DNA of 64,000 nt from Gelidibacter gilvus. GTDB taxonomy: Bacteria; Bacteroidota; Bacteroidia; Flavobacteriales; Flavobacteriaceae. The notes beneath the pieces were generated by a model. The model ran no database searches. It worked only from the letters and a program-made list of their open reading frames with translations, and was not told the DNA's origin. How positions within the stretch are numbered: position 1 is the first letter of the stretch; each line of letters starts with the position of its first letter. A program made the position numbers and the translations under genes. The stretch lies in contig NZ_SDDZ01000018.1 of NCBI RefSeq assembly GCF_004115975.1, positions 1-64,000 on the forward strand, read 5' to 3'. This document shows positions 1-64,000 of the stretch, piece after piece.

Positions 1-320
1 GTAGTGCAACGAAGGTAAAGAAAGGGGAGTTTGAAATGGAGTTTGAATAAGAACTGAGGAATGAATTTACCGTAGTGCAACGAAGGTAAAGAAAGGGGAG
101 TTTGAAATGGAGTTTGAATAAGAACTGGGGAATGAATTTACCGTAGTGCAACGAATGTAAAGAAAGGGGAGTTTGAAATGGAGTTTGAATAAGAACTGGA
201 GAATGAATTTACCGTAGTGCAACGAAGGTAAAGAAAGGGGAGTTTGAAATGGAGTTTGAACAAGAACTAGGAATGATTTTACCAGAGTGAAACGAAGGTA
301 AAGAAAGGGAAGTTTGAACA
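1..320. repeat. 71-bp tandem repeat array (about 4.5 copies)
   Basis: Copies begin at 1, 72, 143 and 214, with a partial fifth at 284, giving a period of 71 (70 for the last). Each unit holds GTAGTGCAACGAAGGTAAAG, then AAAGGGGAGTTTGAA, then GAATGAATTTACC. Copies differ by only a few bases and have no unique spacers, so this is a minisatellite, not a CRISPR. The TTTACC...GGTAAAG part is a small inverted repeat. The array starts at the window edge, so its full length is unknown. Related degenerate copies lie at 938-1250, beyond the DUF559 gene. Confidence 0.9.
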
Positions 321-371
321 GTTGAAAATAGTTTTATTACAACCTATCCAAATATTACCTATTTTTAATAC

Positions 372-746
372 ATGTCCAAACAACACATACATACCAAAAC
401 AGAATTGCAAGGCTACAGAAAAGAACTGCGTAAAAAGTTGACACCTGCAGAAGCTTTTCTTTGGACACAATTAAAAGCTAGAAAATTAGACAACAAACGC
501 TTTACCAAACAACACAGCATCGGCTATTATATAGTTGATTTTTATTGTGCTTCTGAAAGATTAATTATTGAATTGGATGGACAAGGACACTTCACTCCCG
601 AAGGACAGGAGTACGACAGAAAAAGAACGATTTATTTAGAGAGCTTTGGATATAAAGTTATCCGGTTTGAAAATAAGATGGTTTTTGATTGTTTGCCATC
701 TGTTATAAAGGAAATACGGGATTGTTTTAAAAAAACTTGTGAGTAG
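372..746 (+). CDS. DUF559 (Vsr-like) endonuclease-domain protein
   Basis: This 124-residue protein has the DUF559 pattern: an N-terminal RKELRKKLTPAEAFLW segment, a central KRFTKQHSIGYYIVDFYC stretch, and the acidic ELDGQGH motif near residue 72, followed by YDRKRTIYLESFGYKVIRF. The family belongs to the PD-(D/E)XK/Vsr-like nuclease fold; the VDFYC and ELDG acidic residues are the expected metal ligands. Its length is normal for a stand-alone member. It sits between 71-bp-type repeats (1-320 and 938-1250) and beside palindromes at 791-814 and 943-960, an arrangement suggestive of a nuclease-plus-repeat unit. The substrate is unknown. The family call is firm; any mobility role is inference. 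Confidence 0.85.
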   Translation: MSKQHIHTKTELQGYRKELRKKLTPAEAFLWTQLKARKLDNKRFTKQHSIGYYIVDFYCASERLIIELDGQGHFTPEGQEYDRKRTIYLESFGYKVIRFENKMVFDCLPSVIKEIRDCFKKTCE

Positions 747-1288
747 AACTTCAAACCCTCCGCCTCTATCTCCTACCGTCAATAGAGCCACCTCCCTTTT
801 TCCAAAGGGAGGAGCCACAGGTTTAATGTTCATGACGTGTGGGCAAAATTACAAGCCAAAATTCCCATGTTCAGCTTACTAAAAAATAAAATCCCGCAAC
901 AAATTCCCCAATCTCAATTAAAACTCACCATGCCGCTCCCCTCTTTAGTCAAAGAGGGGAATGAATTTACCGTAGTGAAACGGAGGTAAAGAAAGGGGAG
1001 TTTGAACTTATACTAAATAAATTCTTGTTAAAACAAACAAAAAAACGGGCGCTGGCAAAAGTTTGAAATGGAGTTTGAATAAGAACTGGGGAATGAATTT
1101 ACCGTAGAGAAACGAAGGTAAAGAAAGGGGAGTTTGTACTACTAAAAAAAGAATGTATTTACCGTAGTGTAATGAAGGTAAAGAAAGGGGAGTTTGTACT
1201 ACTAAAAAAAGTATGAATTTACCGTAGAGAATCGAAGTTAAAGAAAGGGACTCTCTCACCTCTCACACCTCTCACCTCTCACCTCTCT
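747..1288. repeat. Degenerate repeats and palindromes downstream of the DUF559 gene
   Basis: No convincing gene is present. Contents: a palindrome CCTCCC...GGGAGG at 791-814; a palindrome CCCCTC...GAGGGG at 945-960 running into a copy of the upstream repeat (to about 1007); further copies ending near 1136, 1196 and 1250, the last two sharing the lead-in CTACTAAAAAAAG; and a (CTCTCAC)-type low-complexity run at 1251-1285. An open frame at 786-989 contains a non-repeat stretch (about 825-930) that may be a gene remnant. Confidence 0.75.
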
Positions 1289-2266
1289 CTAAACAAACGC
1301 ATCCCAAGTAATCTTCAACCCTTCTCTAACCGTATACCGAGGTGAATACCCCAATAACTCCTGGGCCTTTGAAATATCTGCTAATGAATCGCGGACATCA
1401 CCTTGACGTTCTGGACCGTATTCTGCTTTTAACTGAGAGTTGGCAGCCGTTTTTAGGGAATCCCATAAATAATTGATATCAATGCGTTCGCCACAGGCAA
1501 CGTTGAATACCTGATTGGCGGCGGCTTTTGAAGCAAACATACCTTTGACATTGGCTTGAATCACATTATCAATAAAGGTAAAATCTCTTGTTTGACCGCC
1601 ATCACCATTGATTTTTGGTGAAACATCATCTTTTAAGGCTTGCATAAACAACGGAATTACCGCAGCATAGGCGCCATTGGGACTTTGCTTTGGTCCAAAC
1701 ACATTAAAGTATCTAAAACCTATAACATCCGTGCCATAAGTTTTACCGAACACATCTGCATAGAGTTCATTGACATATTTGGTCACCGCATAGGGTGATA
1801 AAGGCCTCCCAATAGTGTCTTCCACTTTTGGCAAGGCCTTACTATCGCCATAAGTAGAACTGGAGGCGGCGTAAACCATGCGCTTGACTTTTGGATTGTC
1901 TTTGATGGCAATCATCATATTCAAAAATCCTGAAATATTGACCTCGTTTGTAGTGGCTGGATCGTTGATCGACCTTGGCACAGAACCCAACGCGGCTTGA
2001 TGGGATACATAATCCATATCTTTTACCGCGCGGTGGCAGGTGTCGATATCCCGGATATCACCTTCCATCAATTCAAAAGCGGGATTCGCCATAAATTCGG
2101 TCAGGTTTTCGCGATAGCCATTGGAGAAATTATCGAGCACACGGACTTTTTTAGCGCCGTGCTGCAGGAGGTATTGCACCAGATTGGATCCAATAAAGCC
2201 TGCACCACCAGTGATTAAAAAATTATAGGTCGATAAATCTTCGGTATGATAAGGGTGCGTGTACAT
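1289..2266 (-). CDS. tviC: NAD-dependent UDP-HexNAc 4-epimerase (TviC/WbpP-like)
   Basis: A 325-residue short-chain dehydrogenase of the extended type. The Rossmann motif GGAGFIGS is at residues 20-27, the SSSTYG serine motif at 135-140, and the catalytic Y159-x3-K163 follows. The extra N-terminal residues before the Rossmann fold (MYTHPYHTEDLSTYNFLITG) match the WbpP/TviC group that interconverts UDP-GlcNAc(A) and UDP-GalNAc(A), rather than GalE. It is the last gene of the polysaccharide operon; its ATG overlaps the upstream dehydrogenase stop by one base (TAATG at 2264-2268), implying translational coupling. Together the two would produce UDP-N-acetylgalactosaminuronic acid for an acidic surface polysaccharide. 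Exact sugar specificity is inferred from the pairing. Confidence 0.85.
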   Translation of the reverse strand: MYTHPYHTEDLSTYNFLITGGAGFIGSNLVQYLLQHGAKKVRVLDNFSNGYRENLTEFMANPAFELMEGDIRDIDTCHRAVKDMDYVSHQAALGSVPRSINDPATTNEVNISGFLNMMIAIKDNPKVKRMVYAASSSTYGDSKALPKVEDTIGRPLSPYAVTKYVNELYADVFGKTYGTDVIGFRYFNVFGPKQSPNGAYAAVIPLFMQALKDDVSPKINGDGGQTRDFTFIDNVIQANVKGMFASKAAANQVFNVACGERIDINYLWDSLKTAANSQLKAEYGPERQGDVRDSLADISKAQELLGYSPRYTVREGLKITWDAFV

Positions 2267-3558
2267 TATAATCTAGAGTCTACGGATTCTTGTGGAAATA
2301 AGCATTTGACGTCAAAAATAACGCCGATGTCTGATTTTAAATTCTCCAGATCCAACTTTAAAAACTTATCGTGGGCAACCGCGACGACAATCGCGTCGTA
2401 TTTAGAAGCCAATTTGGTATCGGTACAGATCAAGTCGAAGTCGTACTCGTGTTTTACTTCCGCTGAAGAAGCCCAAGGATCATAAACATCAACCTCTACA
2501 TCATAACTTTTAAACTCGTTGATGATATCAATTACTCGGGAGTTTCTGATGTCTGGACAATTCTCTTTAAAGGTCACCCCTAACACCAGGGCTTTAGAAC
2601 CTTTAATCGTAGCCCCTTTTTTGATCATCATTTTAACAGTTTCTTGAGCTACATAACTGCCCATACTGTCATTCATCTTACGGCCTGCCAAAATAATTTC
2701 AGGATTGTAACCCGACTCAATCGCTTTTTGGGCTAAATAGTACGGATCCACACCAATACAGTGGCCGCCCACCAATCCTGGAGACATTTTAATGAAGTTC
2801 CATTTGGTACCCGCTGCTTCCAACACCGCTTTGGTATCGATGTCCAACAATCTGAAGATTTTAGAGAGTTCGTTCACAAAGGCAATATTGATATCGCGCT
2901 GTGAATTCTCAATCACTTTCGCTGCTTCGGCAACTTTAATGGACGGTGCCATATGGGTGCCTGCAGTAATAATGGTTTTATAAAGATTATCAACTTTAAC
3001 CGCAATCTCAGGGGTTGAACCTGAAGTGACCTTTAAAATTTGAGTGACCGTATGGACTTTATCTCCTGGATTGATACGCTCCGGAGAATAGCCTGCAAAG
3101 AAATCGACGTTAAATGTCAATCCGGATTCCTTCTCCAAAATGGGTACACAGATGTCTTCTGTGACTCCTGGATACACCGTAGATTCGTAAATAACGATAG
3201 CATCCTTCTTTAATACTTTGCCTACCGTTTCACTCGCTTTTATCAATGGGGTAAAAATCGGCTTGTTGAGGGCATCTGTTGGGGTTGGCACGGTAACGAT
3301 ATAAAAATCGGAATCTTCAATATCTGAAGGCTTATTGGAGACAAACAGACCAGTTTTGGCCTTAGGGTCTGTCACCAAAATAGACTTAAGAAAGGTGTTA
3401 TCAACTTCTAAAGTTCTATCGATACCCTGATTAAGTTCGTCAATCCGTTGTTGGTTGATGTCAAAACCGATAACCAAAAACTGCTTAGCAAATTCTACAG
3501 CAAGGGGTAATCCTACATATCCTAATCCTAATATTGTAATTTTGGGGTGACTTGTCAT
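2266..3558 (-). CDS. tviB: UDP-N-acetyl-hexosamine 6-dehydrogenase (TviB/WbpO-like)
   Basis: A 430-residue nucleotide-sugar dehydrogenase oxidising a UDP-HexNAc to the uronic acid with two NAD. The N-terminal NAD fold has GLGYVG at 11-16, GYSPERI is at 156-162, and the catalytic cysteine is C267 in GGHCIGVDP. Length and motifs fit the TviB/WbpO/WecC clade rather than UDP-glucose dehydrogenase. I chose the ATG at 3558 over an upstream in-frame start because it begins with MTSHPKITILGLG, as the family does, and forms a 4-base ATGA overlap with the upstream transferase stop (3555-3557). It overlaps the following epimerase by one base. Which hexosamine it uses is not decided by sequence alone. 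Confidence 0.88.
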   Translation of the reverse strand: MTSHPKITILGLGYVGLPLAVEFAKQFLVIGFDINQQRIDELNQGIDRTLEVDNTFLKSILVTDPKAKTGLFVSNKPSDIEDSDFYIVTVPTPTDALNKPIFTPLIKASETVGKVLKKDAIVIYESTVYPGVTEDICVPILEKESGLTFNVDFFAGYSPERINPGDKVHTVTQILKVTSGSTPEIAVKVDNLYKTIITAGTHMAPSIKVAEAAKVIENSQRDINIAFVNELSKIFRLLDIDTKAVLEAAGTKWNFIKMSPGLVGGHCIGVDPYYLAQKAIESGYNPEIILAGRKMNDSMGSYVAQETVKMMIKKGATIKGSKALVLGVTFKENCPDIRNSRVIDIINEFKSYDVEVDVYDPWASSAEVKHEYDFDLICTDTKLASKYDAIVVAVAHDKFLKLDLENLKSDIGVIFDVKCLFPQESVDSRL

Positions 3559-4148
3559 GATGCGTTTTTTATGGATTTTAAAATAAAGAGCAAATCTACA
3601 GAAAATCTCCAATTTCGAACGTATTTTTTATTGATTTCAACCTTATCGACCCAGATTATCGTTCTATTGTAGTTTTCGGGGTCTACCTGTTGTGCTAAAA
3701 TAAGTTCTTCGTCTTTATATTTTAAGGTAGCTGGTCCTGTAATGCCAGGTTTGACGTTCAAAACAATGCGGTCTTCACCTTCTAATCGGTCTGCAAAACC
3801 TGCAAGGTCTGGGCGGGGGCCAACAAAACTCATATCGCCTTTTAATACGTTAAAGAGCTGCGGCAATTCATCTAACTTATGACATCTTAAAAATTTACCG
3901 AAGCGTGTTGCACTGGCATCCAAATGTCCCAAGCGATGGCCCTCTTGTTTTAATGTGCGGATTTTGTATATTTTAAAAGGCTTTCCAAATTGTCCTATAC
4001 GAAGCTGAGAAAACACCCCCCATTGTCCTGTATCAATGGTCGCCAATAACATCAGGAGCACGATAGGCATTATAAGAAATGGAAACAGAAACACCCCAAA
4101 GAACAGGTCAAATAAACGCTTTACAAGGACTTGTTTAGAGGAAATCAA
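3555..4148 (-). CDS. Initiating sugar-1-phosphate transferase (PglC/WcaJ catalytic domain)
   Basis: A 197-residue bacterial sugar transferase (PF02397) of the short, PglC-like monotopic type. One hydrophobic N-terminal segment (about 12-38) is followed by the catalytic KLDELPQLFN at 91-100, whose Asp-Glu dyad is at 93-94, and FVGPRP at 108-113. It moves a sugar-1-phosphate from a UDP-sugar to undecaprenyl phosphate at the inner membrane, the first committed step of repeat-unit synthesis. It lies 10 bp after the tyrosine kinase and overlaps the dehydrogenase start by 4 bp, so it is co-transcribed. The long WcaJ-type N-terminal membrane region is absent. Donor sugar unknown. Confidence 0.88.
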   Translation of the reverse strand: MISSKQVLVKRLFDLFFGVFLFPFLIMPIVLLMLLATIDTGQWGVFSQLRIGQFGKPFKIYKIRTLKQEGHRLGHLDASATRFGKFLRCHKLDELPQLFNVLKGDMSFVGPRPDLAGFADRLEGEDRIVLNVKPGITGPATLKYKDEELILAQQVDPENYNRTIIWVDKVEINKKYVRNWRFSVDLLFILKSIKNAS

Positions 4149-4158
4149 AGGAAGCAGA

Positions 4159-6642
4159 TTAGGTGTTCATTTTTAGAAATTTCTTGATCCGATATAAGAG
4201 TGGACGTCTGCCGTTACCTTCATGATAGGCATTGCCATATACGCCATAACCATAGCCGTAGCCATAGCCGTAGCCATAGCCGTAACCATAATTGTGATTG
4301 GTCTTATGTTTGTAAAAGTTAAGTACAATACTAATATTCTTGACTTCACCCATTTTATATTTGGCGTTGATTAAGGCCAACATTCCTTTTTTGGTAAAAT
4401 CCAAACGCACCATAAACAGGGTAGCATCGGCATATTGCGTGAGTTCTAAAGCGTCTGTTACCAAACCTAAAGGTGGCGTGTCTAAAACAATCATATCATA
4501 ATGTTGGCGCGCATGCTCCATAAGCGACTTCATTTGTGGCCCCATTAGCAATTCCGACGGATTTGGCGGTACTGGACCAGAAGGTATAACGTCGAGATTT
4601 TCAATGAACGACTCCCTATTCAATTCATCAAAGCTGCATTCTCCAATTAAATAATTAACCACGCCTTTATCATTGTTCATTCCAAAATCTCCGAAAATTT
4701 TAGGTTTTCTTAAATCCATGCCCAATAGCAAAGTTTTCTTGCCAGATAAAGCATAGACGGTAGCGATATTAATAGAGCAGAAGGTTTTTCCTTCACCACT
4801 TACCGAAGAGGTAATCATAATGGTCTTGCCACGACCTTCTTCCTTGCCTTGTTTTTTATAAATGAACTGTAAACTCGACCGGATGGATCGGAATGATTCT
4901 GCCACAGCAGATTTAGGCTTTTCAAAAACCACCAGGTTATTTTTATAATTGTATTTCCCTATCAATCCAAGTATCGGAATACTCGACAAGCGCTCCACTT
5001 CATCAGAGCCGTGAATGGTACTGTCCAATAAGAAAATCACAAAAATCAAAAACATTGGTGCGAAAAAACCAACCATCAACGCCATCATGTAGTTGAGGGA
5101 TTTATTCGGACCTATAAGCCCACCTCCGATATCCTTGGCTTCATCAATAGTTGTGATATCCGAAACATTGGCAGCCTTTACTATTGCTGCTTCTCCACGT
5201 TTTGACAAATACACATCATAGGCCTGTTGACTGATGTTCATCTTCCGCTGAATTTTTAGAAACTCCTGCTGGTCTTCAGGCAATCCGCTTAATTGCGCCT
5301 CTAGTTTGCTTATGTTTTTGGTAAGCGTATTCAATTGAGACCTGATGGTACTATTTGTAGCATTTATGGTTTCCAAAAGGACATTCTTTTCAGAATCTAA
5401 CTGATTATCAATATCCTTGAACAAGACACTTCCTTCTTTAGTCGTATATTCCAAATTTTGACGCTCAATGGCCAATGCTGTGATTTTTGAGACGCTTGAC
5501 AAAATATTCCCCTCTTCTATGCCCACAGAAGTTGGTGCTGCAATTTTAGTGTAATCTGTTTTTGTTCTCAAGTAGGTATCTAAAGCATTGAGGTAATTCA
5601 ATTTGGATTGCTCTTGCTCTTTCTGGATATCAAGACCTTTTAATTTTTCAGAAATAATCTGCATTTCATCACTCACGTCAAATACCTTGTTCTTTTTACG
5701 AAATGAATTCATTTCATCAGTAACCCCCTTCAAATCATCATTTACCGCACTTAAGCTACTGTCAATAAATTTAATGGTATTGGTGGCATACAAGTTCTTT
5801 CGCTCTAATTCCATTTTACTTAAAATAGCACTCGTGGCATTGAGGTAGTCTACAATTTTAGACTTGTTTGTTCCCGTTAAGGATAATTTCAATACCGAAG
5901 CAGACTCCTTCGAAAAAGGTGCAATTTGAACGCCATTTTGAAAACCACTTACGACGCCATCAAAATTCAGAAATCTCACAAAATATTCCGAGTCGGTTTG
6001 CGCGATTCTATTTGGTCTAGGAACTATGGTCGCATGGAAAAATGGTAGATTAATGGGTTGCCCAAAACTATAGGTTTCTTTAAATGCACCTTTAGTGACC
6101 TTAACCTGTAATCGTTCTTTATCTTCAGGTCGCTGCACATTAGCCACCTTACCTCCAAAGTCAATAGAAAGCTCAAACTGATTGTCATTTAAAAAACGAA
6201 TCCTAATTGGTGGACCCAAAACCTGGCCCTTGGTTTTATCAAGTTTTACAATAAATGGCGCATTCTTATAAATGTCTTCCATTCGGTATTTCCCCTGTCT
6301 CAAATATTGCATATAAAATTCAAGAGAATCCACAACAAATTCATTATGAGTCCTCGTCTTAACGGAAGTCATGATTTTCCCTACTTTGCCGGAAACTCCA
6401 CCCCAGTTAAAAGAAATACTTGTATTGGCGGTAAAAAAAGGATTTTGTTCAGTCTCTATAGATATTAGGGAATCCAGACGATAAATGTTTTGTTTTCTTA
6501 CATTAATGAGATAAGCAACTATCAATGCGATACCTACACTCAAAAGCACAAGCTTCCAGAGATTTAGCGCCTTGAATAAAAATCCTCTAAAATCAAAGTG
6601 GACACCTCTTGGTCCTGAATAATCATTTTCGTGGTCTTCCAT
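4159..6642 (-). CDS. Wzc-like chain-length determinant / BY-type tyrosine kinase
   Basis: An 827-residue inner-membrane protein joining a Wzz domain to a cytoplasmic BY-kinase. The first membrane helix is about residues 29-48; a long periplasmic coiled-coil region runs to a second helix near 510-535 (YMMALMVGFFAPMFLIFVIFLL). The kinase has Walker A (SSVSGEGKT), Walker A' (LLLGMDLRKPK) and Walker B (MIVLDTPP). The C-terminus holds eight consecutive Tyr-Gly pairs at 785-800, plus nearby tyrosines; this is the expected autophosphorylation cluster. It is second in the operon, 9 bp after the export lipoprotein, and controls polymer length and export. The Tyr-Gly tail is encoded by 6-bp units (4243-4290). 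Confidence 0.92.
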   Translation of the reverse strand: MEDHENDYSGPRGVHFDFRGFLFKALNLWKLVLLSVGIALIVAYLINVRKQNIYRLDSLISIETEQNPFFTANTSISFNWGGVSGKVGKIMTSVKTRTHNEFVVDSLEFYMQYLRQGKYRMEDIYKNAPFIVKLDKTKGQVLGPPIRIRFLNDNQFELSIDFGGKVANVQRPEDKERLQVKVTKGAFKETYSFGQPINLPFFHATIVPRPNRIAQTDSEYFVRFLNFDGVVSGFQNGVQIAPFSKESASVLKLSLTGTNKSKIVDYLNATSAILSKMELERKNLYATNTIKFIDSSLSAVNDDLKGVTDEMNSFRKKNKVFDVSDEMQIISEKLKGLDIQKEQEQSKLNYLNALDTYLRTKTDYTKIAAPTSVGIEEGNILSSVSKITALAIERQNLEYTTKEGSVLFKDIDNQLDSEKNVLLETINATNSTIRSQLNTLTKNISKLEAQLSGLPEDQQEFLKIQRKMNISQQAYDVYLSKRGEAAIVKAANVSDITTIDEAKDIGGGLIGPNKSLNYMMALMVGFFAPMFLIFVIFLLDSTIHGSDEVERLSSIPILGLIGKYNYKNNLVVFEKPKSAVAESFRSIRSSLQFIYKKQGKEEGRGKTIMITSSVSGEGKTFCSINIATVYALSGKKTLLLGMDLRKPKIFGDFGMNNDKGVVNYLIGECSFDELNRESFIENLDVIPSGPVPPNPSELLMGPQMKSLMEHARQHYDMIVLDTPPLGLVTDALELTQYADATLFMVRLDFTKKGMLALINAKYKMGEVKNISIVLNFYKHKTNHNYGYGYGYGYGYGYGYGVYGNAYHEGNGRRPLLYRIKKFLKMNT
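4243..4290 (-). repeat. In-frame hexanucleotide repeat encoding (Tyr-Gly)8
   Basis: Eight 6-bp units encode the tyrosine cluster at the C-terminus of the BY-kinase. TAT/GGC and TAC/GGC units alternate to form a 12-bp higher-order period. Because the unit is 6 bp, gain or loss of copies changes the number of phosphorylatable tyrosines without a frameshift. Confidence 0.9.
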
Positions 6643-6651
6643 ATTAATAAT

Positions 6652-7443
6652 CTACCTTGTAATTAATACAATGGTTGTGGTAATAAGACCTAAAACAGAA
6701 ACAATCGTAGCTAATGACTCCCTGCCCGTTACACCTGTCCCCCAAGTTTTTTGCTTGAGTGGTTTAACATAGATCATATCATTGGGTTGGATATAATAAT
6801 AAGGCGAATTCATAACATGAATATCTGTTAAATCTAAATGATGAATTTGTTGTCCTTGTGGATATTGACGTATGATCATCACATCCTTACGATCTCCAGT
6901 CACCGGAATTTCTCCCACATTGGCAATAGCTTGAAAGATATTGACACGTTCTTGAAACAGCACCTGAGTTCCAGGACTTCCCACCTCCCCATTGGCACTG
7001 TAGCGCAGTCCCGCCAATTTAACGGTTACAAATATGTTCGCTGTCTCTTTAAATTGTTCATCCAGCAATTTGGTTTCAATCATTTTTTCAATCTCCTCGG
7101 TTGAAAAACCCAAAACATTAATTTGACCTAAAGAAGGGATTCTGATATTGCCATGAACGTCAACCGTAAAGCCATCAAAATAGGCGCGTTCACTAGAAGT
7201 CGCATTTAAATTTCCTTCGCCAATAGGGTTGAGAATACTTACTGATTTTTGGTCAATAGATTTCACCCTAATATTCAAAATATCATTGATCTGAACGCGA
7301 TATGGTTTTTGCTGCTCCACCATCATCTGCAGCGTATCAGCGGCCATATCCTTATTTTGGAGGTACACAATATCTTTATGAGGAATACAGGACGTCAACA
7401 AACTACTGAGAATTAATCCCATAACCAATAAAAATCGTTTCAT
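6652..7443 (-). CDS. Wza-like polysaccharide export outer-membrane lipoprotein
   Basis: A 263-residue protein of the polysaccharide export (Poly_export/SLBB) family. It begins MKRFLLVMGLILSSLLTSC, a lipoprotein signal with the lipidated Cys at 19. The conserved export-domain start YRVQINDILNIRVKS follows, then the SLBB-like region GEVGSPGTQ. A C-terminal hydrophobic stretch (TIVSVLGLITTTIVLI) is common in the Bacteroidota version. I prefer the ATG at 7443 because the upstream alternative (7467) would overlap the promoter -7 box at 7465-7472 and lengthen the signal peptide. First gene of the operon; it probably forms the outer-membrane exit channel with the Wzc-like protein. Confidence 0.9.
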   Translation of the reverse strand: MKRFLLVMGLILSSLLTSCIPHKDIVYLQNKDMAADTLQMMVEQQKPYRVQINDILNIRVKSIDQKSVSILNPIGEGNLNATSSERAYFDGFTVDVHGNIRIPSLGQINVLGFSTEEIEKMIETKLLDEQFKETANIFVTVKLAGLRYSANGEVGSPGTQVLFQERVNIFQAIANVGEIPVTGDRKDVMIIRQYPQGQQIHHLDLTDIHVMNSPYYYIQPNDMIYVKPLKQKTWGTGVTGRESLATIVSVLGLITTTIVLITR

Positions 7444-7464
7444 AAAGCGGCACATGTGTTTCGA

Positions 7465-7493
7465 CAAATATAAGTTATCACTAGGAATATCAA
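7465..7493 (-). promoter_or_regulatory. Promoter of the polysaccharide operon
   Basis: On the minus strand, TTG (7491-7493), an 18-bp gap and TATATTTG (7465-7472) match the Bacteroidota -33/-7 pattern. The start codon at 7443 lies about 20 bp downstream, so the 5' leader is very short. Confidence 0.7.
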
Positions 7494-7728
7494 AACTATT
7501 ATCAATTTTTTTGGTTTATTGGCAAATTAAACCTACAATCCAAGCATTAGGTGGCTAATTGTAATGAGCTTCCTTTTGTATTTTAGTCACAAGGGATAGT
7601 AAGTATTTGATTTCATTTAAGTTCGGTTTAAATACTTTTTAAGTATTTCTATGCTCCAGAAATGCTTTAATAATTGAAGATTTTCTCTCCCTTGATATTT
7701 ATTCACGTTATTTGCAAAAAAATAGACT

Positions 7729-9588
7729 TTGAATTACCTAACTGTTGAATCGATCTCAAAATCATATGGCGAAGTATCGCTATTTGAAGACCTGTCTTTT
7801 AGTATCCATAAAGACGATAAAATTGCCTTTGTGGCTAAAAATGGAAGTGGAAAAACGTCCATCTTAAATATCATCTCAGGAGCGGATCAGCCTGACAACG
7901 GACAAGTGGTGATCAGAAAAGGCCTGCGCCTGTCTTTTTTATCGCAATCCCCTCAATTTGAAGACGAACTCACGATAGAAGATACGATTTTCAATTCCGA
8001 TTTGCCCATCTTGAAAATCATTGAAAGTTATGAAAAGGCGCTTCTAGATCCAGAAGACGCCGATGCCTATCAAAAAGCCTTTGAGGGCATGGAACGCCAT
8101 AACGCTTGGGAATTTGAGTTGCGGTTTAAGCAGATTCTCTCACAATTGAAATTGGAAGACCTCAGTCAGAAGATCAAAACCTTGTCTGGAGGTCAGAAAA
8201 AACGTTTGGCGCTGGCCACCGCATTGATCAACGAACCTGATCTTTTAATTTTAGATGAACCTACCAACCACCTCGATCTGGAAATGATTGAATGGTTGGA
8301 GCAGTATTTTGCAAAAGCACAAATGACCTTGTTTATGGTCACGCACGACCGTTACTTTTTGGAGCGTGTCTGTAATGAAATCATCGAACTCGACCACGGT
8401 AAACTCTTTACTTATAAAGGTAATTATTCCTATTATTTAGAACAAAAGGAAGCACGGGTGAGCAATGAAACTGTTGAAACCGGAAAGGCCAAGCAACTCT
8501 TTAAAAAAGAATTGGAATGGATGCGCCGTCAGCCGAAAGCACGAACCACCAAGTCGAAATCACGTATTGACGATTTTCAGGATATCAAGGCCAAAGCCCA
8601 CCAACGTCGGAATGACCATCAGGTGCAATTGGAAATCAATATGGAGCGATTGGGAAGCAAAATCGTGGAATTCCATAAAGTCTCAAAAGCCTTTGGAGAT
8701 AAGGTGATCTTAAAGAATTTTGAATATGTGTTCAAAAGAGGCGAACGGATTGGCATTATCGGAAAAAACGGAACTGGAAAATCGACCTTTTTAAATATGC
8801 TCACCGAATCCATCGTCCCGGATGCTGGAAAAGTAATTATTGGTGACACCGTTAAGTTCGGGTATTACACCCAAAGTGGTATCAAAATAAAGGAAGGCCA
8901 AAAGGTCATTGAGGTCATCAAGGAGTTTGGCGAGTACATCCCGCTGACCAAAGGCCGTCAGATTAGCGCTTCGCAGCTCTTGGAACGTTTTCTATTCGAT
9001 AGAAAAAAACAATATGATTTTGTCGAAAAATTGAGTGGTGGCGAACAAAAACGTCTGTACCTCTGTACCGTATTGATCCAAAACCCCAACTTTTTGATTC
9101 TGGATGAACCTACCAACGATTTGGACATTGTCACCTTAAACGTGCTTGAGGATTTCCTATTGGATTTCCCAGGATGTCTGCTCGTCGTATCGCACGACCG
9201 TTATTTCATGGATAAAATTGTCGATCATTTATTTGTTTTTAAAGGCGAAGGTGAGGTAGAGAATTTCCCTGGTAATTATTCCGATTATCGCGATTATGAA
9301 GCGTCCGCACCAGTCGTGGAAATCGCAAAAGCTGAACCTGGCACAGTGGATCAAACAAAGAATGAAGCCAAGAAACTTTCTTATAATGAAAAAAAAGAGC
9401 TAAAATCTTTGGAAAGCAAAATCAGATCTTTGGAATTGGACAAAAAAGCCTTTGAGGAGAAATTTCATGACACGACTTTAAGCAAGGATAAAATCAATAA
9501 ATTATCATTGGACTTAGAGAAAATAATTGACGAGTTAGCGACAAAGGAAGCGCGATGGTTTGAGTTGTCGGAGAAACTAGAAGATTGA
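7729..9588 (+). CDS. uup: ABC-F family ATPase, Uup-like
   Basis: A 619-residue soluble protein with two ABC ATPase domains and no membrane segments. The first has AKNGSGKTS at 36-44 (A replaces the usual first Gly), LSGGQKKR and LILDEPTNHLD; the second has GKNGTGKST, LSGGEQKR and LILDEPTNDLD. The linker between them is Arg/Lys-rich (RRQPKARTTKSKSR), and the C-terminus is a coiled coil of about 80 residues as in Uup, which is linked to DNA or ribosome-associated functions. The start is TTG: an in-frame stop at 7723 leaves no earlier option, and MNYLTVESISKSYGE matches the usual family start. Monocistronic; followed by a minisatellite region. Confidence 0.88.
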   Translation: MNYLTVESISKSYGEVSLFEDLSFSIHKDDKIAFVAKNGSGKTSILNIISGADQPDNGQVVIRKGLRLSFLSQSPQFEDELTIEDTIFNSDLPILKIIESYEKALLDPEDADAYQKAFEGMERHNAWEFELRFKQILSQLKLEDLSQKIKTLSGGQKKRLALATALINEPDLLILDEPTNHLDLEMIEWLEQYFAKAQMTLFMVTHDRYFLERVCNEIIELDHGKLFTYKGNYSYYLEQKEARVSNETVETGKAKQLFKKELEWMRRQPKARTTKSKSRIDDFQDIKAKAHQRRNDHQVQLEINMERLGSKIVEFHKVSKAFGDKVILKNFEYVFKRGERIGIIGKNGTGKSTFLNMLTESIVPDAGKVIIGDTVKFGYYTQSGIKIKEGQKVIEVIKEFGEYIPLTKGRQISASQLLERFLFDRKKQYDFVEKLSGGEQKRLYLCTVLIQNPNFLILDEPTNDLDIVTLNVLEDFLLDFPGCLLVVSHDRYFMDKIVDHLFVFKGEGEVENFPGNYSDYRDYEASAPVVEIAKAEPGTVDQTKNEAKKLSYNEKKELKSLESKIRSLELDKKAFEEKFHDTTLSKDKINKLSLDLEKIIDELATKEARWFELSEKLED

Positions 9589-10143
9589 CGGGTGACCGAG
9601 GACGGGTGACGGGTGACGGGTGACCGAAGACCGAAGACGGATTATTGTTTATTATAATTATTGCACATATAAATCAGTGAAAATCAGTAAAGATCCGTGT
9701 CATCAGCGTTCCATTAAAGAGTGACCGATGACGGGTGACCGAAGACTGAAGAGGGCGTGTTATTTTTAGTATTAATTAATGCCCAGATAAATCAGTGAAA
9801 ATCAGTAAAGATCCGTGTCATCAGCGTTCCATTAAAGAGTGACCGATGACGGGTGACCGAAGACCGAAGACGGATTATTATTTATTATAATTATTGCACA
9901 TATAAATCAGTGAAAATCAACAAAAATCGGTGCCATCAGCGTTCCATTAAAGGGTGACTGATGACGGGTGACGGGTGACCGAAGACCGAAGACGGCTTGT
10001 TATTTTTAGTATTAATTATTGCCCAAATAAATCAGTGCAAATCAGTAAAGATCCGTGTCATCAGCGTTCTATTAAAGGTTGACAGATGAGTGAAGATGGG
10101 AAACTAGAAACATTAAACAATAGAAACAAGAAACTCTTAAACA
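9589..10143. repeat. Compound minisatellite, four units of about 115-125 bp
   Basis: A non-coding region built from a block AAATCAGTGAAAATCAGTAA...TCATCAGCGTTCCATTAAAG, with copies starting at 9671, 9789, 9904 and 10029, alternating with stretches of GACGGGTGACCGAAGACCGAAG-type sequence. Two variant fillers alternate (TTATTATAATTATTGCACAT and TTATTTTTAGTATTAATT), so the true unit may be a dimer of about 235 bp. The same GACCGAAGACC motif appears on the minus strand in the start of mutB (32016-32040). No gene seen. Confidence 0.85.
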
Positions 10144-10914
10144 TTGCATCAAATCCTCTCCTACATAAAATTCCTCCTCAAATCAAGCAACCAACATGGC
10201 GTGCATTCCCCATTTATTTATGACTTGGTCACCAAATGTTTTTATGATCGCACAGAACATCCTGAATACGCAGCACTAACAACCTATCGTTCAGAATTAC
10301 TTCAAAATACTGAAAAAATCACCATCACCGATTTCGGATCGGGTTCTAAAGTTTTTAAATCTGATGAACGCGCCATAAATGGCATTGCAAAAACTTCGGG
10401 AACCTCCTTAAAAAACAGCAAATTACTATTTCGGATCGTACGGTATTTTCAATCGGCGTCCATTTTAGAATTGGGTACCAATCTTGGCATTGCCACACAC
10501 GCTATGGCTTTGGCACATCCTAAAGCTGAAATAAGTACAATTGAAGGCTGTACTGCAATTTTGAAAGTTGCAGAGCAGCAGTTCTCCACCAATAAGCTAT
10601 CAAACATCACCACCGTTCAAGGAGATTTTAAATCAAGAATTCAAGAGCTGACACAAAAAAACTGGGATCTGATATTTTTTGATGGTCACCATTCAAAAGA
10701 GGCCACCTTGAGCTATTTTGAAATGCTATTGCCCACGGCACATAACGATTCTGTGTTTATTTTTGATGATATTTATTGGTCTAAAGGGATGACAGAAGCT
10801 TGGGAAATCATTAAAAACCATCCGCAGGTCACCGTTACTGTTGACACCTATAACTGGGGACTAGTTTTCTTCAGAAAAGAGCAAGTAAAAGAACATTTTA
10901 AGATTAGAGTGTAA
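10144..10914 (+). CDS. Class I SAM-dependent methyltransferase
   Basis: A 256-residue protein with a Rossmann-type methyltransferase core: ILELGTNLGIATHAMA (motif I, about residue 116), an acidic residue after ISTIEG, and WDLIFFDGHHSKEATLSYF, which resembles O-methyltransferase/Methyltransf_24 proteins. The N-terminus MHQILSYIKFLL...NQHGVHSPF is a conserved lead-in in flavobacterial members. The start codon is TTG, since an in-frame stop at 10138 excludes anything upstream. The substrate is unknown. It stands alone, with repeats upstream and an ABC ATPase gene 143 bp downstream. Confidence 0.78.
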   Translation: MHQILSYIKFLLKSSNQHGVHSPFIYDLVTKCFYDRTEHPEYAALTTYRSELLQNTEKITITDFGSGSKVFKSDERAINGIAKTSGTSLKNSKLLFRIVRYFQSASILELGTNLGIATHAMALAHPKAEISTIEGCTAILKVAEQQFSTNKLSNITTVQGDFKSRIQELTQKNWDLIFFDGHHSKEATLSYFEMLLPTAHNDSVFIFDDIYWSKGMTEAWEIIKNHPQVTVTVDTYNWGLVFFRKEQVKEHFKIRV

Positions 10915-11017
10915 CAACTCACCGATTTGAACGTCATACCAATCGTAAATCAATTATCTTGCAATCTTGAAAAGGTCAAAGTTCAGAGTTCAGAATTTGG
11001 AATTTGGAATTTGCCTA

Positions 11018-11040
11018 CCTGTCGGGAGACAGGGAATTTT
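11018..11040. repeat. Dispersed palindrome, copy 1
   Basis: The sequence around 11023-11037 (CCTACCTGTCGGGAGACAGG) belongs to a small palindromic family seen again at 17573-17590 and 19511-19530, all intergenic and centred on CTGTCGG. Confidence 0.55.
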
Positions 11041-11057
11041 AAACATTAAAAACACCC

Positions 11058-11741
11058 ATGGGAAACGTCATTCATATTAGAAACATCGTCAGAAACTTCC
11101 AATTAGGATCAGAAACCGTTTATGTATTAAAAGGCATTGACCTAGACATAGTACGCGGCGACTACGTAGCCATTATGGGACCTTCGGGTTCTGGGAAATC
11201 GACATTAATGAACTTGCTGGGCTGTTTGGATACGCCAACTTCGGGCAAATACATTCTGAATGATAAAGATGTGAGTCAGTTGAGTGATGATCAGTTGGCA
11301 GAAATCCGAAACAAAGAAATCGGTTTTGTTTTTCAAACCTTCAACTTGTTGCCAAGAACCACAGCATTGGACAACGTGGCTTTACCTATGATTTATGCTG
11401 GCGCCTCAAAAGCAGATCGTCAGGCTCGTGCCACTGAAGTATTGACCGATGTTGGTTTGGCCGATCGGATCCATCATAAACCGAATGAACTTTCTGGAGG
11501 ACAACGGCAACGTGTGGCGGTAGGCCGTGCTTTGGTCAATAGACCCTCCATCATTCTTGCCGATGAGCCGACGGGAAATTTAGATTCAAAAACCTCTTTG
11601 GAAATTCTCCAATTATTTGACGACATCCACTTGGCAGGAAATACCGTAATTGTTGTGACCCACGAAGAAGATGTGGCGAAAAGAGCAGCACGTGTGATCC
11701 GTTTGCGAGATGGCATGATTGAAAGTGACGAGAGGAATTAG
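11058..11741 (+). CDS. ABC transporter ATP-binding protein (MacB/LolD type)
   Basis: A 227-residue nucleotide-binding subunit. Walker [10 protein letters not shown] is at about 40-48, the Q-loop [16 protein letters not shown] follows, then the signature [15 protein letters not shown], Walker [13 protein letters not shown], and the H-loop in VVTHEED. Length and motifs match the LolD/MacB/FtsE-type group working with a MacB-like permease for lipoprotein or peptide traffic across the envelope. No permease gene is adjacent: upstream is a methyltransferase, downstream a minisatellite, so its partner must be encoded elsewhere. Start ATG at 11058. Confidence 0.88.
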
Positions 11742-12182
11742 GTTTTCAGTTGGCAGTCTTCAGTTCGCAGTCTTCAGTTGGCAGTCTTCAGTTGGCAGTC
11801 TTCAGTTGGCAGTCTTCAGTTGGCAGTCTTCAGTTGGCAGTCTTCAGTTGGCAGTCTTCCGTAGACTCTGAACTCATAACTTCCTACGCACTCATCCCTA
11901 ATGCCACTTCGTGCTTCAAGCTCTGCGCTTCAAACTTCAGTAAAACCATTCGTGCATTAGTGGCAACTTTATCTCAAAAATGTTTCAAGTTTCTTGTTTC
12001 TAGTTTGTCCCAACCAAAACTCTGAACTCATAACCCTGAACTAGTTTGTCCCACCCAAAACTCTGAACTTACAACAGTCTCACCTCTCACCACTCACCAC
12101 TCACCACTCACCACTAATCCCTAATGCCTAATTCCTCACCCCCAAATGCCCACTTCACGCTTCAAGCTCCGAGCTTCCAACT
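11742..12182. repeat. 14-bp minisatellite and low-complexity DNA
   Basis: Eight tandem copies of TTCAGTTGGCAGTC occupy 11745-11856 (the second copy has one substitution). Because 14 is not a multiple of three, the frames through it are not conserved protein. The rest (11857-12182) is degenerate repeat text such as CTGAACTCATAAC, CAAACTTCAG and (CACTCAC)n at 12077-12114. No gene seen. Confidence 0.88.
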
Positions 12183-12638
12183 TTATTTCCTCACCTTCAC
12201 CGTCCATTCAAAATTAAAATTTGAAACCTCAATCCCTTCTTCATTGGTTCCAACAGAATTCATCCAAAACGTTTGGCCTTCCCCGGTTGCAATCGTTTTT
12301 TTAATGGCGTCATCCACTTTATGACCATCGGTACATATAAAATAAATTCGTCCGGTTGCTTTTTTTGTAAATGCAGCATTGTTGGTGGCCACCAACATGG
12401 AAATTGGTTTGCCGCTGGATTTGATTTTTGACATCACCAACGCACCGGTAGTCAATTCTGCCGCCATGCCTTGAACCGCCCAAAACATGGAATTGAATGG
12501 GTTCTGATTGATCCATCTATGCTTGACTCTTACTTTGCACTGTTCATGATCAATATAAGTTGCTCTGACGCCGCATAAAAACGCGGAAGGGAGTTTGAAA
12601 CTTAAAAAAGCATTGAGTTTTCTGGGAGATATGTCCAT
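12183..12638 (-). CDS. DUF4442 hot-dog-fold protein (thioesterase-like)
   Basis: A 151-residue protein resembling DUF4442, a PaaI-like hot-dog family. Supporting segments are the conserved KHRWINQNPFNSMFWAVQGMAAELTTGAL helix in the N-terminal half and the paired strands around AAFTKKATGRIYF. Hot-dog proteins of this type are acyl-CoA thioesterase relatives, but activity is not established for DUF4442. It is transcribed alone, away from the DUF4870 gene on the opposite strand. Length is typical and the start ATG at 12638 is clear. Confidence 0.75.
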   Translation of the reverse strand: MDISPRKLNAFLSFKLPSAFLCGVRATYIDHEQCKVRVKHRWINQNPFNSMFWAVQGMAAELTTGALVMSKIKSSGKPISMLVATNNAAFTKKATGRIYFICTDGHKVDDAIKKTIATGEGQTFWMNSVGTNEEGIEVSNFNFEWTVKVRK

Positions 12639-12722
12639 TATGAAAATTTGATTTGCGCTAATTTATCAATTTTATTCCACACTACAATTTGTTAATCTTT
12701 TGTTAAATTATAGTACTAGGCT

Positions 12723-12754
12723 TTGCATAATACCTTCCTTAAGATATATATTTG
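12723..12754 (+). promoter_or_regulatory. Promoter of the DUF4870 gene
   Basis: TTG (12723-12725), a 21-bp gap and TATATTTG (12747-12754) form a good Bacteroidota promoter. The ATG at 12783 lies 29 bp downstream. Confidence 0.65.
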
Positions 12755-12782
12755 CATAAGCCACTATTATACACAAATAAAA

Positions 12783-13229
12783 ATGTTAGACACTCACCAA
12801 AAAAATATCGCCACCTTCATCCATTTATCAACCTTCGCAAGATTCATCGTTCCTTTTGGAAATTTCATAGGACCACTCATCTTATGGATTACCAATAAAG
12901 ATAAATCTGAGTTTATTGATGCACACGGCAAACAAGCTATTAATTTTCAGATTAGTATTTTATTGTACGCCATTATCTTGGGCGCCTTGACGATTCCGTT
13001 TTTTATTTTCGGACTCCTAGGACATATAGACTTTCTCAACCTTAACGCATTTGACAATTTCCATTTCGATTTTCACAGAGCCTCTCCACTCCTGTTTATT
13101 GCTGGTGGATTTGGCTTTTTGGCCATTACTGGTTTTTTATTGGAATTGGTGTTTATTGTCATTGCAAGTTTAAAAGCCAGAGATGGGGAGCTTTACAAAT
13201 ACCCTTTGACTATTAACTTTTTAAAATAA
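12783..13229 (+). CDS. DUF4870 membrane protein
   Basis: A 148-residue integral membrane protein. The N-terminal segment IATFIHLSTFARFIVPFGNFIGPLILWITNKDKSEFIDAHGKQAINFQIS is the DUF4870 hallmark (a histidine/asparagine-rich loop between helices). Three hydrophobic helices follow, the last ending LVFIVIASLKARDGELYKYPL. I start at the ATG at 12783 (MLDTHQKN); the longer frame would begin with a TTG inside the promoter -33 box. Function unknown; members often neighbour PspC/PadR genes, as here. Confidence 0.8.
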   Translation: MLDTHQKNIATFIHLSTFARFIVPFGNFIGPLILWITNKDKSEFIDAHGKQAINFQISILLYAIILGALTIPFFIFGLLGHIDFLNLNAFDNFHFDFHRASPLLFIAGGFGFLAITGFLLELVFIVIASLKARDGELYKYPLTINFLK

Positions 13230-13262
13230 CAAGGCGGTCTATATAATATTTTATCATCAACC

Positions 13263-13350
13263 CGCCCATACTGAAAAGGTACGTTCGGGGAAGTCAATCA
13301 ATCAATCAATCAACTCGCACGTACAGAAAAGGCACGTTAGGGCAAGTCAC
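13263..13350. repeat. (TCAA)5 and flanking imperfect direct repeat before PadR
   Basis: Five TCAA units occupy 13294-13313. They sit between two imperfect copies of a sequence with CTGAAAAGGTACGTT / CAGAAAAGGCACGTT followed by GGGGAAGTCA or GGGCAAGTCA (about 13263-13297 and 13316-13350). The region lies 150-235 bp upstream of the PadR start, in the likely promoter area. Confidence 0.7.
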
Positions 13351-13498
13351 GACAAAAATGTCAAAAAACGAACAGTTTTATTTTATTTAATCGTATGAGG
13401 GCAGCATATAAAAATTGCCAAAAAAGCATCAATCGAACACATTATATTTCTATGCTACTGATCAGGAGCATAAGACATTTAAAACACAGAAAAGATAT

Positions 13499-13843
13499 AT
13501 GAAAATTGAAAATACAAAAGCGCAAATGCGCAAAGGTGTTCTAGAATATTGCATCCTCTCCGTCCTCAAAGATGAAGATGCCTACGTTGCGGAAATTCTT
13601 GCGACCTTAAAAGACGCGAAAATGCTTGTCGTGGAAGGCACCATTTATCCGCTATTGACGCGGCTTAAAAATGCAGGTCTTTTAGATTACAGATGGGAAG
13701 AATCGACCTCCGGACCACCCCGCAAATATTATAACCTTACGGAAAAGGGCAAATTATTCCTCCAGGAATTAACCACCACTTGGAATGAATTAAAAAACGC
13801 AGTTAACTTAGTGACCACCAAAAAACAATCAAGAAATGAATAA
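13499..13843 (+). CDS. PadR family transcriptional regulator
   Basis: A 114-residue winged-helix repressor. After MKIENTKAQMRKGVLEYCILSVLKDEDAYVAEI comes the PadR core (EGTIYPLLTRLKNAGLLDYRW) and the wing SGPPRKYYNLTEKGK, then a short C-terminal helix. The ATG at 13499 gives the normal family start; a longer frame from a TTG upstream adds unrelated residues. It overlaps the PspC-domain gene by 8 bp, a common pairing in Bacteroidota, and probably autoregulates this operon. The inducer is unknown. Confidence 0.9.
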   Translation: MKIENTKAQMRKGVLEYCILSVLKDEDAYVAEILATLKDAKMLVVEGTIYPLLTRLKNAGLLDYRWEESTSGPPRKYYNLTEKGKLFLQELTTTWNELKNAVNLVTTKKQSRNE

Positions 13844-15662
13844 GACAGTCAACATAAATTTAGCAGGGATATTTTTTCATATTGATGAAGATGCTTACCT
13901 AAAGTTACAACGCTATTTGGAGGCCATCAAACGTTCATTTACAGACACGCAAGGCCGATCTGAAATCATTGCTGATATTGAAGCGCGTATTGCTGAACTT
14001 TTTAATGAGCGGGTTCAAAACGACAAACAGGTGATCAGATTAAAGGAAGTGGATGAAGTGATTTCCATTATGGGCCAACCAGAAGATTATTTGGTGGACG
14101 ATGAGATTTTTGAGGATGAACCGCACAGCGATTTCCAACAAAAAAGTAAAAGCACCTTTTCCAAAAAGTTATTTAGAGACAAGGACAATTCCTATATTGG
14201 GGGTGTTGCCTCAGGGATAGGACATTATTTAGGCATTGACGCCATTTGGGTACGGCTGATTTGGATCTTGTTGGCCTTCGGCTCTGGAGGTACATTTATT
14301 TTCATCTATGTTCTATTTTGGATTTTGGTTCCAGAAGCGATGACGACTGCTGAAAAATTGACCATGACGGGAGAACCTGTCAACATCAGCAACATCGAAA
14401 AAAAGATCAAGGACGGACTTGAAAATGTCTCACAAAACGTCTCCGATGCCGTAAAAAACATGGATTTGCCAAAACAGGGCAATAAAATAAAAGCAAGTTC
14501 AAAAACATTTTTTGACACGCTTGGTGAGATCATTCTGTTTTTCCTGAAGGTCATAGGGAAATTCATCGGAATTATTCTCATAATTATTGGTGCTTCTACG
14601 TTGATCGCGCTTATCATCGGTCTGTTTTCAATTGGCGTTGCTGAGGCTATCCGCATTCCTGGAATTGATTTCCTGGAAGCCACCAATGCGGCCAACATTC
14701 CAATCTGGACCATGTCTCTTCTACTGCTTTTTGTCATCGGGATTCCTTTCTTCTTTATTTTCTATTTAGGATTGAAAATATTGATCAATAATTTAAAATC
14801 GATCGGACAGGTTGCCAAATTCTCACTACTTGGGCTCTGGTTGATGTCTATTATCGGTTTGGTCGTTGTTGGACTCAAACAAGCCAATGAATACGCCGAA
14901 GACGCCATTGTTCAACAATCTGAAAACTTAAATATTACAGCAAAAGACACACTGTATTTAAGTATGGTAAACAATAGTCTCTACAGCAAACAATTTGGGA
15001 AACATAGCAATCAATGGAAACCGGTTTATGACCAGAACGATAAAAAACTGATTTATTTGACGGATGTTCAACTGACTTTAAAATCAACCAGAGATTCGGT
15101 TGCTTCTATCAAAATTGAGAAAAGTTCGAGAGGTAATACTTATCAAAATGCTAAAAAGAGAGCAGAAAAAATCAATTACAGTTATAATATATCAGAAAAC
15201 ACCTTGCAACTTAATGGTTTTCTAACCACCGATTTTGAAAATAAGTACAGAGATCAAGAGGTTGATATTACCTTATATCTTCCTGAAGGCACCGTCTTAT
15301 TTGCCGATCAAAACACGTATTCCTTTCATAGAAATCACTACAGCCGATCTTCTTTTAGAAACAAGAATCTCGACAACACCAGAAATATCAACAATGGTAA
15401 TATCATGATGGATGGAATGGAAGGCCAGTATTTACAGATCATTAATAACGAAATCAAATGTCTGGATTGCCCGGAGGATCTTGAATTGGAGAGTGATCCC
15501 AATGACACTACTTCAGAGTTTAAAATCGATGAAAACGGTATTAAAATTAAAAACAGCACTAACTCAGTTGAAATCAACCAGGATGGTATCAAATCCAAAA
15601 GCGAGCGTGTGAAAGTAAATATTGATAGCAATGGCATAGAAATTACAACAGACGATAATTAA
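13836..15662 (+). CDS. PspC-domain membrane protein
   Basis: A 608-residue protein. The first 90 residues form a soluble HEAT-like module (INLAGIFFHIDEDAYLKLQRYLEAIK...IIADIEARIAELF). The PspC domain follows at about 108-170 (KLFRDKDNSYIGGVASGIGHYLGIDAIWVRLIWILLAFGSGG), then helices near 235-275 and 285-345, and a long C-terminal soluble region with beta-rich, DUF2807-like features ending in a (DGIKIK)-type motif. PspC proteins sense or buffer envelope stress. It is translated with PadR (8-bp overlap) and followed by two GIN-domain genes. Confidence 0.85.
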   Translation: MNKTVNINLAGIFFHIDEDAYLKLQRYLEAIKRSFTDTQGRSEIIADIEARIAELFNERVQNDKQVIRLKEVDEVISIMGQPEDYLVDDEIFEDEPHSDFQQKSKSTFSKKLFRDKDNSYIGGVASGIGHYLGIDAIWVRLIWILLAFGSGGTFIFIYVLFWILVPEAMTTAEKLTMTGEPVNISNIEKKIKDGLENVSQNVSDAVKNMDLPKQGNKIKASSKTFFDTLGEIILFFLKVIGKFIGIILIIIGASTLIALIIGLFSIGVAEAIRIPGIDFLEATNAANIPIWTMSLLLLFVIGIPFFFIFYLGLKILINNLKSIGQVAKFSLLGLWLMSIIGLVVVGLKQANEYAEDAIVQQSENLNITAKDTLYLSMVNNSLYSKQFGKHSNQWKPVYDQNDKKLIYLTDVQLTLKSTRDSVASIKIEKSSRGNTYQNAKKRAEKINYSYNISENTLQLNGFLTTDFENKYRDQEVDITLYLPEGTVLFADQNTYSFHRNHYSRSSFRNKNLDNTRNINNGNIMMDGMEGQYLQIINNEIKCLDCPEDLELESDPNDTTSEFKIDENGIKIKNSTNSVEINQDGIKSKSERVKVNIDSNGIEITTDDN

Positions 15663-15757
15663 CGATTGGTCACCCTAAATCAACAGTTCAGACGATTGTA
15701 TTTACGTTGGACGCAGATTTAGTAGATATTTGATAACACTTTAAAAAACAAACAGTC

Positions 15758-16474
15758 ATGAGCACACTCATCAAAATCATTGTCACTGGCATTTTAAGTA
15801 CATTATTAAGTTCCTGCAATTTCGGCTTGGGCGTTATGGGAAATGGCAATGTGCTTACCAAAGAACGCACTATCTCTGGAAATTTCGATCAGATTGAGGC
15901 CAGCCGGGGCATCGACGTTTATCTTAGCCAAAGCGATGTGGAAAGTGTCACCGTTCAGGCAGATGAGAATTTGCATGACATCATCATCGTCAAGGTTGAA
16001 GGCAATACACTTAAAATCTATGCCGATGAAAACATTAGTCATTCTTCAGCAAAAAAAGTAATGGTCAACTTTAAAAACATTTCTAAAGTTTCCTCTTCAA
16101 GCGGGAGCGAAGTTTATAGCACAGGCATTATTTCCGCCGAAACCTTAGAACTTAGCAGCTCTAGTGGAAGCGACATGGATTTAGAAGTAAAGGTGAACAA
16201 CCTACATTGTGAGGCGTCTAGCGGCAGTGACCTCAAAGTTAAAGGAACGGCTAACAACTTGGTTGCTAAAGCCTCGAGTGGCAGTGATATCAAGGCAGAA
16301 AACTTGCTAACGGCCATTACCGATGCAAAGGCTTCTAGTGGCGCAGATATTCATGTCAATGTTTCAAGAGAATTAACTGCCAAAACAGCAAGCGGCGGCG
16401 ATATTACCTATTTCGGAAATCCGGAAACAATCAATAAATCTGATGGGGTTTCTGCGAGACAAAAGCAGCAATAA
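15758..16474 (+). CDS. Head GIN (DUF2807) lipoprotein
   Basis: A 238-residue protein with lipoprotein signal (LLSSC, Cys20). The GIN domain (Putative auto-transporter adhesin, head GIN; DUF2807) begins at GNFDQIEASRGIDVYLSQSDVESVTVQAD. It then shows a regular right-handed beta-solenoid pattern with the repeated S-S-G-S-D/E motif (SSSSGSE, SSSSGSD, ASSGSD twice, ASSGAD, TASGGD), about 20-22 residues apart. It sits 95 bp after the PspC gene and probably belongs to the same regulon. Function unknown; likely an outer-membrane-anchored structural or adhesive protein. Confidence 0.88.
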   Translation: MSTLIKIIVTGILSTLLSSCNFGLGVMGNGNVLTKERTISGNFDQIEASRGIDVYLSQSDVESVTVQADENLHDIIIVKVEGNTLKIYADENISHSSAKKVMVNFKNISKVSSSSGSEVYSTGIISAETLELSSSSGSDMDLEVKVNNLHCEASSGSDLKVKGTANNLVAKASSGSDIKAENLLTAITDAKASSGADIHVNVSRELTAKTASGGDITYFGNPETINKSDGVSARQKQQ

Positions 16475-16552
16475 CAAGAAGAAACCAGCAATTTACTAAC
16501 GCACTTTTAGAACCATTTCAAACCTTATTAAAAGTTTGGGATGGTTTTTGTT

Positions 16553-16560
16553 TATATTTG
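16553..16560 (+). promoter_or_regulatory. -7 promoter box before the second GIN gene
   Basis: TATATTTG matches TAnnTTTG and lies 25 bp before the ATG at 16586. The -33 element is weak (no TTG at 19-21 bp), so this is a partial match. Confidence 0.45.
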
Positions 16561-16585
16561 TTAGTATAAACTCTAACTCGTTAAA

Positions 16586-17422
16586 ATGAATAAAATCATT
16601 TTTGCATTTTTATTGGCATTAGTCTCCACTACTTTTATTTCCGCTCAAGTTGATGAAAAAATTAAAGGTGATAGAAATGTAACCATAAAGCAAACCTATG
16701 TTGATCCGTTTAATTCGATTGTTGTAGGCGAAGATTTTACAGTCGAAATCATCTATAATAGCAAAGCTTCAGTCGAAGTGGAAACAGACAGCAACCTTCA
16801 CGAATACGTTCTTTTTGAAGTAGTTGACGGCACCCTAACATTTAAGACTGAAAAAATGATCACCTCCAGTAAACGGATGAATATTAAAGTTAATTACACG
16901 GATGGTCTGGAGAATATTGAAGTGATTGAAAATGGAGAAATCCGTTCTTTGACCTCTTTGGAACTGAAAAATACGATCTTAAAAACCACAGGATCATCAC
17001 GAGCGTATCTCAATATAAAGACGAACGAATTCAATTACACCGCATCAGATAAGGCTAGGGTAAAATTGAATGTTAATGCTACAAATGTAGTAATTGTGCT
17101 TAGTGATAACGTGAGAATGGAAGCCTTGCTCAATTCTAAATCGGCGAAAATAGACCTTTACCAACGTGCTAATGCAAAGTTGGAAGGAACATTGGAGACC
17201 ACGCAATTGCGCGTAGACAACTCATCTGTATTCAGTGGAAAGGAATTCCTGACCAAAACTTGCAACCTTATTGCGGATATGAGTGGTTCTGCAACCATTC
17301 GGGTGAACGAGAGCATTACTATTGAAGCTACTGGAAATAGTGAAGTCTATTTGTACAATGAGCCGAAAATTACACTCACTAAATTCGGAGGAAATTCAAA
17401 ACTACAAATGAAAGAGCGCTAG
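16586..17422 (+). CDS. Secreted GIN-domain (DUF2807) protein
   Basis: A 278-residue protein with a cleavable signal peptide (MNKIIFAFLLALVSTTFISAQ). The DUF2807 lead-in VDPFNSIVVGEDFTVEIIYNSKASVEVETDSNLHEYVLFEVVDGTLTFK resembles the previous gene at domain level. The solenoid repeats are less regular and lack the SSGSD motif. It has its own likely promoter and a strong terminator (17451-17496). Paralogue of the lipoprotein upstream; function unknown. Confidence 0.82.
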   Translation: MNKIIFAFLLALVSTTFISAQVDEKIKGDRNVTIKQTYVDPFNSIVVGEDFTVEIIYNSKASVEVETDSNLHEYVLFEVVDGTLTFKTEKMITSSKRMNIKVNYTDGLENIEVIENGEIRSLTSLELKNTILKTTGSSRAYLNIKTNEFNYTASDKARVKLNVNATNVVIVLSDNVRMEALLNSKSAKIDLYQRANAKLEGTLETTQLRVDNSSVFSGKEFLTKTCNLIADMSGSATIRVNESITIEATGNSEVYLYNEPKITLTKFGGNSKLQMKER

Positions 17423-17450
17423 TAGGTCTTGCCTTGAGCATTTCAATTAT

Positions 17451-17496
17451 TAAAGTGCCTGAAGAATTAGTTAATCCTAATACGTCAGGCACTTTA
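17451..17496 (+). terminator. Rho-independent terminator
   Basis: A 12-bp perfect stem TAAAGTGCCTGA / TCAGGCACTTTA (17451-17462 with 17485-17496) 29 bp after the GIN gene stop. Confidence 0.7.
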
Positions 17497-17570
17497 AATT
17501 TATATGGATTTTAGAGAACAAAATAGCGTCGGGCCAAACATCAAAACCCGATGCATTACGCTTTCAAGTT

Positions 17571-17592
17571 TTGCCTGCCTGTCGGCAGAAAG
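17571..17592. repeat. Dispersed palindrome, copy 2
   Basis: TGCCTGCCTGTCGGCAGAAA, the best copy of the CTGTCGG-centred palindrome also at 11018-11040 and 19510-19532. Confidence 0.55.
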
Positions 17593-17600
17593 GGGTTTAC

Positions 17601-17641
17601 AAAAAAAGCCTAAAGCTGAGTTTTTAAACTAAACTTTAGGC
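17601..17641 (-). terminator. Terminator of trxB
   Basis: Minus-strand stem GCCTAAAG / CTTTAGGC (17634-17641 with 17608-17615) followed by a T-run (A7 at 17601-17607 on the plus strand), 75 bp after the trxB stop. Confidence 0.7.
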
Positions 17642-17715
17642 ACTTATAACTTTAGACATTGAAAACTGTAAGTACTTATAACTTCAAGTACTTAAAACTC
17701 CAAATACTTTATAAC

Positions 17716-18696
17716 TTAATAGTTAGTAGCGGTGTTGACTTCAAATGACGAATCAATTGATGCCAAATAACGTTCAGCATCCAATGCTGCCATACATCCT
17801 GTACCTGCAGCGGTAACGGCCTGTCTGTATACATTATCAGCTGCATCTCCAGAAACAAACACACCATCTATACTTGTTTTGGAAGTGCCTGGGATGTTGA
17901 TGATATAACCGGTTGGATCCAATTCCAAAAAGTCCTTAAAAATATCTGTATTGGGTTTGTGTCCAATAGCCACGAAAAATCCTGTGGCAGGAATATCAAA
18001 CACCTCACCTGTGATATTATTCTTCGCTCTCACACCAGTAACAAGCTGTCCGTCGCCCAGTACCTCTTCGGTATTTGTATTGTAAATAATTTCAATATTC
18101 TTAGTATTCTTTACTCGGTCCTGCATAATCTGTGAGGCTCTAAACTCATCACGTCTTACCAACATCGTTACTTTCTTACAAAGTTTTGATAAGTAATGTG
18201 CTTCTTCACAAGCTGAATCTCCAGCTCCTACAATGACAACTTCTTGATTTCTATAGAAGAATCCGTCACAAACTGCACAAGCGGAAACACCACCACCTAA
18301 TTTTAAATATTTTTGTTCTGAAGGAATTCCTAAATACATGGCTGTTGCTCCTGTGGAGATAATTACCGTCTCACAATGGATTTCCTTACCGTCATGCACC
18401 CATACTTTATGTACATCTCCAGAGAAATCTACCTTGGTTATCCATCCATCTCTAATTTCAGTGCCAAAACGTTCTGCTTGTTTTTGTAACTCAATCATCA
18501 TTTCTGGTCCAGTAATACCATCTGGATATCCTGGGAAATTCTCAACATCATTAGTTGTTGTCAATTGTCCTCCTGGTTGTTCTCCTTGATAAAGTACTGG
18601 AAACATATTTGCTCTTGCTGCATAAATAGCGGCCGTATAACCTGCTGGTCCTGAACCTATAATTAGGCATTTTACTTTCTCGATTGCATCTGACAT
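17716..18696 (-). CDS. trxB: Thioredoxin-disulfide reductase
   Basis: A 326-residue FAD/NADPH flavoprotein that reduces thioredoxin. FAD motif GSGPAG at 14-19, redox-active C140-A-V-C143 followed by DG, NADPH motif GAGDSACEEA at 157-166, and the C-terminal FAD motif GVFVSGDAAD. The active site is CAVC rather than the CATC of E. coli, a variant that is common in the family. Length is normal. It is monocistronic with a terminator at 17601-17641 and a -7 box at 18720-18727. Confidence 0.95.
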   Translation of the reverse strand: MSDAIEKVKCLIIGSGPAGYTAAIYAARANMFPVLYQGEQPGGQLTTTNDVENFPGYPDGITGPEMMIELQKQAERFGTEIRDGWITKVDFSGDVHKVWVHDGKEIHCETVIISTGATAMYLGIPSEQKYLKLGGGVSACAVCDGFFYRNQEVVIVGAGDSACEEAHYLSKLCKKVTMLVRRDEFRASQIMQDRVKNTKNIEIIYNTNTEEVLGDGQLVTGVRAKNNITGEVFDIPATGFFVAIGHKPNTDIFKDFLELDPTGYIINIPGTSKTSIDGVFVSGDAADNVYRQAVTAAGTGCMAALDAERYLASIDSSFEVNTATNY

Positions 18697-18719
18697 AATT
18701 GGAATAAATTTAGAACTTA

Positions 18720-18727
18720 CAAAAATA
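18720..18727 (-). promoter_or_regulatory. -7 promoter box of trxB
   Basis: On the minus strand TATTTTTG fits TAnnTTTG, 24 bp before the ATG. A TGG rather than TTG lies near the -33 position. Confidence 0.4.
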
Positions 18728-18934
18728 GAGATTTTGTGCCGGAACTGCCATTAATTTCATTAAAAGTTATTATCAAACAATTGGTTTTGACAATACCTTA
18801 TCTCATCTTTTTTTTATATATTTAAGTTTCTGCAAAAACTGTTGCCCAACTCTCACAACTATCTGTACCACAGTTTATAAGAAAATAAGCAAATACCAAA
18901 CTTAGGAAGACAATAACTTTAACTATAAAACTTT

Positions 18935-19330
18935 ATGGGTGTGATTTCAACAGATAAAAATGAAATAAAATTATATTTCAACTCTGAAAACTCGATTGGT
19001 AAACAAATAGAAGCTTATGTTATGGCTTCTGAAAGAAAACTTTTGGCAATAGATGTTTCAAAAACCAAAGTCACTGGAACACAATGGACAGAATTGGCGA
19101 TAGGCTTAGGGCTTCCTATCTCAAGTCTTATCAATCAGGAACACCCAGATTTTATAAAAAATTATGGGGACCACCCCGATTTGGACGATGAAGATTGGCT
19201 AAAAATACTTGACAAAAAACCTGAAGTGCTCACAACAGCCATTGCGATTATTGGTGAACGCTATGTGCAGCTTCAATCGCCTTCTGACTTTATCAAATAT
19301 ATAGAACCTGACAGCAAGGGTATTGAATAA
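18935..19330 (+). CDS. ArsC/Spx-like thioredoxin-fold protein without catalytic Cys
   Basis: A 131-residue soluble protein whose layout resembles the flavobacterial arsenate-reductase (ArsC/Spx) family: an early strand-helix unit (KLYFNSENSIGKQIEAYVMASE), LLAIDVSKTKVTGTQWTELAIGLGLPISSLIN, LDDEDWLKILDKKPEVLTTAIAIIGERYVQLQSPSDFIKYIEP. The cysteine of the CX5R or CxxS active site is absent (the protein has no Cys at all), so arsenate reduction is unlikely. Alternative: an unrelated small stress protein. It stands alone opposite trxB. Confidence 0.5.
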   Translation: MGVISTDKNEIKLYFNSENSIGKQIEAYVMASERKLLAIDVSKTKVTGTQWTELAIGLGLPISSLINQEHPDFIKNYGDHPDLDDEDWLKILDKKPEVLTTAIAIIGERYVQLQSPSDFIKYIEPDSKGIE

Positions 19331-19509
19331 ATATCATCGCGTCAAGTTTCTTTAGGTTTAGGGTTCCGATCACACTAAAAAAGAAAGATAATCCAAAGAG
19401 CTTGTCTAGACAACCATCAGAACGAAATGCATTCTCCTCATAAGTTCTGGGGTTAGATGTTGTTAAAAAGACGTGATTAGTTCAACTTAATGCGCTTCGC
19501 TTTTGGGTT

Positions 19510-19532
19510 TTGCCTGACTGTCGGCAGACAAG
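19510..19532. repeat. Dispersed palindrome, copy 3
   Basis: TGCCTGACTGTCGGCAGACA, third copy of the CTGTCGG-centred palindrome, just upstream of a minus-strand terminator. Confidence 0.5.
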
Positions 19533-19540
19533 GATTTCAC

Positions 19541-19574
19541 AAAAAAAAAGACCATCACGTGAGTAATGGCCTTT
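19541..19574 (-). terminator. Terminator of the small lipoprotein gene
   Basis: Minus-strand stem AGGCCAT / ATGGTCT (one G-U pair) followed by nine T residues (A-run at 19541-19549 on the plus strand). Confidence 0.65.
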
Positions 19575-19594
19575 GCTATTAAATATACTTTGTA

Positions 19595-19762
19595 TTAATT
19601 TACAGCATCTTCAACATCGTCAACAACATCATCAATGGCATCTCCAACATCATCCGCAGCTTTTTCAATACCGCTCTTATTTGTGTCTCTACAACTTGTA
19701 AAAGTTGTCATTACGGTTCCTAAAGAAAATAGAACCACAAAAGTCATCATTAGTTTTTTCAT
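19595..19762 (-). CDS. Small acidic lipoprotein, 55 aa
   Basis: A short gene: MKKLMMTFVVLFSLGTVMTTFTSC forms a lipoprotein signal with the lipidated Cys at 24. The mature part is about 31 residues, ends EDAVN, and is dominated by Asp, Val and Ala in an amphipathic heptad-like pattern (IEKAADDVGDAIDDVVDDV). Small Asp/Ala-rich lipoproteins of this kind are frequent in flavobacteria, function unknown. A terminator follows at 19541-19574; the DUF1328-type gene lies 44 bp upstream on the same strand, so they may be co-transcribed. Confidence 0.75.
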   Translation of the reverse strand: MKKLMMTFVVLFSLGTVMTTFTSCRDTNKSGIEKAADDVGDAIDDVVDDVEDAVN

Positions 19763-19806
19763 AATTTTAAATTGGTTTTAAGTTATTAAAGGTAAAAGAT
19801 AGTTTT

Positions 19807-19968
19807 TTATTTTTTTAATCCGCCTCTCAAAAGAGATAAAATAAATAGCACTATAAAGATAAAAAAGAAAACTTTAGCTATTCCTGCTGAAGCTCCTGCT
19901 ACTCCACCGAATCCTAAAATACCGGCAATAATAGCAATTACTATAAAAATGATCGTCCAACGTAACAT
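19807..19968 (-). CDS. DUF1328/YtjA-like small membrane protein, 53 aa
   Basis: [20 protein letters not shown] followed by [30 protein letters not shown]: two hydrophobic helices joined by a Gly/Ala-rich turn, exactly the DUF1328 (YtjA) layout and length. The family consists of two-helix inner-membrane proteins without a defined role, commonly part of general-stress regulons. It lies directly upstream of the small lipoprotein. Confidence 0.85.
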
Positions 19969-20084
19969 AATTTCGAGTTTTTAAGTTAATGTATGATAAA
20001 GGTAAACGATAATCCTGCAAGCACTTAACGCTATTAAATTAGAATTTAACTCATAAAGCATAGACTTTTAACAAACGCCATTTT

Positions 20085-20738
20085 TTAAGATTTTATTATG
20101 GAATTCCCCACTTCAAACACCTCATAATCAAAATCTAAGGAGTTATGATCATCAAATATTTTTTTTATCTCATCTAGGGAGGTTGAAGTGTCAAACCATT
20201 GTTTCAACTCGATTTCATTAAGAACAAGTGGTTTTAAATTGGAGATATTTGGAACGTCTTTAAAGGATTCGCTGATTTTGGTCACCACTAGTGAACAGGT
20301 AATAAAGCCATCATTAAGCTCATTGAACACTCCTGCAATGGCAAATGGCTCGTAATTTGGAAGATGTACGTGGCAACGCTCAACAGTGCCATTGGTTAAC
20401 CAAGTGGTAAAAAACCCTGTGGCAATAATAACGCACCTTCTGTCTTGAAGGAGATTGGAATATAGACCATTGCCGTTTTCTAGGGTCTCAATATTAACAT
20501 TCAGGGTATTGAAAACATCTTGAAAAACACTCCAGTTATCCTCAAAATTTTCTGGCAGAAGTCCCCAAATGGCATAGGATGCTTTCTTTGGATCAGAAAT
20601 GGTGATCACCGAAATGGTGGATTCCTTTAACCCATCAATCACTCCTTGAGGCTTATATAGGTTTGGAAACTCAAAGTTAACACGAAATTTTTCTTCAATT
20701 GATTCCCTATTTGCGATATTGGAGATTTTATAAAACAT
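20085..20738 (-). CDS. SRAP (YedK/HMCES)-like protein lacking catalytic residues
   Basis: A 217-residue protein with the order of SRAP blocks: RRCVIIATGFFTTW (family NRCLIPADGFYEW), PFAIAGVFNE (PFAFAGLWE), FITCSLVVTKIS (TCTIITTEAN) and LKPLVLNEIELKQWF (MPVIL...WL). The hallmarks for abasic-site crosslinking are gone: after Met the protein reads FYK, not Cys-Gly-Arg, and the His of HxRMPV is missing. A catalytically inert or re-purposed SRAP homologue is the best reading. I use the ATG at 20738 because it matches the family start; the ATG at 20753 adds five residues. Confidence 0.65.
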   Translation of the reverse strand: MFYKISNIANRESIEEKFRVNFEFPNLYKPQGVIDGLKESTISVITISDPKKASYAIWGLLPENFEDNWSVFQDVFNTLNVNIETLENGNGLYSNLLQDRRCVIIATGFFTTWLTNGTVERCHVHLPNYEPFAIAGVFNELNDGFITCSLVVTKISESFKDVPNISNLKPLVLNEIELKQWFDTSTSLDEIKKIFDDHNSLDFDYEVFEVGNSIIKS

Positions 20739-20860
20739 TGCATCAATTTTCAATAGGTAAGTAACTCATATTTCACTGCGTTTTTTGACTTGAACGCATC
20801 AATTAATGACCCAAATAATTTAAGAGATTAAATTTAACACGTCGCTTTAATCTTATTATC

Positions 20861-20890
20861 AAAAAAAAGACACCTGAAATCGGTGTCTTC
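20861..20890 (-). terminator. Terminator after the PA2169-family gene
   Basis: Minus-strand stem AAGACACC / GGTGTCTT (20882-20889 with 20867-20874) followed by a T-run, 26 bp after the stop at 20915. Confidence 0.75.
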
Positions 20891-20914
20891 TTATCCATTT
20901 TTATTTCGCAGGAA

Positions 20915-21364
20915 TTAGGCCAGATCTTCCAATCTTTTAATATTGACCAATCCGTGCTCGATGGCATTTTTTTGTGTTTCCAATAGTTGCTGGATAGAAC
21001 CTGGAAGCGCAGTTTCATTTAAGACATCTTTATATTCTGCAACTGACGCTTTCTCACCTCGGATAGCTTCTTCAAGCATGGCTTCGTCATCATCAGTAGA
21101 AAACCACGATTTGACCTCCATCCATGTGCGGTGGGCTGCGCCTGTTACACTGCCTCCTTTATCAGGTTCTTGACCAAAGTTTTTTAACTCTGTCTTTAAT
21201 TCGTGACCAAAATTATAACGCTCTTGGGCTTTACCGGAAAAGTACGTTTTTAGGCCACCGTGTTTCGCATTCTCCGCAGCCATTTTGAAACCCTTTTCAG
21301 CATCATAATTTTTTTCTAACAAGTCATTTAATCTGTTTCCTAATTTATCTGTGTAATTACTCAT
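20915..21364 (-). CDS. PA2169-family four-helix-bundle protein
   Basis: A 149-residue all-helical protein matching the PA2169/DUF2383 ferritin-like group: LGNRLNDLLEKNYDAEKGFKMAAENAKHGGLKTYFSGKAQERYNFGHELKTELKNFG, then HRTWMEVKSWFSTDDDEAMLEEAIRGEKASVAEYKDVL. Glu and His residues occur at ferritin-like positions, but metal binding is unproven. Family members are often stress-induced. Own terminator at 20861-20890. Confidence 0.88.
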   Translation of the reverse strand: MSNYTDKLGNRLNDLLEKNYDAEKGFKMAAENAKHGGLKTYFSGKAQERYNFGHELKTELKNFGQEPDKGGSVTGAAHRTWMEVKSWFSTDDDEAMLEEAIRGEKASVAEYKDVLNETALPGSIQQLLETQKNAIEHGLVNIKRLEDLA

Positions 21365-21966
21365 AATATCTGTTTTAAAGTTTATTTAAAGTTACCCAAC
21401 AAAGCCTTCATCCATTAATTCATTCCACATAATGATTAACGCTTTTAATCGATCACCAATATTTAACTTTTCATTGGTTTAATAAAAAAAACGTAGAGGT
21501 AAAAAGAGTTATTTGAAAATTTAAGGCGTGATTGATTACGACGGATTTTGGTAGGGTTAAGATTATTTTACCTAATAATCCCTGCTATCGTCGTATGAAA
21601 TTTCAGAATTGAAAACTAGTGTAAAAGTTTAACTTATAGACAAAAGAAAACCTCAGCATATTTGTAGTGTTGCTGAGGTCGTCCTTCCTAACTAACCAAC
21701 CAGTGTATAGAGTACTAGACTCTATTTGTATACTTCAAATTTACAGAGGTATGGCCGATTGAAAGAACTCAATCCAAAAAATAGTTAACTGTATGCGATT
21801 TCACGTTTCAAACATCAAAATTGTTCTAAATTTGTCTATGGAATGTTAGAGTCATTGTTTTACTTGACGAACATTATTTATATTTGTTTAACAAGAAGTT
21901 CCCGATCTAGTATTCATCATTTCTAAGTTTTTAAAATTTCAACCTGTTTAAATATTTTGAGAATTT
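21365..21966. other. Intergenic region with two hairpins
   Basis: About 600 bp without a gene. A stem CCTCAGCA / TGCTGAGG (21651-21658 with 21671-21678), with AAAAGAAAA on its left, would terminate minus-strand transcription or be part of an untranslated RNA. A second stem ATAGAGT / ACTCTAT lies at 21707-21725. The AraC promoter is at 21855-21886. No coding potential recognised. Confidence 0.5.
21855..21886 (+). promoter_or_regulatory. Promoter of the AraC-family gene
   Basis: TTG (21855-21857), a 21-bp gap and TATATTTG (21879-21886). The leader to the ATG at 21967 is about 75 nt. Confidence 0.6.
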
Positions 21967-23013
21967 ATGATAGAAGTAATCCTTAGTGCAGAAAGTACCG
22001 AAGGTGCCGTTAAACAAATGCAGAATTATTTTGGTGGAGAGATTTCTGAGCGATGGGGCGAATACACCTTAACTTTTGATAATGAAATTGCAAAAGGCTG
22101 TGTCAGATGTATAACATTTGATTGGGGAGTGAGTTTATTGGAGATTGATGCACTTTTTTTTCAGGACATTTTATTAATCAGTGGCAACGGGAATTCCAAT
22201 CCCATCCATTTTGCCTATTGTTCTCAAGGCTGTTATAAAAATCGCTTCGAAAATGAAACCGAATTCCATACCGTAGAGCAATTCCATTCATCCATTATCG
22301 TTTCGAAAACAGGTCTGAAACTTTACACACTTTTCCCAAAGGAAATTCATATCATTCTTAATGACATCCGTATAGTGAGGACAGAGTTCTTGAAAAAACG
22401 CAACAACCAACTTTCAGAGCTCAATGAAAATCTTTATCGCGTTTTTGTAGATGATAAAGATGAAACTGCGTTTGCTTATTACAGCCCCATCCATTTGAGG
22501 ATGGAGGATTACGTAAAAACATTGCGCGATTTAAAAACTGAAGGGATGGCCCGTGTGTTGTACATTGAAGGTGAGGTCTATCATTTGCTATCTATGCATA
22601 TTGTACGGCACGACAGGTATCAAAATAATGAGGCTATTCCAAATTCTCTTTTAAATGACGAATTAAAAATTATTAGACGACACGCCAAGAAAATACTAGA
22701 TGATCCGTCATTAGGTTATAATTTAGATCAAATCTCTAGAGATTCGGGCCTATCTCAAGCCAAATTACAAGAAGGATTTAAGTTTTTATATGCGCGCACT
22801 GTCACTGAATATATAAGACATGTGCGTTTGGAGGCTGCGCGAGATCTAATGAATACTACAGATTTGAATATCTCTCAGATTGTCTATACTATTGGCTTTA
22901 CAAGCCGAAGTTATTTCTCGAAAATATTCAAGGAAAAATATGATATGACGCCTCACGAATTCAGAAAACAAGTAGTAGTGTTAAATGAGGAAAATGAAAA
23001 AACGGAAAGTTAA
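21967..23013 (+). CDS. AraC-family transcriptional regulator
   Basis: A 348-residue regulator. The last 100 residues form two helix-turn-helix motifs: NLDQISRDSGLSQAKLQEGFKFLYARTVTEYIRHVRLEAARDLM and NISQIVYTIGFTSRSYFSKIFKEKYDMTPHEFRK. The N-terminal 240 residues are a ligand or signal module resembling the YSIRK/PchR-like regulators (…ISGNGNSNPIHFAYCSQG…), with no membrane segment. It is embedded among envelope- and stress-type genes and is a candidate controller of them. It ends at a bidirectional terminator. Confidence 0.88.
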   Translation: MIEVILSAESTEGAVKQMQNYFGGEISERWGEYTLTFDNEIAKGCVRCITFDWGVSLLEIDALFFQDILLISGNGNSNPIHFAYCSQGCYKNRFENETEFHTVEQFHSSIIVSKTGLKLYTLFPKEIHIILNDIRIVRTEFLKKRNNQLSELNENLYRVFVDDKDETAFAYYSPIHLRMEDYVKTLRDLKTEGMARVLYIEGEVYHLLSMHIVRHDRYQNNEAIPNSLLNDELKIIRRHAKKILDDPSLGYNLDQISRDSGLSQAKLQEGFKFLYARTVTEYIRHVRLEAARDLMNTTDLNISQIVYTIGFTSRSYFSKIFKEKYDMTPHEFRKQVVVLNEENEKTES

Positions 23014-23026
23014 TTCCGTTTTTTCA
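22995..23026. terminator. Bidirectional terminator
   Basis: Perfect 13-bp stem TGAAAAAACGGAA / TTCCGTTTTTTCA with a 6-nt loop. It contains the AraC stop codon and serves the convergent DUF6327-type gene too. Confidence 0.85.
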
Positions 23027-23034
23027 TTTAATTT

Positions 23035-23238
23035 TTATCTTCTTATCAGTCTTCTTAACAAAACCAAGAGACCATATTTTCCCGCATATTTTATACCGGT
23101 GCTTACCCAATTGAGAGGTTTCATCTCCTCCGAAAAACTATGCTTGAGACCTTTTATTTCTTCCCAGGCAATTTGTCTTTCAAGGTTGATCTTATGTAAG
23201 TCGAAGTCAATTTCATCAAAAGATTTATAGTTTTTCAT
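23035..23238 (-). CDS. Small DUF6327-like protein
   Basis: A 67-residue protein: MKNYKSFDEIDFDLHKINLERQIAWEEIKGLKHSFSEEMKP, then a short hydrophobic end (GKYGLLVLLRRLIRR). Charged helical start plus basic hydrophobic tail match the small proteins placed after YtxH and holin-like genes in flavobacteria (DUF6327). It is 3 bp after the holin-like gene and ends the three-gene operon. Role unknown. Confidence 0.65.
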   Translation of the reverse strand: MKNYKSFDEIDFDLHKINLERQIAWEEIKGLKHSFSEEMKPLNWVSTGIKYAGKYGLLVLLRRLIRR

Positions 23239-23241
23239 GGA

Positions 23242-23592
23242 TTAAGCTTTATAGAATTTGACATAAATTTTACTGATGATCTTTCCATCAATCAGGTACC
23301 TCACTTTGTAAATAATAATTGCGATGATAAAAAACAACGCTCCAACAATGAGATAACCCAATGCCACATTCTCAAGAGCCTGACCAATGGCGATGGCTCC
23401 TGCTATGGCCAATAAAATCAAACCTATAAATAATACAGCACCAATAATTAGCGCTTTTCCCGCCATGCTAATGGTATAGGTTAATTGCTGAAAAATTTTT
23501 AATTTGAAATATTCGAAAGATTTATCAACATATCTCTCTCCAATATCCGAAGCTTTATTGGATGTATTATTTATAGATTCAAAAATATTCAT
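23242..23592 (-). CDS. Phage-holin-3-6 (DUF1469)-type membrane protein
   Basis: A 116-residue membrane protein with two long helices (AGKALIIGAVLFIGLILLAIAGAIAIGQAL and ALGYLIVGALFFIIAIIIY) and charged termini. This is the Phage_holin_3_6/DUF1469 family, which despite its name is widespread in non-phage stress operons. It lies 9 bp after the YtxH gene. No phage genes are near, so it is not evidence of a prophage. Confidence 0.85.
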   Translation of the reverse strand: MNIFESINNTSNKASDIGERYVDKSFEYFKLKIFQQLTYTISMAGKALIIGAVLFIGLILLAIAGAIAIGQALENVALGYLIVGALFFIIAIIIYKVRYLIDGKIISKIYVKFYKA

Positions 23593-23601
23593 AGGACAGA
23601 A

Positions 23602-23988
23602 TTATGACTTTTGGAATTTCTTGTTTTTCTCTTTTAATGTTGCCAATTGATTTTCTAATGTCGTGATGACATCTTCAGTTTTATGGCTTGCATCAGATAC
23701 AATATACTCAACTTTTTCATCCAAAGTCATTTTTTTCGCTTGAACTGATTCAACAAAACTATCCTTTAAATGAGATGCTTTATCGGCAAAATGTGAGGCT
23801 TTAGTAGCAATAGTATCTCTTGCCGCCATAGCGCCTTCTGCGATTCTTTCTTTTGCTGCTAACGCTTCATCTGAAATTCTCTGTCTAGTATTCACCCCTT
23901 TATCTGGTGCGAATAAAATTCCTAAAGTTGCTCCAATTGCTGTACCAGCCAAAAGACCGATAAGCGTATTATTACTGTTATTTCCCAT
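23602..23988 (-). CDS. YtxH-domain protein
   Basis: A 128-residue protein beginning with the YtxH membrane segment (LIGLLAGTAIGATLGILFAPDKGVNTRQRISDEALAAKERI). An alanine-rich amphipathic helix and a coiled-coil tail (ENQLATLKEKNKKFQ) follow. YtxH proteins are general-stress proteins with one membrane anchor. First gene of the YtxH / holin-like / DUF6327 operon; a TACTTTTG -7-like box lies at 24037-24044 (minus strand). Confidence 0.88.
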   Translation of the reverse strand: MGNNSNNTLIGLLAGTAIGATLGILFAPDKGVNTRQRISDEALAAKERIAEGAMAARDTIATKASHFADKASHLKDSFVESVQAKKMTLDEKVEYIVSDASHKTEDVITTLENQLATLKEKNKKFQKS

Positions 23989-24228
23989 AATATCGTTTTA
24001 ATTTTAAATTGTTAATATTGATTTTTCGAGTTTAATCAAAAGTATAGTACAAATCAAACTTCTATTGTCTCAAAACAATAAAATTTTAACTATTACACTA
24101 TTCCTCTTGGAGTCTTTAAAATTTTGGTATAATTTAGATGTTGACTCTTACATAAGATAACAAAAGTAAGTCTGAAAACCTAAATGTTAAGGTCATTTAT
24201 AATGAATTTAACATTAAAAACGTCCATT

Positions 24229-25593
24229 ATGAGCACAATCATTAAAACCGTTAACCCATTCAACAACAAACCTATTAAAGAGTATGAAACCCATACTTCT
24301 GAACAGTTAACCCGGATTTTGGAAAACTCCAAAAAAGCATTCCATACATGGCGACAAACGGCCATTAAAGAGCGCTGCAGGCTTTTGATCAACATGGCCC
24401 AAATTTTAGAAGATGACAAAGAGGATCTTGCCAAACTCATCACCTTAGAAATGGGCAAACCCCTTGCAGAAAGTCTATCGGAAATTGAAAAATGCGTGAC
24501 TTTATGCGATTTCTATGCTACCAATGCCGATGATTTTTTAGCAGATGAACTGATTGACACCGATGCCACGGAGAGCTTTATAAGTTATGATCCGCTAGGC
24601 ATCATCTTAGCCATCATGCCTTGGAACTATCCTTTTTGGCAAGTCCTCCGGTTTGCCATTCCAACCTTGACCGCTGGCAATACGGCCCTTCTAAAACACG
24701 CCAGCAATGTTACGGGGTGTGCCTTAGCTATAGAAAAGCTCTTTGAAAGAGCGGGTTATCCTCAAGGGTGCTTTACTACTATTTTAGTCAACCATGACGC
24801 GGTTGAAAAACTTATAGCCAACGACCTTATTAAAGCAGTCACATTAACCGGAAGTGAACAGGCTGGCAAAGCCATTGCTTCTACTGCAGGTAAACATTTA
24901 AAGAAAACCGTACTGGAATTGGGTGGCAGCAATGCGTGTGTTGTTTTGGATGATGCCGACTTAGATAAATATATGGATACTATTGTCAATGCCAGGATGC
25001 AAAATGCCGGACAGAGTTGTATTGCCGCCAAACGATTTATTGTAACTGAAAATATTTATGACGAATTTTTAAAGCGATTCAAAGACAAGGTGGCCGCACT
25101 AAAGTTTGGTGACCCCATGAATAATCAGACGACCATTGGAACTTTGGCCAGAGCCGACTTGGCAGATATTTTAAAAAAGCAGATTGATGATTCCGTGGCA
25201 TTGGGGGCCACCGTAGTATCGGGCAACAAACAAGACCACGCTTTTTTTGAACCGACCATATTAACTGAGATCACTTCGGACATGCCAGTTTTTAAGGAAG
25301 AAACCTTTGGTCCTGTTGCTCCCATCATGAAGGTCAAAGATGCCGAAACCGCTTTTAAGGTGGCTTCTGAAACGAGATTTGGTTTGGGCACTATGGTATT
25401 TACCCAATCTATTGACACCGCCCAAGGCTATATTGACAGCATAGAAGATGGTGCGTACTTTGTAAATGAGCTGGTAAAATCTGATGCACGTCTGCCCTTT
25501 GGTGGCACCAAAGCTTCGGGTTATGGACGAGAGCTTTCAAAAGAAGGCATCCATGAATTTGTCAACCGAAAAACGGTGTTCATAAATCACTAA
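24229..25593 (+). CDS. NAD(P)-dependent aldehyde (succinate-semialdehyde type) dehydrogenase
   Basis: A 454-residue aldehyde dehydrogenase from the ATG at 24229 (MSTIIKTVNPFNNKPIKEYE). PWNYPFW is at 131-137, the catalytic Glu in LELGGSN at about 230, the nucleophile Cys264 in NAGQSCIAAKRF, and EETFGPVAP plus the C-terminal LPFGGTKASGYGRELSKEG complete the family set. Closest to the short succinate-semialdehyde dehydrogenases (GabD/Sad/YneI type), but substrate is not fixed by sequence. The 15 residues of an upstream ATG (24184) are poorly conserved in style and were dropped. Monocistronic. Confidence 0.88.
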   Translation: MSTIIKTVNPFNNKPIKEYETHTSEQLTRILENSKKAFHTWRQTAIKERCRLLINMAQILEDDKEDLAKLITLEMGKPLAESLSEIEKCVTLCDFYATNADDFLADELIDTDATESFISYDPLGIILAIMPWNYPFWQVLRFAIPTLTAGNTALLKHASNVTGCALAIEKLFERAGYPQGCFTTILVNHDAVEKLIANDLIKAVTLTGSEQAGKAIASTAGKHLKKTVLELGGSNACVVLDDADLDKYMDTIVNARMQNAGQSCIAAKRFIVTENIYDEFLKRFKDKVAALKFGDPMNNQTTIGTLARADLADILKKQIDDSVALGATVVSGNKQDHAFFEPTILTEITSDMPVFKEETFGPVAPIMKVKDAETAFKVASETRFGLGTMVFTQSIDTAQGYIDSIEDGAYFVNELVKSDARLPFGGTKASGYGRELSKEGIHEFVNRKTVFINH

Positions 25594-25786
25594 TAGCTTG
25601 CTGGAGCAATTCCATAATAATTTATATTTAAATAGGTTTAAGGCTTGATTTCAATACCTTAGACCACTTGTCCAATTAATTATATTGCATCCTCAGGCAT
25701 CATTTAAGTACAACTTATTTTAGAGAAGTCGTATAATTTTCGTAGATTAGAAAGACAATATTTTTAACCATCAAAATCTGAAACTT

Positions 25787-26254
25787 ATGAAACTTCCACT
25801 ATTTTTTCTATTGTTGGTCACATTAAGTGCTTGTAACGAAGGCAAAAGCTCAGATACCGTCACTGAACAAGAGGCACAACAAGACCTAGCCCTGAAACTT
25901 AATGGCACCTGGGAAATGGTTGGCTATTATAATTATGTCAATAATAAGATTACCGATTCATTTCAACCCAACCTTGGTTATAGGCAAGTAAAAATGTACA
26001 CCGACCAAAAAGTCATGTGGAGCAAGAATGTTCCTTCAGACTCCTCGGAATGGTTTGGTTATGGAAGCTATAAGCAAGACAACGATGAACTTACCGAAAC
26101 TTTAGAATACGGCTCAGAAATGATGCGTAGGATTATAGAAGAGAAACATGAATTCAAGTACGAACTCGTGTTAGAGAAAAACAGATTCAGCCAAATTGAA
26201 GTGGATGATGAAGGCAATCGTCTTTATTCTGAAAACTACAAACGGATTGAATAA
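25787..26254 (+). CDS. Lipoprotein with lipocalin-like domain
   Basis: A 155-residue protein with a lipoprotein signal (LLLVTLSAC, Cys16). The mature part starts with a low-complexity Gln/Glu/Ser linker, then LNGTWEMVGYYNYVNNKITDSFQP and alternating strands (KMYTDQKVMWSKN...WFGYGSYKQDNDELTETLEYGS) as in lipocalin-like Bacteroidota proteins. No specific family recognised with certainty. Convergent with the EEP-family gene, whose stop lies 24 bp away. Confidence 0.55.
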   Translation: MKLPLFFLLLVTLSACNEGKSSDTVTEQEAQQDLALKLNGTWEMVGYYNYVNNKITDSFQPNLGYRQVKMYTDQKVMWSKNVPSDSSEWFGYGSYKQDNDELTETLEYGSEMMRRIIEEKHEFKYELVLEKNRFSQIEVDDEGNRLYSENYKRIE

Positions 26255-26278
26255 CAGAGCATTTTCAGGAATATGATT

Positions 26279-27109
26279 TTAGTTCAATAGCAAGTCCACG
26301 TAAACTGGAAAATGATCGGATGGAAACTTGAAATCTATCGCGCTTGAAAAGGTGGCGTATTTAACGACTTCAAACTGATCAGAAACCATAATATAATCGA
26401 TGCGCTGGGTTACGGCTTCATTATATTTAAAGGCATTAAACGTGCCCTCAGGACCAAAAATCAGTTTAGCTTTCTCTCGGGAGTCTGAATATTTCGTTTT
26501 CAAATGCGTCACCACTTCAGAATCTGGTTCTACATTAAAATCGCCCATAATCAACACTGGAAGATTTTGCGTATTTACCGTTTTAATTTTATTTAAAATG
26601 AGTAGCATCCCTTCTCTTTGGGCAGTGGTCCCGACATGGTCCAAATGCGTATTAAACACCCATATTTTCTGACTACTTTCTTTCATTGTAAACAAACCAT
26701 AAGTACACACCCGTGGGTACGCCGCATCCCAACCTTTGGATACCATATCCGGAGTCTCTGAAAGCCAAAACGTATGGGTTTGTTCAAGCTTAATTTTATT
26801 AGTATTATAAAAAATTCCTGAATGTTCCCCTTCTTGGCCGCCATCTCGTCCATTCCCAATAAATTTATAATCTTTTAGAGCTTTTTTTAAATCTTCAACC
26901 TGATTGGGTCTTGCCTCTTGCACCCCAAGAATATCGGGTTCAAGGAACAAAACTTGCGAGCTTAAGAACTCTTTTCTGTGTGCCCAAGCGTTTTCATTAT
27001 CAGATGCTATATCCAAACGCAAGTTATAGGTCATAGCGCTAAGATGTTGACTTTTGGAACTCCCAAAAATCATCAAACAGACTAACAGACAAAAAACTCT
27101 TATTATCAT
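26279..27109 (-). CDS. Secreted endonuclease/exonuclease/phosphatase-family protein
   Basis: A 276-residue EEP-fold hydrolase with a signal peptide (MIIRVFCLLVCLMIFGSSKSQ). Conserved motifs: MTYNLRLD (Asn ligand), ILGVQEA (metal-binding Glu), VFNTHLDHVG (catalytic His/Asp), MGDFNVEPDS, and the terminal SDHFPV. This pattern fits sphingomyelinase/deoxyribonuclease-I-like secreted phosphodiesterases. Target (nucleic acid, lipid or phosphosugar) cannot be told. Neighbour of the phosphodiesterase gene downstream, both minus strand. Confidence 0.85.
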   Translation of the reverse strand: MIIRVFCLLVCLMIFGSSKSQHLSAMTYNLRLDIASDNENAWAHRKEFLSSQVLFLEPDILGVQEARPNQVEDLKKALKDYKFIGNGRDGGQEGEHSGIFYNTNKIKLEQTHTFWLSETPDMVSKGWDAAYPRVCTYGLFTMKESSQKIWVFNTHLDHVGTTAQREGMLLILNKIKTVNTQNLPVLIMGDFNVEPDSEVVTHLKTKYSDSREKAKLIFGPEGTFNAFKYNEAVTQRIDYIMVSDQFEVVKYATFSSAIDFKFPSDHFPVYVDLLLN

Positions 27110-27229
27110 AATTAAATTACTTTATATCAATGATGACTCATGACAAATCTCAGTTTTTGAAGGACGTTGAGTTATAATACCGAACTTCAAAAAGCCGTAA
27201 ATTATCTTATTTCCGAATTATTTAAATTC

Positions 27230-28018
27230 TCAATTTTTGATGCGCTCAAATAGTAATTCAGGTTCATCGGTCGTGATATAATCGAACCCACTATTCAAAA
27301 ACCAATCCATATCTTTTTCTTTATTAACCGTCCAAACGTTCAGTTTTAAGTGATGCTCCTTGGCACTTTTAATCCATTCTGGATTTTTTCTAAAAACGTT
27401 AGCTGCATAATCCAACCCAGAAATCCCTGCTTCCTTTAAAGCTTCTGGCGACATGGAACCATCTAAGAGTTGCGTTTGGGCATCAGGGTTTATTTCTATG
27501 ATCTTCTCCAGAATCTCATAACTAAAACTGATATAATAAGACATATAACTTTCAGCTTTTAGCTCGTCCACCAAGGCCATGACATTTTCTGCCATCAGCA
27601 CATTTCGACCTTCAGTTTTTGAAGACTTAATTTCACAGACCAATCCTGTGTTGGGATTATTCTCCATTCCAGCCAGTAAATAATCTTTTAAAGTAGGTAA
27701 TAGTTCGCCATTGGATAATTTATGTTTTGACAATTCGGAGTAGGTGTGATTTTCAATAAACAAACCCATGTAGTCAGGATCATGATTGACCACCAAAACA
27801 TGGTCGGCGGTCATACGCACATCAAATTCCGAACCTGCACAACCTAACGCAATGGCATGTTTTAAAGAGGCTATAGAGTTTTGTGGCAAATTCTCAGCTT
27901 TCCATGCCCCTCTGTGGGCAATTACGGGATTATTTGCAATGACACCGCTGCTTTCCATCATAGTCGATTTACATGAATTAAGACTTATAAAGGTCAGAAC
28001 AAGGATTATCAAGCGCAT
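27230..28018 (-). CDS. Glycerophosphodiester phosphodiesterase family lipoprotein
   Basis: A 262-residue enzyme from the ATG at 28018 (MRLIILVLTFISLNSC, lipobox Cys16). The GDPD TIM barrel shows AHRGAWKAENLPQNSIASLKHAIALGCAGSEFDVRMTADHVLVVNHD, including the His-Arg and the Glu-Asp pair that binds metal, and ends with NVWTVNKEKDMDWFLNSGFDYITTDEPELL. It would hydrolyse glycerophosphodiesters outside the cytoplasm to glycerol-3-phosphate and an alcohol. glpD lies upstream on the same strand (28189-29754) and oxidises the product, so the pair suggests phospholipid-headgroup salvage. Confidence 0.9.
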   Translation of the reverse strand: MRLIILVLTFISLNSCKSTMMESSGVIANNPVIAHRGAWKAENLPQNSIASLKHAIALGCAGSEFDVRMTADHVLVVNHDPDYMGLFIENHTYSELSKHKLSNGELLPTLKDYLLAGMENNPNTGLVCEIKSSKTEGRNVLMAENVMALVDELKAESYMSYYISFSYEILEKIIEINPDAQTQLLDGSMSPEALKEAGISGLDYAANVFRKNPEWIKSAKEHHLKLNVWTVNKEKDMDWFLNSGFDYITTDEPELLFERIKN

Positions 28019-28188
28019 AATATGATCTTTAAGACTTATAAAAATAAGGGATTTCACAGAACAATCCTTGTTATACTATAGTTTCTTTATTCCTAGGAAT
28101 ATGTTTGCAGTAAATAAAACTGTTTTTATTGCATATAGTTTTATGACCAATCGTTTTTCATTATGAGTTTAAGAAAGCAGAAATTACT

Positions 28189-29754
28189 TTAAGACAGGAT
28201 ATATTGATTTGCCAATTGGGTTAATTCAGCAATCTGCGACTGTTTCCAAGCGTCATCCTTATTTAGAAATGTCGCGATGAGCTCAGCAACTTCGGGCGCC
28301 ACTTCTTTTGCTGCATTGGCATCCAAAAACAAGATGCGCACACGTCTTGCCAATACATCTTCTACAGTTCGTGCCATTTCGTTTTTTACTGCCCAGACCA
28401 CTTCAGCCTTTAAAAACTCCAATCTTGGATGCAGTTTCTCACCTAATTCAGGAGCTGTTTTAATCAATTCTTCAATGGCTTTTTGATCGGTTCCATAAAT
28501 ATAAAGATGATCGGTATCATCCGCAGAACCATCCGCACCATGAATACTTAGGTTTTTTGTCTGGCACTTCTTATACGGTAATTTTTTCAAAGCAATCGCC
28601 TTGTTGATGGTATCTTGAGCCATCCGTCGATACGTGGTCCATTTACCACCGGTGATCGTGATCAATTCAGATTTAGAAACAATAACCTTATGACTTCTTG
28701 AAATCTCCTTCGTCTTTTCTGATGCATCTTTAGGAGCTGCCAAGGGTCGTAATCCAGCAAATACACTCAACACATCCGCTCGTGAAACACTTTTCTTCAG
28801 ATAGGAATTTGCAGTTTCCAAAATAAAATCGATTTCACTCTCCAGCGGCTTTGGTTCCAAGCTATGGCTATCCAATACCGTATCTGTAGTTCCAACCACT
28901 ACTCTATTATGCCACGGCACCAGAAAAAGAACCCTACCATCGGCAGTTTTGGGAATCATGATGGCGTCATTACCTGGCATAAAGCTGCGATCCAACACTA
29001 AATGAATCCCCTGACTCGGGCGCACGGTGTTTTTAGCATCCACATTGTCCATTTGTAAAATCTCATCAGTAAACACACCTGTAGCGTTTATGACTACGTT
29101 GGCATTGAAAACGTATGATTTATGTGTTTCGTTATCTACCGCACTAAGCCCATTAATTTTGCCGTTGACATCTTTATGTAGTTGGCTTACCTTAAAATGA
29201 TTTAAAACCGTTGCGCCTTGCTCAATAGCAGTTTGAGCCATATTGACCGCCAGTCGTGCATCATCAAATTGACCGTCATGATAGACAACGCCACCTTTGA
29301 GATGTTCTGTTTTAATAGTTGAAAGTCGTGAAGCCGTATCCTTTTTAGAAATCCTGACCGATTTACCAAAACTTAATTTACCAGCCAATACATCGTATAT
29401 TTTCAAACCAACCGTATATAGGAAAGTATCCCACCAATTATAAGTAGGGATGATAAACGATTGGTTATTTACCAAGTGCGAGGCGTTTTTCAATAGCAAT
29501 CCTCTTTCATATAAGGCTTCCTTGACCAAGTCGATATTGCCCTGAGCCAAATAGCGCACACCGCCATGAATCAATTTGGTACTTCGGCTGGAGGTTCCCT
29601 TAGCGAAATCGGACTGCTCCAAAAGCAGTGTTTTGTAGCCGCGGGAAGCACTATCCAATGCCACTCCCAGACCGGTGGCACCACCACCAATAACAATGAC
29701 ATCCCAGTCCTTATTATCCTCAACCTGTTTCAATAAGGACGCTCTGTCAAACAA
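28189..29754 (-). CDS. glpD: Glycerol-3-phosphate dehydrogenase/oxidase (FAD)
   Basis: A 521-residue FAD enzyme converting glycerol-3-phosphate to dihydroxyacetone phosphate at the membrane. FAD motif GGGATGLG is at 23-30; SRSTKLIHGGVRYL, the GMO/GlpD substrate region PSQGIHLVLDRSF, and the C-terminal ITGGKWTTYRRMA follow. An alpha-helical C-terminal domain (after about 390) completes the DAO_C layout. It may be co-transcribed with the GDPD gene downstream (about 170 bp apart). Length is normal. Confidence 0.93.
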   Translation of the reverse strand: MFDRASLLKQVEDNKDWDVIVIGGGATGLGVALDSASRGYKTLLLEQSDFAKGTSSRSTKLIHGGVRYLAQGNIDLVKEALYERGLLLKNASHLVNNQSFIIPTYNWWDTFLYTVGLKIYDVLAGKLSFGKSVRISKKDTASRLSTIKTEHLKGGVVYHDGQFDDARLAVNMAQTAIEQGATVLNHFKVSQLHKDVNGKINGLSAVDNETHKSYVFNANVVINATGVFTDEILQMDNVDAKNTVRPSQGIHLVLDRSFMPGNDAIMIPKTADGRVLFLVPWHNRVVVGTTDTVLDSHSLEPKPLESEIDFILETANSYLKKSVSRADVLSVFAGLRPLAAPKDASEKTKEISRSHKVIVSKSELITITGGKWTTYRRMAQDTINKAIALKKLPYKKCQTKNLSIHGADGSADDTDHLYIYGTDQKAIEELIKTAPELGEKLHPRLEFLKAEVVWAVKNEMARTVEDVLARRVRILFLDANAAKEVAPEVAELIATFLNKDDAWKQSQIAELTQLANQYILS

Positions 29755-29857
29755 ATTGTTGTTGTGTTTTTAAAATTGCTGATAAAAAGACTATCAGTAA
29801 AAAAGAAAATGATCTGAAATGAAAAAAAATGAATTGTAGCAACCTTTAAAAAGCGCA

Positions 29858-32074
29858 TTAATCCAATAAAATCTCAAGAATCTGAATCGCTGTTTCACTG
29901 ATTCTCGTACCAGGTCCAAAGATGGCAATCGCACCTGCATCAAATAGATATTGGTAATCTTGTTTAGGAATCACGCCACCAACAATAACCATAATATCAT
30001 CCCTGCCGTAGTTTTTCAAGGCTTCGATGACCTGTGGCACCAGAGTTTTATGTCCTGCAGCCAAGGAGGAGATACCCAAAATATGGACATCATTTTCCAC
30101 GGCTTGTTTTGCAGCCTCTTCCGGTGTTTGGAATAACGGACCAATATCCACATCAAAACCGACATCGGCATAACCAGTAGCAACAACTTTAGCGCCTCTG
30201 TCATGTCCATCCTGTCCCATTTTTGCAATCATGATACGCGGTCTGCGCCCATCTTGTTCCGCAAATTTATCGGCAAGTTCTCTTGCTTTTTTAAAGGAGC
30301 TATCGTCTTTAATTTCTTTACTGTACACGCCTGAAAAGGATTTAATTTGAGCTTTATAACGTCCGAATTCCACTTCAAGAGCATCACTGATCTCTCCCAA
30401 AGTAGCGCGTAATCTTGCTGCTTCTACGGCTAGAGCCAATAGATTCTCATTCCGTCGAAGATGGGAATCTTTTGAATCAACCTCCGAGTTTGCATTCGAA
30501 TTTAAGATGTTTTTTGCCGCTGCCGTTAAATTGGCCAAAGCTTTGGCTACTTTATCGGCATCACGTTCCGTCCTCACACTATTCAACCGCTCTATCTGTG
30601 AAAGTCTAACCGTTTGATTGTCGACTTCTAACGTGGTAATCGGATCTTCTTTATCCAACCTGTAATTATTGACCCCAACGATAATATCCTGTCCTGAATC
30701 AATCCGCGCCTGTTTTCGGGCGGCAGCTTCTTCAATTCTCAATTTTGGAATGCCCGCTTCAATCGCTTTGGTCATGCCTCCAAGTTCTTCAACTTCTTCA
30801 ATCAGCTCCCAAGCTTTTTGGGCGATGTCATGGGTCAATTTTTCAACATAGTAACTTCCTGCCCACGGATCGACTGTTTTTGTGATTTTGGTCTCATCCT
30901 GTAAGTACAATTGCGTGTTGCGCGCTATTCGTGCTGAAAAGTCCGTTGGCAAAGCAATGGCTTCATCCAAGGCATTGGTATGTAAACTCTGTGTGCCACC
31001 AAAAGCCGCCGCAGCTGCTTCAATAGTGGTTCGTGCCACGTTATTAAAAGGATCTTGCTCGGTCAAACTCCACCCTGAAGTTTGACTATGGGTACGTAAA
31101 GAAAGCGATTTGTCGTTTTTAGGATTAAACTGTTTCACTATTTTCGCCCAAAGCATTCGGGCCGCACGCATTTTGGCGATTTCCATAAAATGGTTCATGC
31201 CAATGGCCCAAAAGAAGGATAGACGTGGGGCAAAGGTATCAATGTCCATGCCCGCTTCAAGTCCGGTTTTGATGTATTGCAAGCCGTCTGCCAGCGTATA
31301 TGCCAATTCGATATCGGCTGTGGCTCCAGCTTCCTGCATATGGTATCCTGAAATACTGATGCTGTTGAATTTAGGCATGTGTTTGCTGGTATATTCAAAA
31401 ATATCAGCCACTATTTTCATGGATGGTGTGGGCGGATAGATATAGGTGTTCCGCACCATAAACTCCTTTAATATATCATTCTGAATGGTGCCTTCCAGCT
31501 GTTCGGGTTTCACGCCTTGCTCTTCAGCAGCCACAATATAAAATGCCATAATGGGCAATACCGCGCCATTCATGGTCATGGAAACCGACATTTTATCCAA
31601 AGGAATTTGATCAAAGAGGATTTTCATATCCTCCACCGAATCGATGGCAACGCCTGCTTTACCAACATCGCCCACCACACGAGGATGATCGGAATCATAG
31701 CCTCTATGGGTCGCCAAGTCAAAAGCTACCGATAGTCCCTTTTGACCCGCGGCTAAATTGCGTCGGTAAAACGCATTACTTTCTTCTGCAGTCGAAAACC
31801 CAGCGTACTGACGAATGGTCCAAGGTCGGCGCACATACATGGTGGAGTATGGACCACGAAGATTTGGCGCTATTCCAGCGATAAAATTGAGATGCTCTAC
31901 ATTTTTTAAATCCGCTTTGGTATAGGTGGATTTGATTTCAATATCTTCAGCAGTATGGAAAGTTTCAGGTTTCTGGTTTAAAGCTTCAGGTTGGGAATTG
32001 TTTACAGATGTTCCTCCGTCATCGGTCTTCGGTCTTCTGGCTAACCTGATATGTTGTAAATTCTTTCTACTCAT
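29858..32074 (-). CDS. mutB: Methylmalonyl-CoA mutase large (B12-binding) subunit
   Basis: A 738-residue subunit of the adenosylcobalamin mutase interconverting (R)-methylmalonyl-CoA and succinyl-CoA. It contains the barrel ([59 protein letters not shown]) and the cobalamin domain with DGHDRG (D622, H624) and GISSLAAGH. Two oddities: residues 13-42 form a low-complexity linker coded in part by minisatellite-like DNA (32016-32040), and around residues 525-550 an extra segment is encoded by a palindromic repeat (30441-30470). Its start overlaps the mutA stop by 8 bp. Confidence 0.94.
30441..30470. repeat. REP-like palindrome inside mutB
   Basis: Read on the minus strand: AGATTCCCATC, a TTCG loop region, then GAATGAGAATCT, an imperfect inverted repeat of about 11 bp arms. 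It is in-frame and encodes DSHLRRNEN in the linker before the B12 domain. Confidence 0.65.
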
Positions 32075-33443
32075 CTTCCAATCGCTTTTGTTCCATAGCT
32101 TCGGCTAAACGCTTTTCAATAATAGGCTCAATTAAGGTTTTTATTGGATTCTTTTTAACGAAAGGATACAGTTCCAATTCATGCTTCATTTTATCATCTG
32201 GATTGGGATGTTTGTTGGTGCCCAATAAAATCAATTGGCCTTTATCGAATTGTTCTTGCTCCTTTGCAGCACTTTCCTTAATCTTCTTTTGGATGATCCC
32301 TTCTTTGAGTTGATGTAAAAACCCACCGTTCACCTCGATTTCCTTAAATAACTCCAAGGACTTTTCAGCGAGCTGTTGAGTCAGACTTTCTATATAGTAA
32401 GCGCCATCTGCAGGGTTGTTGACCTTATCAAAATAACTTTCATGTTTTAAAACCAATAATTGATTTCGCGCAATCCGTTCTCCAAATTCATTGTCTTTAT
32501 GGTAAATAGCATCGTATGGCAAATTACAGATCATATTGGCGCCGCCTAAAATGGCACTCATACATTCTGTAGTGGTTCGCAACATATTGGTATTATAATC
32601 GTAGAGCGTTTTGTTGCGCTTGGTTGGATTTACAAAAATGAAGCACTCGGTGTTAAATCCGTAAGCTTCCGCCAAGGTTGGCCATAATGTTCTTAAAGCA
32701 CGAAGTTTAGCAATTTCAAAGAAATAATTACTGCCCACTGCAACATTGAAAGTCACTATAAAAGTTTGCTTTTCTTTATCTGAAAGGATAGCGTCAAAAT
32801 GATTTAAGTATTCATTGACATGCGCTAGTGCATAGGCCAATTGCTGCACCATATTAGCGCCAGCATTTTGATACAGATCCAAATGAACCGTAAAGGCATT
32901 TGTGTCTTTTACAATGGCTTCCAACTCAGCGTGGTCTGCTTTCAGATTTTTGAACCAGTTGCCGGTTTTTGTAAGGTTGCCAATAATATCCGATGCAATA
33001 TGGATGTTGGCCAAATTTGGTGTGAATGCAAATTGATCAATAAACTGTGCAGATAGAAATTGACATTCAAAAAAAATAGGGGTTTTAGTCAAATTGATAT
33101 TGACCAAAAGATCTTTTACTGCGATGTCTTCAGAAGGCAAAACAAATTTGATGCTTTCTGCACCACGGGCAATGGCATTGACGGCCTTACGATTTGATTT
33201 TTCAGTATTGGCCACAAAAATGGTTTGACAGATCTGCCATTCCGTAGCTTTGGTATCAGAAATATTTGGGAGTTTCTGAAATTCGTCAGCATGATAGAAA
33301 GGTTTCACATGGATGCCCTCGTCCGTCTTCCAAATCAGCGTTTCATTATAATCGGCGCCTTTTAGATCATATTGAATGAGTTGCTTCCATTGTTTGGAAG
33401 ACACTTCAGAAAAATCTTCAAACAGCGTTTTACTCATGGTCAT
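32067..33443 (-). CDS. mutA: Methylmalonyl-CoA mutase small subunit
   Basis: A 458-residue protein homologous to the barrel half of mutB but without the C-terminal cobalamin-binding domain, as expected for the non-catalytic MutA. Typical pieces are WQICQTIFV, the ANIHIASDI region, and [61 protein letters not shown]. It overlaps the FtsB-like stop (14 bp; an alternative ATG at 33437 gives 8 bp) and the mutB start (8 bp), so the genes are coupled. The heterodimer is usual in bacteria. Confidence 0.92.
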
Positions 33444-33753
33444 TTTGATTTTCTATACTATCCTCATATTCGATAATATAAATTTCTTCATTCTCCTTCT
33501 TCATATAATATTTTTCTCGCGCTAAGCGTTCCAGACCCTCTTCCGTGCTCAAGGCCTTGATCCCCTTTTTATCCTTTAGGATCTCCTTTTTATAGTAATC
33601 GCGCTCATTTTCCAAAGCGTTCATTTCTGAATTCAATTCGTGATGGATCAAAAAGGAATTGGCGTCAAAAAACAGCATCCATATGGCGAATCCTACAAAT
33701 ATGATCACGTATAGATTTTTAAAGCGATTGATATGTTTACGATTGATTTTCAA
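33430..33753 (-). CDS. FtsB/DivIC septum-formation initiator family protein
   Basis: A 107-residue bitopic membrane protein: basic N-terminus, one helix at about 12-35 (NLYVIIFVGFAIWMLFFDANSFL), a coiled coil (LNSEMNALENERDYYKKEILKDKKGIKAL), and the conserved GLERLAREKYYMKKENEEIYII. It would act with FtsL/FtsQ-type partners in divisome assembly. It sits 1 bp after udk and overlaps mutA, a fixed neighbourhood in many flavobacteria. Confidence 0.88.
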   Translation of the reverse strand: MKINRKHINRFKNLYVIIFVGFAIWMLFFDANSFLIHHELNSEMNALENERDYYKKEILKDKKGIKALSTEEGLERLAREKYYMKKENEEIYIIEYEDSIENQNDHE

Positions 33754-33754
33754 G

Positions 33755-34363
33755 TTATACTAAACGTTGGTTAATAATGGATTTTACGATATCAACCGCC
33801 ACAGTGTTGTATTTGTTGTTGGGAATGATGATATCTGCATATTCTTTCATAGGCTCAATAAACTGCTGATGCATCGGCTTCAGGGTATTTTTGTAACGTG
33901 CCAAAACCTCATCCAAATCCCGTCCACGTTCAGAAATGTCACGTTTTAACCTTCTGATCAAGCGTTCATCACTATCGGCATGCACAAATATCTTGATGTC
34001 AAATAGCTTCCGCAATTCTGGATTGGTCAAAATTAAAATGCCTTCCACAATCATTACTTTTCGAGGATGGGTTAGAATGGTATCCCCTGTTCTGTTGTGT
34101 TTAAGGAATGAATATACCGGTTGGTGGACATCCTTACCATCACGCAAATCCCTCAAGTGACTTTCCAACAAGTCAAAATCGATGGAACGTGGATGGTCAA
34201 AATTAATTTTTTCCCGCTCATCAAAACTTAAATGTGTGGTATCCATATAATAGGAATCTTGCGAAATTACGCCCACTTCACCCTCAGGTAATTCATTTAA
34301 AATTTGATTGACCACGGTGGTTTTACCGCATCCTGTACCCCCAGCTATTCCAATAATGAGCAT
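33755..34363 (-). CDS. udk: Uridine kinase
   Basis: A 202-residue P-loop kinase phosphorylating uridine/cytidine with ATP or GTP (pyrimidine salvage). The P-loop GGTGCGKTT is at 8-16, followed by the substrate motif QDSYYMDTTHLSFDEREKINFDHPRSIDFDLL and the lid RRLKRDISERGRDLDEVL. I start at the ATG at 34363, which gives the family start MLIIGIAGG; an upstream TTG (34399) adds 12 residues and lies only 14 bp from the preceding gene. Downstream spacing to the FtsB-like gene is 1 bp. Confidence 0.93.
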   Translation of the reverse strand: MLIIGIAGGTGCGKTTVVNQILNELPEGEVGVISQDSYYMDTTHLSFDEREKINFDHPRSIDFDLLESHLRDLRDGKDVHQPVYSFLKHNRTGDTILTHPRKVMIVEGILILTNPELRKLFDIKIFVHADSDERLIRRLKRDISERGRDLDEVLARYKNTLKPMHQQFIEPMKEYADIIIPNNKYNTVAVDIVKSIINQRLV

Positions 34364-34412
34364 CTCTTGTTTTTTAGATTTCAAGGCAAATTTAACCAAA
34401 TATAAAGAACTC

Positions 34413-34820
34413 CTATCGCTCTATTTTGGAAACTTCATCAACGGTTACTATTTTACCATCTGCATTTCCCCAGGAGTTTAAAATATAGTTCATCACATCG
34501 GCAACTTCCTCATCATAAAGCCCTAAAGCAGCCATGGCACTATTATATTTCACTCCATTTACCGTAATTTCTCCAGACAGTCCATACTTCACCGCCTTGA
34601 TGCTTTCTTGACGCTTTTTCATTAAGTAATCAGAATCGGCTAAGGGAGGGTAAACGTCTGGCACGCCTTTACCATTTGGCAAATGGCAACTCATGCAAAA
34701 ATCGTCATATATAGCAGCACCTCTTGCCATACTCTCCTTGAGTTCAGGCGTTTGTGCCGGAGCAGTATTACAGGAAAAAATAAAAACTAAAAATAGAAGC
34801 AATAGGTTCGTTTTTTTCAT
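34413..34820 (-). CDS. Monohaem cytochrome c lipoprotein
   Basis: A 135-residue class I cytochrome c. A lipoprotein-type signal (LLFLVFIFSC, Cys17) precedes the haem motif C42-M-S-C45-H46 and the likely axial Met in YNSAMAALGLYDEE. It follows the sugar dehydrogenase by 2 bp and is therefore its probable electron acceptor in the periplasm. Length is normal. Confidence 0.88.
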   Translation of the reverse strand: MKKTNLLLLFLVFIFSCNTAPAQTPELKESMARGAAIYDDFCMSCHLPNGKGVPDVYPPLADSDYLMKKRQESIKAVKYGLSGEITVNGVKYNSAMAALGLYDEEVADVMNYILNSWGNADGKIVTVDEVSKIER

Positions 34821-34822
34821 TC

Positions 34823-35926
34823 TTATTTAGACAATAGTTTAACAATTCCCAAATTTTCAATACCTACATAAATATAACCATCAGGACCTTGGTTGATGGT
34901 TCTTACACGTCCCAAGCCATCTAAGAAACGTTCCTCCTTAACTACTTTTCCGTCTTTTAAAACCACTTTGTCCATATAATTAAATTTCAATGAACCGACT
35001 AACAAATCGCCTTTCCATTCCGGATAAATGTCACTGGTTATAAACGCCATCCCACTTGGTGCAATGGAAGGATCCCAATAATGAAGCGGTTGCTCCATAC
35101 CTTCCTTTTCGGTAATACTTGTAAGTGTTGTACCATCATAGTTGATACCGTAGCTAATGACCGGCCACCCATAATTGGCGCCTTTCTTTACAATATTGAT
35201 TTCGTCACCTCCTTGAGGGCCGTGTTCGTGCGTCCAAACCTCACCGGTTTCAGGATGCAACACCATACCCTGAGGATTCCGATGCCCGTAAGAATATATA
35301 GCTTTTTTGGCATTGGGTTTACTCAAAAACGGATTATCACCTGGAATCGAGCCATCATCATTTAAACGATAGACTTTTCCACCATCTCTGGTGATATCCT
35401 GTGGATTTACGTCTCTATCTCCCCGATCTCCAATAGTAAAATAAAGATAACCAGCGTTATCAAAAACGATACGTGAACCAAAATGCTGCCCTTTTGTCGT
35501 ATTTGGAGTGGCTTTATAAAGTAGTTCTTTATTGGTAAGGGAATTGTTTTCAAATTTAGCGCGCATTAATGCGGTGTTGCCACCATTACCTTCACCTTCA
35601 GGAGAAGCGTAAGTAATGTAGAGCCATCCGTTTTCCTCATAATTAGGATGTAATGCAATATCCAACAATCCGCCCTGGCCTCGATTGGATATCTTTGGAA
35701 GTCCTTGAACTTCGGTTTTATTACCTTCTTTATAATGAAGCATCTTACCCTCTTTCTCATTGATCAACATGGAGCCGTCGGGTAAAAACACAAAGCCCCA
35801 GGGAATGGTTAGGTCCGAAACAACCACTTCATAACCATGGTCATTATTAATGGGATTCTTATCCTGAGCACAGGATATAAAACCAATAAATGCAAATACT
35901 ACAACAAAATAATTCTTGATTTTCAT
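34823..35926 (-). CDS. PQQ-dependent (soluble) aldose/sorbosone-type sugar dehydrogenase
   Basis: A 367-residue lipoprotein (FIGFISC, Cys19) of the GSDH six-bladed beta-propeller family (YliI/Asd type). Family segments visible: LTIPWGFVFLPDGSMLINEKEGKM, GLLDIALHPNYEENGWLYITYA, LYFTIGDRGDRDVNPQD, YSYGHRNPQGMVLHPETGEVWTHEHGPQGGDEINI (PQQ-site Arg/His region) and APSGMAFI. It would oxidise sugars outside the cytoplasm and pass electrons to the adjacent cytochrome c. First gene of the six-gene run that ends at mutB. Confidence 0.88.
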   Translation of the reverse strand: MKIKNYFVVVFAFIGFISCAQDKNPINNDHGYEVVVSDLTIPWGFVFLPDGSMLINEKEGKMLHYKEGNKTEVQGLPKISNRGQGGLLDIALHPNYEENGWLYITYASPEGEGNGGNTALMRAKFENNSLTNKELLYKATPNTTKGQHFGSRIVFDNAGYLYFTIGDRGDRDVNPQDITRDGGKVYRLNDDGSIPGDNPFLSKPNAKKAIYSYGHRNPQGMVLHPETGEVWTHEHGPQGGDEINIVKKGANYGWPVISYGINYDGTTLTSITEKEGMEQPLHYWDPSIAPSGMAFITSDIYPEWKGDLLVGSLKFNYMDKVVLKDGKVVKEERFLDGLGRVRTINQGPDGYIYVGIENLGIVKLLSK

Positions 35927-35963
35927 ACAATTAGTCTTTAAAGTCTAAATTTAGAAATAATTA

Positions 35964-35995
35964 TTGTTACTATTTAAAGAAAAGGTATATATTTG
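35964..35995 (+). promoter_or_regulatory. Promoter of the tRNA-Pro / GIY-YIG locus
   Basis: TTG (35964-35966), a 21-bp gap and TATATTTG (35988-35995). It reads towards the first tRNA-like relic at 36048 and was presumably the original tRNA-Pro promoter before the GIY-YIG units came between. Confidence 0.7.
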
Positions 35996-36047
35996 CACCT
36001 CGATTTTGAGGAATCAAGGTGTTTTGAAATTTTGAAGATAACCAATT

Positions 36048-36139
36048 CGGGGTGTATCACGCTAAGGCGTGACAAGTCTACCCAGGTTATCGCGTCACGC
36101 CCAGGGCGTGAAGGTCGTCACGCTTGAGGCGTGACCACC
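36048..36139 (+). pseudogene. tRNA-Pro-like relic 1, three arms replaced by palindromes
   Basis: It starts with the tRNA-Pro acceptor strand CGGGGTG and keeps GGTTATCGCG and AGGTC at the positions flanking the anticodon arm. The arms themselves are replaced: TCACGC/GCGTGA at 36057-36072 (D-arm side), TCACGCC/GGCGTGA at 36095-36111 (anticodon arm), and GTCACGC/GCGTGAC at 36117-36135 (T-arm). It then resumes with CACC, leaving only four acceptor pairs. Confidence 0.8.
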
Positions 36140-36153
36140 GAAACTGAAAAACT

Positions 36154-36417
36154 ATGGATTATACGGTTTACATATTGTATAGCCAAAAACGTTCAAGATA
36201 TTATGTTGGTCAAACAGATAATATCAATGAGAGATTAATAAGACACAATAAGGGCTTAGTAGATTCAACTAAATCAGGTGCACCATGGGAATTGATTTTT
36301 ACAGAAAAAGTAAACACGAGATCCAATGCACTAATGTTAGAAAAGAAGATAAAAAAACGAGTAGCCAAAAGATATATTGAAGATAACCAATTCGGGGTGT
36401 ATCACGCTAAGGCGTGA
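36154..36417 (+). CDS. GIY-YIG endonuclease-domain protein, copy 1
   Basis: An 87-residue single-domain GIY-YIG protein: YTVYILYSQKRSRYYVGQT carries the two tyrosine motifs and the glycine, followed by the conserved Arg (ERLIRHNKGLVDSTK) and the metal-binding Glu (ALMLEKKIKK). It belongs to the UPF0213/YhbQ-like stand-alone group. The end IEDNQFGVYHAKA is encoded by the 24-nt tRNA-leader repeat (36378-36401) and by the palindrome of relic 2, which supplies the TGA stop. Almost identical to copy 2; the first 82 residues differ at three positions. Confidence 0.9.
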   Translation: MDYTVYILYSQKRSRYYVGQTDNINERLIRHNKGLVDSTKSGAPWELIFTEKVNTRSNALMLEKKIKKRVAKRYIEDNQFGVYHAKA

Positions 36418-36505
36418 CAAGTCTCACCCGGTCTGCCAAGCCGAAGGCATGGTTATCGCGCCGCGTTTGGGACGCGGAGGTCGTCACGCTTGGGGCGTGA
36501 CCACC
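36393..36505 (+). pseudogene. tRNA-Pro-like relic 2, D- and T-arms replaced by palindromes
   Basis: It begins CGGGGTGTA and has TCACGC/GCGTGA at 36402-36417, an extra TGCC...GGCA hairpin near 36433-36449, an anticodon arm and flanks identical to the real tRNA over about 33 nt (36450-36482, including TTTGGGA), then GTCACGC/GCGTGAC at 36483-36501 in place of the T-arm and CACCC closing five acceptor pairs. It is intermediate between relic 1 and the intact tRNA. Confidence 0.8.
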
Positions 36506-36518
36506 CAAACAGTAAATT

Positions 36519-36767
36519 ATGGATTATACGGTTTACATATTGTATAGCCAAAAACGTTCAAGATATTATGTTGGCCAAACCGACAATATCGAAAAAAGAT
36601 TGATACGACACAATAAGGGCTTAGTAGATTCAACTAAATCAGGTGCACCATGGGAATTGATTTTTACAGAAAAAGTAAACACGAGATCCAATGCACTAAT
36701 GTTAGAAAAGAAGATAAAAAAACGAGGAGCCAAAAGATATATTGAAGATAACCAATTCGGGGTGTAG
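36519..36767 (+). CDS. GIY-YIG endonuclease-domain protein, copy 2
   Basis: An 82-residue near-duplicate of the preceding gene (NE to EK and V to G changes, shorter end). The last codons IEDNQFGV are read from the tRNA leader and acceptor strand; the TAG stop (36765-36767) is formed by tRNA-Pro nucleotides, so the gene overlaps the functional tRNA by 10 nt. Transcribed in the same direction as the tRNA. Whether it acts as a homing-type nuclease at tRNA-Pro sites is inference. Confidence 0.9.
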   Translation: MDYTVYILYSQKRSRYYVGQTDNIEKRLIRHNKGLVDSTKSGAPWELIFTEKVNTRSNALMLEKKIKKRGAKRYIEDNQFGV

Positions 36768-36835
36768 CGTAGCCCGGTTATCGCGCCGCGTTTGGGACGC
36801 GGAGGTCGCAGGTTCGAATCCTGCCACCCCGACCA
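36758..36835 (+). tRNA. tRNA-Pro (TGG anticodon)
   Basis: A complete cloverleaf: acceptor CGGGGTG pairs with CACCCCG, D-arm region GCGTAGCCCGGTTATCGC, anticodon arm CCGCG-TTTGGGA-CGCGG with anticodon TGG, variable AGGTC, T-arm GCAGG-TTCGAAT-CCTGC, discriminator A, and an encoded CCA end (36833-36835). Followed by a strong terminator at 36841-36874. Confidence 0.96.
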
Positions 36836-36840
36836 GTAAA

Positions 36841-36874
36841 AGCCTACAAAATCATAGATTTTGTAGGCTTTTTT
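36841..36874 (+). terminator. Terminator of tRNA-Pro
   Basis: A 13-bp perfect stem AGCCTACAAAATC / GATTTTGTAGGCT with a 3-nt loop, then a T-run. Confidence 0.9.
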
Positions 36875-36995
36875 CATTTGTGGCGTTGCCAACGCAGTTG
36901 AGCATAAGTTAACAAATGAAAAAAGCCGTGAAAACCGCCCTTCGCGGTTTTAGGCTTTGATGAGCAACGACTCCATTATAAGGATCAATGAAGAT

Positions 36996-37014
36996 AATCC
37001 TGCCACCCCGACCA
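36996..37014 (+). pseudogene. Duplicated tRNA-Pro 3' end
   Basis: A 19-nt exact repeat (AATCCTGCCACCCCGACCA) of the tRNA-Pro 3' end at 36817-36835, without the rest of a tRNA. Like the real copy it is followed by an AAGCCT... terminator and CATTTGTGGCGTTGCCAA. Either a deleted second tRNA-Pro or an attachment-site duplication. Confidence 0.8.
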
Positions 37015-37015
37015 T

Positions 37016-37052
37016 AAAAAGCCTAATAAATTAAAAATTTATTAGGCTTTTT
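37016..37052. terminator. Terminator after the tRNA 3' fragment
   Basis: AAAAAGCCTAATAAATT / AATTTATTAGGCTTTTT with a 3-nt loop. It has T-runs on both strands and could also end minus-strand transcription from the methyltransferase gene. Confidence 0.8.
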
Positions 37053-37083
37053 ACATTTGTGGCGTTGCCAATGCTAGTTATTC

Positions 37084-37959
37084 CTAATTTTCTGCACCTA
37101 TAAAGGTTAGATTATACCAATCTTCAGGTGAAGGTCTTCTGGACAAGTGCCATATTTTAAAATATGCATTCGTAAAGATCTTTTCATAATTATGTGAAAA
37201 CGAACGCTCATATCCATAAACTTGGAAATTAGGATTTAAAGCAAAGTTATGATGGACATCATTGGGTTCAATGGCGACGAAGATGGTTGCCCCTAATTTA
37301 TTAATTTCAGCTAAAAATACTTGAAGTTGCAACTCCGTAAAATATTCCAAAACCCCTCCGGAAGTTATAAAAATAGTGTGGCTTTGTCCATATTGTCTGA
37401 CCCATTCAATTGCATCACCTGCCACAAAATTTAGTGAAGAATGTGTTTTGTATTTCTCCCGATTAAGATCCATTTGGGGTCCACTGAGATCTAAACCAAT
37501 AAACTTTTCTATATTTGGAAACTTTTTACTGAGATAGTGTAATACACTCCCGTTACCGGTGCCAATTTCTACCATGGTATGAAACGGCACTGTTGAATTC
37601 AAAAGTTTCTGCTCTAGTTCGTCAAATATAAATGTCCAATTGGGTATAAATACATTTTCAAAGGCATCTTTGGTTTTTATAAAAAGTTCGGTGCCCTTAT
37701 TGGTCCAATAATTTTTATGCAATTTGACCAAGCCATTATAATCTTGGTTCTTTTCAAGTTTTTTAAGAATCGCATTTCTCATCAGACGTTCCGGGATACT
37801 CATGGTATTCTTAAACACTATTGTCATTCCGCCTTCAGATAGTTCTATCGCTCTTTTAGGTCTAAGAAGCACCAACAAATGTCCAGAGGTTTCAGTAATC
37901 ACAGTTCCAAAAGGCCCGTTGACAAATTGATATACAGCAGATTGTATTTTCTTTTTCAT
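37084..37959 (-). CDS. Class I SAM-dependent methyltransferase
   Basis: A 291-residue protein with a central methyltransferase domain: motif I VEIGTGNGSVLHYLSKKFPNIEKFIGLDLSGPQM (about 135-168), then NFVAGDAIEW and IFITSGGVLEYF. A 130-residue N-terminal helical region has no recognised family. Substrate unknown. Monocistronic; a TACCTTTG -7-like box lies on the minus strand at 38010-38017. Confidence 0.75.
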   Translation of the reverse strand: MKKKIQSAVYQFVNGPFGTVITETSGHLLVLLRPKRAIELSEGGMTIVFKNTMSIPERLMRNAILKKLEKNQDYNGLVKLHKNYWTNKGTELFIKTKDAFENVFIPNWTFIFDELEQKLLNSTVPFHTMVEIGTGNGSVLHYLSKKFPNIEKFIGLDLSGPQMDLNREKYKTHSSLNFVAGDAIEWVRQYGQSHTIFITSGGVLEYFTELQLQVFLAEINKLGATIFVAIEPNDVHHNFALNPNFQVYGYERSFSHNYEKIFTNAYFKIWHLSRRPSPEDWYNLTFIGAEN

Positions 37960-38314
37960 AAGGTTTTTCGGAATTAAGTAGGTCTAATTCGCTAATTTTT
38001 ATTCTCGACCAAAGGTAATTCTAATTTTAGAGGCATGTTGTTTAACTGAAGTAAGTTTTTAGTTAAATGTTTATCTGTTATTTTAATTTTCCTGTTCTAA
38101 CATCCTAATTCTAAATTTATGAACTCTGCATTGGAATGTTTTTGGACAGGAACATAAGGTATGGTATCTCTGCTGATCAACATCAGAAATGACATAATTT
38201 GTAAATCTTGTTATGTAAGGTTATGAGTTTCCAAAAACTTAAATTCCACGCCTATTTTTGCACTATGATAGTAAAACAGTACAAGGTATTTTGAATTGCG
38301 ATTAATAATAATTT
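37960..38314. other. Intergenic region, no gene seen
   Basis: AT-rich. It holds a likely -7 box for the methyltransferase gene (38010-38017, minus strand) and a TATTTTTG on the plus strand at 38253-38260 that points into the 3' end of the OmpA gene. No coding potential recognised. Confidence 0.5.
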
Positions 38315-39322
38315 TTATCTCACAATAATAGACATATCCACACGACGTGCATGCTGTTCTGAGGACAATTTATCTTCTCCTCTAAAAGAGACAATGATTC
38401 GACTGGCGTCTATTCTATTATTGATAAAAGCTTGTTCGACAGCTTCTGCTCTACGCATAGAAAGTTGTTTATTATAATTCGCCTTTCCTACGGTGCTTGC
38501 CCATCCTTCTAGCATCACTTTTGCCTCAGGAAATTGATTTAAAATCTGGGTCAAATCTTGAATGTATGGAAAATAATCGGCTCGCAACGTTTCTGAATTG
38601 TTGTCGAAATAAACTTGTTGTTTGAAATACGACTTGATTTCGCCGGAATCTTCGGCTTTAGTCAATTTATCAGCAGCAATCATTTTTGATTCTAAACAAT
38701 CCATCTGACGTCTTACATCGTTCAGCCTGCCTTTCATATCAGTAAGGCTATCTCCAAAAGAATTTTCCTTTTGAAAACTCGCTTTATACGCTTCAACACT
38801 TTTTAAAGAATCAATTTGATATTGTAACTCTTTAATCTTTGTGTTGTTCGAAGGTATGATGGTTGCTGTACTTCTATCATTTGACGGATAAATCGCACTA
38901 GGGGCTGCATTACTCGGCATGATAATCGTCGAATTATCTCTACTCCTGGACGGTAACGCATTGTTACCATAACTTAGATTGTCGATTCTTTGGTTCAAAT
39001 AACGTAATTCACTTAGGATTTGCTGATTCGAAATTTGATCATAACCACCAGATTGTATTCCTTGACGCTCTTGTTCCGTACGCCGTTCGTATTTTAATCT
39101 TAGATCTGCTAAATCTTGTTTCCGCTGTCTCGTTTCTCTTTCTTTAAGTTGCGCACGTCTCGCATCTGCTATCGTGCTTAAAAATGAGCTCAGTTCCGCT
39201 TCTGTCATTACAATAATACTTTTATCAGCAGTCTTTTCGCTTTGGGCGAAAAGACTCACTGAAAATAATATACATACAGAAAGAACAATCGTTTTCAATT
39301 TATGTGTATTTAACTGTAACAT
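38315..39322 (-). CDS. OmpA-family protein
   Basis: A 335-residue exported protein (signal LKTIVLSVCILFSVSLFAQ). The middle is charged and coiled-coil rich (QLKERETRQRKQDLADLRLKYERRTEQERQ). The C-terminal OmpA peptidoglycan-binding domain spans about 235-335: VYFDNNSETLRADYFPYIQDLTQIL, GWASTVGKANYNKQLSMRRAEAV, RRVDMSIIV. It lies 4 bp after the large barrel gene and is probably its partner, tying it to peptidoglycan. Confidence 0.85.
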   Translation of the reverse strand: MLQLNTHKLKTIVLSVCILFSVSLFAQSEKTADKSIIVMTEAELSSFLSTIADARRAQLKERETRQRKQDLADLRLKYERRTEQERQGIQSGGYDQISNQQILSELRYLNQRIDNLSYGNNALPSRSRDNSTIIMPSNAAPSAIYPSNDRSTATIIPSNNTKIKELQYQIDSLKSVEAYKASFQKENSFGDSLTDMKGRLNDVRRQMDCLESKMIAADKLTKAEDSGEIKSYFKQQVYFDNNSETLRADYFPYIQDLTQILNQFPEAKVMLEGWASTVGKANYNKQLSMRRAEAVEQAFINNRIDASRIIVSFRGEDKLSSEQHARRVDMSIIVR

Positions 39323-39326
39323 CTTT

Positions 39327-41627
39327 TTAAAATTTTAATTTATAGCCAACAGATATTCTGTGTATATCGACAAAATTGTGAGCGGTGTAATCTGCAAACA
39401 ATTTGCCACCAAATACATTAAAAGAAGTCCCTAACACCAAGTTAGGACTAAACGTACTTTTTCCGACAGCATCATTATATCCAAGTCCTAGTCCTGCATA
39501 AGGTTCTAAAATAATACCTGCATCTACTTTGAAAGGAATCACGACATTGGCGTTTATTCCAAATCCCGTATTTTTACCTGGAGCCAAGTATAGGTCTGGC
39601 ATAAATTTAAATGGCGAATTAGTAAAGGCATAGTTGCCTCTTATACCAATAATCATTGACACATCATCAGCTATAACAACACCTGTAAAGACCGACATAC
39701 CTTCATTTACGACCCAGCCAGTTGCAACACCTGTATCTTCAGGTTCAGATTGCACGATCGTATTACCATCTTGATCTGTTACCACTTTAGTCTCTGATGG
39801 ACGTACCATCTGTGGTGCAGGCGCGGTGGTCTGTTGACCTGGTGCAATTATTAAAGTTTTGTCCTGATTTTGATTTTGATTCTGCAAATTATCACCCAGA
39901 TTATTGATTCTGTCTGTGTTTCTATCGATTTTTCTATCGAGCTCATTTAATTTGTCCAGAATTTTTTGGGAAGCGTCTTCTTGACGCGCTGGCGTAAGAT
40001 TTTCTCTATATACTCCTGTGTTTATCTCGAGTAACAAGCGTTCTAGACGATCCATTCTATCCTCAATGGTTTGTGGCTTACGTGATTCTTCATCAACACC
40101 TTGAATCACTTTTTCAATCAAATCTTCAAGTTCTTTTGGAGTCATTTCAACTCTCGATCCTTTTACTTCTTTTTCAGTTTTCTTAGGCGTAGTTATTGGT
40201 TCTTGACGACCGTCCTGTTCGCGTTCTAAAGCTTTTTTCTCTTCGATGATCGCTACTGCCTTCTTGGTATCATTATTTTTATAGGCGTCAGAAAGTTCAG
40301 ATTCAAGCTCATCAATTCGGTCTTGATATAGCTGTGTTCTATCCTCTACTCTGTCATCAATTTCATCTTGTAAAATTCGATCGGTATTACTACCTGTTTT
40401 ACCTAATTGAAAACGGATCCCCGCAGTGTACATTGTATGTTGTTTTAACTCACTTGGAGCAATCGTATTTTCCAAATCATTGTTTGCACGATCGGATGTA
40501 AATAACAAACTTGCATCTCCATATAATTCAACATTTCGGGCAACAGGAATATTTAAACCTAAACCACCTTTTGCAAAATAGCCAGAAGAGGCACCCATAA
40601 GCTCATCTTTTCCAATATAGCTTCCTTTATAGGCGTTTAAATAACCTCCACCAACTGTTAGGTAAGGCACCAAACCTCGAGAAACATTCAGTTTTGCAAT
40701 AAATTCACCACCATACATGGCTAAATCGTCCCAGTCAGTAGATATCTTCTCATTATTGGTAGCTTGATAGTAGAAACCTCTAATACCTACATATTGATTC
40801 AGATCAAAACCAATTTTTCCTCCCAGAAAATAAGAATCTGACAGATTGGAATCATTATCAAAATTAACATAAGCTCCACCTGGTTCTAAAATTAATTTGA
40901 AACCACCTAATCCTCCAGAAAACTTTCTGTAATAAGCTCTGTCCAATGCACTAAACTCTTCTGGACTTCGGCCGCCTAGATACAGTTGTAATCCAGCCAA
41001 TACTGACCAGTTGTACATTCTAGTGTTGTTGTTGTCATTCAACCAACCTTCAATAGTGCTTTGATCTTGCCCCTCCTGGTATAGCACAGAAGATGGATTC
41101 ATATTAAAGACCGTATTTTTAGCCTCTAAATTCAAGAATAACCTATTGCCTAACTTAATCTGGGTCCCTAAACCTATGTTAGCATAAATCTGTTCTGATT
41201 TTTGCACGTTTGTAGGTGCACCCACTGCAGCAATATCTACTTTCAGTTTTTGTACCCCAGCACCAAGTGTTAAATAAGGAACAAATGTACCGCGTGTAGG
41301 AATATTGGCTTTAAACTCGCCACCTATTCGTTCCACGTCTACTTTTCTTGTGTTAAAATTATTTACGAAATCATCTGAAAAAATATCAAAACCTTCAACT
41401 GTATTATTAAGGTCGTTAGATATTTCGTAAACTCCTCTTAATTCAATGGCTTCTCCAAATCCGAAGCCCACTCTCCCTCCAAACATCACGCCATCTTCGA
41501 TGGCGGTATTTTTGTCAAACCAGTTATAGCTGGCAGTAGGTTGTAAGGTTACTGTCACATCTTTCATCTGGGCGTGTACATTAGTTCCCAAAAGTGCTAA
41601 AACACAATAAGTAATTATTTTCTTCAT
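39327..41627 (-). CDS. Large outer-membrane protein with three barrel-like segments
   Basis: A 766-residue exported protein (signal MKKIITYCVLALLGTNVHAQ). Residues about 20-220 and 240-415 are two homologous OmpA-type beta-barrel modules (each with ...GTFVPYLTLGAGVQKL / RGLVPYLTVGGGYLNA... and a closing LAGLQLYLGG / TAGIRFQLGK). A charged coiled-coil region (about 420-590) follows, then a third barrel-like module (650-766, FTGVVIADDVSMIIGIRGNYAF...HRISVGYKLKF). Most relatives have one barrel. First of a two-gene operon with the OmpA protein. Confidence 0.75.
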   Translation of the reverse strand: MKKIITYCVLALLGTNVHAQMKDVTVTLQPTASYNWFDKNTAIEDGVMFGGRVGFGFGEAIELRGVYEISNDLNNTVEGFDIFSDDFVNNFNTRKVDVERIGGEFKANIPTRGTFVPYLTLGAGVQKLKVDIAAVGAPTNVQKSEQIYANIGLGTQIKLGNRLFLNLEAKNTVFNMNPSSVLYQEGQDQSTIEGWLNDNNNTRMYNWSVLAGLQLYLGGRSPEEFSALDRAYYRKFSGGLGGFKLILEPGGAYVNFDNDSNLSDSYFLGGKIGFDLNQYVGIRGFYYQATNNEKISTDWDDLAMYGGEFIAKLNVSRGLVPYLTVGGGYLNAYKGSYIGKDELMGASSGYFAKGGLGLNIPVARNVELYGDASLLFTSDRANNDLENTIAPSELKQHTMYTAGIRFQLGKTGSNTDRILQDEIDDRVEDRTQLYQDRIDELESELSDAYKNNDTKKAVAIIEEKKALEREQDGRQEPITTPKKTEKEVKGSRVEMTPKELEDLIEKVIQGVDEESRKPQTIEDRMDRLERLLLEINTGVYRENLTPARQEDASQKILDKLNELDRKIDRNTDRINNLGDNLQNQNQNQDKTLIIAPGQQTTAPAPQMVRPSETKVVTDQDGNTIVQSEPEDTGVATGWVVNEGMSVFTGVVIADDVSMIIGIRGNYAFTNSPFKFMPDLYLAPGKNTGFGINANVVIPFKVDAGIILEPYAGLGLGYNDAVGKSTFSPNLVLGTSFNVFGGKLFADYTAHNFVDIHRISVGYKLKF

Positions 41628-41941
41628 GTCATTATTTTTTTAATTATTATTTTAATAAGGTCAATTCAATTAAAATCTTTCAATGGTTTGAAAGCTTCAA
41701 AAGATTCCATTATATTATTTTATTGTTTATACTTTAGTCCGGATAAGCGTTACATATCTCTTAACAAATGCCTTTAATCTCTACCCAAACAAATTATTTG
41801 AAAGACTTAAGTGATTTCAAGAAACCAACTAAAATCCTCCACTTGGATAATTTCTCAAAGAACTTATTATAGCTAAAATGATTTTACTGAAATGAGTGTA
41901 TCGTTACATTTTTATGAAGAGTTATTGCGCATTAAAAAAAA
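41628..41941. other. Intergenic region, no gene seen
   Basis: AT-rich stretch between the large barrel gene and the histidine kinase gene; no hairpin or promoter match worth listing was found. Confidence 0.4.
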
Positions 41942-43141
41942 TTATGGATGAAACACTACTATAAATTCTGTTCCTTTATTTACTTCACTCTTCACGCTGA
42001 TTGATCCACCTAATTTTTCCACTTGCATTTTCACCATATAAAGTCCCATTCCTTTCCCTTCCGCATGGTTGGTATGAAAGCGTTTGTATAATCCGAACAT
42101 GTCAACACCACTTTTATTAAGATCTACCCCCAACCCATTATCTCTAAAGGTGAGAATCGTTTTTTCTTTGACCAATTCACTTTTAACAGTAATTTCCAAA
42201 GGCACGTCCGGCCTCCTGTATTTGATACTGTTTGAAATGAGGTTATAGAAAATGCTATACATATAACTTTTAATCGTGAACATTTCATCTACTTCACTGA
42301 AATCTATTTTAAAGTTTACCTGTTCTTTTTCTAGAATATTTGCGATGCTATCTTGAATATCTCTGACAATTTTTGAGAAAAATAGGTGCTCCTTTTTATC
42401 GTTTAATTGTCTTCCCAAACTTAAGATGACATTCAAATCAATAATTACCTCATCTAATCTTTCCGCAGAGGTAGATAACGCATTCATGATAAATTCTCTT
42501 TCGTCTTCTTTGAGATCGTTATCATTAAGCAATGCAATCAAACTAATAATATTTCCAACTGGTGATCTCAAGTCATGAGAAATAATATCAGAAAACTGTT
42601 CATGATCTTTATTACGCTGGACTAAATCTGCCGTAATTTTTTCTTTAATGGCTACCTCTTTCTTTTGTTTTGTAACATCTCTAAAAACAAGTACCACCCC
42701 CATGATATTTCCTTTTAAATCAAGAATAGGTGCACAACTGTCGTTAATAGAATATTCTTTTTTCTGATTGCGCGAAATCAATATTGTATCTGGGTCTAAT
42801 TCTAAAGATTCACCAGTTTTAAGAACTTTTTTCACCAGGTTATCACCTTCTTCCCTGGAAATGCTATCGACGATGCGAAACACCTCAGATATTGGTTTGT
42901 TTTCCGCATCTTCAAATTTCCATCCAGTCAGTTTCTCTGCGACGGTGTTCATAAGTATAATATTTCCCTTCGTATCTGTTGCAATTACCCCATCACCAAT
43001 ACTCTGAAGTATAACTGATTGTCGTTCCTTATTAAATTGCAATGCATTACTAATAAGTTTTGGCATTACATTCTTGTCCATTAAAATAGTTTCATGGTCT
43101 TCATTACTCGGCTTTCTATTTGAAAATTTTTCACGGTTCAT
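41942..43141 (-). CDS. PAS-domain sensor histidine kinase (cytosolic)
   Basis: A 399-residue soluble kinase from the ATG at 43141 (MNREKFSNRKPSNED); the longer frame starts at a TTG. PAS domain at about 40-155 (QSVILQSIGDGVIATDTKGNIILMNTVAEKLTGW), HisKA with the phospho-His in IISHDLRSPVGNI, then HATPase motifs NLISNSIKY, DNGLGVD and GKGMGLYMV. No membrane segment, so it senses an internal signal. The nearest response regulators are at 44656 and 48868; no regulator gene is directly adjacent. Confidence 0.9.
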   Translation of the reverse strand: MNREKFSNRKPSNEDHETILMDKNVMPKLISNALQFNKERQSVILQSIGDGVIATDTKGNIILMNTVAEKLTGWKFEDAENKPISEVFRIVDSISREEGDNLVKKVLKTGESLELDPDTILISRNQKKEYSINDSCAPILDLKGNIMGVVLVFRDVTKQKKEVAIKEKITADLVQRNKDHEQFSDIISHDLRSPVGNIISLIALLNDNDLKEDEREFIMNALSTSAERLDEVIIDLNVILSLGRQLNDKKEHLFFSKIVRDIQDSIANILEKEQVNFKIDFSEVDEMFTIKSYMYSIFYNLISNSIKYRRPDVPLEITVKSELVKEKTILTFRDNGLGVDLNKSGVDMFGLYKRFHTNHAEGKGMGLYMVKMQVEKLGGSISVKSEVNKGTEFIVVFHP

Positions 43142-43579
43142 GACAAAAAAATAATTTAAAGTTCTACACAAGAATTCCTATAAAAAAACTATACTGCAAA
43201 GATTAACCGTTTATCGAAGAAATGTATTACACAAATTGGTTAATAAGTTGTATATATTTCGTAAATTCCTTGAATAACATTTTATATTCCTCTTTAATTG
43301 AATAGAATAAAACTATAGATTTTTAAAAATTTAATTAAAGAGTATTCAGATTTTGCTTTTCTATTATCAACTATTATATTAGATATGTCATGCCGCATGA
43401 AAGGAGATACTAAAAAGCTAATGGTCAGTTCTGCTTTTTTTCATGGTAATTGCAATAACTGCCACTCATAACGGTACATCAACACGCCAAATGAACTAAA
43501 ATGGTTGTACAAATATTTTCTTTTATTATAATATTGATGGGTTGTAAAAGTAGTATCAGCCCTTACTAATTCTACATAA
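43142..43579. other. Intergenic region between divergent signalling genes
   Basis: AT-rich, about 440 bp. TATATTTC near 43251-43259 (plus strand) resembles a -7 box with one mismatch. No gene or clear hairpin seen. Confidence 0.4.
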
Positions 43580-44140
43580 ATGAAGTTATACATTAAATAC
43601 ATGGTGAGCTTAAGATGCAAGCTTATGGTAAAGTACGAATTGGAAAAACTAGGTGTCAATTATTCTCATATCGATCTTGGTGTTATCGAACTCAAAGAAA
43701 GAATTACTGATGAAGTGAAACAACAACTAAAAGTTAATTTAGCGGTGTCTGGTCTGGAATTATTGGACGACAAAAAAAGCATTCTCGTAGATAAAATAAA
43801 AAATCTGATTATTGTGATGGTTCATTTTTCTGATGAAGTACCTAAAGTCAATTATTCGGATTATATAAGCGACATGCTGGGTTATGATTATAAATATCTT
43901 TCAGTTTTGTTTTCTGAAGTTCAGGGTGTTACAATACAACAGTTTATCATCAATCATAAAATAGAAAGAGCCAAAGAGTTAATTCTATATGATGAATTGA
44001 ACCTTACAGAAATATCTCATATACTACATTATAGTAGCGTGGCTCACTTATCCAGCCAGTTTAAAAAAGTCACAGGCCATACGCCTACTTATTATAAGTT
44101 GATTGGTGAAAAGAGAAAAGTTAATCTCGAGAACCTGTAA
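43580..44140 (+). CDS. AraC-type HTH regulator with short N-terminal domain
   Basis: A 186-residue protein. The first 65 residues (MVSLRCKLMVKYELEKLGVNYSHIDLGVIELKERITDEVKQQLKVNLAVSGLELL) have the beta-alpha-beta-beta-alpha-beta order of a heavy-metal-associated-like ferredoxin fold but only one Cys. The AraC DNA-binding domain follows (GYDYKYLSVLFSEVQGVTIQQFIINHKIERAKELILYDELNLTEISHILHYSSVAHLSSQFKKVTGHTPTYYK). It is a frequent flavobacterial type found near response regulators and CsbD genes. Its ligand is unknown. Confidence 0.8.
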   Translation: MKLYIKYMVSLRCKLMVKYELEKLGVNYSHIDLGVIELKERITDEVKQQLKVNLAVSGLELLDDKKSILVDKIKNLIIVMVHFSDEVPKVNYSDYISDMLGYDYKYLSVLFSEVQGVTIQQFIINHKIERAKELILYDELNLTEISHILHYSSVAHLSSQFKKVTGHTPTYYKLIGEKRKVNLENL

Positions 44141-44236
44141 CACTTGTAATTTTTAATTCCTCTTTTGTAACCTATAACAAATGGAATCTCTGATATTTAT
44201 AGGAATGCAATTAAGCATTGGACAACACCTTTTAAA

Positions 44237-44482
44237 ATGGCAATAAAAAATAAATTAAATGAGAGAAGCACAACGGAATCTTTCAAGATAAAAGATGATT
44301 GGGACAAACAGGCAAGTGCACTAAGAACTAAATATCCCACACTTTCCAGCGAAGATGTGAAATTTGAAATAGGTAAAGAAGAAGAGCTCTTTAAAAGAAT
44401 AGAAACCCGATTGGGCAAAACCCCAGATCAAGTGATTGGTATTTTGAAAAACGTTTATAAAGACGTTATTGAAACAGCATGA
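44237..44482 (+). CDS. CsbD-like general stress protein
   Basis: An 81-residue charged helical protein: SFKIKDDWDKQASALRTKYPTLSSEDVKFEIGKEEELFKRIETRLGKTPDQVIGIL follows the CsbD pattern (K-x-x-W-x-x-x...LTxxDxxxxxGKxxEL...LGKxxxxV). Likely a small stress-induced protein under the neighbouring AraC-type regulator (97 bp upstream). Strong terminator follows. Confidence 0.8.
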   Translation: MAIKNKLNERSTTESFKIKDDWDKQASALRTKYPTLSSEDVKFEIGKEEELFKRIETRLGKTPDQVIGILKNVYKDVIETA

Positions 44483-44505
44483 TTTATTTAAAATATATCG
44501 GAGTT

Positions 44506-44540
44506 AAAAAGGACCGCATCATAAAATGCGGTCCTTTTTT
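44506..44540 (+). terminator. Terminator of the CsbD-like gene
   Basis: GGACCGCAT / ATGCGGTCC (44511-44519 with 44526-44534) flanked by A5 and T6: a strong, possibly bidirectional terminator. Confidence 0.9.
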
Positions 44541-44655
44541 ATGCGCAATTAAAATAAGTGAAGTCTATAAGTAACACGAACCTTTTGGAACTTACAATTC
44601 ATAATTATCCATGTTTTCAGGAATTTGCTTAATTTGAAAATCAGAAAAGATGTTT

Positions 44656-45042
44656 TTACAAATCTTTTACCACTTCAAGAATTTGAGCAGAAAGTTTAGA
44701 TATATCCGTTGGTTTATTGAGATAACTCGATGCGCCAAGAGTTCGAAATTCCTTAATGGTTTCTTTCGAAAAATAAGTGGAATACATGATGACAGGAATA
44801 TGTTTGAGACTCGCATCTTTTTTTAATTGCTTTAAACAGTCACGACCATCTAAACGCGGCATGTTGATGTCAAGAAAAATATAGTGTGGTAATTGTACTG
44901 CTGTTCTTAAAATCTCAATGCCCTCTTCACAACCCTCGGCCTCTATACATGCTATAGAACCAAGTATTTTCGTTAAGCCCTCTTTAAAGAAAAACCGATC
45001 ATCGGCATCATCATCAATAATCATAAAATAAGTGGTATCCAT
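44656..45042 (-). CDS. Single-domain response regulator
   Basis: A 128-residue CheY/Rcp1-like receiver: acidic pocket D10-D11-D12, phospho-acceptor D58 in YIFLDINMPRLDG, switch residues MYST and K in LNKPTD. No output domain. It lies 6 bp after the CheB-CheR-kinase gene and is presumably its phosphotransfer target. Paralogue of the gene at 48868. Confidence 0.9.
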   Translation of the reverse strand: MDTTYFMIIDDDADDRFFFKEGLTKILGSIACIEAEGCEEGIEILRTAVQLPHYIFLDINMPRLDGRDCLKQLKKDASLKHIPVIMYSTYFSKETIKEFRTLGASSYLNKPTDISKLSAQILEVVKDL

Positions 45043-45048
45043 AATCTG

Positions 45049-48000
45049 TTACTGATTTGGTTTTTTCGATTGCTTAAAGGGAAGGATGACATGAAATGAT
45101 GCCCCTTTATTTTCTTCGCCAATAGCAAAGGTGACTCCTTGGTGGTTTTTTATGATTTTTTTTGTAAGCGCTAGTCCAATGCCAGTACCGGCAAAATTTT
45201 CATTATTGTGAAGTTTTTGGAATATGGTAAAAATTTTCTTAACATATTTTTGATCAAAGCCAATGCCATTGTCCTTTACAATAATTTCCGCATAAGATAG
45301 TAATGGATTCAAACTTGGATATTTCTTAATTTGTTTTTCTGTGAGCGTGCGCGCTGTAATTGTGATAACTGAAGGTACATCGGCTCTTGAAAATTTAAGT
45401 GCGTTGCCAATGAGGTTGTAAAAAAGCTGAGTCATTTGCAACGGGATGGCATCGATGGTTGGGAGATCATCACATGTTATTTTGGCTTTCCTTTCATTAA
45501 TTAGCAGTTCAAAATCGGTTAAAACATTTTTTACAGTTTCATTCAAGTCTGTTTTCACGTGTACTTTCTCGTGTTCAAGCAAGCTCGAATAATTGAGTAA
45601 ATCACGGATAAGCGTTGTCATTCGAGAAGATGCATTTTCGATTTTGTCGAGATAAGATTGTGCTTCTAAGCTCAATTCCTCTTTATGATAGTTCTGTAAC
45701 AACTTGGAAAAGGTTAAGATTTTCCGAAGTGGTTCCTGTAAATCATGGCTGGCAATATGTGCAAACTGGTCTAACTGCGTATTGGTTTGCTTTAATTCTT
45801 CGTTTGATTTTTTAAGATCAGCGGTTCGTTTTTTTACTTTAGTTTCTAATTCTTCAGCAAAGGTCTTAAGTTTTTGTTCTGCTAATCTTCTCTCCGTAAC
45901 GTCTTCAATAGCCAGCAATATTAATTGCTCTGATGTTTTTTCATTCTTAATCTGTCGAGCGTTCATCAACAGGTTACGATTACCCAATTCAGGAAGGTTA
46001 AGGATGATTTCAAAATCATCAATATGATTTTTTTGAGACAGAACCTTTACAAGCATAGAGCGAAGTTTAAAATCATCAAACTGATGGTGCTGAATTTCAT
46101 AAAACCACTTATTTTCTGTCTCCGATTCATCCACTTTAAATTTTTTATAAAAGGCAGCATTCGCGGTTTTAATATTTAGATTTTTATCCAGAACAATTAG
46201 GGGATGGCGCATCGTGCTAACGATACTGTCTGAATAAATCCTGGCAGCACTCAGTTGCTCTTGCTTCTCATACAACTCATGGTTTACGATGATTAACTCT
46301 TCATTTGTAGATTGCAGTTCCTCTTTGGATGTTTCCATTTCCTCATTCAAACTTTGCATCTCCTCATTGCTACTCTGTAATTCTTCATTAGCACTTTGTA
46401 GTTCCTCATTAGCAGCTTCCATCTCTTCGGTGATGGAGCGCATATCTTCACGATTGAAAGCCAATTCCTTTTCTAGTTGCTCAATTCGCTTTGCTGCTTC
46501 GGCTGCTTTAGTTTTTCCTATTGAAGATAACTTTTCTTCTTTTTCATTGGGAATTGCTATTTTCTCAAAACGGATGAGGTAATGCCGTTCAACGGTATCC
46601 GTAATGGGAATAATTTCTATCGTAACCGAAAACTGTTTTCCTTTAGCATCTTCCTCAGTCTGAGAATTTCTGCCCATCGGAATATTCTCTTTGATTACTG
46701 CCGCCTGATTCTTGGAAGCTTTGTGAATGGCGTTTCGCAATTCAAAACCTAAACCTTCGCGGGCCATTAACAAAAGGTTATGCGTGGGTTTTCCCTGTGG
46801 TGACTGAAGAAAATCTGTGACATCTCCGTGGATGTGCACAATATCCATTTGTTCATTAACCACAACACTTGCAGGTGATTTGGAAATCATTATGGCCTCC
46901 GCACTTTTGCGAAAATCTGTTTGTGTGGCCTCCGGTTTGATTATGGATTTAAATTTCCTTTTTGATGCTTTTTCCTTTAATTCTGTGGCAATATGCCTAA
47001 AACGACCTTTAACTGGCTTACGCGAATAAATTTTCTCTTTCTTGGCCACTGATGCAAATAAATCGGAAGATGCCCCTATGGATTCAGATTTACCCAGAAA
47101 CAGAAATCCATTTTCTTTAAGTGCGTAATGAAATGTGCCGAATGCTTTCTGTTGTAAAAAAGAATCCATGTATATAAGTACATTACGGCAACTGATTAAA
47201 TCCATTTTTGCAAATGGAGGATCTTTTAAAAAATTGTGAGTTGCAAACACGCACATATCACGTATGAGTTTGTTTACTTCATATCCGCCATTTATTTTCG
47301 TAAAATAATTTTCTATATGTGCTGCAGCAACCGTTTCTATTTCAGCCCTAGTGTAGATTCCTGAACGGGCTTTCTTAATTGCTTTTTCAGAAATATCGGA
47401 GGCGAAGATTTGAATTTTTGGCTGCTCGCGATCTTTATCCGGATTCGCTTTCAAAAACTCCTGTAGGCAGATGGCAATCGAATAGGCTTCTTCGCCTGTG
47501 GAGCACCCCGCAACCCATAAACGAATGAGTCCATCTGGATTTTTATTTTTAAGTATGGATGGCAAAACTTTTTCCGACAAGGTTTCAAAAGCTTTTGGGT
47601 CTCTAAAAAACGATGTTACCGGAATAAGCATATCCTGAAAAAGTGCATCCTGTTCGGCGTCATCAGTGCGCAAAAATTCTAGATAATTAGTAAGATTTTT
47701 CTTTTTTACAATGGCAATTCGTCGCGCCAAACGCCTGCGTAAAGTAGGCTCTTTGTAATGGGTAAAGTCTACGCCACAGCGCTGTCGAAGCACCGAAAGA
47801 ATCTGTTTGAAAACTGACCCATCATCTTTGGCATCTGGATCTTCCTTCTCTTTTACCTTAATTTTTTTTTCTGTACTGTTTATTTGCAAAAGATGTTCGG
47901 GAATCTCCTCGGGAGCTAAAATAAAATCAACCACTCCAGCGTTGATGGCATTTTCTGGCATCCCATCATAAGCTGCCGATTCCATGTCTTGCGCAATGCT

Positions 48001-48474
48001 AATTCCGCCATATTCTTTGATGGATTTCAAGCCCTTAGTTCCATCTTTACCGGTTCCAGATAAAATCACACCAACTGCAAATTCTTTATGAACTTCAGCA
48101 AGTGAGGTAAAGAAAATATCGATGGACAAATTTAGAATCTTATTATCTCGTGGCGTGAGTTGCAACACACCATTTGTTGAGGTTAAAATTTTATTGGACG
48201 GAATGGTGTAAATATGGTCGGGCGCAAGATGGATGTCTTCAGTAATTTCATGCACAGGGATTTTTGTGACGCGTTGTAAGATTTCTGGCAACATACTTTC
48301 GTGCTCTGGATCAAGATGCTGCACCAACACATACGCCATTCCAGAACTTTCTGGTATCGCTGCAAGTAACTTCTTGAAGGCCTCAAGACCTCCAGCACTC
48401 GCGCCAATACCTATAACGGGAAAGTTCTGCAAGGTGGCAGGGGGTTGCTTCTTTATTTTCTTTTCTGTTGCCAT
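45049..48474 (-). CDS. CheB-CheR-PAS-histidine kinase fusion
   Basis: A 1141-residue cytosolic multi-domain protein. Order: CheB methylesterase (GASAGG at 24-29 with Ser26, QHLDPEHES, the GTGKDGTKG Asp loop; about 18-200), CheR methyltransferase (HYKEPTLRRRLARR, WVAGCSTGEEAYSIAI SAM site, ISCRNVLIYM; about 225-500), a repetitive coiled coil (EELQSANEELQSSNEEMQ..., about 670-750), a PAS domain (RHPLIVLDKNLNIKTANAAF), then HisKA (FAHIASHDLQEPLRKI) and HATPase (NLIGNALKFS, DNGIGFD, GTGIGLAL). No chemoreceptor or other che gene is near. Flanked by two receivers. Confidence 0.92.
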   Translation of the reverse strand: MATEKKIKKQPPATLQNFPVIGIGASAGGLEAFKKLLAAIPESSGMAYVLVQHLDPEHESMLPEILQRVTKIPVHEITEDIHLAPDHIYTIPSNKILTSTNGVLQLTPRDNKILNLSIDIFFTSLAEVHKEFAVGVILSGTGKDGTKGLKSIKEYGGISIAQDMESAAYDGMPENAINAGVVDFILAPEEIPEHLLQINSTEKKIKVKEKEDPDAKDDGSVFKQILSVLRQRCGVDFTHYKEPTLRRRLARRIAIVKKKNLTNYLEFLRTDDAEQDALFQDMLIPVTSFFRDPKAFETLSEKVLPSILKNKNPDGLIRLWVAGCSTGEEAYSIAICLQEFLKANPDKDREQPKIQIFASDISEKAIKKARSGIYTRAEIETVAAAHIENYFTKINGGYEVNKLIRDMCVFATHNFLKDPPFAKMDLISCRNVLIYMDSFLQQKAFGTFHYALKENGFLFLGKSESIGASSDLFASVAKKEKIYSRKPVKGRFRHIATELKEKASKRKFKSIIKPEATQTDFRKSAEAIMISKSPASVVVNEQMDIVHIHGDVTDFLQSPQGKPTHNLLLMAREGLGFELRNAIHKASKNQAAVIKENIPMGRNSQTEEDAKGKQFSVTIEIIPITDTVERHYLIRFEKIAIPNEKEEKLSSIGKTKAAEAAKRIEQLEKELAFNREDMRSITEEMEAANEELQSANEELQSSNEEMQSLNEEMETSKEELQSTNEELIIVNHELYEKQEQLSAARIYSDSIVSTMRHPLIVLDKNLNIKTANAAFYKKFKVDESETENKWFYEIQHHQFDDFKLRSMLVKVLSQKNHIDDFEIILNLPELGNRNLLMNARQIKNEKTSEQLILLAIEDVTERRLAEQKLKTFAEELETKVKKRTADLKKSNEELKQTNTQLDQFAHIASHDLQEPLRKILTFSKLLQNYHKEELSLEAQSYLDKIENASSRMTTLIRDLLNYSSLLEHEKVHVKTDLNETVKNVLTDFELLINERKAKITCDDLPTIDAIPLQMTQLFYNLIGNALKFSRADVPSVITITARTLTEKQIKKYPSLNPLLSYAEIIVKDNGIGFDQKYVKKIFTIFQKLHNNENFAGTGIGLALTKKIIKNHQGVTFAIGEENKGASFHVILPFKQSKKPNQ

Positions 48475-48867
48475 TAATGTAAATGATTTTTAAATTATTT
48501 TTGCCCGTACTCTCAATCTTACGTATTAAACACGTAAATTTTATATTCGAGAATTTGGATTATAGTTTTATATGCTCTCATTGGATTTCGGTAATTATAA
48601 ATTCAATTATGATTAGGCAAGCTTTGGAACAGAAACAAATTGGCGCTGTTTAGTTCTTTTCTGTTCGGTACAATGCTGTACCTCCTTCGGAGCAGGCAAT
48701 AGGTAAAATTAAAGTCCATGCCCTTCACGAAAACTTTAAAACCTAGCCATGCTATTGTGTTTTCTTATCACAAAGCAATAACAAAAAGTATTTAATGATT
48801 CTAACCTTTGGAGGTATTAATACGGAACTTAGTGTGGCTAAAAAGTGTTCGCAACAATTGGGTCTGA
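48475..48867. other. Intergenic region, no gene seen
   Basis: About 390 bp between the fusion kinase and the second receiver; no ORF, clear promoter or repeat recognised. Confidence 0.4.
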
Positions 48868-49287
48868 CTAGTCTTGTCCTACTTTTTCCATTGCTTTTAC
48901 TAATTCTTCGGGCAATGGATAAATATCGGATAATTTGGTAAGAAAATAGTCAGCTCCAAGCTCTTTGGATATTTCTTTATCTACTTTATAATCTGAGGTG
49001 CTGTAAATAATAACTGGAATATTTTTTAAGGCATTATCTTTTTTTAACTCTATGAGACATTCCTTGCCATCCATCTTCGGCATATTCAAATCGAGAAAAA
49101 TAAAATCAGGCAGCTCCGATCCCTTTCTCAATTGTTCAAGTGCATCCACACCGTTCTCGGCTTCAACACATTTAAAAGATGGATTGTATTTACGTATGGC
49201 GCTTGAGAAAAAAAAACGGTCCTCTTTATCATCATCCACAATCATTAGCAGTTTTCTATTTGAAAGGTCGTTTTTCTTAGATACCAT
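48868..49287 (-). CDS. Single-domain response regulator
   Basis: A 139-residue receiver: acidic residues in VDDDKEDRFFF (D18-D20), phospho-acceptor D66 in FIFLDLNMPKMDG, YSTSD and the switch Lys in FLTKLSD. Same Rcp1-like type as the gene at 44656. It lies about 390 bp upstream of the fusion kinase on the same strand, so it is probably an additional partner with its own promoter. Confidence 0.9.
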   Translation of the reverse strand: MVSKKNDLSNRKLLMIVDDDKEDRFFFSSAIRKYNPSFKCVEAENGVDALEQLRKGSELPDFIFLDLNMPKMDGKECLIELKKDNALKNIPVIIYSTSDYKVDKEISKELGADYFLTKLSDIYPLPEELVKAMEKVGQD

Positions 49288-49604
49288 TTAATTTAAATTT
49301 AAAATGTTTTATGTAAATTTAACCCATATAATTTGAGATGTATTACATTTTTTAGAAATATGTTATATAATCATCTTGTAGATTGGTTATGCAAAATCTT
49401 AGAAATCACTCCAAATCATCTTATTGCTACATTTTTTCAAATTGAACTAAGTTTAGAATAGTTGGTGCTTCTCCTTTAATTCTTGGCGAGAAATTTTTAA
49501 GATAACTTGGGCGAAAAAAATAACACATTCTACTATTGAATGATCGCATTTGCCAACAAAGAAAAAGATATTTTGAAGTTAGTGTTATTCTGTACCCATC
49601 ACCA

Positions 49605-49641
49605 TAAAAAAAGCCTCTCAATTTCTTGAAAGGCTTGTTTT
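49605..49641. terminator. Terminator linked to the tRNA fragment
   Basis: AAGCCTCTCAA / TTGAAAGGCTT arms (49611-49621 with 49626-49636) with A-run on the left and T-run on the right; on the minus strand it follows the tRNA 3' fragment directly. Confidence 0.7.
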
Positions 49642-49648
49642 TGCTAGT

Positions 49649-49669
49649 ATCGGGAACCGGACTCGAACC
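49649..49669 (-). pseudogene. tRNA 3'-end fragment
   Basis: Read on the minus strand: GGTTCGAGTCCGG (T-arm) then TTCCCGA (acceptor 3' strand). No 5' half, D-arm or anticodon arm lies upstream. Amino-acid identity cannot be decided. Either a decayed tRNA or an integration footprint. Confidence 0.65.
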
Positions 49670-49917
49670 AATGACAAAAAGGTATAGCGTATATACTCCA
49701 TAGATACTCCATGGATAGTGTATGGATAGTGAATGGATAGTGAATGGAGAATCGAAATGAGTTAAAGTAAGGTAATTGTTTTGTAATGTGTGAAAATGAT
49801 AGGAACGAAAATTCATACCTACCCATAATAGATTTTAATAAATTTGATATTCCTCAACTCTTTGACTTGATCCGTTAGTAGGATATAGTCTCCGCTGTGA
49901 TAAAAATGACGAGTTAA

Positions 49918-50172
49918 CCCAACCAAGCCAAAGGAAAAATTATCGCCATTACCGGCGGATGTTATGGCGAAGTCGTTTTAATTGAAGTGGAGAGCTCAAA
50001 ATGCATTGGTCTTCAGGGTATTTTTTTCGACTCAGATAAAGAAGACAATCCTATAACTTACCAAAATGCCATTGCGGTGCCTTTTTTTTCGAAAATAGGA
50101 ATTTCATATACCGTTTTACAGGTCATCGGAACGGAACTGCACTTTAAATATCGCGAACTAACCCAGAAATAA
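49918..50172 (+). pseudogene. Short ORF, probably a 5'-truncated gene remnant
   Basis: Downstream of a stop at 49915 the frame reads ...AKGKIIAITGGCYGEVVLIEVE, then SSKCIGLQGIFFDSDKEDNPITYQNAIAVPFFSKIGISYTVLQVIGTELHFKYRELTQK. The protein-like text extends before the first usable start (GTG at 49987), which suggests the true start is lost. No family recognised. A 61-residue CDS from 49987 is the alternative. Confidence 0.35.
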
Positions 50173-50347
50173 CGCAAACAATCTTTACTCTTTCATTCAG
50201 ATCCTACACTATTATGCAATACAAATATTGCTCCCCCACCGGTCAATCCTTTTAGTATTACGAAAGTTCTCAACTATTAAAAGAACTATATTTACATTAT
50301 TATGTGCCACTAATTCCATTTGTACATCCAGCTGCCAATTTAATTCT

Positions 50348-52596
50348 ATGAAAAAAACGATGACACTCGTATGCGCCATTTTATTTGTTAGTGCAAGCCA
50401 TTCCCAACAGCAAGAAAAAATAAACTATTTAAAAACGTTTGCCAAAGCCTATGGCTATGTAAAATATTTTCATCCCAGTGATGAAGCATCTGAAACAGAC
50501 TGGAATAGCTTTGCAGCATTCGGGGCTCACGAGATTTTAAAATGTCAGAATCAAACAGAGGTCATAGCTACACTAAACAACCTATTCCAACCTATGGCAC
50601 CAAGTGTCATATTTTCTAATACGAAGCAAAACTACGATATCAGGGCAATCACACCCAGCAACACTGAATCCTATGAACCCATTTATTGGCAACACAAGGG
50701 CGTTTCAAAAGACATGATTCACCAAGATCAACGCTACAGCAGCATTAGAGTTAATAGTTACAATGAAATTGATGAATCAAGAGGCTTCGGCAGTCTAACC
50801 TTATCCATAGATCCTGAAAAGTATAAAGGAAAGGAAATAAAATATACAGGTTGGGTAAAACTTAAGGAGGGTTCCGAAGGTTCGGGACATTTATGGGTAC
50901 GTGTGGACAAGTCTGACAAAACAGTTGGCTTCTTTGAAAATATGCTCTATAATCCCATTACAAGCACTGAATGGAACGAATATGAAATTATTGGGGAAAT
51001 AGATGATCTCGCATCAGAGCTTTTTATGGGAGCTCTTTTAATTGGCGACTGCACTTTGTTTTAGATGAAGTCCATCTCTATTATAAAGAGCAGAATGAAT
51101 GGGTAGAGATTCCTATTAAAAACAGTGATTTTGAAGCGCAAACTATTGGGGTCAAAAACCAGGATACAAACTGGACAGGAAAAAGTATAGGCTATTCATA
51201 TTCTCTTTCAAATACCGAAAACAAAGCAGCTGAAAATTGCGCCGTAATCACCTACGAAGGACAATTCAAGAAAGTAAAAGTCGAACCCCAGTACGATTCC
51301 TTTCCAAAATTTGGGGAGCTCATAGAAAAAGAAATCGGGGAGAGCATCTTTTGTCAAATTCCTATAAATCTATACGGAAACATTGAACACACCTTTCCCA
51401 AAAGTGAAACATTCCACCCCTTCCTCAGTCGTTTAAATAGTTTCAATGAGTTAAATACAACGGCCATGTACTTAGGCAATGTCATAAATACCTACAATGT
51501 GTTTCAGCATTTTTATCCTTACTTTAATGAAGTGGATATGGATTGGGATAAAGAATTGGAAACCGCTCTACACAGAAGTTTAAAGGATCAAACAGAGAAA
51601 GACCATATAATAACATTACAAAAATTTACCGCACCATTAAAAGACGGTCACATCTCTGTTCATAGGTCTAACTCTGAAGTATTTGTGCCCGCTATTAAAT
51701 GGGAGTGGATTGAAGATGAATTGGTTATCACTAGGGTTAAAGATAAAAATTCAGGAATAAAAATTGGCGATGTCGTCACCAAAGTAAACAACCAATTATC
51801 AGAAAACTATTTTAAAGAAATTAATTCTCGAATTTCGGCAGGGACCACAGGGTGGTTAAATTATAGCGCGCAGAACTTGAGTTTATCAGGTGAAAAAGAC
51901 GAGACACTTCTCATAGAGATTAATAATAAAAATTTCGTTTTGAATCGTGATCAAAAATTAGATCGATCCGATAATAATATTCGCATGCAAGAATATAATT
52001 ATAAAGTACTGGATGAGAATATATATTATCTAAATCTCTCTACTATTAAAATGGACACTATTACTGCGCTTTTGCCACAATTACAGGAGGCAAAAGGTAT
52101 TATTTGTGATTTAAGAGGTTACCCTAACGGCAACCACGACTTGATTTCACATCTCTTGAAAGAAAAAGACACCTCTAAAGCCTGGATGAGAATCCCTAAA
52201 ATAATTTATCCAGATCATGAAAAAGTAGTTGGCTATGAGAATGAAGCTTGGGAAATGGGAACAAAAAAACCCTATTTAGGTCATAAAAAAATTGTCTTTA
52301 TTGTCGATGGAAGATCTATAAGTTATGCCGAGAGCTATATGAGTTTCATTAAAGAATATCAATTAGCAACCATAGTGGGACAACCCACAGCAGGTACCAA
52401 TGGTAATATTAATCCGTTTACGCTATTGGGGAATATCATTATTAATTGGACCGGCAGAAAAGTGGTTAAACATGATGGCTCTCAACATCATGGAATAGGC
52501 ATATTACCAGATATCTATGTCAGTAAAACCATTAATGGAGTTAAATTAGAGAAAGACGAATTTTTAGACAAAGCCATAGAGGTGATTTTAAATTAG
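50348..52596 (+). pseudogene. S41-family peptidase, disrupted by a frameshift
   Basis: The first frame (from MKKTMTLVCAILFVSASHSQ, a signal peptide, at 50348) ends at a TAG at 51062-51064 after ...ELFMGALLIGDCTLF. The next frame is open from 51049 (LHFVLDEVHLYYKEQ) to the stop at 52596. Joined, they give about 750 residues: N-terminal beta-rich domain, a PDZ-like part (IKIGDVVTKVNNQ), and the S41 core with the Ser in VDGRSISYAESYMSF and GQPTAGTNGNINPF. One missing base near 51045-51050 explains it. It could be a real pseudogene, a sequencing error or a programmed shift. Confidence 0.75.
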
Positions 52597-53085
52597 CCTA
52601 CTTACAAAAAATCTGTTCGATATTCACAAGAGAGATTCTTTTCATTACAACAATAAAATGTTAAAAAATAAATTATCCGACAAAGCGGTCGTTTTTGTCG
52701 ATAATAGTTATAAATTTGTAGCTTGTTAGCGTTAGTCCCCAAATTATAGTCTACCATCTCAAAAATCATCATAGTTAACCCAATAACGATTATTATCATA
52801 CCTACGTATTATGAAAAAACTATACCTACTTACCCTTAATTGGGTTTCCAATCACTTCTCATTCCCTCGGACTGGTATAAAACAGGTCTAACGCCTTACA
52901 CATTAGAATAATTGCCAGTATGAACACTGGTACTTACATCAACAATTTTTATTTCAACCTTCCTTGGGAAATTTAAAACCCGAACTAAAGGGTTAAAATT
53001 GAACACACTCTAACTATCACCCATTAATTGCAATTATTAGAAATTATAATGCCACTCAAACTCCTGTTTTCAAAATACTCTTACC
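52597..53085. other. Intergenic region with a possible signal-peptide remnant
   Basis: About 490 bp. A 26-codon frame at 52811-52891 starts MKKLYLLTLNWVSNHFS and stops; it resembles the beginning of an exported protein but ends too early. No other gene seen. Confidence 0.4.
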
Positions 53086-54672
53086 ATGAATAAAAAACTA
53101 CTCTTATCATGCGCTCTTTTATTTGAGATCTGTTTTACTTCTAGTGCCCAAAGTTTAGAAAAGACCATCACAGTAAATGCTGGCACTTCAGTCTTGGTAG
53201 CATATGGAACAACCCTGAACGCTCCAAACATTGACCTAAAATCAACATCAGACAAATACGCCTGCCTCTTACTGCATGGCGAATTGGCAACCAATACTGT
53301 GGTTAACTACGACCGCTATGTCAATGTTGTTGGCACTTCTGGTGTAAATGGCGGAAATGATTTAATTTCCCTGCCCGTGAAAGAAACAGGGGACGTGACT
53401 TTTGAGGAATTCCTGAATTATAGTCCGAACGGCGAGATGGTAAAAAATTCAGACATCCTACCACATTCTCCTAAAACACCTACAACTTATGCCTTTGGTC
53501 CTTATAGTAATTCAGCTCACGTTTACGTAAACTATGATGTAAATACAAATGGGACAACCCAATTAAAAAGAGGAATTGGTTATAGAGCCGCATCAAAAAG
53601 TGGTCAGACCGTACGATTCACTGGTAAAGTATCGAGCAACACTGAAACGGTTGAGATCACTGCAAACGGCAAAAATTACTGGAACCTTATAGGGAATCCC
53701 TACCCAACATATATTGACTCGCAAGCATTTTTAAATAAAAACGGAGAATTTTTAGACCCAAACGCAACAGCAATATATGGCTACAACAGTGGCAAAGCGC
53801 CAAGTGTAGGTACCATCGGGAATTTTACTATTATTAATAATTTGACCAACAGTACTGTAAATATCGCTCCAGGCCAAGGCTTCTTCATCGCCAAAAACCG
53901 TAGCTCCTCTACCAATCAAATTTCATTTACCACAGCTATGAGAACTCTTACGGGAACAGATGATTTCATTCTTGGACGTCAACCTAGTCCACATCAAATG
54001 CTGCGAATACAGGCTGGGGACAAGACTGATAATTTTGCGACCGAAATCTACTTCCATGAAAATTCCACATTAGGTCTAGATCCAGGATATGATGCTGAAA
54101 TCTTTAGTGGCACAAGTTCAAATCTCATGTTGTTTTCCCATTTAGTCGAAAATAACCTTGGTCGGAATATGGCCATCCAAAGTCTGGGATTAGCTGATTT
54201 AAATGATGTAATCATTCCGTTAGGTTTAAAAGTCGCGCAAGGAAGACAGGTGACATTCAATATTCAAAGCTCTACATTACCAGTAGAAACTCAAGTTTAT
54301 TTAGAAGATAAAGCAGCCAACACCTTCACTTTATTAAACACCAACAATTACACATTTACCCCTGATGCTGCAATTTCTGGAAGTGGACGGTTTTTCTTAA
54401 GGATTGGCAACACGACGCTTTCTACCATTGATATAGACAGCAGTAGCATAAGATTGTATGTAAACGATCAGACCATTTATATAAATGGGCAACTTCTGGC
54501 GGACACGAAGATCTCAATATATGACATTCAAGGACGTTTGGTTTTGACTTCCAATTTAAACGAAGGTTCTGAAAGAAACACCATAAAGACTACAAATTTA
54601 AACAGCGGCATTTACGTGGTGAAGTTGGATAATGAAAAGCAATCCCAAACCAAGAAGGTGATCATTAAATAG
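53086..54672 (+). CDS. Secreted protein with type IX secretion sorting domain
   Basis: A 528-residue protein: signal peptide (MNKKLLLSCALLFEICFTSSAQ), a beta-rich body with no family I recognise (a FIGNPYPT-like WNLIGNPYPTYID motif is typical of Bacteroidota surface proteins), and a C-terminal T9SS type A sorting domain (INGQLLADTKISIYDIQGRLVLTSNLNEG...NLNSGIYVVKLDNEKQSQTKKVIIK). It should be exported by the T9SS and attached to the surface or released. 113 bp before the next secreted gene; possibly one transcript. Confidence 0.82.
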   Translation: MNKKLLLSCALLFEICFTSSAQSLEKTITVNAGTSVLVAYGTTLNAPNIDLKSTSDKYACLLLHGELATNTVVNYDRYVNVVGTSGVNGGNDLISLPVKETGDVTFEEFLNYSPNGEMVKNSDILPHSPKTPTTYAFGPYSNSAHVYVNYDVNTNGTTQLKRGIGYRAASKSGQTVRFTGKVSSNTETVEITANGKNYWNLIGNPYPTYIDSQAFLNKNGEFLDPNATAIYGYNSGKAPSVGTIGNFTIINNLTNSTVNIAPGQGFFIAKNRSSSTNQISFTTAMRTLTGTDDFILGRQPSPHQMLRIQAGDKTDNFATEIYFHENSTLGLDPGYDAEIFSGTSSNLMLFSHLVENNLGRNMAIQSLGLADLNDVIIPLGLKVAQGRQVTFNIQSSTLPVETQVYLEDKAANTFTLLNTNNYTFTPDAAISGSGRFFLRIGNTTLSTIDIDSSSIRLYVNDQTIYINGQLLADTKISIYDIQGRLVLTSNLNEGSERNTIKTTNLNSGIYVVKLDNEKQSQTKKVIIK

Positions 54673-54784
54673 TTTAATAAATCAAAATTTCACCATTAAA
54701 ATATACTAAGTTCAGCAGTCCATAAACCGCTGAAGCCATGAAACCCAAATCCTCAATAAAAAAATAAATTAAAACCTAAAGGTT

Positions 54785-56266
54785 ATGAACATTCAGAAAT
54801 TTAAAATTAAAGAAATTGCCTTAGCACTTTGCCTGTTAACGGGTACAATTGCCTTATCACAAGTAGGGATTGGTACTGCAGACCCAGATCCGTCATCCTT
54901 ACTGGATCTTAACTCTAATTCTCAAGGACTTTTAGCGCCGCGCATGACAACAGCAGAACGGCAGGCAATTGTGAGTCCTGCAGAAAGTTTATTGGTTTTT
55001 GATACAAATGAAAAAGCGTTTTACTTTTTTAATACAACAACAAGTTCTTGGGCAAAGCTAGGAAATGATCTGTCCGCTAAGAGAAATAATTACAAGTTGA
55101 TCAAATCGGCAACAGATTTAGCCACAGAATTAATTGCCGGAGGTGGATCTAGCTATAAATTAGACCAAAAAACCTATTATGAAATTAATGGCACGATAAA
55201 CCTAGCACATCCCATTGAGTTGAACGATGCGTATGTTTCTGGGTTGGACGCCAACGAAGATGTGCTCTCAGCAACTGGAACTGTATTTAAAGGAAATAAA
55301 GGGGGAACCATAAAAAATGTTACTTTAAGAGGAACTAAAGCTTTTGACATTACTGGTCCAGGCACGGCAAGCAACTCCTCTCTATTGATTCAAAATACAA
55401 TTATCGAAGGAATGTCAGGCAGCGTTGGAAACATAGGAAGCTTAGGCTTGGTCTTTAGCAATATTGTTAATTTTGTTAATAACAACAATGGCATTACCTA
55501 TTCTAGTATTGGTAATTTATTACTGAATAATCAAGCATGGATGGATAACAATAGTGGCACTTATGAAACATTTACTGGCACTTTCGGATTGATAGAGAAA
55601 GTCAGTGGGTTTAGCACCGTAAAAGGTTCAGCTGTAGCACTAGATGTCAGTACCCCTGGTCTGACTTTAGTGACTGGCGTTTTGCAAAGCACTGTATTTT
55701 CAGGCACTTCTAGTGCTCCATACGTTAAAGGTTATGCCCCTGAACTTACTTATCCAGGACATAATTTCAGCAATGCGTGGTCTGTTGCTGCACCTGGCAT
55801 TCCAAGGGAAAGTGACGATGTGGCTATTGGGGATATTAATTTATCAGCGCTGGTTGGCAGTGGGGCAACAACCACATTTACTGGCACGGGAAAGGGAAGT
55901 AGAAAAAAAATCTCTGGGACGACCAACTCATATAATCTTTTTCGATTTACTAAGGATGGAGATAACAAAATTACCTACCGAGGGAATAAACCAAGATTCT
56001 TTCAATTAGGTGCATCAATATCTTTTCAGACCTCTAGTGATTCTTTCACTGCAATACTTTATATCGCAAAAAATGGGGAAGTAATTGAGCAAACAAAAGT
56101 ATATGGTCGTGGCTCTTCCAGCATATTTACATCTTCGGATATTTTAGCCTTGCCAATAATAGGATCAGTCGAATTGAAAAAAGGTGAATATATAGAAGTT
56201 TGGGCGGAGCGTAATTCCGGCATAGGAAATATGGAGACACTTTCTCTCAACCTTACCGTAAGATAG
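54785..56266 (+). CDS. Secreted protein with flavobacterial VGIGT...RMT lead domain
   Basis: A 493-residue exported protein (signal ending ALSQ). It starts with the flavobacterial module VGIGTADPDPSSLLDLNSNSQGLLAPRMTTAERQAI..LLVFDTNEKAFYFFNTTTSSWAKLG, found at the start of many secreted and tail-fibre-like proteins. The rest is beta-helix-like (GTVFKGNKGGTIKNVTLRGT, NNNNGITYSSIGNLLLNNQAWMDNNSG) with a C-terminal beta-sandwich-like part (SFTAILYIAKNGEVIEQTKVY...GEYIEVWAERNSG). No sorting domain. Function unknown. Confidence 0.65.
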   Translation: MNIQKFKIKEIALALCLLTGTIALSQVGIGTADPDPSSLLDLNSNSQGLLAPRMTTAERQAIVSPAESLLVFDTNEKAFYFFNTTTSSWAKLGNDLSAKRNNYKLIKSATDLATELIAGGGSSYKLDQKTYYEINGTINLAHPIELNDAYVSGLDANEDVLSATGTVFKGNKGGTIKNVTLRGTKAFDITGPGTASNSSLLIQNTIIEGMSGSVGNIGSLGLVFSNIVNFVNNNNGITYSSIGNLLLNNQAWMDNNSGTYETFTGTFGLIEKVSGFSTVKGSAVALDVSTPGLTLVTGVLQSTVFSGTSSAPYVKGYAPELTYPGHNFSNAWSVAAPGIPRESDDVAIGDINLSALVGSGATTTFTGTGKGSRKKISGTTNSYNLFRFTKDGDNKITYRGNKPRFFQLGASISFQTSSDSFTAILYIAKNGEVIEQTKVYGRGSSSIFTSSDILALPIIGSVELKKGEYIEVWAERNSGIGNMETLSLNLTVR

Positions 56267-56375
56267 CCTTAAAACAGCGGTAATTTTATCTGCGAGTTAT
56301 AAATAAACTACTTTTATGGAGTTTATTTAGACTGAAAATAAGTCGTGTTTTTTTGATTACCCTATCGCCATTATT

Positions 56376-56420
56376 AAAAAAGCTTGATAAATCTACAATT
56401 TGTCAAGCTTTTATTTTTTT
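56376..56420. terminator. Bidirectional terminator
   Basis: AAAAAGCTTGA / TCAAGCTTTT arms (about 56377-56387 with 56403-56412) with a T-run to 56420; it separates the plus-strand secreted gene from the minus-strand regulator. Confidence 0.75.
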
Positions 56421-56444
56421 AGCACCTTAACGTGGTTAGCCTCT

Positions 56445-57923
56445 CTACGCTTGAAACTTAGCGTTCAATTCTTCCACAATATGTTCGACTTTTTTGTTTT
56501 TAGCGGCGCGCTCTAAATAAATAGCGGGCTTTTGCCTGACCTCACAATCCTGAATAGGACAGCGCTCACAGGTCACACCAACGTTTTGGGTGATAATCTT
56601 ATGGTCGGAAAGGAAATTAATTTTTCTCTGTAACTGTTTATTAATGAGCAAACCAACACTAATACTCCGGTAATGGTTCTCTTTGAAAGGATCTTTGGTT
56701 GCTGAAGACAACACCAAGTACTTCATCCCATCATCAGGGTAATTGGAAATTTGAAGATCGAATTCGTGTTCCTTTTCACTTTTGCTGATATCTTCCAACA
56801 TTTTTATGGACACCCAACGTCTACAATAGTGTTCACCAGCTTCATTGGCATGAGGCGAATGGTGATGGGATAAATGCAATTCTTTTTTGAGATAAAATTT
56901 ATCACTCCCTGCTTTATGCGTAAATCTCAAAAAGAACAAATTCTGAAGATTAAATTCTTCAGGCAAAACATTGGTCAAACGTTGATAAAAAGATTCGGCT
57001 GACGCATTGAAGCTTTCTATCGCTTTTAAAAATAAGCCTCTGTCTAAAGTTTCTTTTACAAAAATCTCATTCAAGAGTACTTTAATTTTAGCCTTTGGGA
57101 TGATGAGCGCACCAGCAAAATAAGAAGCGTAAAAATTGTTCAATACCTGATCAAATGTTTTAAACTTAATCCATGGAAACGTGTACAAACGCTCCTCTAT
57201 TTCAAGGAAATTATAGGCCAGTTCCTTCGCATAAATAAACGTCCGTTGCGCCTCATCAATCTCGTTGGCCAACAAAAGTGTTTTGGTTTTTGGAACAAAC
57301 ACCGATCTCAAATTATCTAAAGCTTCAAACTTATTCAATTCATCTTCAACCAACGTATAGCCAAATTCTTCAACCAAGATTTCTCCCAAATCCCTAGAAG
57401 TGATGGGCAGCTTTAAATTGATTTGGTAAGCTTTGGCAAACTTTAAAACGCCCTGTTCCAAATCTTCAAAATAATTATTGTTGGCTTCTTGAAAAGAACG
57501 CACAGAGGCCAAGAAAAAACTCTCCCTACTAAAATTATAGTTTTGCGCAATTTTGATAATGGTGCTGATAAATGCATTGACTTTAGATGGTGCATTGGCA
57601 ACAATATCTATTAAATCACTTTCCTTTATCCCAAAGAGGTCCAACGGAATTTCCTTAAGTATTTTAGAGCTTAGCAAATCACCAATTGGCGCCAGATTCT
57701 TATCCAACTTCAAAGACACCATTTGATCATAAGGCACATCCAATTTTTCTGCAAGTGCCATAATCTTATCAGGTTTTGGATATTTTTTTCCGTTTTCAAT
57801 TTCATTTAAATAAGACTTTGACAAGCCTGAGAGTTTGGACAGGCCAAACAGTGATAAATTCTTTTCAGTCCTTATCTGCTTTAGCTTTAAGCCAAATATA
57901 ATTTTGATATAATCTTCTTCCAT
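56445..57923 (-). CDS. XRE-HTH / ScfR (RamB-like) transcriptional regulator
   Basis: A 492-residue regulator. N-terminal helix-turn-helix of XRE type (LKQIRTEKNLSLFGLSKLSGLSKSYLNEIENGKKYPKPDKIMALAEKLDV, 13-62); a middle IrrE/ImmA-like region (AKELAYNFLEIEER) that lacks the HExxH zinc motif; C-terminal short-chain fatty-acyl regulator domain with Cys-rich VTCERCPIQDCEVRQKPAIYLERA. This is the architecture of RamB, which controls aceA/aceB in corynebacteria. It is divergent from aceB, and a palindromic operator lies between them. The transcript is probably leaderless (-7 box at 57928-57935). Confidence 0.9.
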   Translation of the reverse strand: MEEDYIKIIFGLKLKQIRTEKNLSLFGLSKLSGLSKSYLNEIENGKKYPKPDKIMALAEKLDVPYDQMVSLKLDKNLAPIGDLLSSKILKEIPLDLFGIKESDLIDIVANAPSKVNAFISTIIKIAQNYNFSRESFFLASVRSFQEANNNYFEDLEQGVLKFAKAYQINLKLPITSRDLGEILVEEFGYTLVEDELNKFEALDNLRSVFVPKTKTLLLANEIDEAQRTFIYAKELAYNFLEIEERLYTFPWIKFKTFDQVLNNFYASYFAGALIIPKAKIKVLLNEIFVKETLDRGLFLKAIESFNASAESFYQRLTNVLPEEFNLQNLFFLRFTHKAGSDKFYLKKELHLSHHHSPHANEAGEHYCRRWVSIKMLEDISKSEKEHEFDLQISNYPDDGMKYLVLSSATKDPFKENHYRSISVGLLINKQLQRKINFLSDHKIITQNVGVTCERCPIQDCEVRQKPAIYLERAAKNKKVEHIVEELNAKFQA

Positions 57924-57927
57924 AGAA

Positions 57928-57935
57928 CAAATATA
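57928..57935 (-). promoter_or_regulatory. -7 box of the RamB-like gene
   Basis: TATATTTG on the minus strand, only 4 bp from the ATG (57921-57923), so transcription would start at or next to the start codon. Confidence 0.5.
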
Positions 57936-57939
57936 ATGA

Positions 57940-57992
57940 TTTTTGCGAACAAGCTAATTTGAGCGGAATAAATTATTTAGCGAACGTTCGCT
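57940..57992. promoter_or_regulatory. Candidate operator between RamB-like gene and aceB
   Basis: A perfect 14-bp palindrome AGCGAACGTTCGCT at 57979-57992 and a related site TTTTGCGAACAAGC at 57941-57954. Both share GCGAAC and TTCGC-TTGTT. They flank both promoters, as a shared operator would. Also a TTG-N20-TATCATTG promoter-like match reads towards aceB, with the TTG at about 57993. Confidence 0.6.
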
Positions 57993-58044
57993 TGTTTTTT
58001 AAAAATATTTATTTTATCATTGTCCTCACAAACATCTCAATACC

Positions 58045-59643
58045 ATGGAAAACACAATTTTAAAATCAGCTATACTAAAATTCTCTAAAAACGTTGAAGA
58101 TCACTACCCCGACATTCTGTCGCCAGATGCTGTTGCATTTCTCATTGCCTTGCACGAACGGTTCAATTCTGAAAGGTTAGCACTTTTAGAAAAACGTGTT
58201 CAACAGCAAACGATTTTTGATGAAGGGAAATTCCCAGAATTCTCAAGAGAAACCATGCATATCAGAAATAATGAGTTGACTGCCGGTAAGATACCACAGG
58301 ATTTACAAGATAGACGTGTAGAAATTACAGGCCCAGTGGACAGAAAAATGATTATCAATGCTTTAAATTCTGGCGCCAAAACATTTATGGCAGATTTAGA
58401 GGACAGCAATGCGCCTACTTGGAAAAACACCATGGAAGGCCAACAAAACTTAAGAGATGCCAACAGAAAAACAATCTCTTTAGTGGACAAAAAGCGCAAT
58501 AAGTCGTATGCACTAAATCAAGAAACCGCCGTTCTAATGGTCAGACCGAGAGGCTTGCATTTAAACGAAAGACACCTCTTAATTAATGATGAAGAAGCTT
58601 CGGGCAGTTTGGTTGATTTTGGATTGTATGTGTTTCACAATACCACTACCCTATTAAATAACCAGACAGCGCCTTATTTCTATCTGCCAAAATTAGAACA
58701 TTCTCTAGAGGCCCGTTGGTGGAATGATGTTTTCACGTTTGCCCAAGACTATTTGGAAGTCCCAAAAGGAACTTTTAAAGCGACTGTTTTAATAGAAACA
58801 ATCACAGCTAGTTTTCAGTTGGACGAAATTATTTACGAATTGAAAGATCATATTGTTGGCTTGAACTGTGGTCGTTGGGATTATATTTTCTCCTATATAA
58901 AAAAATTCAGAAACCATCCCAATTTTATAGTTCCAAACCGCGATCAAGTCACTATGACCACACCATTTATGGATGCCTATTCAAAGTTGGTCATCCAACG
59001 CTGTCATAAAAGAGGCATCCATGCCATAGGCGGAATGGCGGCTCAGATTCCAATTAAAAATGATGAAAAAGCCAATAGTGCCGCTTTGGAAAAAGTTAGA
59101 AAAGATAAAGAACGTGAAGTAAAAAATGGACATGATGGCACATGGGTTGCACATCCCGGACTGGTCGCCGTGGCCATGCAAGAATTTGACAAGCATATGC
59201 CCGGAGCAAACCAATTACATGTTTTAAGAAATGATGTCAACATCACAGCACAAGATCTGGTTGAACTCCCGCTAGGTACAATTTCCGAAGCTGGAGTTAG
59301 AAAAAACATCAACGTTGGTATTTTATATACCGAAGCCTGGCTAAGAGGACATGGCGCTGTGGCACTCTATAATTTAATGGAAGACGCAGCTACTGCCGAA
59401 ATATCGCGGACTCAAGTCTGGCAATGGCTAAAAAACAAAGTCAAATTGGAAGATGGGAGAACCTTCGACATGGAACTCTACAAAGAACTTTTAGATAATG
59501 AAGTAGAAAAAATTATTAAGGAGTTTGGTACAGATCACATGAAAAATTCAAAATTCCAGTTGGCAATTGAGCTCTTTGACAACCTCGTGAAATCTGAAGA
59601 GTTTGAAGAGTTTTTAACATTGCCGGCATATAAATACCTATAA
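58045..59643 (+). CDS. aceB: Malate synthase A
   Basis: A 532-residue enzyme condensing glyoxylate and acetyl-CoA to malate. Conserved regions: RRVEITGPVDRKMIINALNSGAKTFMADLEDSNAPTWKN, VLIETITASFQLDEIIYELKDHIVGLNCGRWDYIFSYIKK (catalytic Glu/Asp metal site), TMTTPFMDAY, and GTWVAHPGLVAVA. Length is that of isoform A. It is divergent from the RamB-like gene and 73 bp upstream of aceA; an intercistronic hairpin lies between (59651-59681). Confidence 0.95.
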   Translation: MENTILKSAILKFSKNVEDHYPDILSPDAVAFLIALHERFNSERLALLEKRVQQQTIFDEGKFPEFSRETMHIRNNELTAGKIPQDLQDRRVEITGPVDRKMIINALNSGAKTFMADLEDSNAPTWKNTMEGQQNLRDANRKTISLVDKKRNKSYALNQETAVLMVRPRGLHLNERHLLINDEEASGSLVDFGLYVFHNTTTLLNNQTAPYFYLPKLEHSLEARWWNDVFTFAQDYLEVPKGTFKATVLIETITASFQLDEIIYELKDHIVGLNCGRWDYIFSYIKKFRNHPNFIVPNRDQVTMTTPFMDAYSKLVIQRCHKRGIHAIGGMAAQIPIKNDEKANSAALEKVRKDKEREVKNGHDGTWVAHPGLVAVAMQEFDKHMPGANQLHVLRNDVNITAQDLVELPLGTISEAGVRKNINVGILYTEAWLRGHGAVALYNLMEDAATAEISRTQVWQWLKNKVKLEDGRTFDMELYKELLDNEVEKIIKEFGTDHMKNSKFQLAIELFDNLVKSEEFEEFLTLPAYKYL

Positions 59644-59650
59644 AAAAACA

Positions 59651-59681
59651 ATCCTGCGATTGCGGCCACAATCAACAGGAT
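59651..59681 (+). other. Intercistronic hairpin between aceB and aceA
   Basis: ATCCTG-CGATTG / CAATCA-(A)-CAGGAT with a CGGCCA loop. There is no T-run after it, so it is more likely a processing or stability element than a terminator. Confidence 0.5.
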
Positions 59682-59716
59682 CTCATTATTACTAATAAAT
59701 AACTTATCACAAAATT

Positions 59717-61342
59717 ATGAAAAATTTAGAACAAAGTAGTTATAGTTCTGCATTGCAAACTGTAAGAGACCTTAAAGCCAAGTATGGAGCTACTTGGAAT
59801 GCCATCAACCCTGAAGGTGCCGCCCGCATGGTGGTTCAAAATCGGTTTAAAACAGGTTTGGATATCGCTAAATACACCGCTGCCATTATGAGAAAGGACA
59901 TGGTAGAATATGATGCAGACCATTCAAACTACACACAATCTTTAGGTTGCTGGCATGGTTTTGTGGCACAGCAGAAAATGATCGCTGTTAAAAAGCACCA
60001 TAAAACCACAAGCAAGAAATACCTCTACCTATCCGGTTGGATGGTGGCCGCTTTACGTTCTGAATTTGGGCCGTTGCCAGATCAATCCATGCATGAAAAA
60101 ACCACAGTTCCTAATTTGATAAAGGAAATTTATGATTTCTTGCGTCAAGCAGATGCCATCGAGCTTAACGATTTATTTGCGAGACTTGAAAAGGGTGAAG
60201 ATGTACAAGATCAAATCGATAATTTCGAAACCCACATTGTTCCTATTATAGCCGATATTGACGCTGGTTTTGGAAATGAAGAGGCGACCTATTTATTGAC
60301 AAAAAAAATGATAGAAGCCGGCGCCTGTGCCATTCAAGTTGAAAATCAAGTTTCGGATGCCAAACAATGTGGGCATCAAGACGGAAAGGTAACTGTACCC
60401 CATGAGGATTTTATCGCAAAACTAAACGCGATTCGGTATGCCTTTATAGAACTGGGAATACCCGAAGGCATCATTGTGGCAAGAACAGATTCTGAAGGCG
60501 CGAGTCTTACTCAAAAGTTACCAGTGAGCAAAGTGTCGGGCGATCTGGCTTCTCAATATCTAGCCTTTGTAGATGCAGAAGAAATAACTATCGATGAGGC
60601 AAAAGATGATGATGTGATGTTGAAAAGAGACGGCAAACTTTTTCGGCCTATAAGATTAGCTAATGGTTTATATCAATTTAAAGAAGGTTCAAATATAGAT
60701 CGCGTTGTTTTGGACTGTATTACTAGTTTACAAAATGGAGCCGATTTGTTGTGGATAGAAACGCCAACTCCAAACGTCAAGCAAATTGCACATATGGTAA
60801 ACCGAATTAAAAAAGTAGTACCAAACGCCAAACTGGTTTATAATAATTCGCCATCTTTTAATTGGACTTTAAATTTCCGTCATCAAGCTTATGATGAAAT
60901 GCTTGAGGAAGGTGAAAACATGACGGGTTATAATCGAAACAACTTAATGGATGCCGATTATGACGCTTCTGAACTTTGCTATCGTGCTGACGAGAAAATC
61001 AGGACCTTCCAAAGGGATGCTGCAAGAGACGCTGGAATTTTCCATCATTTAATCACCTTGCCAACCTACCACACCACCGCACTTCATATGAATGATTTAA
61101 CTGAAGGGTATTTTGGAGATGATGCCATGTTGGCCTATGTAAGAGGGGTTCAAAGACAGGAAATCCGAAAAGGTGTTTCTTGTGTAAAACACCAACGTAT
61201 GGCCGGCTCAGATCTTGGAGACAGCCACAAAACCTTTTTTGCGGGAGATAATGCCCTAAAAGCAGGCGGAGAAAAGAATACCAGCAATCAGTTTGAATTC
61301 AAAAGAAATGTTGCAAAACCAGAACTGGTAATGGACAAATAA
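59717..61342 (+). CDS. aceA: Isocitrate lyase
   Basis: A 541-residue enzyme splitting isocitrate to succinate and glyoxylate. The active-site motif is KQCGH (C218; KKCGH in E. coli) in SDAKQCGHQDGKVTVP, with IADIDAGFGN at 178-187 before it and VYNNSPSFNW later. It is longer than E. coli AceA (434 aa) because of an insertion between about 245 and 330, as in the longer ICL subfamily. Second gene of the glyoxylate-bypass operon. Confidence 0.95.
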   Translation: MKNLEQSSYSSALQTVRDLKAKYGATWNAINPEGAARMVVQNRFKTGLDIAKYTAAIMRKDMVEYDADHSNYTQSLGCWHGFVAQQKMIAVKKHHKTTSKKYLYLSGWMVAALRSEFGPLPDQSMHEKTTVPNLIKEIYDFLRQADAIELNDLFARLEKGEDVQDQIDNFETHIVPIIADIDAGFGNEEATYLLTKKMIEAGACAIQVENQVSDAKQCGHQDGKVTVPHEDFIAKLNAIRYAFIELGIPEGIIVARTDSEGASLTQKLPVSKVSGDLASQYLAFVDAEEITIDEAKDDDVMLKRDGKLFRPIRLANGLYQFKEGSNIDRVVLDCITSLQNGADLLWIETPTPNVKQIAHMVNRIKKVVPNAKLVYNNSPSFNWTLNFRHQAYDEMLEEGENMTGYNRNNLMDADYDASELCYRADEKIRTFQRDAARDAGIFHHLITLPTYHTTALHMNDLTEGYFGDDAMLAYVRGVQRQEIRKGVSCVKHQRMAGSDLGDSHKTFFAGDNALKAGGEKNTSNQFEFKRNVAKPELVMDK

Positions 61343-61350
61343 GTCAATGT

Positions 61351-61395
61351 TGTTAATTGCGATAAGTGCGCTATCGCAATTAACATTGTTGTTTT
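61351..61395 (+). terminator. Terminator of aceA
   Basis: Perfect 14-bp stem TGTTAATTGCGATA / TATCGCAATTAACA (61351-61364 with 61372-61385), then a T-rich run. Confidence 0.85.
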
Positions 61396-61556
61396 CTCAA
61401 ATACACGGTATTAAAAATGTAAGTGGGCTTTCAGCTACAGATTTTTGTTAATACAACTCTTCTTTAGATTTTAGGTTTCCCTTCTAGATGCCTATATTTA
61501 TCGGAATGCAGATATCTAATGTTTACAGAATATAAATTTTTAAAATAAAATATTAA

Positions 61557-62732
61557 ATGAAAGGTAGAAAGTTACTGATGATTCCTGGTCCTATAGAGTT
61601 TGAACCGGACGTCTTACAGGCAATGGGCATGGCTACGACGAGTCATGTGGCGCCAGATTTTATTGAGGTCTTTGGCAAAAGTCTTGAACTTATGAGAGAG
61701 GTGTGGAAGGCTCCAAAAGGGCAGCCTTTTATCGTGTCGGGAACTGGAACCTTGGCCATGGACATGGCAGCCTGTAATCTTATAGAAAAAGACGATGCGG
61801 TATTGGTGATCTCCACGGGATACTTTGGCAAACGTTTTAAAGATATTATGGAACGCTATGGTGCCAATACTACTATTTTAGAAGCTCCTTTAGGCGAAGC
61901 TGTTAGTCTTGAAGCTATTGAAAAAGAGCTCAGAACCAAACCTTACAAAGCGCTGACCATAACCCATGTTGATACCTCTACTGGGATATTGGTAGATCCA
62001 GAACCTATCGCAAAATTAGCCACAAAATATAATACCTTAAGTATTTTGGACGGTGTATGCTCGGTGGCCGGCGAAACTATTCTTCAAGAGAAATGGGGAC
62101 TGGATGTGGTCTTAACCGGCTCTCAAAAAGCTATTGGAGTTCCTCCTGGACTTGCACTTTTAATGGTATCAGAAAAAGCAATGAAGGTTTGGAATAAAAG
62201 AAAAACCCCAGTAGCCAACTACTATTCAGATTGGCATAATTGGTTGCCCATCATGCGTGCCTATGAAGAGCGACGTCCATCATATTTTGGCACACCGCCA
62301 GTCAATTTAATTGTGGCTTTAGAAACGAGCTTGAAAATCATCTGTAAAGAAGGTATGAGTGAACGGGTAAAAAGGCATCAAGTGTTGGGGAACGCATTTA
62401 GGGCTGGAATAACCGCCTTAAATCTTGAGATTTTACCGAAAACGGATCAATTGGCAGCCAATACACTGACCGCAGCTTATTATCCAAAAGGAATTGATGG
62501 TGCAGCAATGCTATCTAAAATGGCGAAAAATAACGTGATCGTTGCGGGTGGACTTCTCCCAGATCTAAAAGCCACTTATTTCAGGGTAGGTCATATGGGA
62601 TCGGTTTCAGCTAATGACCTTATTGCCGTATTAAGTGCGCTTGAACGTGCTTTATCAGAATTAGGTCATCAAATGGACGTTGGAAAATGTTTGACAGCTT
62701 TTCAGAATAAAATTTTAAGCACTAAGCTGTGA
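61557..62732 (+). CDS. Alanine/serine-glyoxylate-type aminotransferase
   Basis: A 391-residue class V PLP aminotransferase. PGPIEFEPDVLQAMG, SGTGTLAMDMAACNL, HVDTSTGILVDP, DGVCSVAGE, and the PLP-lysine K191 in LTGSQKAIGVPPGLA are all present. The family transaminates glyoxylate to glycine with alanine or serine as donor. Its place right after aceA fits removal of glyoxylate, but it has its own upstream region of about 200 bp after the aceA terminator. Substrate preference not certain. Confidence 0.85.
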   Translation: MKGRKLLMIPGPIEFEPDVLQAMGMATTSHVAPDFIEVFGKSLELMREVWKAPKGQPFIVSGTGTLAMDMAACNLIEKDDAVLVISTGYFGKRFKDIMERYGANTTILEAPLGEAVSLEAIEKELRTKPYKALTITHVDTSTGILVDPEPIAKLATKYNTLSILDGVCSVAGETILQEKWGLDVVLTGSQKAIGVPPGLALLMVSEKAMKVWNKRKTPVANYYSDWHNWLPIMRAYEERRPSYFGTPPVNLIVALETSLKIICKEGMSERVKRHQVLGNAFRAGITALNLEILPKTDQLAANTLTAAYYPKGIDGAAMLSKMAKNNVIVAGGLLPDLKATYFRVGHMGSVSANDLIAVLSALERALSELGHQMDVGKCLTAFQNKILSTKL

Positions 62733-62860
62733 GACCTATCACTTTAACATTGATATAAGCATTGTAAATATTGATTACCAACATCAAAAAACAAAATATA
62801 ATGTTTTGCTATTTAGAATATATCCGAGTAGGCAGTTAAGTTGCCGCTCCGAATGAGAAA

Positions 62861-62893
62861 AGCCTAATAAATCCATGATATGTTAGGCTTTCT
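62861..62893 (+). terminator. Terminator-like hairpin
   Basis: AGCCTAATAAAT...GTTAGGCTTTCT. The arm sequence AGCCTAATAAA matches the tRNA-linked terminator at 37020-37031. Confidence 0.55.
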
Positions 62894-63407
62894 ACATATA
62901 TAGCACTGTCCATCATGATCTGATGAACAATCTACAATTCTTAAATTGAAGTGACAGTGCAACACATTTTGAATTGTGGTTTCAAATTAACTCTTATTGA
63001 TTTAATTTCAGACTTTCTATCGCCGCCAAAATTTCTCCAGCATTTTGTTATTGAATCATTATTCGTGGTTTTATCAGATTTTTTCTATACTTGAAAATAT
63101 TTAATTAAAATAAATTTTTCATATTTGGATGCTAGTTATCCAGTGAGCTGTTCTGGACTTCATAGGGATGCCATTCCTTATTTAAGTAATATTTACAGTG
63201 TGTAACTAAAATATAATCTAGAAATAATTTTATAGGAAAAGGATTACAAATGAGCAACTTACACCGCTCCTAACCGTATTGGCAAGTTAATCATAAGAAT
63301 GGATATGTGAGTTTTGTATTTAACTCTCTCAAATATTAAGCATTCTCTTCTCTGACAAAAAAAATAGAACATTAAAAGATTTGTCTGATTTACCTTCCTG
63401 ACCACAT

Positions 63408-63437
63408 TTGGATTTCAGAAAAAAAAATCTATATTTG
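63408..63437 (+). promoter_or_regulatory. Promoter of the SusC-like gene
   Basis: TTG (63408-63410), exactly 19 bp, then TATATTTG (63430-63437): a textbook Bacteroidota promoter, with a leader of about 65 nt. Confidence 0.8.
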
Positions 63438-63509
63438 TTAAGGTCAACCTAACGTTTTGTTAATTAAAGACTAAAATAAATGAATATTAATTAATTATTT
63501 ACTTAAATT

Positions 63510-64000
63510 ATGAAAGTAAGATTAACTGGATTTTTAACACTGTTAATGCTTTTTCTTGCGCAGATGAGTTTTGCACAAGGAAAAATAGTTACTGGAACAG
63601 TGACCGATGAACAAAAAATGCCATTGCCTGGTGTAAACGTACTCATTCAAGGCGCCTCCAAAGGAGCGGTTACAGATTTTGATGGAAAATATTCATTGGA
63701 AGTCGCTGAGGGACAAACCTTACAATTTACCAGTATGGGATTTGAAGATCAATTGATAAGAGTGGGCGCATCCAATATTATTGATGTTTCTTTAAGAGAA
63801 TCAGCAACGGCTCTGGACGAAGTTTTTGTGGTAGCGTATGGAACCGCTACAAAAGAAACGTATACAGGATCGGCTTCTGTTGTAACAAGCACTGACATTC
63901 AAGACGTGCCGACAGCTTCTTTTCAAGACGCGTTAGCAGGTAAAGCTGCAGGAGTAAATGTTACCAAAGGATCAGGACAGGTAGGATCCTCAACTAGTAT
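63510..64000 (+). CDS. SusC/RagA-type TonB-dependent receptor (partial, runs off window)
   Basis: The first 163 residues of a large outer-membrane receptor, cut by the window end. A signal peptide (MKVRLTGFLTLLMLFLAQMSFAQ) is followed by the CarboxypepD_reg-like domain (GTVTDEQKMPLPGVNVLIQGASKGAVTDFDGKYSLEV...GFEDQLIRVG), then the SusC-specific LDEVFVVAYGTATKETYTGSASVVTSTDIQDVPTASFQDALAGKAAGVNVTKGSGQVG plug start. It would import an oligomer with a SusD partner, presumably just beyond the window. Confidence 0.93.
   Translation, partial: MKVRLTGFLTLLMLFLAQMSFAQGKIVTGTVTDEQKMPLPGVNVLIQGASKGAVTDFDGKYSLEVAEGQTLQFTSMGFEDQLIRVGASNIIDVSLRESATALDEVFVVAYGTATKETYTGSASVVTSTDIQDVPTASFQDALAGKAAGVNVTKGSGQVGSSTS

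Follow-up and report, generated by a model that had tools for sequence, protein, structure and literature searches.

The tRNA-Pro Array

The window (the whole stretch of Gelidibacter gilvus DNA that was analysed, 64,000 nt) carries at positions 35988-37074 an array of nuclease genes and hairpin-armed tRNA copies at a tRNA-Pro gene, and this array is real, recurrent and structured. From left to right it consists of the promoter-like TATATTTG, relic 1, gene 1, relic 2, gene 2, an intact tRNA-Pro(TGG), a terminator and a 3′ tRNA fragment. The features are as follows.

35988..35995, + strand: promoter-like TATATTTG, upstream of the entire array; fits TAnnTTTG
36034..36047, + strand: GAAGATAACCAATT direct repeat, copy 1 of three (others at 36379-36392 and 36744-36757), each abutting CGGGGTGTA
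36048..36139, + strand: relic 1, a copy of tRNA-Pro bearing hairpins on the D side and at the anticodon and T arms (sequence, folding)
36057..36072, + strand: D-arm hairpin of relic 1, TCACGCTAAGGCGTGA (sequence)
36095..36111, + strand: anticodon-arm hairpin of relic 1, occupying exactly the place of the 17-nt anticodon arm
36117..36135, + strand: T-arm hairpin of relic 1, substituting the T arm
36154..36417, + strand: GIY-YIG gene 1, 87 aa (ORF, PF01541), its final codons within relic 2
36393..36505, + strand: relic 2, a copy of tRNA-Pro bearing hairpins on the D side and at the T arm, its anticodon arm native (sequence, folding)
36402..36417, + strand: D-arm hairpin of relic 2 (sequence)
36434..36449, + strand: additional D-loop hairpin of relic 2, TGCC...GGCA (sequence, folding)
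36461..36477, + strand: native anticodon arm retained in relic 2 (sequence)
36483..36501, + strand: T-arm hairpin of relic 2, substituting the T arm
36519..36767, + strand: GIY-YIG gene 2, 82 aa (ORF, PF01541), its stop being the TAG at tRNA positions 8-10
36758..36835, + strand: intact tRNA-Pro(TGG) (ARAGORN, Rfam)
36838..36874, + strand: terminator-like hairpin 3′ of the tRNA (sequence)
36996..37074, + strand: partial copy of the tRNA-Pro 3′ end and terminator, 86% to 36817-36895, preceded by GAAGATAA

The TAnnTTTG motif is the -7 promoter motif of Bacteroidota. The GAAGATAACCAATT repeat, which within the nuclease genes codes for EDNQF, stands before all three tRNA starts, so the repeat unit is a tRNA copy plus a nuclease gene; the nuclease unit measures ~300-410 bp. 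Gene 1 terminates inside the first hairpin of relic 2 and gene 2 inside the tRNA. The partial tRNA-Pro 3′ copy lies 179 bp downstream of the first copy. A 108-aa frame containing WQDSNLRPPRPKRG (36566-36892, minus strand) runs antisense to the tRNA and gene 2 and was read as no gene.

A sequence-only reading of this DNA had described relics 1 and 2 as tRNA-Pro copies with TCACGC...GCGTGA hairpins, each standing before a near-identical GIY-YIG gene, with an intact tRNA as the third copy. Sequence and alignment to the adjacent tRNA-Pro(TGG) confirm the two copies, and the genes are 96% identical. ARAGORN and Rfam find the third copy intact at 36758-36835; ARAGORN and Rfam RF00005 detect this tRNA alone, and both relics go unrecognised as functional tRNA.

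Structure of the Relics

Relic 1 is a series of CGGGGTGTA, hairpin, TTATCGCG, hairpin, AGGTC, hairpin and CACC. Its acceptor and inter-arm pieces are retained, as had been proposed. The related proposal that its arms were swapped for palindromes holds for the anticodon and T arms, which are clean exchanges, but the D arm shows mostly an insertion. Relic 2 bears the D and T hairpins and the real anticodon arm ascribed to it, together with the further D-loop hairpin, which the earlier reading overlooked.

These hairpins are not chance. The TCACGC hairpin appeared in none of 1000 first-order Markov simulations of the relics, and the 8 GC-rich 6-bp hairpin hits observed in the relics were likewise reached by 0/1000. 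The fold z-scores of the two relics are -3.7 and -2.6 against shuffles. The suggestion that the cloverleaf geometry survives is contradicted by single-sequence folding. The anticodon and T hairpins of relic 1 are one and the same palindrome and so base-pair with one another. In either relic, the D-arm linker is paired with the 5′ acceptor strand.

The GIY-YIG Protein

Both proteins match Pfam PF01541, at 58.5 and 60 bits (cut-off 22.6). Residues Y6, Y17, G19, R27, H31 and E63 are invariant in all 24 sequences, and we take these six to be the GIY-YIG active site. By this score and by these residues, the predicted proteins belong to the GIY-YIG superfamily, and their genes look active. In 28 of 28 pairs dN/dS lies between 0.07 and 0.37 (purifying selection). 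At 82-87 aa the protein is the GIY-YIG domain alone. Its fold is predicted with a pLDDT of 92.8, and among solved relatives both sequence and fold are nearest to UPF0213 proteins and Slx1. The NCBIfam group I intron endonuclease model gave 19-21 bits, below its cut-off of 56.

The protein has no match in PHROG. Since the PADLOC hits were only weak and partial, a reading as a defence system was dropped. Phage relatives amount to 10 records, 37-39% identical, and the single region inspected has no annotated tRNA; plasmids gave one match. Viral contigs have 7 loci on 6 contigs, 29-41% identical, with a tRNA at 0/7. A phage or plasmid origin was also dropped, close relatives being absent among the phages, plasmids and viral contigs searched.

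In a tree of 86 rows, 68 of them labelled, the tRNA isotype changes 26 times against a shuffled mean of 43.4 (0/200 shuffles as low); the alignment behind this tree is short in columns, many of its forks are unresolved, and labels cluster through near-copies by themselves. A 47-row group (SH-aLRT 81, unstarred) unites 36 Pro loci and 11 unlabelled rows, with both of the layouts described below mixed in it. The reconstructed nuclease phylogeny tracks tRNA isotype.

Recurrence beside tRNA Genes

Relatives at E ≤ 1e-15 were found in 29 of 249 family genomes, the own genome counted. Across the class, 167 of 396 genomes have relatives; the class is presumably Bacteroidia, because the named relatives are Flavobacteriaceae. 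Among 65 homologous loci, which are the best-scoring matches and no random draw and exclude L001-L003 (own genome), L041 and L042, a tRNA immediately adjoins the nuclease gene in 50, lies within 500 bp in 7 and is absent in 8. It is never on the opposite strand (0/65). Four of the eight tRNA-less loci are at contig ends, and another, L151, has a tRNA-Pro further out. The gene is directly upstream of the tRNA in 31 of the 50 adjoining cases, and the tRNA directly upstream of the gene in 19. For 4 of these 19 the tRNA is tRNA-Ser(GCT), which neighbours tRNA-Pro in other loci; three of the four are cut by a contig end. All 20 additional regions, hand-picked with arrays preferred, have a tRNA (17 are new loci and 3 extend counted ones). 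In the numbering of loci, L158/L196, L171/L197 and L151/L202 are each one locus listed under two entries. L003, the third own-genome relative (32% identical), and L041 and L042, distant relatives from other phyla, have no tRNA nearby.

The isotypes are Pro, Ala, Met, Arg, His, Ser, Asp, Leu, Val, Asn and Thr. On its opposite flank the nuclease gene mostly has a defective, hairpin-bearing copy of the same tRNA. Units stand in tandem, for example 2 in the window, 4 each in L007 and L148, and 5 in L193.

Two single loci were also observed. In L011 (1-400), at a contig end, a GIY-YIG gene is bordered on either side by the same tRNA copy with hairpins for the anticodon and T arms, and an intact tRNA is absent from the stretch fetched. 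In L134 (1000-1400) tandem tRNA-Pro relics have apparently only the first and last GIY-YIG codons between them, a natural internal deletion.

No pair of empty and occupied alleles was found when the genus of L146, the genus of the window and the second own-genome tRNA-Pro were compared. The gene downstream of L146 is conserved in 51 of 61 genomes of its genus, and 19 other loci fetched have no tRNA there. The right neighbour gene of the window was matched in just 2 of the 8 further genomes of the genus, and there only partially, at 65%. The second own-genome tRNA-Pro (C33), next to a tRNA-Ser as in relatives, is without a unit; its flanks were compared by eye.

Two Layouts of the Unit

The loci follow two layouts. 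Type U runs from a modified tRNA 5′ part through the nuclease gene to the intact tRNA; type D runs from the intact tRNA and its terminator through the nuclease gene to a modified tRNA 3′ part with a terminator. Either way, the dead copy mostly retains its outer part, which is the 5′ part if the copy is upstream and the 3′ part plus terminator if it is downstream, and the portion adjoining the nuclease gene is eroded. A hairpin at the D, anticodon or T arm marks the point where the dead copy ceases to match the tRNA.

Of 36 type-U entries, two of which are one and the same locus, 23 have the nuclease stop codon within the tRNA, and in 20 of those 23 it is the TAG at tRNA positions 8-10, in Pro, Ala, Met and Arg tRNAs. 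The 90 nt preceding the relic contain the motif TAnnTTTG at 22 of 35 type-U loci (shifted control 5/35), and it occurs before the intact tRNA in 6/35. For type D it stands before the tRNA in 19 of 32 loci (control 0/32) and before the nuclease gene in 0/32. A promoter-like motif upstream of the relics suggests that they are transcribed. The sequence-only reading had raised the idea of a tRNA-mimicking RNA; the motif in type U agrees with the transcription that this idea needs, but the fold of relic 1 weakens the mimicry.

Positions of the Hairpins and Evolution of the Relics

A script found a flank-anchored hairpin in 50 of 68 loci, or 44 of 68 after removal of native arms, terminators and AT-rich hairpins. 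By-eye reading of the other 24 loci gave a relic hairpin in 16. The eight loci without a clear hairpin are L008 (cut by the contig end), L016, L027, L040, L150, L156, L159 and L202.

The left end of the hairpin coincides exactly with the first base of an arm in 32 of 60 hairpins and in 13 of 39 after de-duplication (binomial P 3e-8, with 3 chances in 60), and the right end is exact in 11 of 41 de-duplicated cases (P 7e-8, 2 in 60). For these counts, tRNA-Ser(GCT) neighbours, three hairpin sequences that are native arms and any hairpin lying beyond the 3′ end of the tRNA were dropped, and AT-rich and some spuriously anchored hairpins were retained. Since the search demanded perfect 6-bp stems, pairing as such is built into the result and position is not. 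Both ends are exact at the anticodon arm in L013, L148, L157, L198, L208, L209 and L210, and at the T arm in L007, L010 and L038. Pure insertions into the D or T loop are seen in L158, L206, L212 and L167. The anticodon-arm stems vary among loci with pairing preserved, in 8 types (10 rows minus L019, which is of the TCCCGC type and off by one, and L167, which has the native stem). Palindromes in relatives are not random with respect to tRNA structure, and relics align to tRNA; on neither count is the earlier claim refuted.

The T loop is kept by no type-U relic. Five of 34 scored positive, and all five are explained: in L006, L012, L034 and L038 the match is in the neighbouring tRNA-Ser, and L170 is a misclassed type-D locus. 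The T-loop 9-mer is kept in 11 of 31 type-D relics, and therefore the T loop is not the sole target.

How much have the relics diverged in comparison with the genes beside them? For 27 of the 28 pairs of unit copies, the relic difference, which is uncorrected, is below the corrected gene dS. For example, the tandem relics of L035 differ by 0.000 over 107 columns at a gene dS of 0.80, and the relics of window gene 2 and L004 differ by 0.139 at a dS of 2.5 (saturated). The exception is the window itself, where the two relics differ by 0.149 at a gene dS of 0.14; this divergence arises because relic 2 retains the native anticodon arm where relic 1 has a hairpin. In L033 the anticodon arm is a hybrid, its 5′ half hairpin and its 3′ half native, which suggests recombination with the intact tRNA.

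Hairpins elsewhere in the Genomes

The pattern TCACGCN{3,16}GCGTGA has 10 sites in the 4.63-Mb own genome, 5 of them in the window, and the reversed-pattern control has none. Nine of the 10 are in tRNA relics and one is a plain terminator. Outside the window, tandem tRNA-Leu(TAG) relics have two of the hairpins, each substituting the anticodon arm; a third substitutes the T arm of a tRNA-Pro 3′ fragment that ends an apparently integrase-bearing insertion, and a fourth is at the T-arm position of tandem tRNA-Gly(TCC) 3′ fragments. Four of the nine relic sites thus have no adjoining GIY-YIG gene: the five own-genome GIY-YIG relatives (E ≤ 1e-6) are located elsewhere. As the Leu, Gly and Pro-fragment hairpins have no neighbouring GIY-YIG gene, the arm swap needs no nuclease in cis. 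The nuclease/palindrome element acting on tRNA hairpins that the earlier reading envisaged gains support, in that the trio of GIY-YIG gene, intact tRNA and hairpin-modified copy of this tRNA recurs at many isotypes, with hairpins on exact arm boundaries far more often than by chance. Action of the nuclease on the hairpins would be putative, and swaps also occur nuclease-free.

All 14 other genomes have the TCACGC pattern, with 1-13 sites each among the matches listed; the reversed control gave 1, 1 and 2 sites in three of them and 0 in eleven. Fifty sites in 13 other genomes were examined by eye, a reading that mostly omitted the GIY-YIG loci already collected, and relics of Leu, Gly or Pro tRNAs accounted for 15 of them and terminators, coding sequence, other repeats or other places for 35, so the TCACGC hairpin sequence is not exclusive to tRNA relics. 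The same-genus genome G013 has a Leu array with hairpin-swapped fragments, and its GIY-YIG relatives are only distant (best E 4e-9).

The core GAACGAATTCATTCGGGC of another hairpin was found exactly once in each of three of four genomes tested, from three genera and always within the relic, the neighbouring tRNA being Met in two of them and Ala in one; the fourth genome is without it. Single-copy and at the locus only, this hairpin belongs to the nuclease unit, a behaviour unlike that of REP sequences.

Four Y1_Tnp (RAYT-like) matches were found in the own genome. An origin of the hairpins by REP/RAYT insertion was ruled out for TCACGC and GAACGAATTCATTCGGGC only, by their low genome-wide copy number. 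L007, L014 and the tRNA-Gln and tRNA-Leu arrays contain CTTCGA...GCTCAG-like palindromes, which presumably resemble dispersed repeats. Own-genome tandem 3′ fragments of tRNA-Gln(TTG) and tRNA-Leu(TAG) (L069 1650-1800, L084 3990-4537) have CTGAGC...GTCGAAG inside the T arm and are nuclease-free.

A second tRNA-Pro(TGG) of identical sequence adjoins tRNA-Ser(GCT) in the own genome (L083, C33:291000-303000; 8700-3750, minus strand). It is followed by a tyrosine-recombinase-like frame, ~5 kb of DNA and a tRNA-Pro 3′ fragment with a TCACGC T arm, and this insertion ends at a terminator region common to the window.

Comparison with Known Systems

The closest known case is the phage protein SegB. SegB is a free-standing GIY-YIG homing endonuclease of T-even phages, its cuts map within tRNA genes, with the motif RAWTSGAAC at 23 of 83 sites, and it is required for the tandem amplification of a 718-bp tRNA-Tyr+segB unit (PMC13096335). 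The same paper describes short homology between the tRNA 5′ end and the segB 3′ end and many isotypes in phages, and its authors point out that the donor allele is cut poorly by free-standing enzymes of the GIY-YIG type (PMC13096335). The words 'hairpin' and 'palindrom' are absent from the main text of that paper.

The present arrays share with SegB a GIY-YIG gene adjoining a tRNA, tandem tRNA+nuclease units (the amplification process being presumed here), the homology in the overlap of tRNA 5′ and nuclease 3′ ends, and the many isotypes. They differ in lying on bacterial chromosomes, in a protein of ~82 aa, in nuclease lineages that track isotype and in the hairpin-modified tRNA copy within the unit. 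RAWTSGAAC fits the T loop of the intact tRNA (GATTCGAAC, minus strand 36812-36820) and has no match in either window relic; the window holds 4 matches against 7.4 expected, so the motif is not enriched.

Free-standing homing endonucleases have a separate DNA-binding region after the GIY-YIG domain, and the window proteins differ from them in having none beyond that domain. Like them, they are encoded by their own frame outside any intron or intein, beside a tRNA that may be the target. Since the protein has no region beyond the domain, it is not itself a SegB, and "works like SegB" is probably a fair reading.

In domain size and fold the protein resembles UPF0213 proteins and Slx1. The small UPF0213 GIY-YIG proteins are COG2827, and we know of no tRNA association for them or for Slx1. 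Slx1 works with and needs Slx4 and has a further domain for Slx4 binding, whereas the present protein is domain-only, with no such domain. REP/RAYT systems share the short GC-rich palindromes in non-coding DNA; here, unlike there, the two counted hairpins are low-copy and tied to tRNA relics in the genomes counted, and the unit has no RAYT gene. Integrative elements that enter tRNA genes carry a tyrosine recombinase, regenerate the host tRNA and leave the displaced tRNA part at the far end. The arrays have the latter two traits in common with them but no recombinase gene, the GIY-YIG frame being alone in the unit. An apparently genuine element of this type sits at the second tRNA-Pro of the own genome. 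The rtT repeats of E. coli tyrT are, like those seen here, tandem repeats of a tRNA 3′ end behind the tRNA gene; to our knowledge they have neither a nuclease gene nor swapped arms. A literature search for 'rtT RNA' gave none among the matches listed, and a limited search found no report of an exact exchange of a tRNA arm for a hairpin.

Possible Origin of the Array

As judged from sequence, the unit comprises an arm-modified copy of a host tRNA and an active-looking GIY-YIG gene, is capable of tandem arrangement, and stands beside one intact tRNA of many possible isotypes. This recurrent arrangement points to an undescribed kind of tRNA-dwelling cassette. The array may be a minimal, free-standing, SegB-like GIY-YIG cassette that dwells at tRNA genes, its spare tRNA copy modified by hairpins; we give this reading, with its putative cutting step, about even chances. 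The nuclease would cut the tRNA gene inside an arm, and recombination via the kept tRNA segments would copy the unit beside the tRNA and amplify it in tandem. The intact tRNA would be regenerated because the host requires it. In the spare copy, the hairpins would both mark the cut site and do away with it, and would abolish tRNA function, while sparing the flanking homology.

Several observations speak against a SegB-like cassette. Hairpin-swapped tRNA fragments exist without the nuclease (Leu, Gly and the Pro 3′ fragment, and the Leu array of G013). The T loop is not the sole target, 8 of 68 loci lack a clear hairpin, and L003, L041 and L042 have no tRNA in their vicinity. In addition, the protein is domain-only, no empty/occupied allele pair was found, and close relatives are missing among phages, plasmids and viral contigs.

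A bolder version, which we advance only tentatively, is that of a new minimal class of mobile element made of a GIY-YIG nuclease and a hairpin, with the arm of a tRNA gene as its target. Its nuclease would recognise the cloverleaf, either by its sequence or in folded form as DNA, the cut arm of the spare copy would give way to the hairpin, and nuclease-free derivatives would spread as hairpin-bearing arrays of tRNA fragments.

The relic could instead be a transcribed tRNA-derived element in the untranslated region of the nuclease mRNA, setting its expression or processing. Type-U transcripts would then contain relic, nuclease mRNA and tRNA, and the RNase P cut at the tRNA would remove the nuclease stop codon. 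The single promoter-like motif ahead of the array in both types and the stop codons within the tRNA, mostly at positions 8-10, agree with this, as do the 8 types of anticodon-arm stem with preserved pairing and the small change of relics at saturated synonymous sites (window gene 2 and L004; the tandem copies of L035). But about half of the loci have their relic on the 3′ side of the gene (31 type D, 34 type U), the fold of relic 1 is not a cloverleaf, and the window relics differ no less than their genes do at synonymous sites. Gene conversion could also conserve relics, and the hybrid arm of L033 looks like such a case. We regard an RNA element of this kind as unlikely.

It is improbable, in our judgement, that the protein acts like Slx1 on the four-way junction of a tRNA gene that adopts a cloverleaf by extrusion or as a single strand, with arms exchanged hairpin for hairpin in the repair of branched DNA. 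Such an action would account for the exactness at both arm ends (7 loci at the anticodon arm, 3 at the T arm) and for the kinship with UPF0213 proteins and Slx1. It leaves the source of the hairpins unexplained, no gene for a partner such as Slx4 was seen, and arms are swapped also where no nuclease gene is adjacent.

We find it just as improbable that the arrays are debris of the tRNA tandem duplications common here, whose spare copies decay and gather palindromes without selection, with the nuclease as passenger: this would suit the nuclease-free Leu, Gly and Gln arrays with hairpins and the RAYT-like matches of the own genome, and the 35 of 50 TCACGC sites outside tRNA relics (GIY-YIG loci mostly omitted), but not the exact arm boundaries, the invariant catalytic residues (24/24) under purifying selection (28/28 pairs), the isotype clustering on the nuclease tree, or the fact that the TCACGC and GAACGAATTCATTCGGGC hairpins are no genome-wide repeats.

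Biological Significance

The exact exchange of a tRNA arm for a hairpin is a kind of change of which our limited literature search found no report. The coexistence of a nuclease with its tRNA has been named an open question for phage by the SegB authors (PMC13096335). If the SegB-like cassette is the right reading, tRNA-linked nucleases of this kind would be present on bacterial chromosomes throughout a class (167 of 396 genomes), and these would offer many natural experiments in which a nuclease coexists with an essential tRNA gene and the host is not killed.
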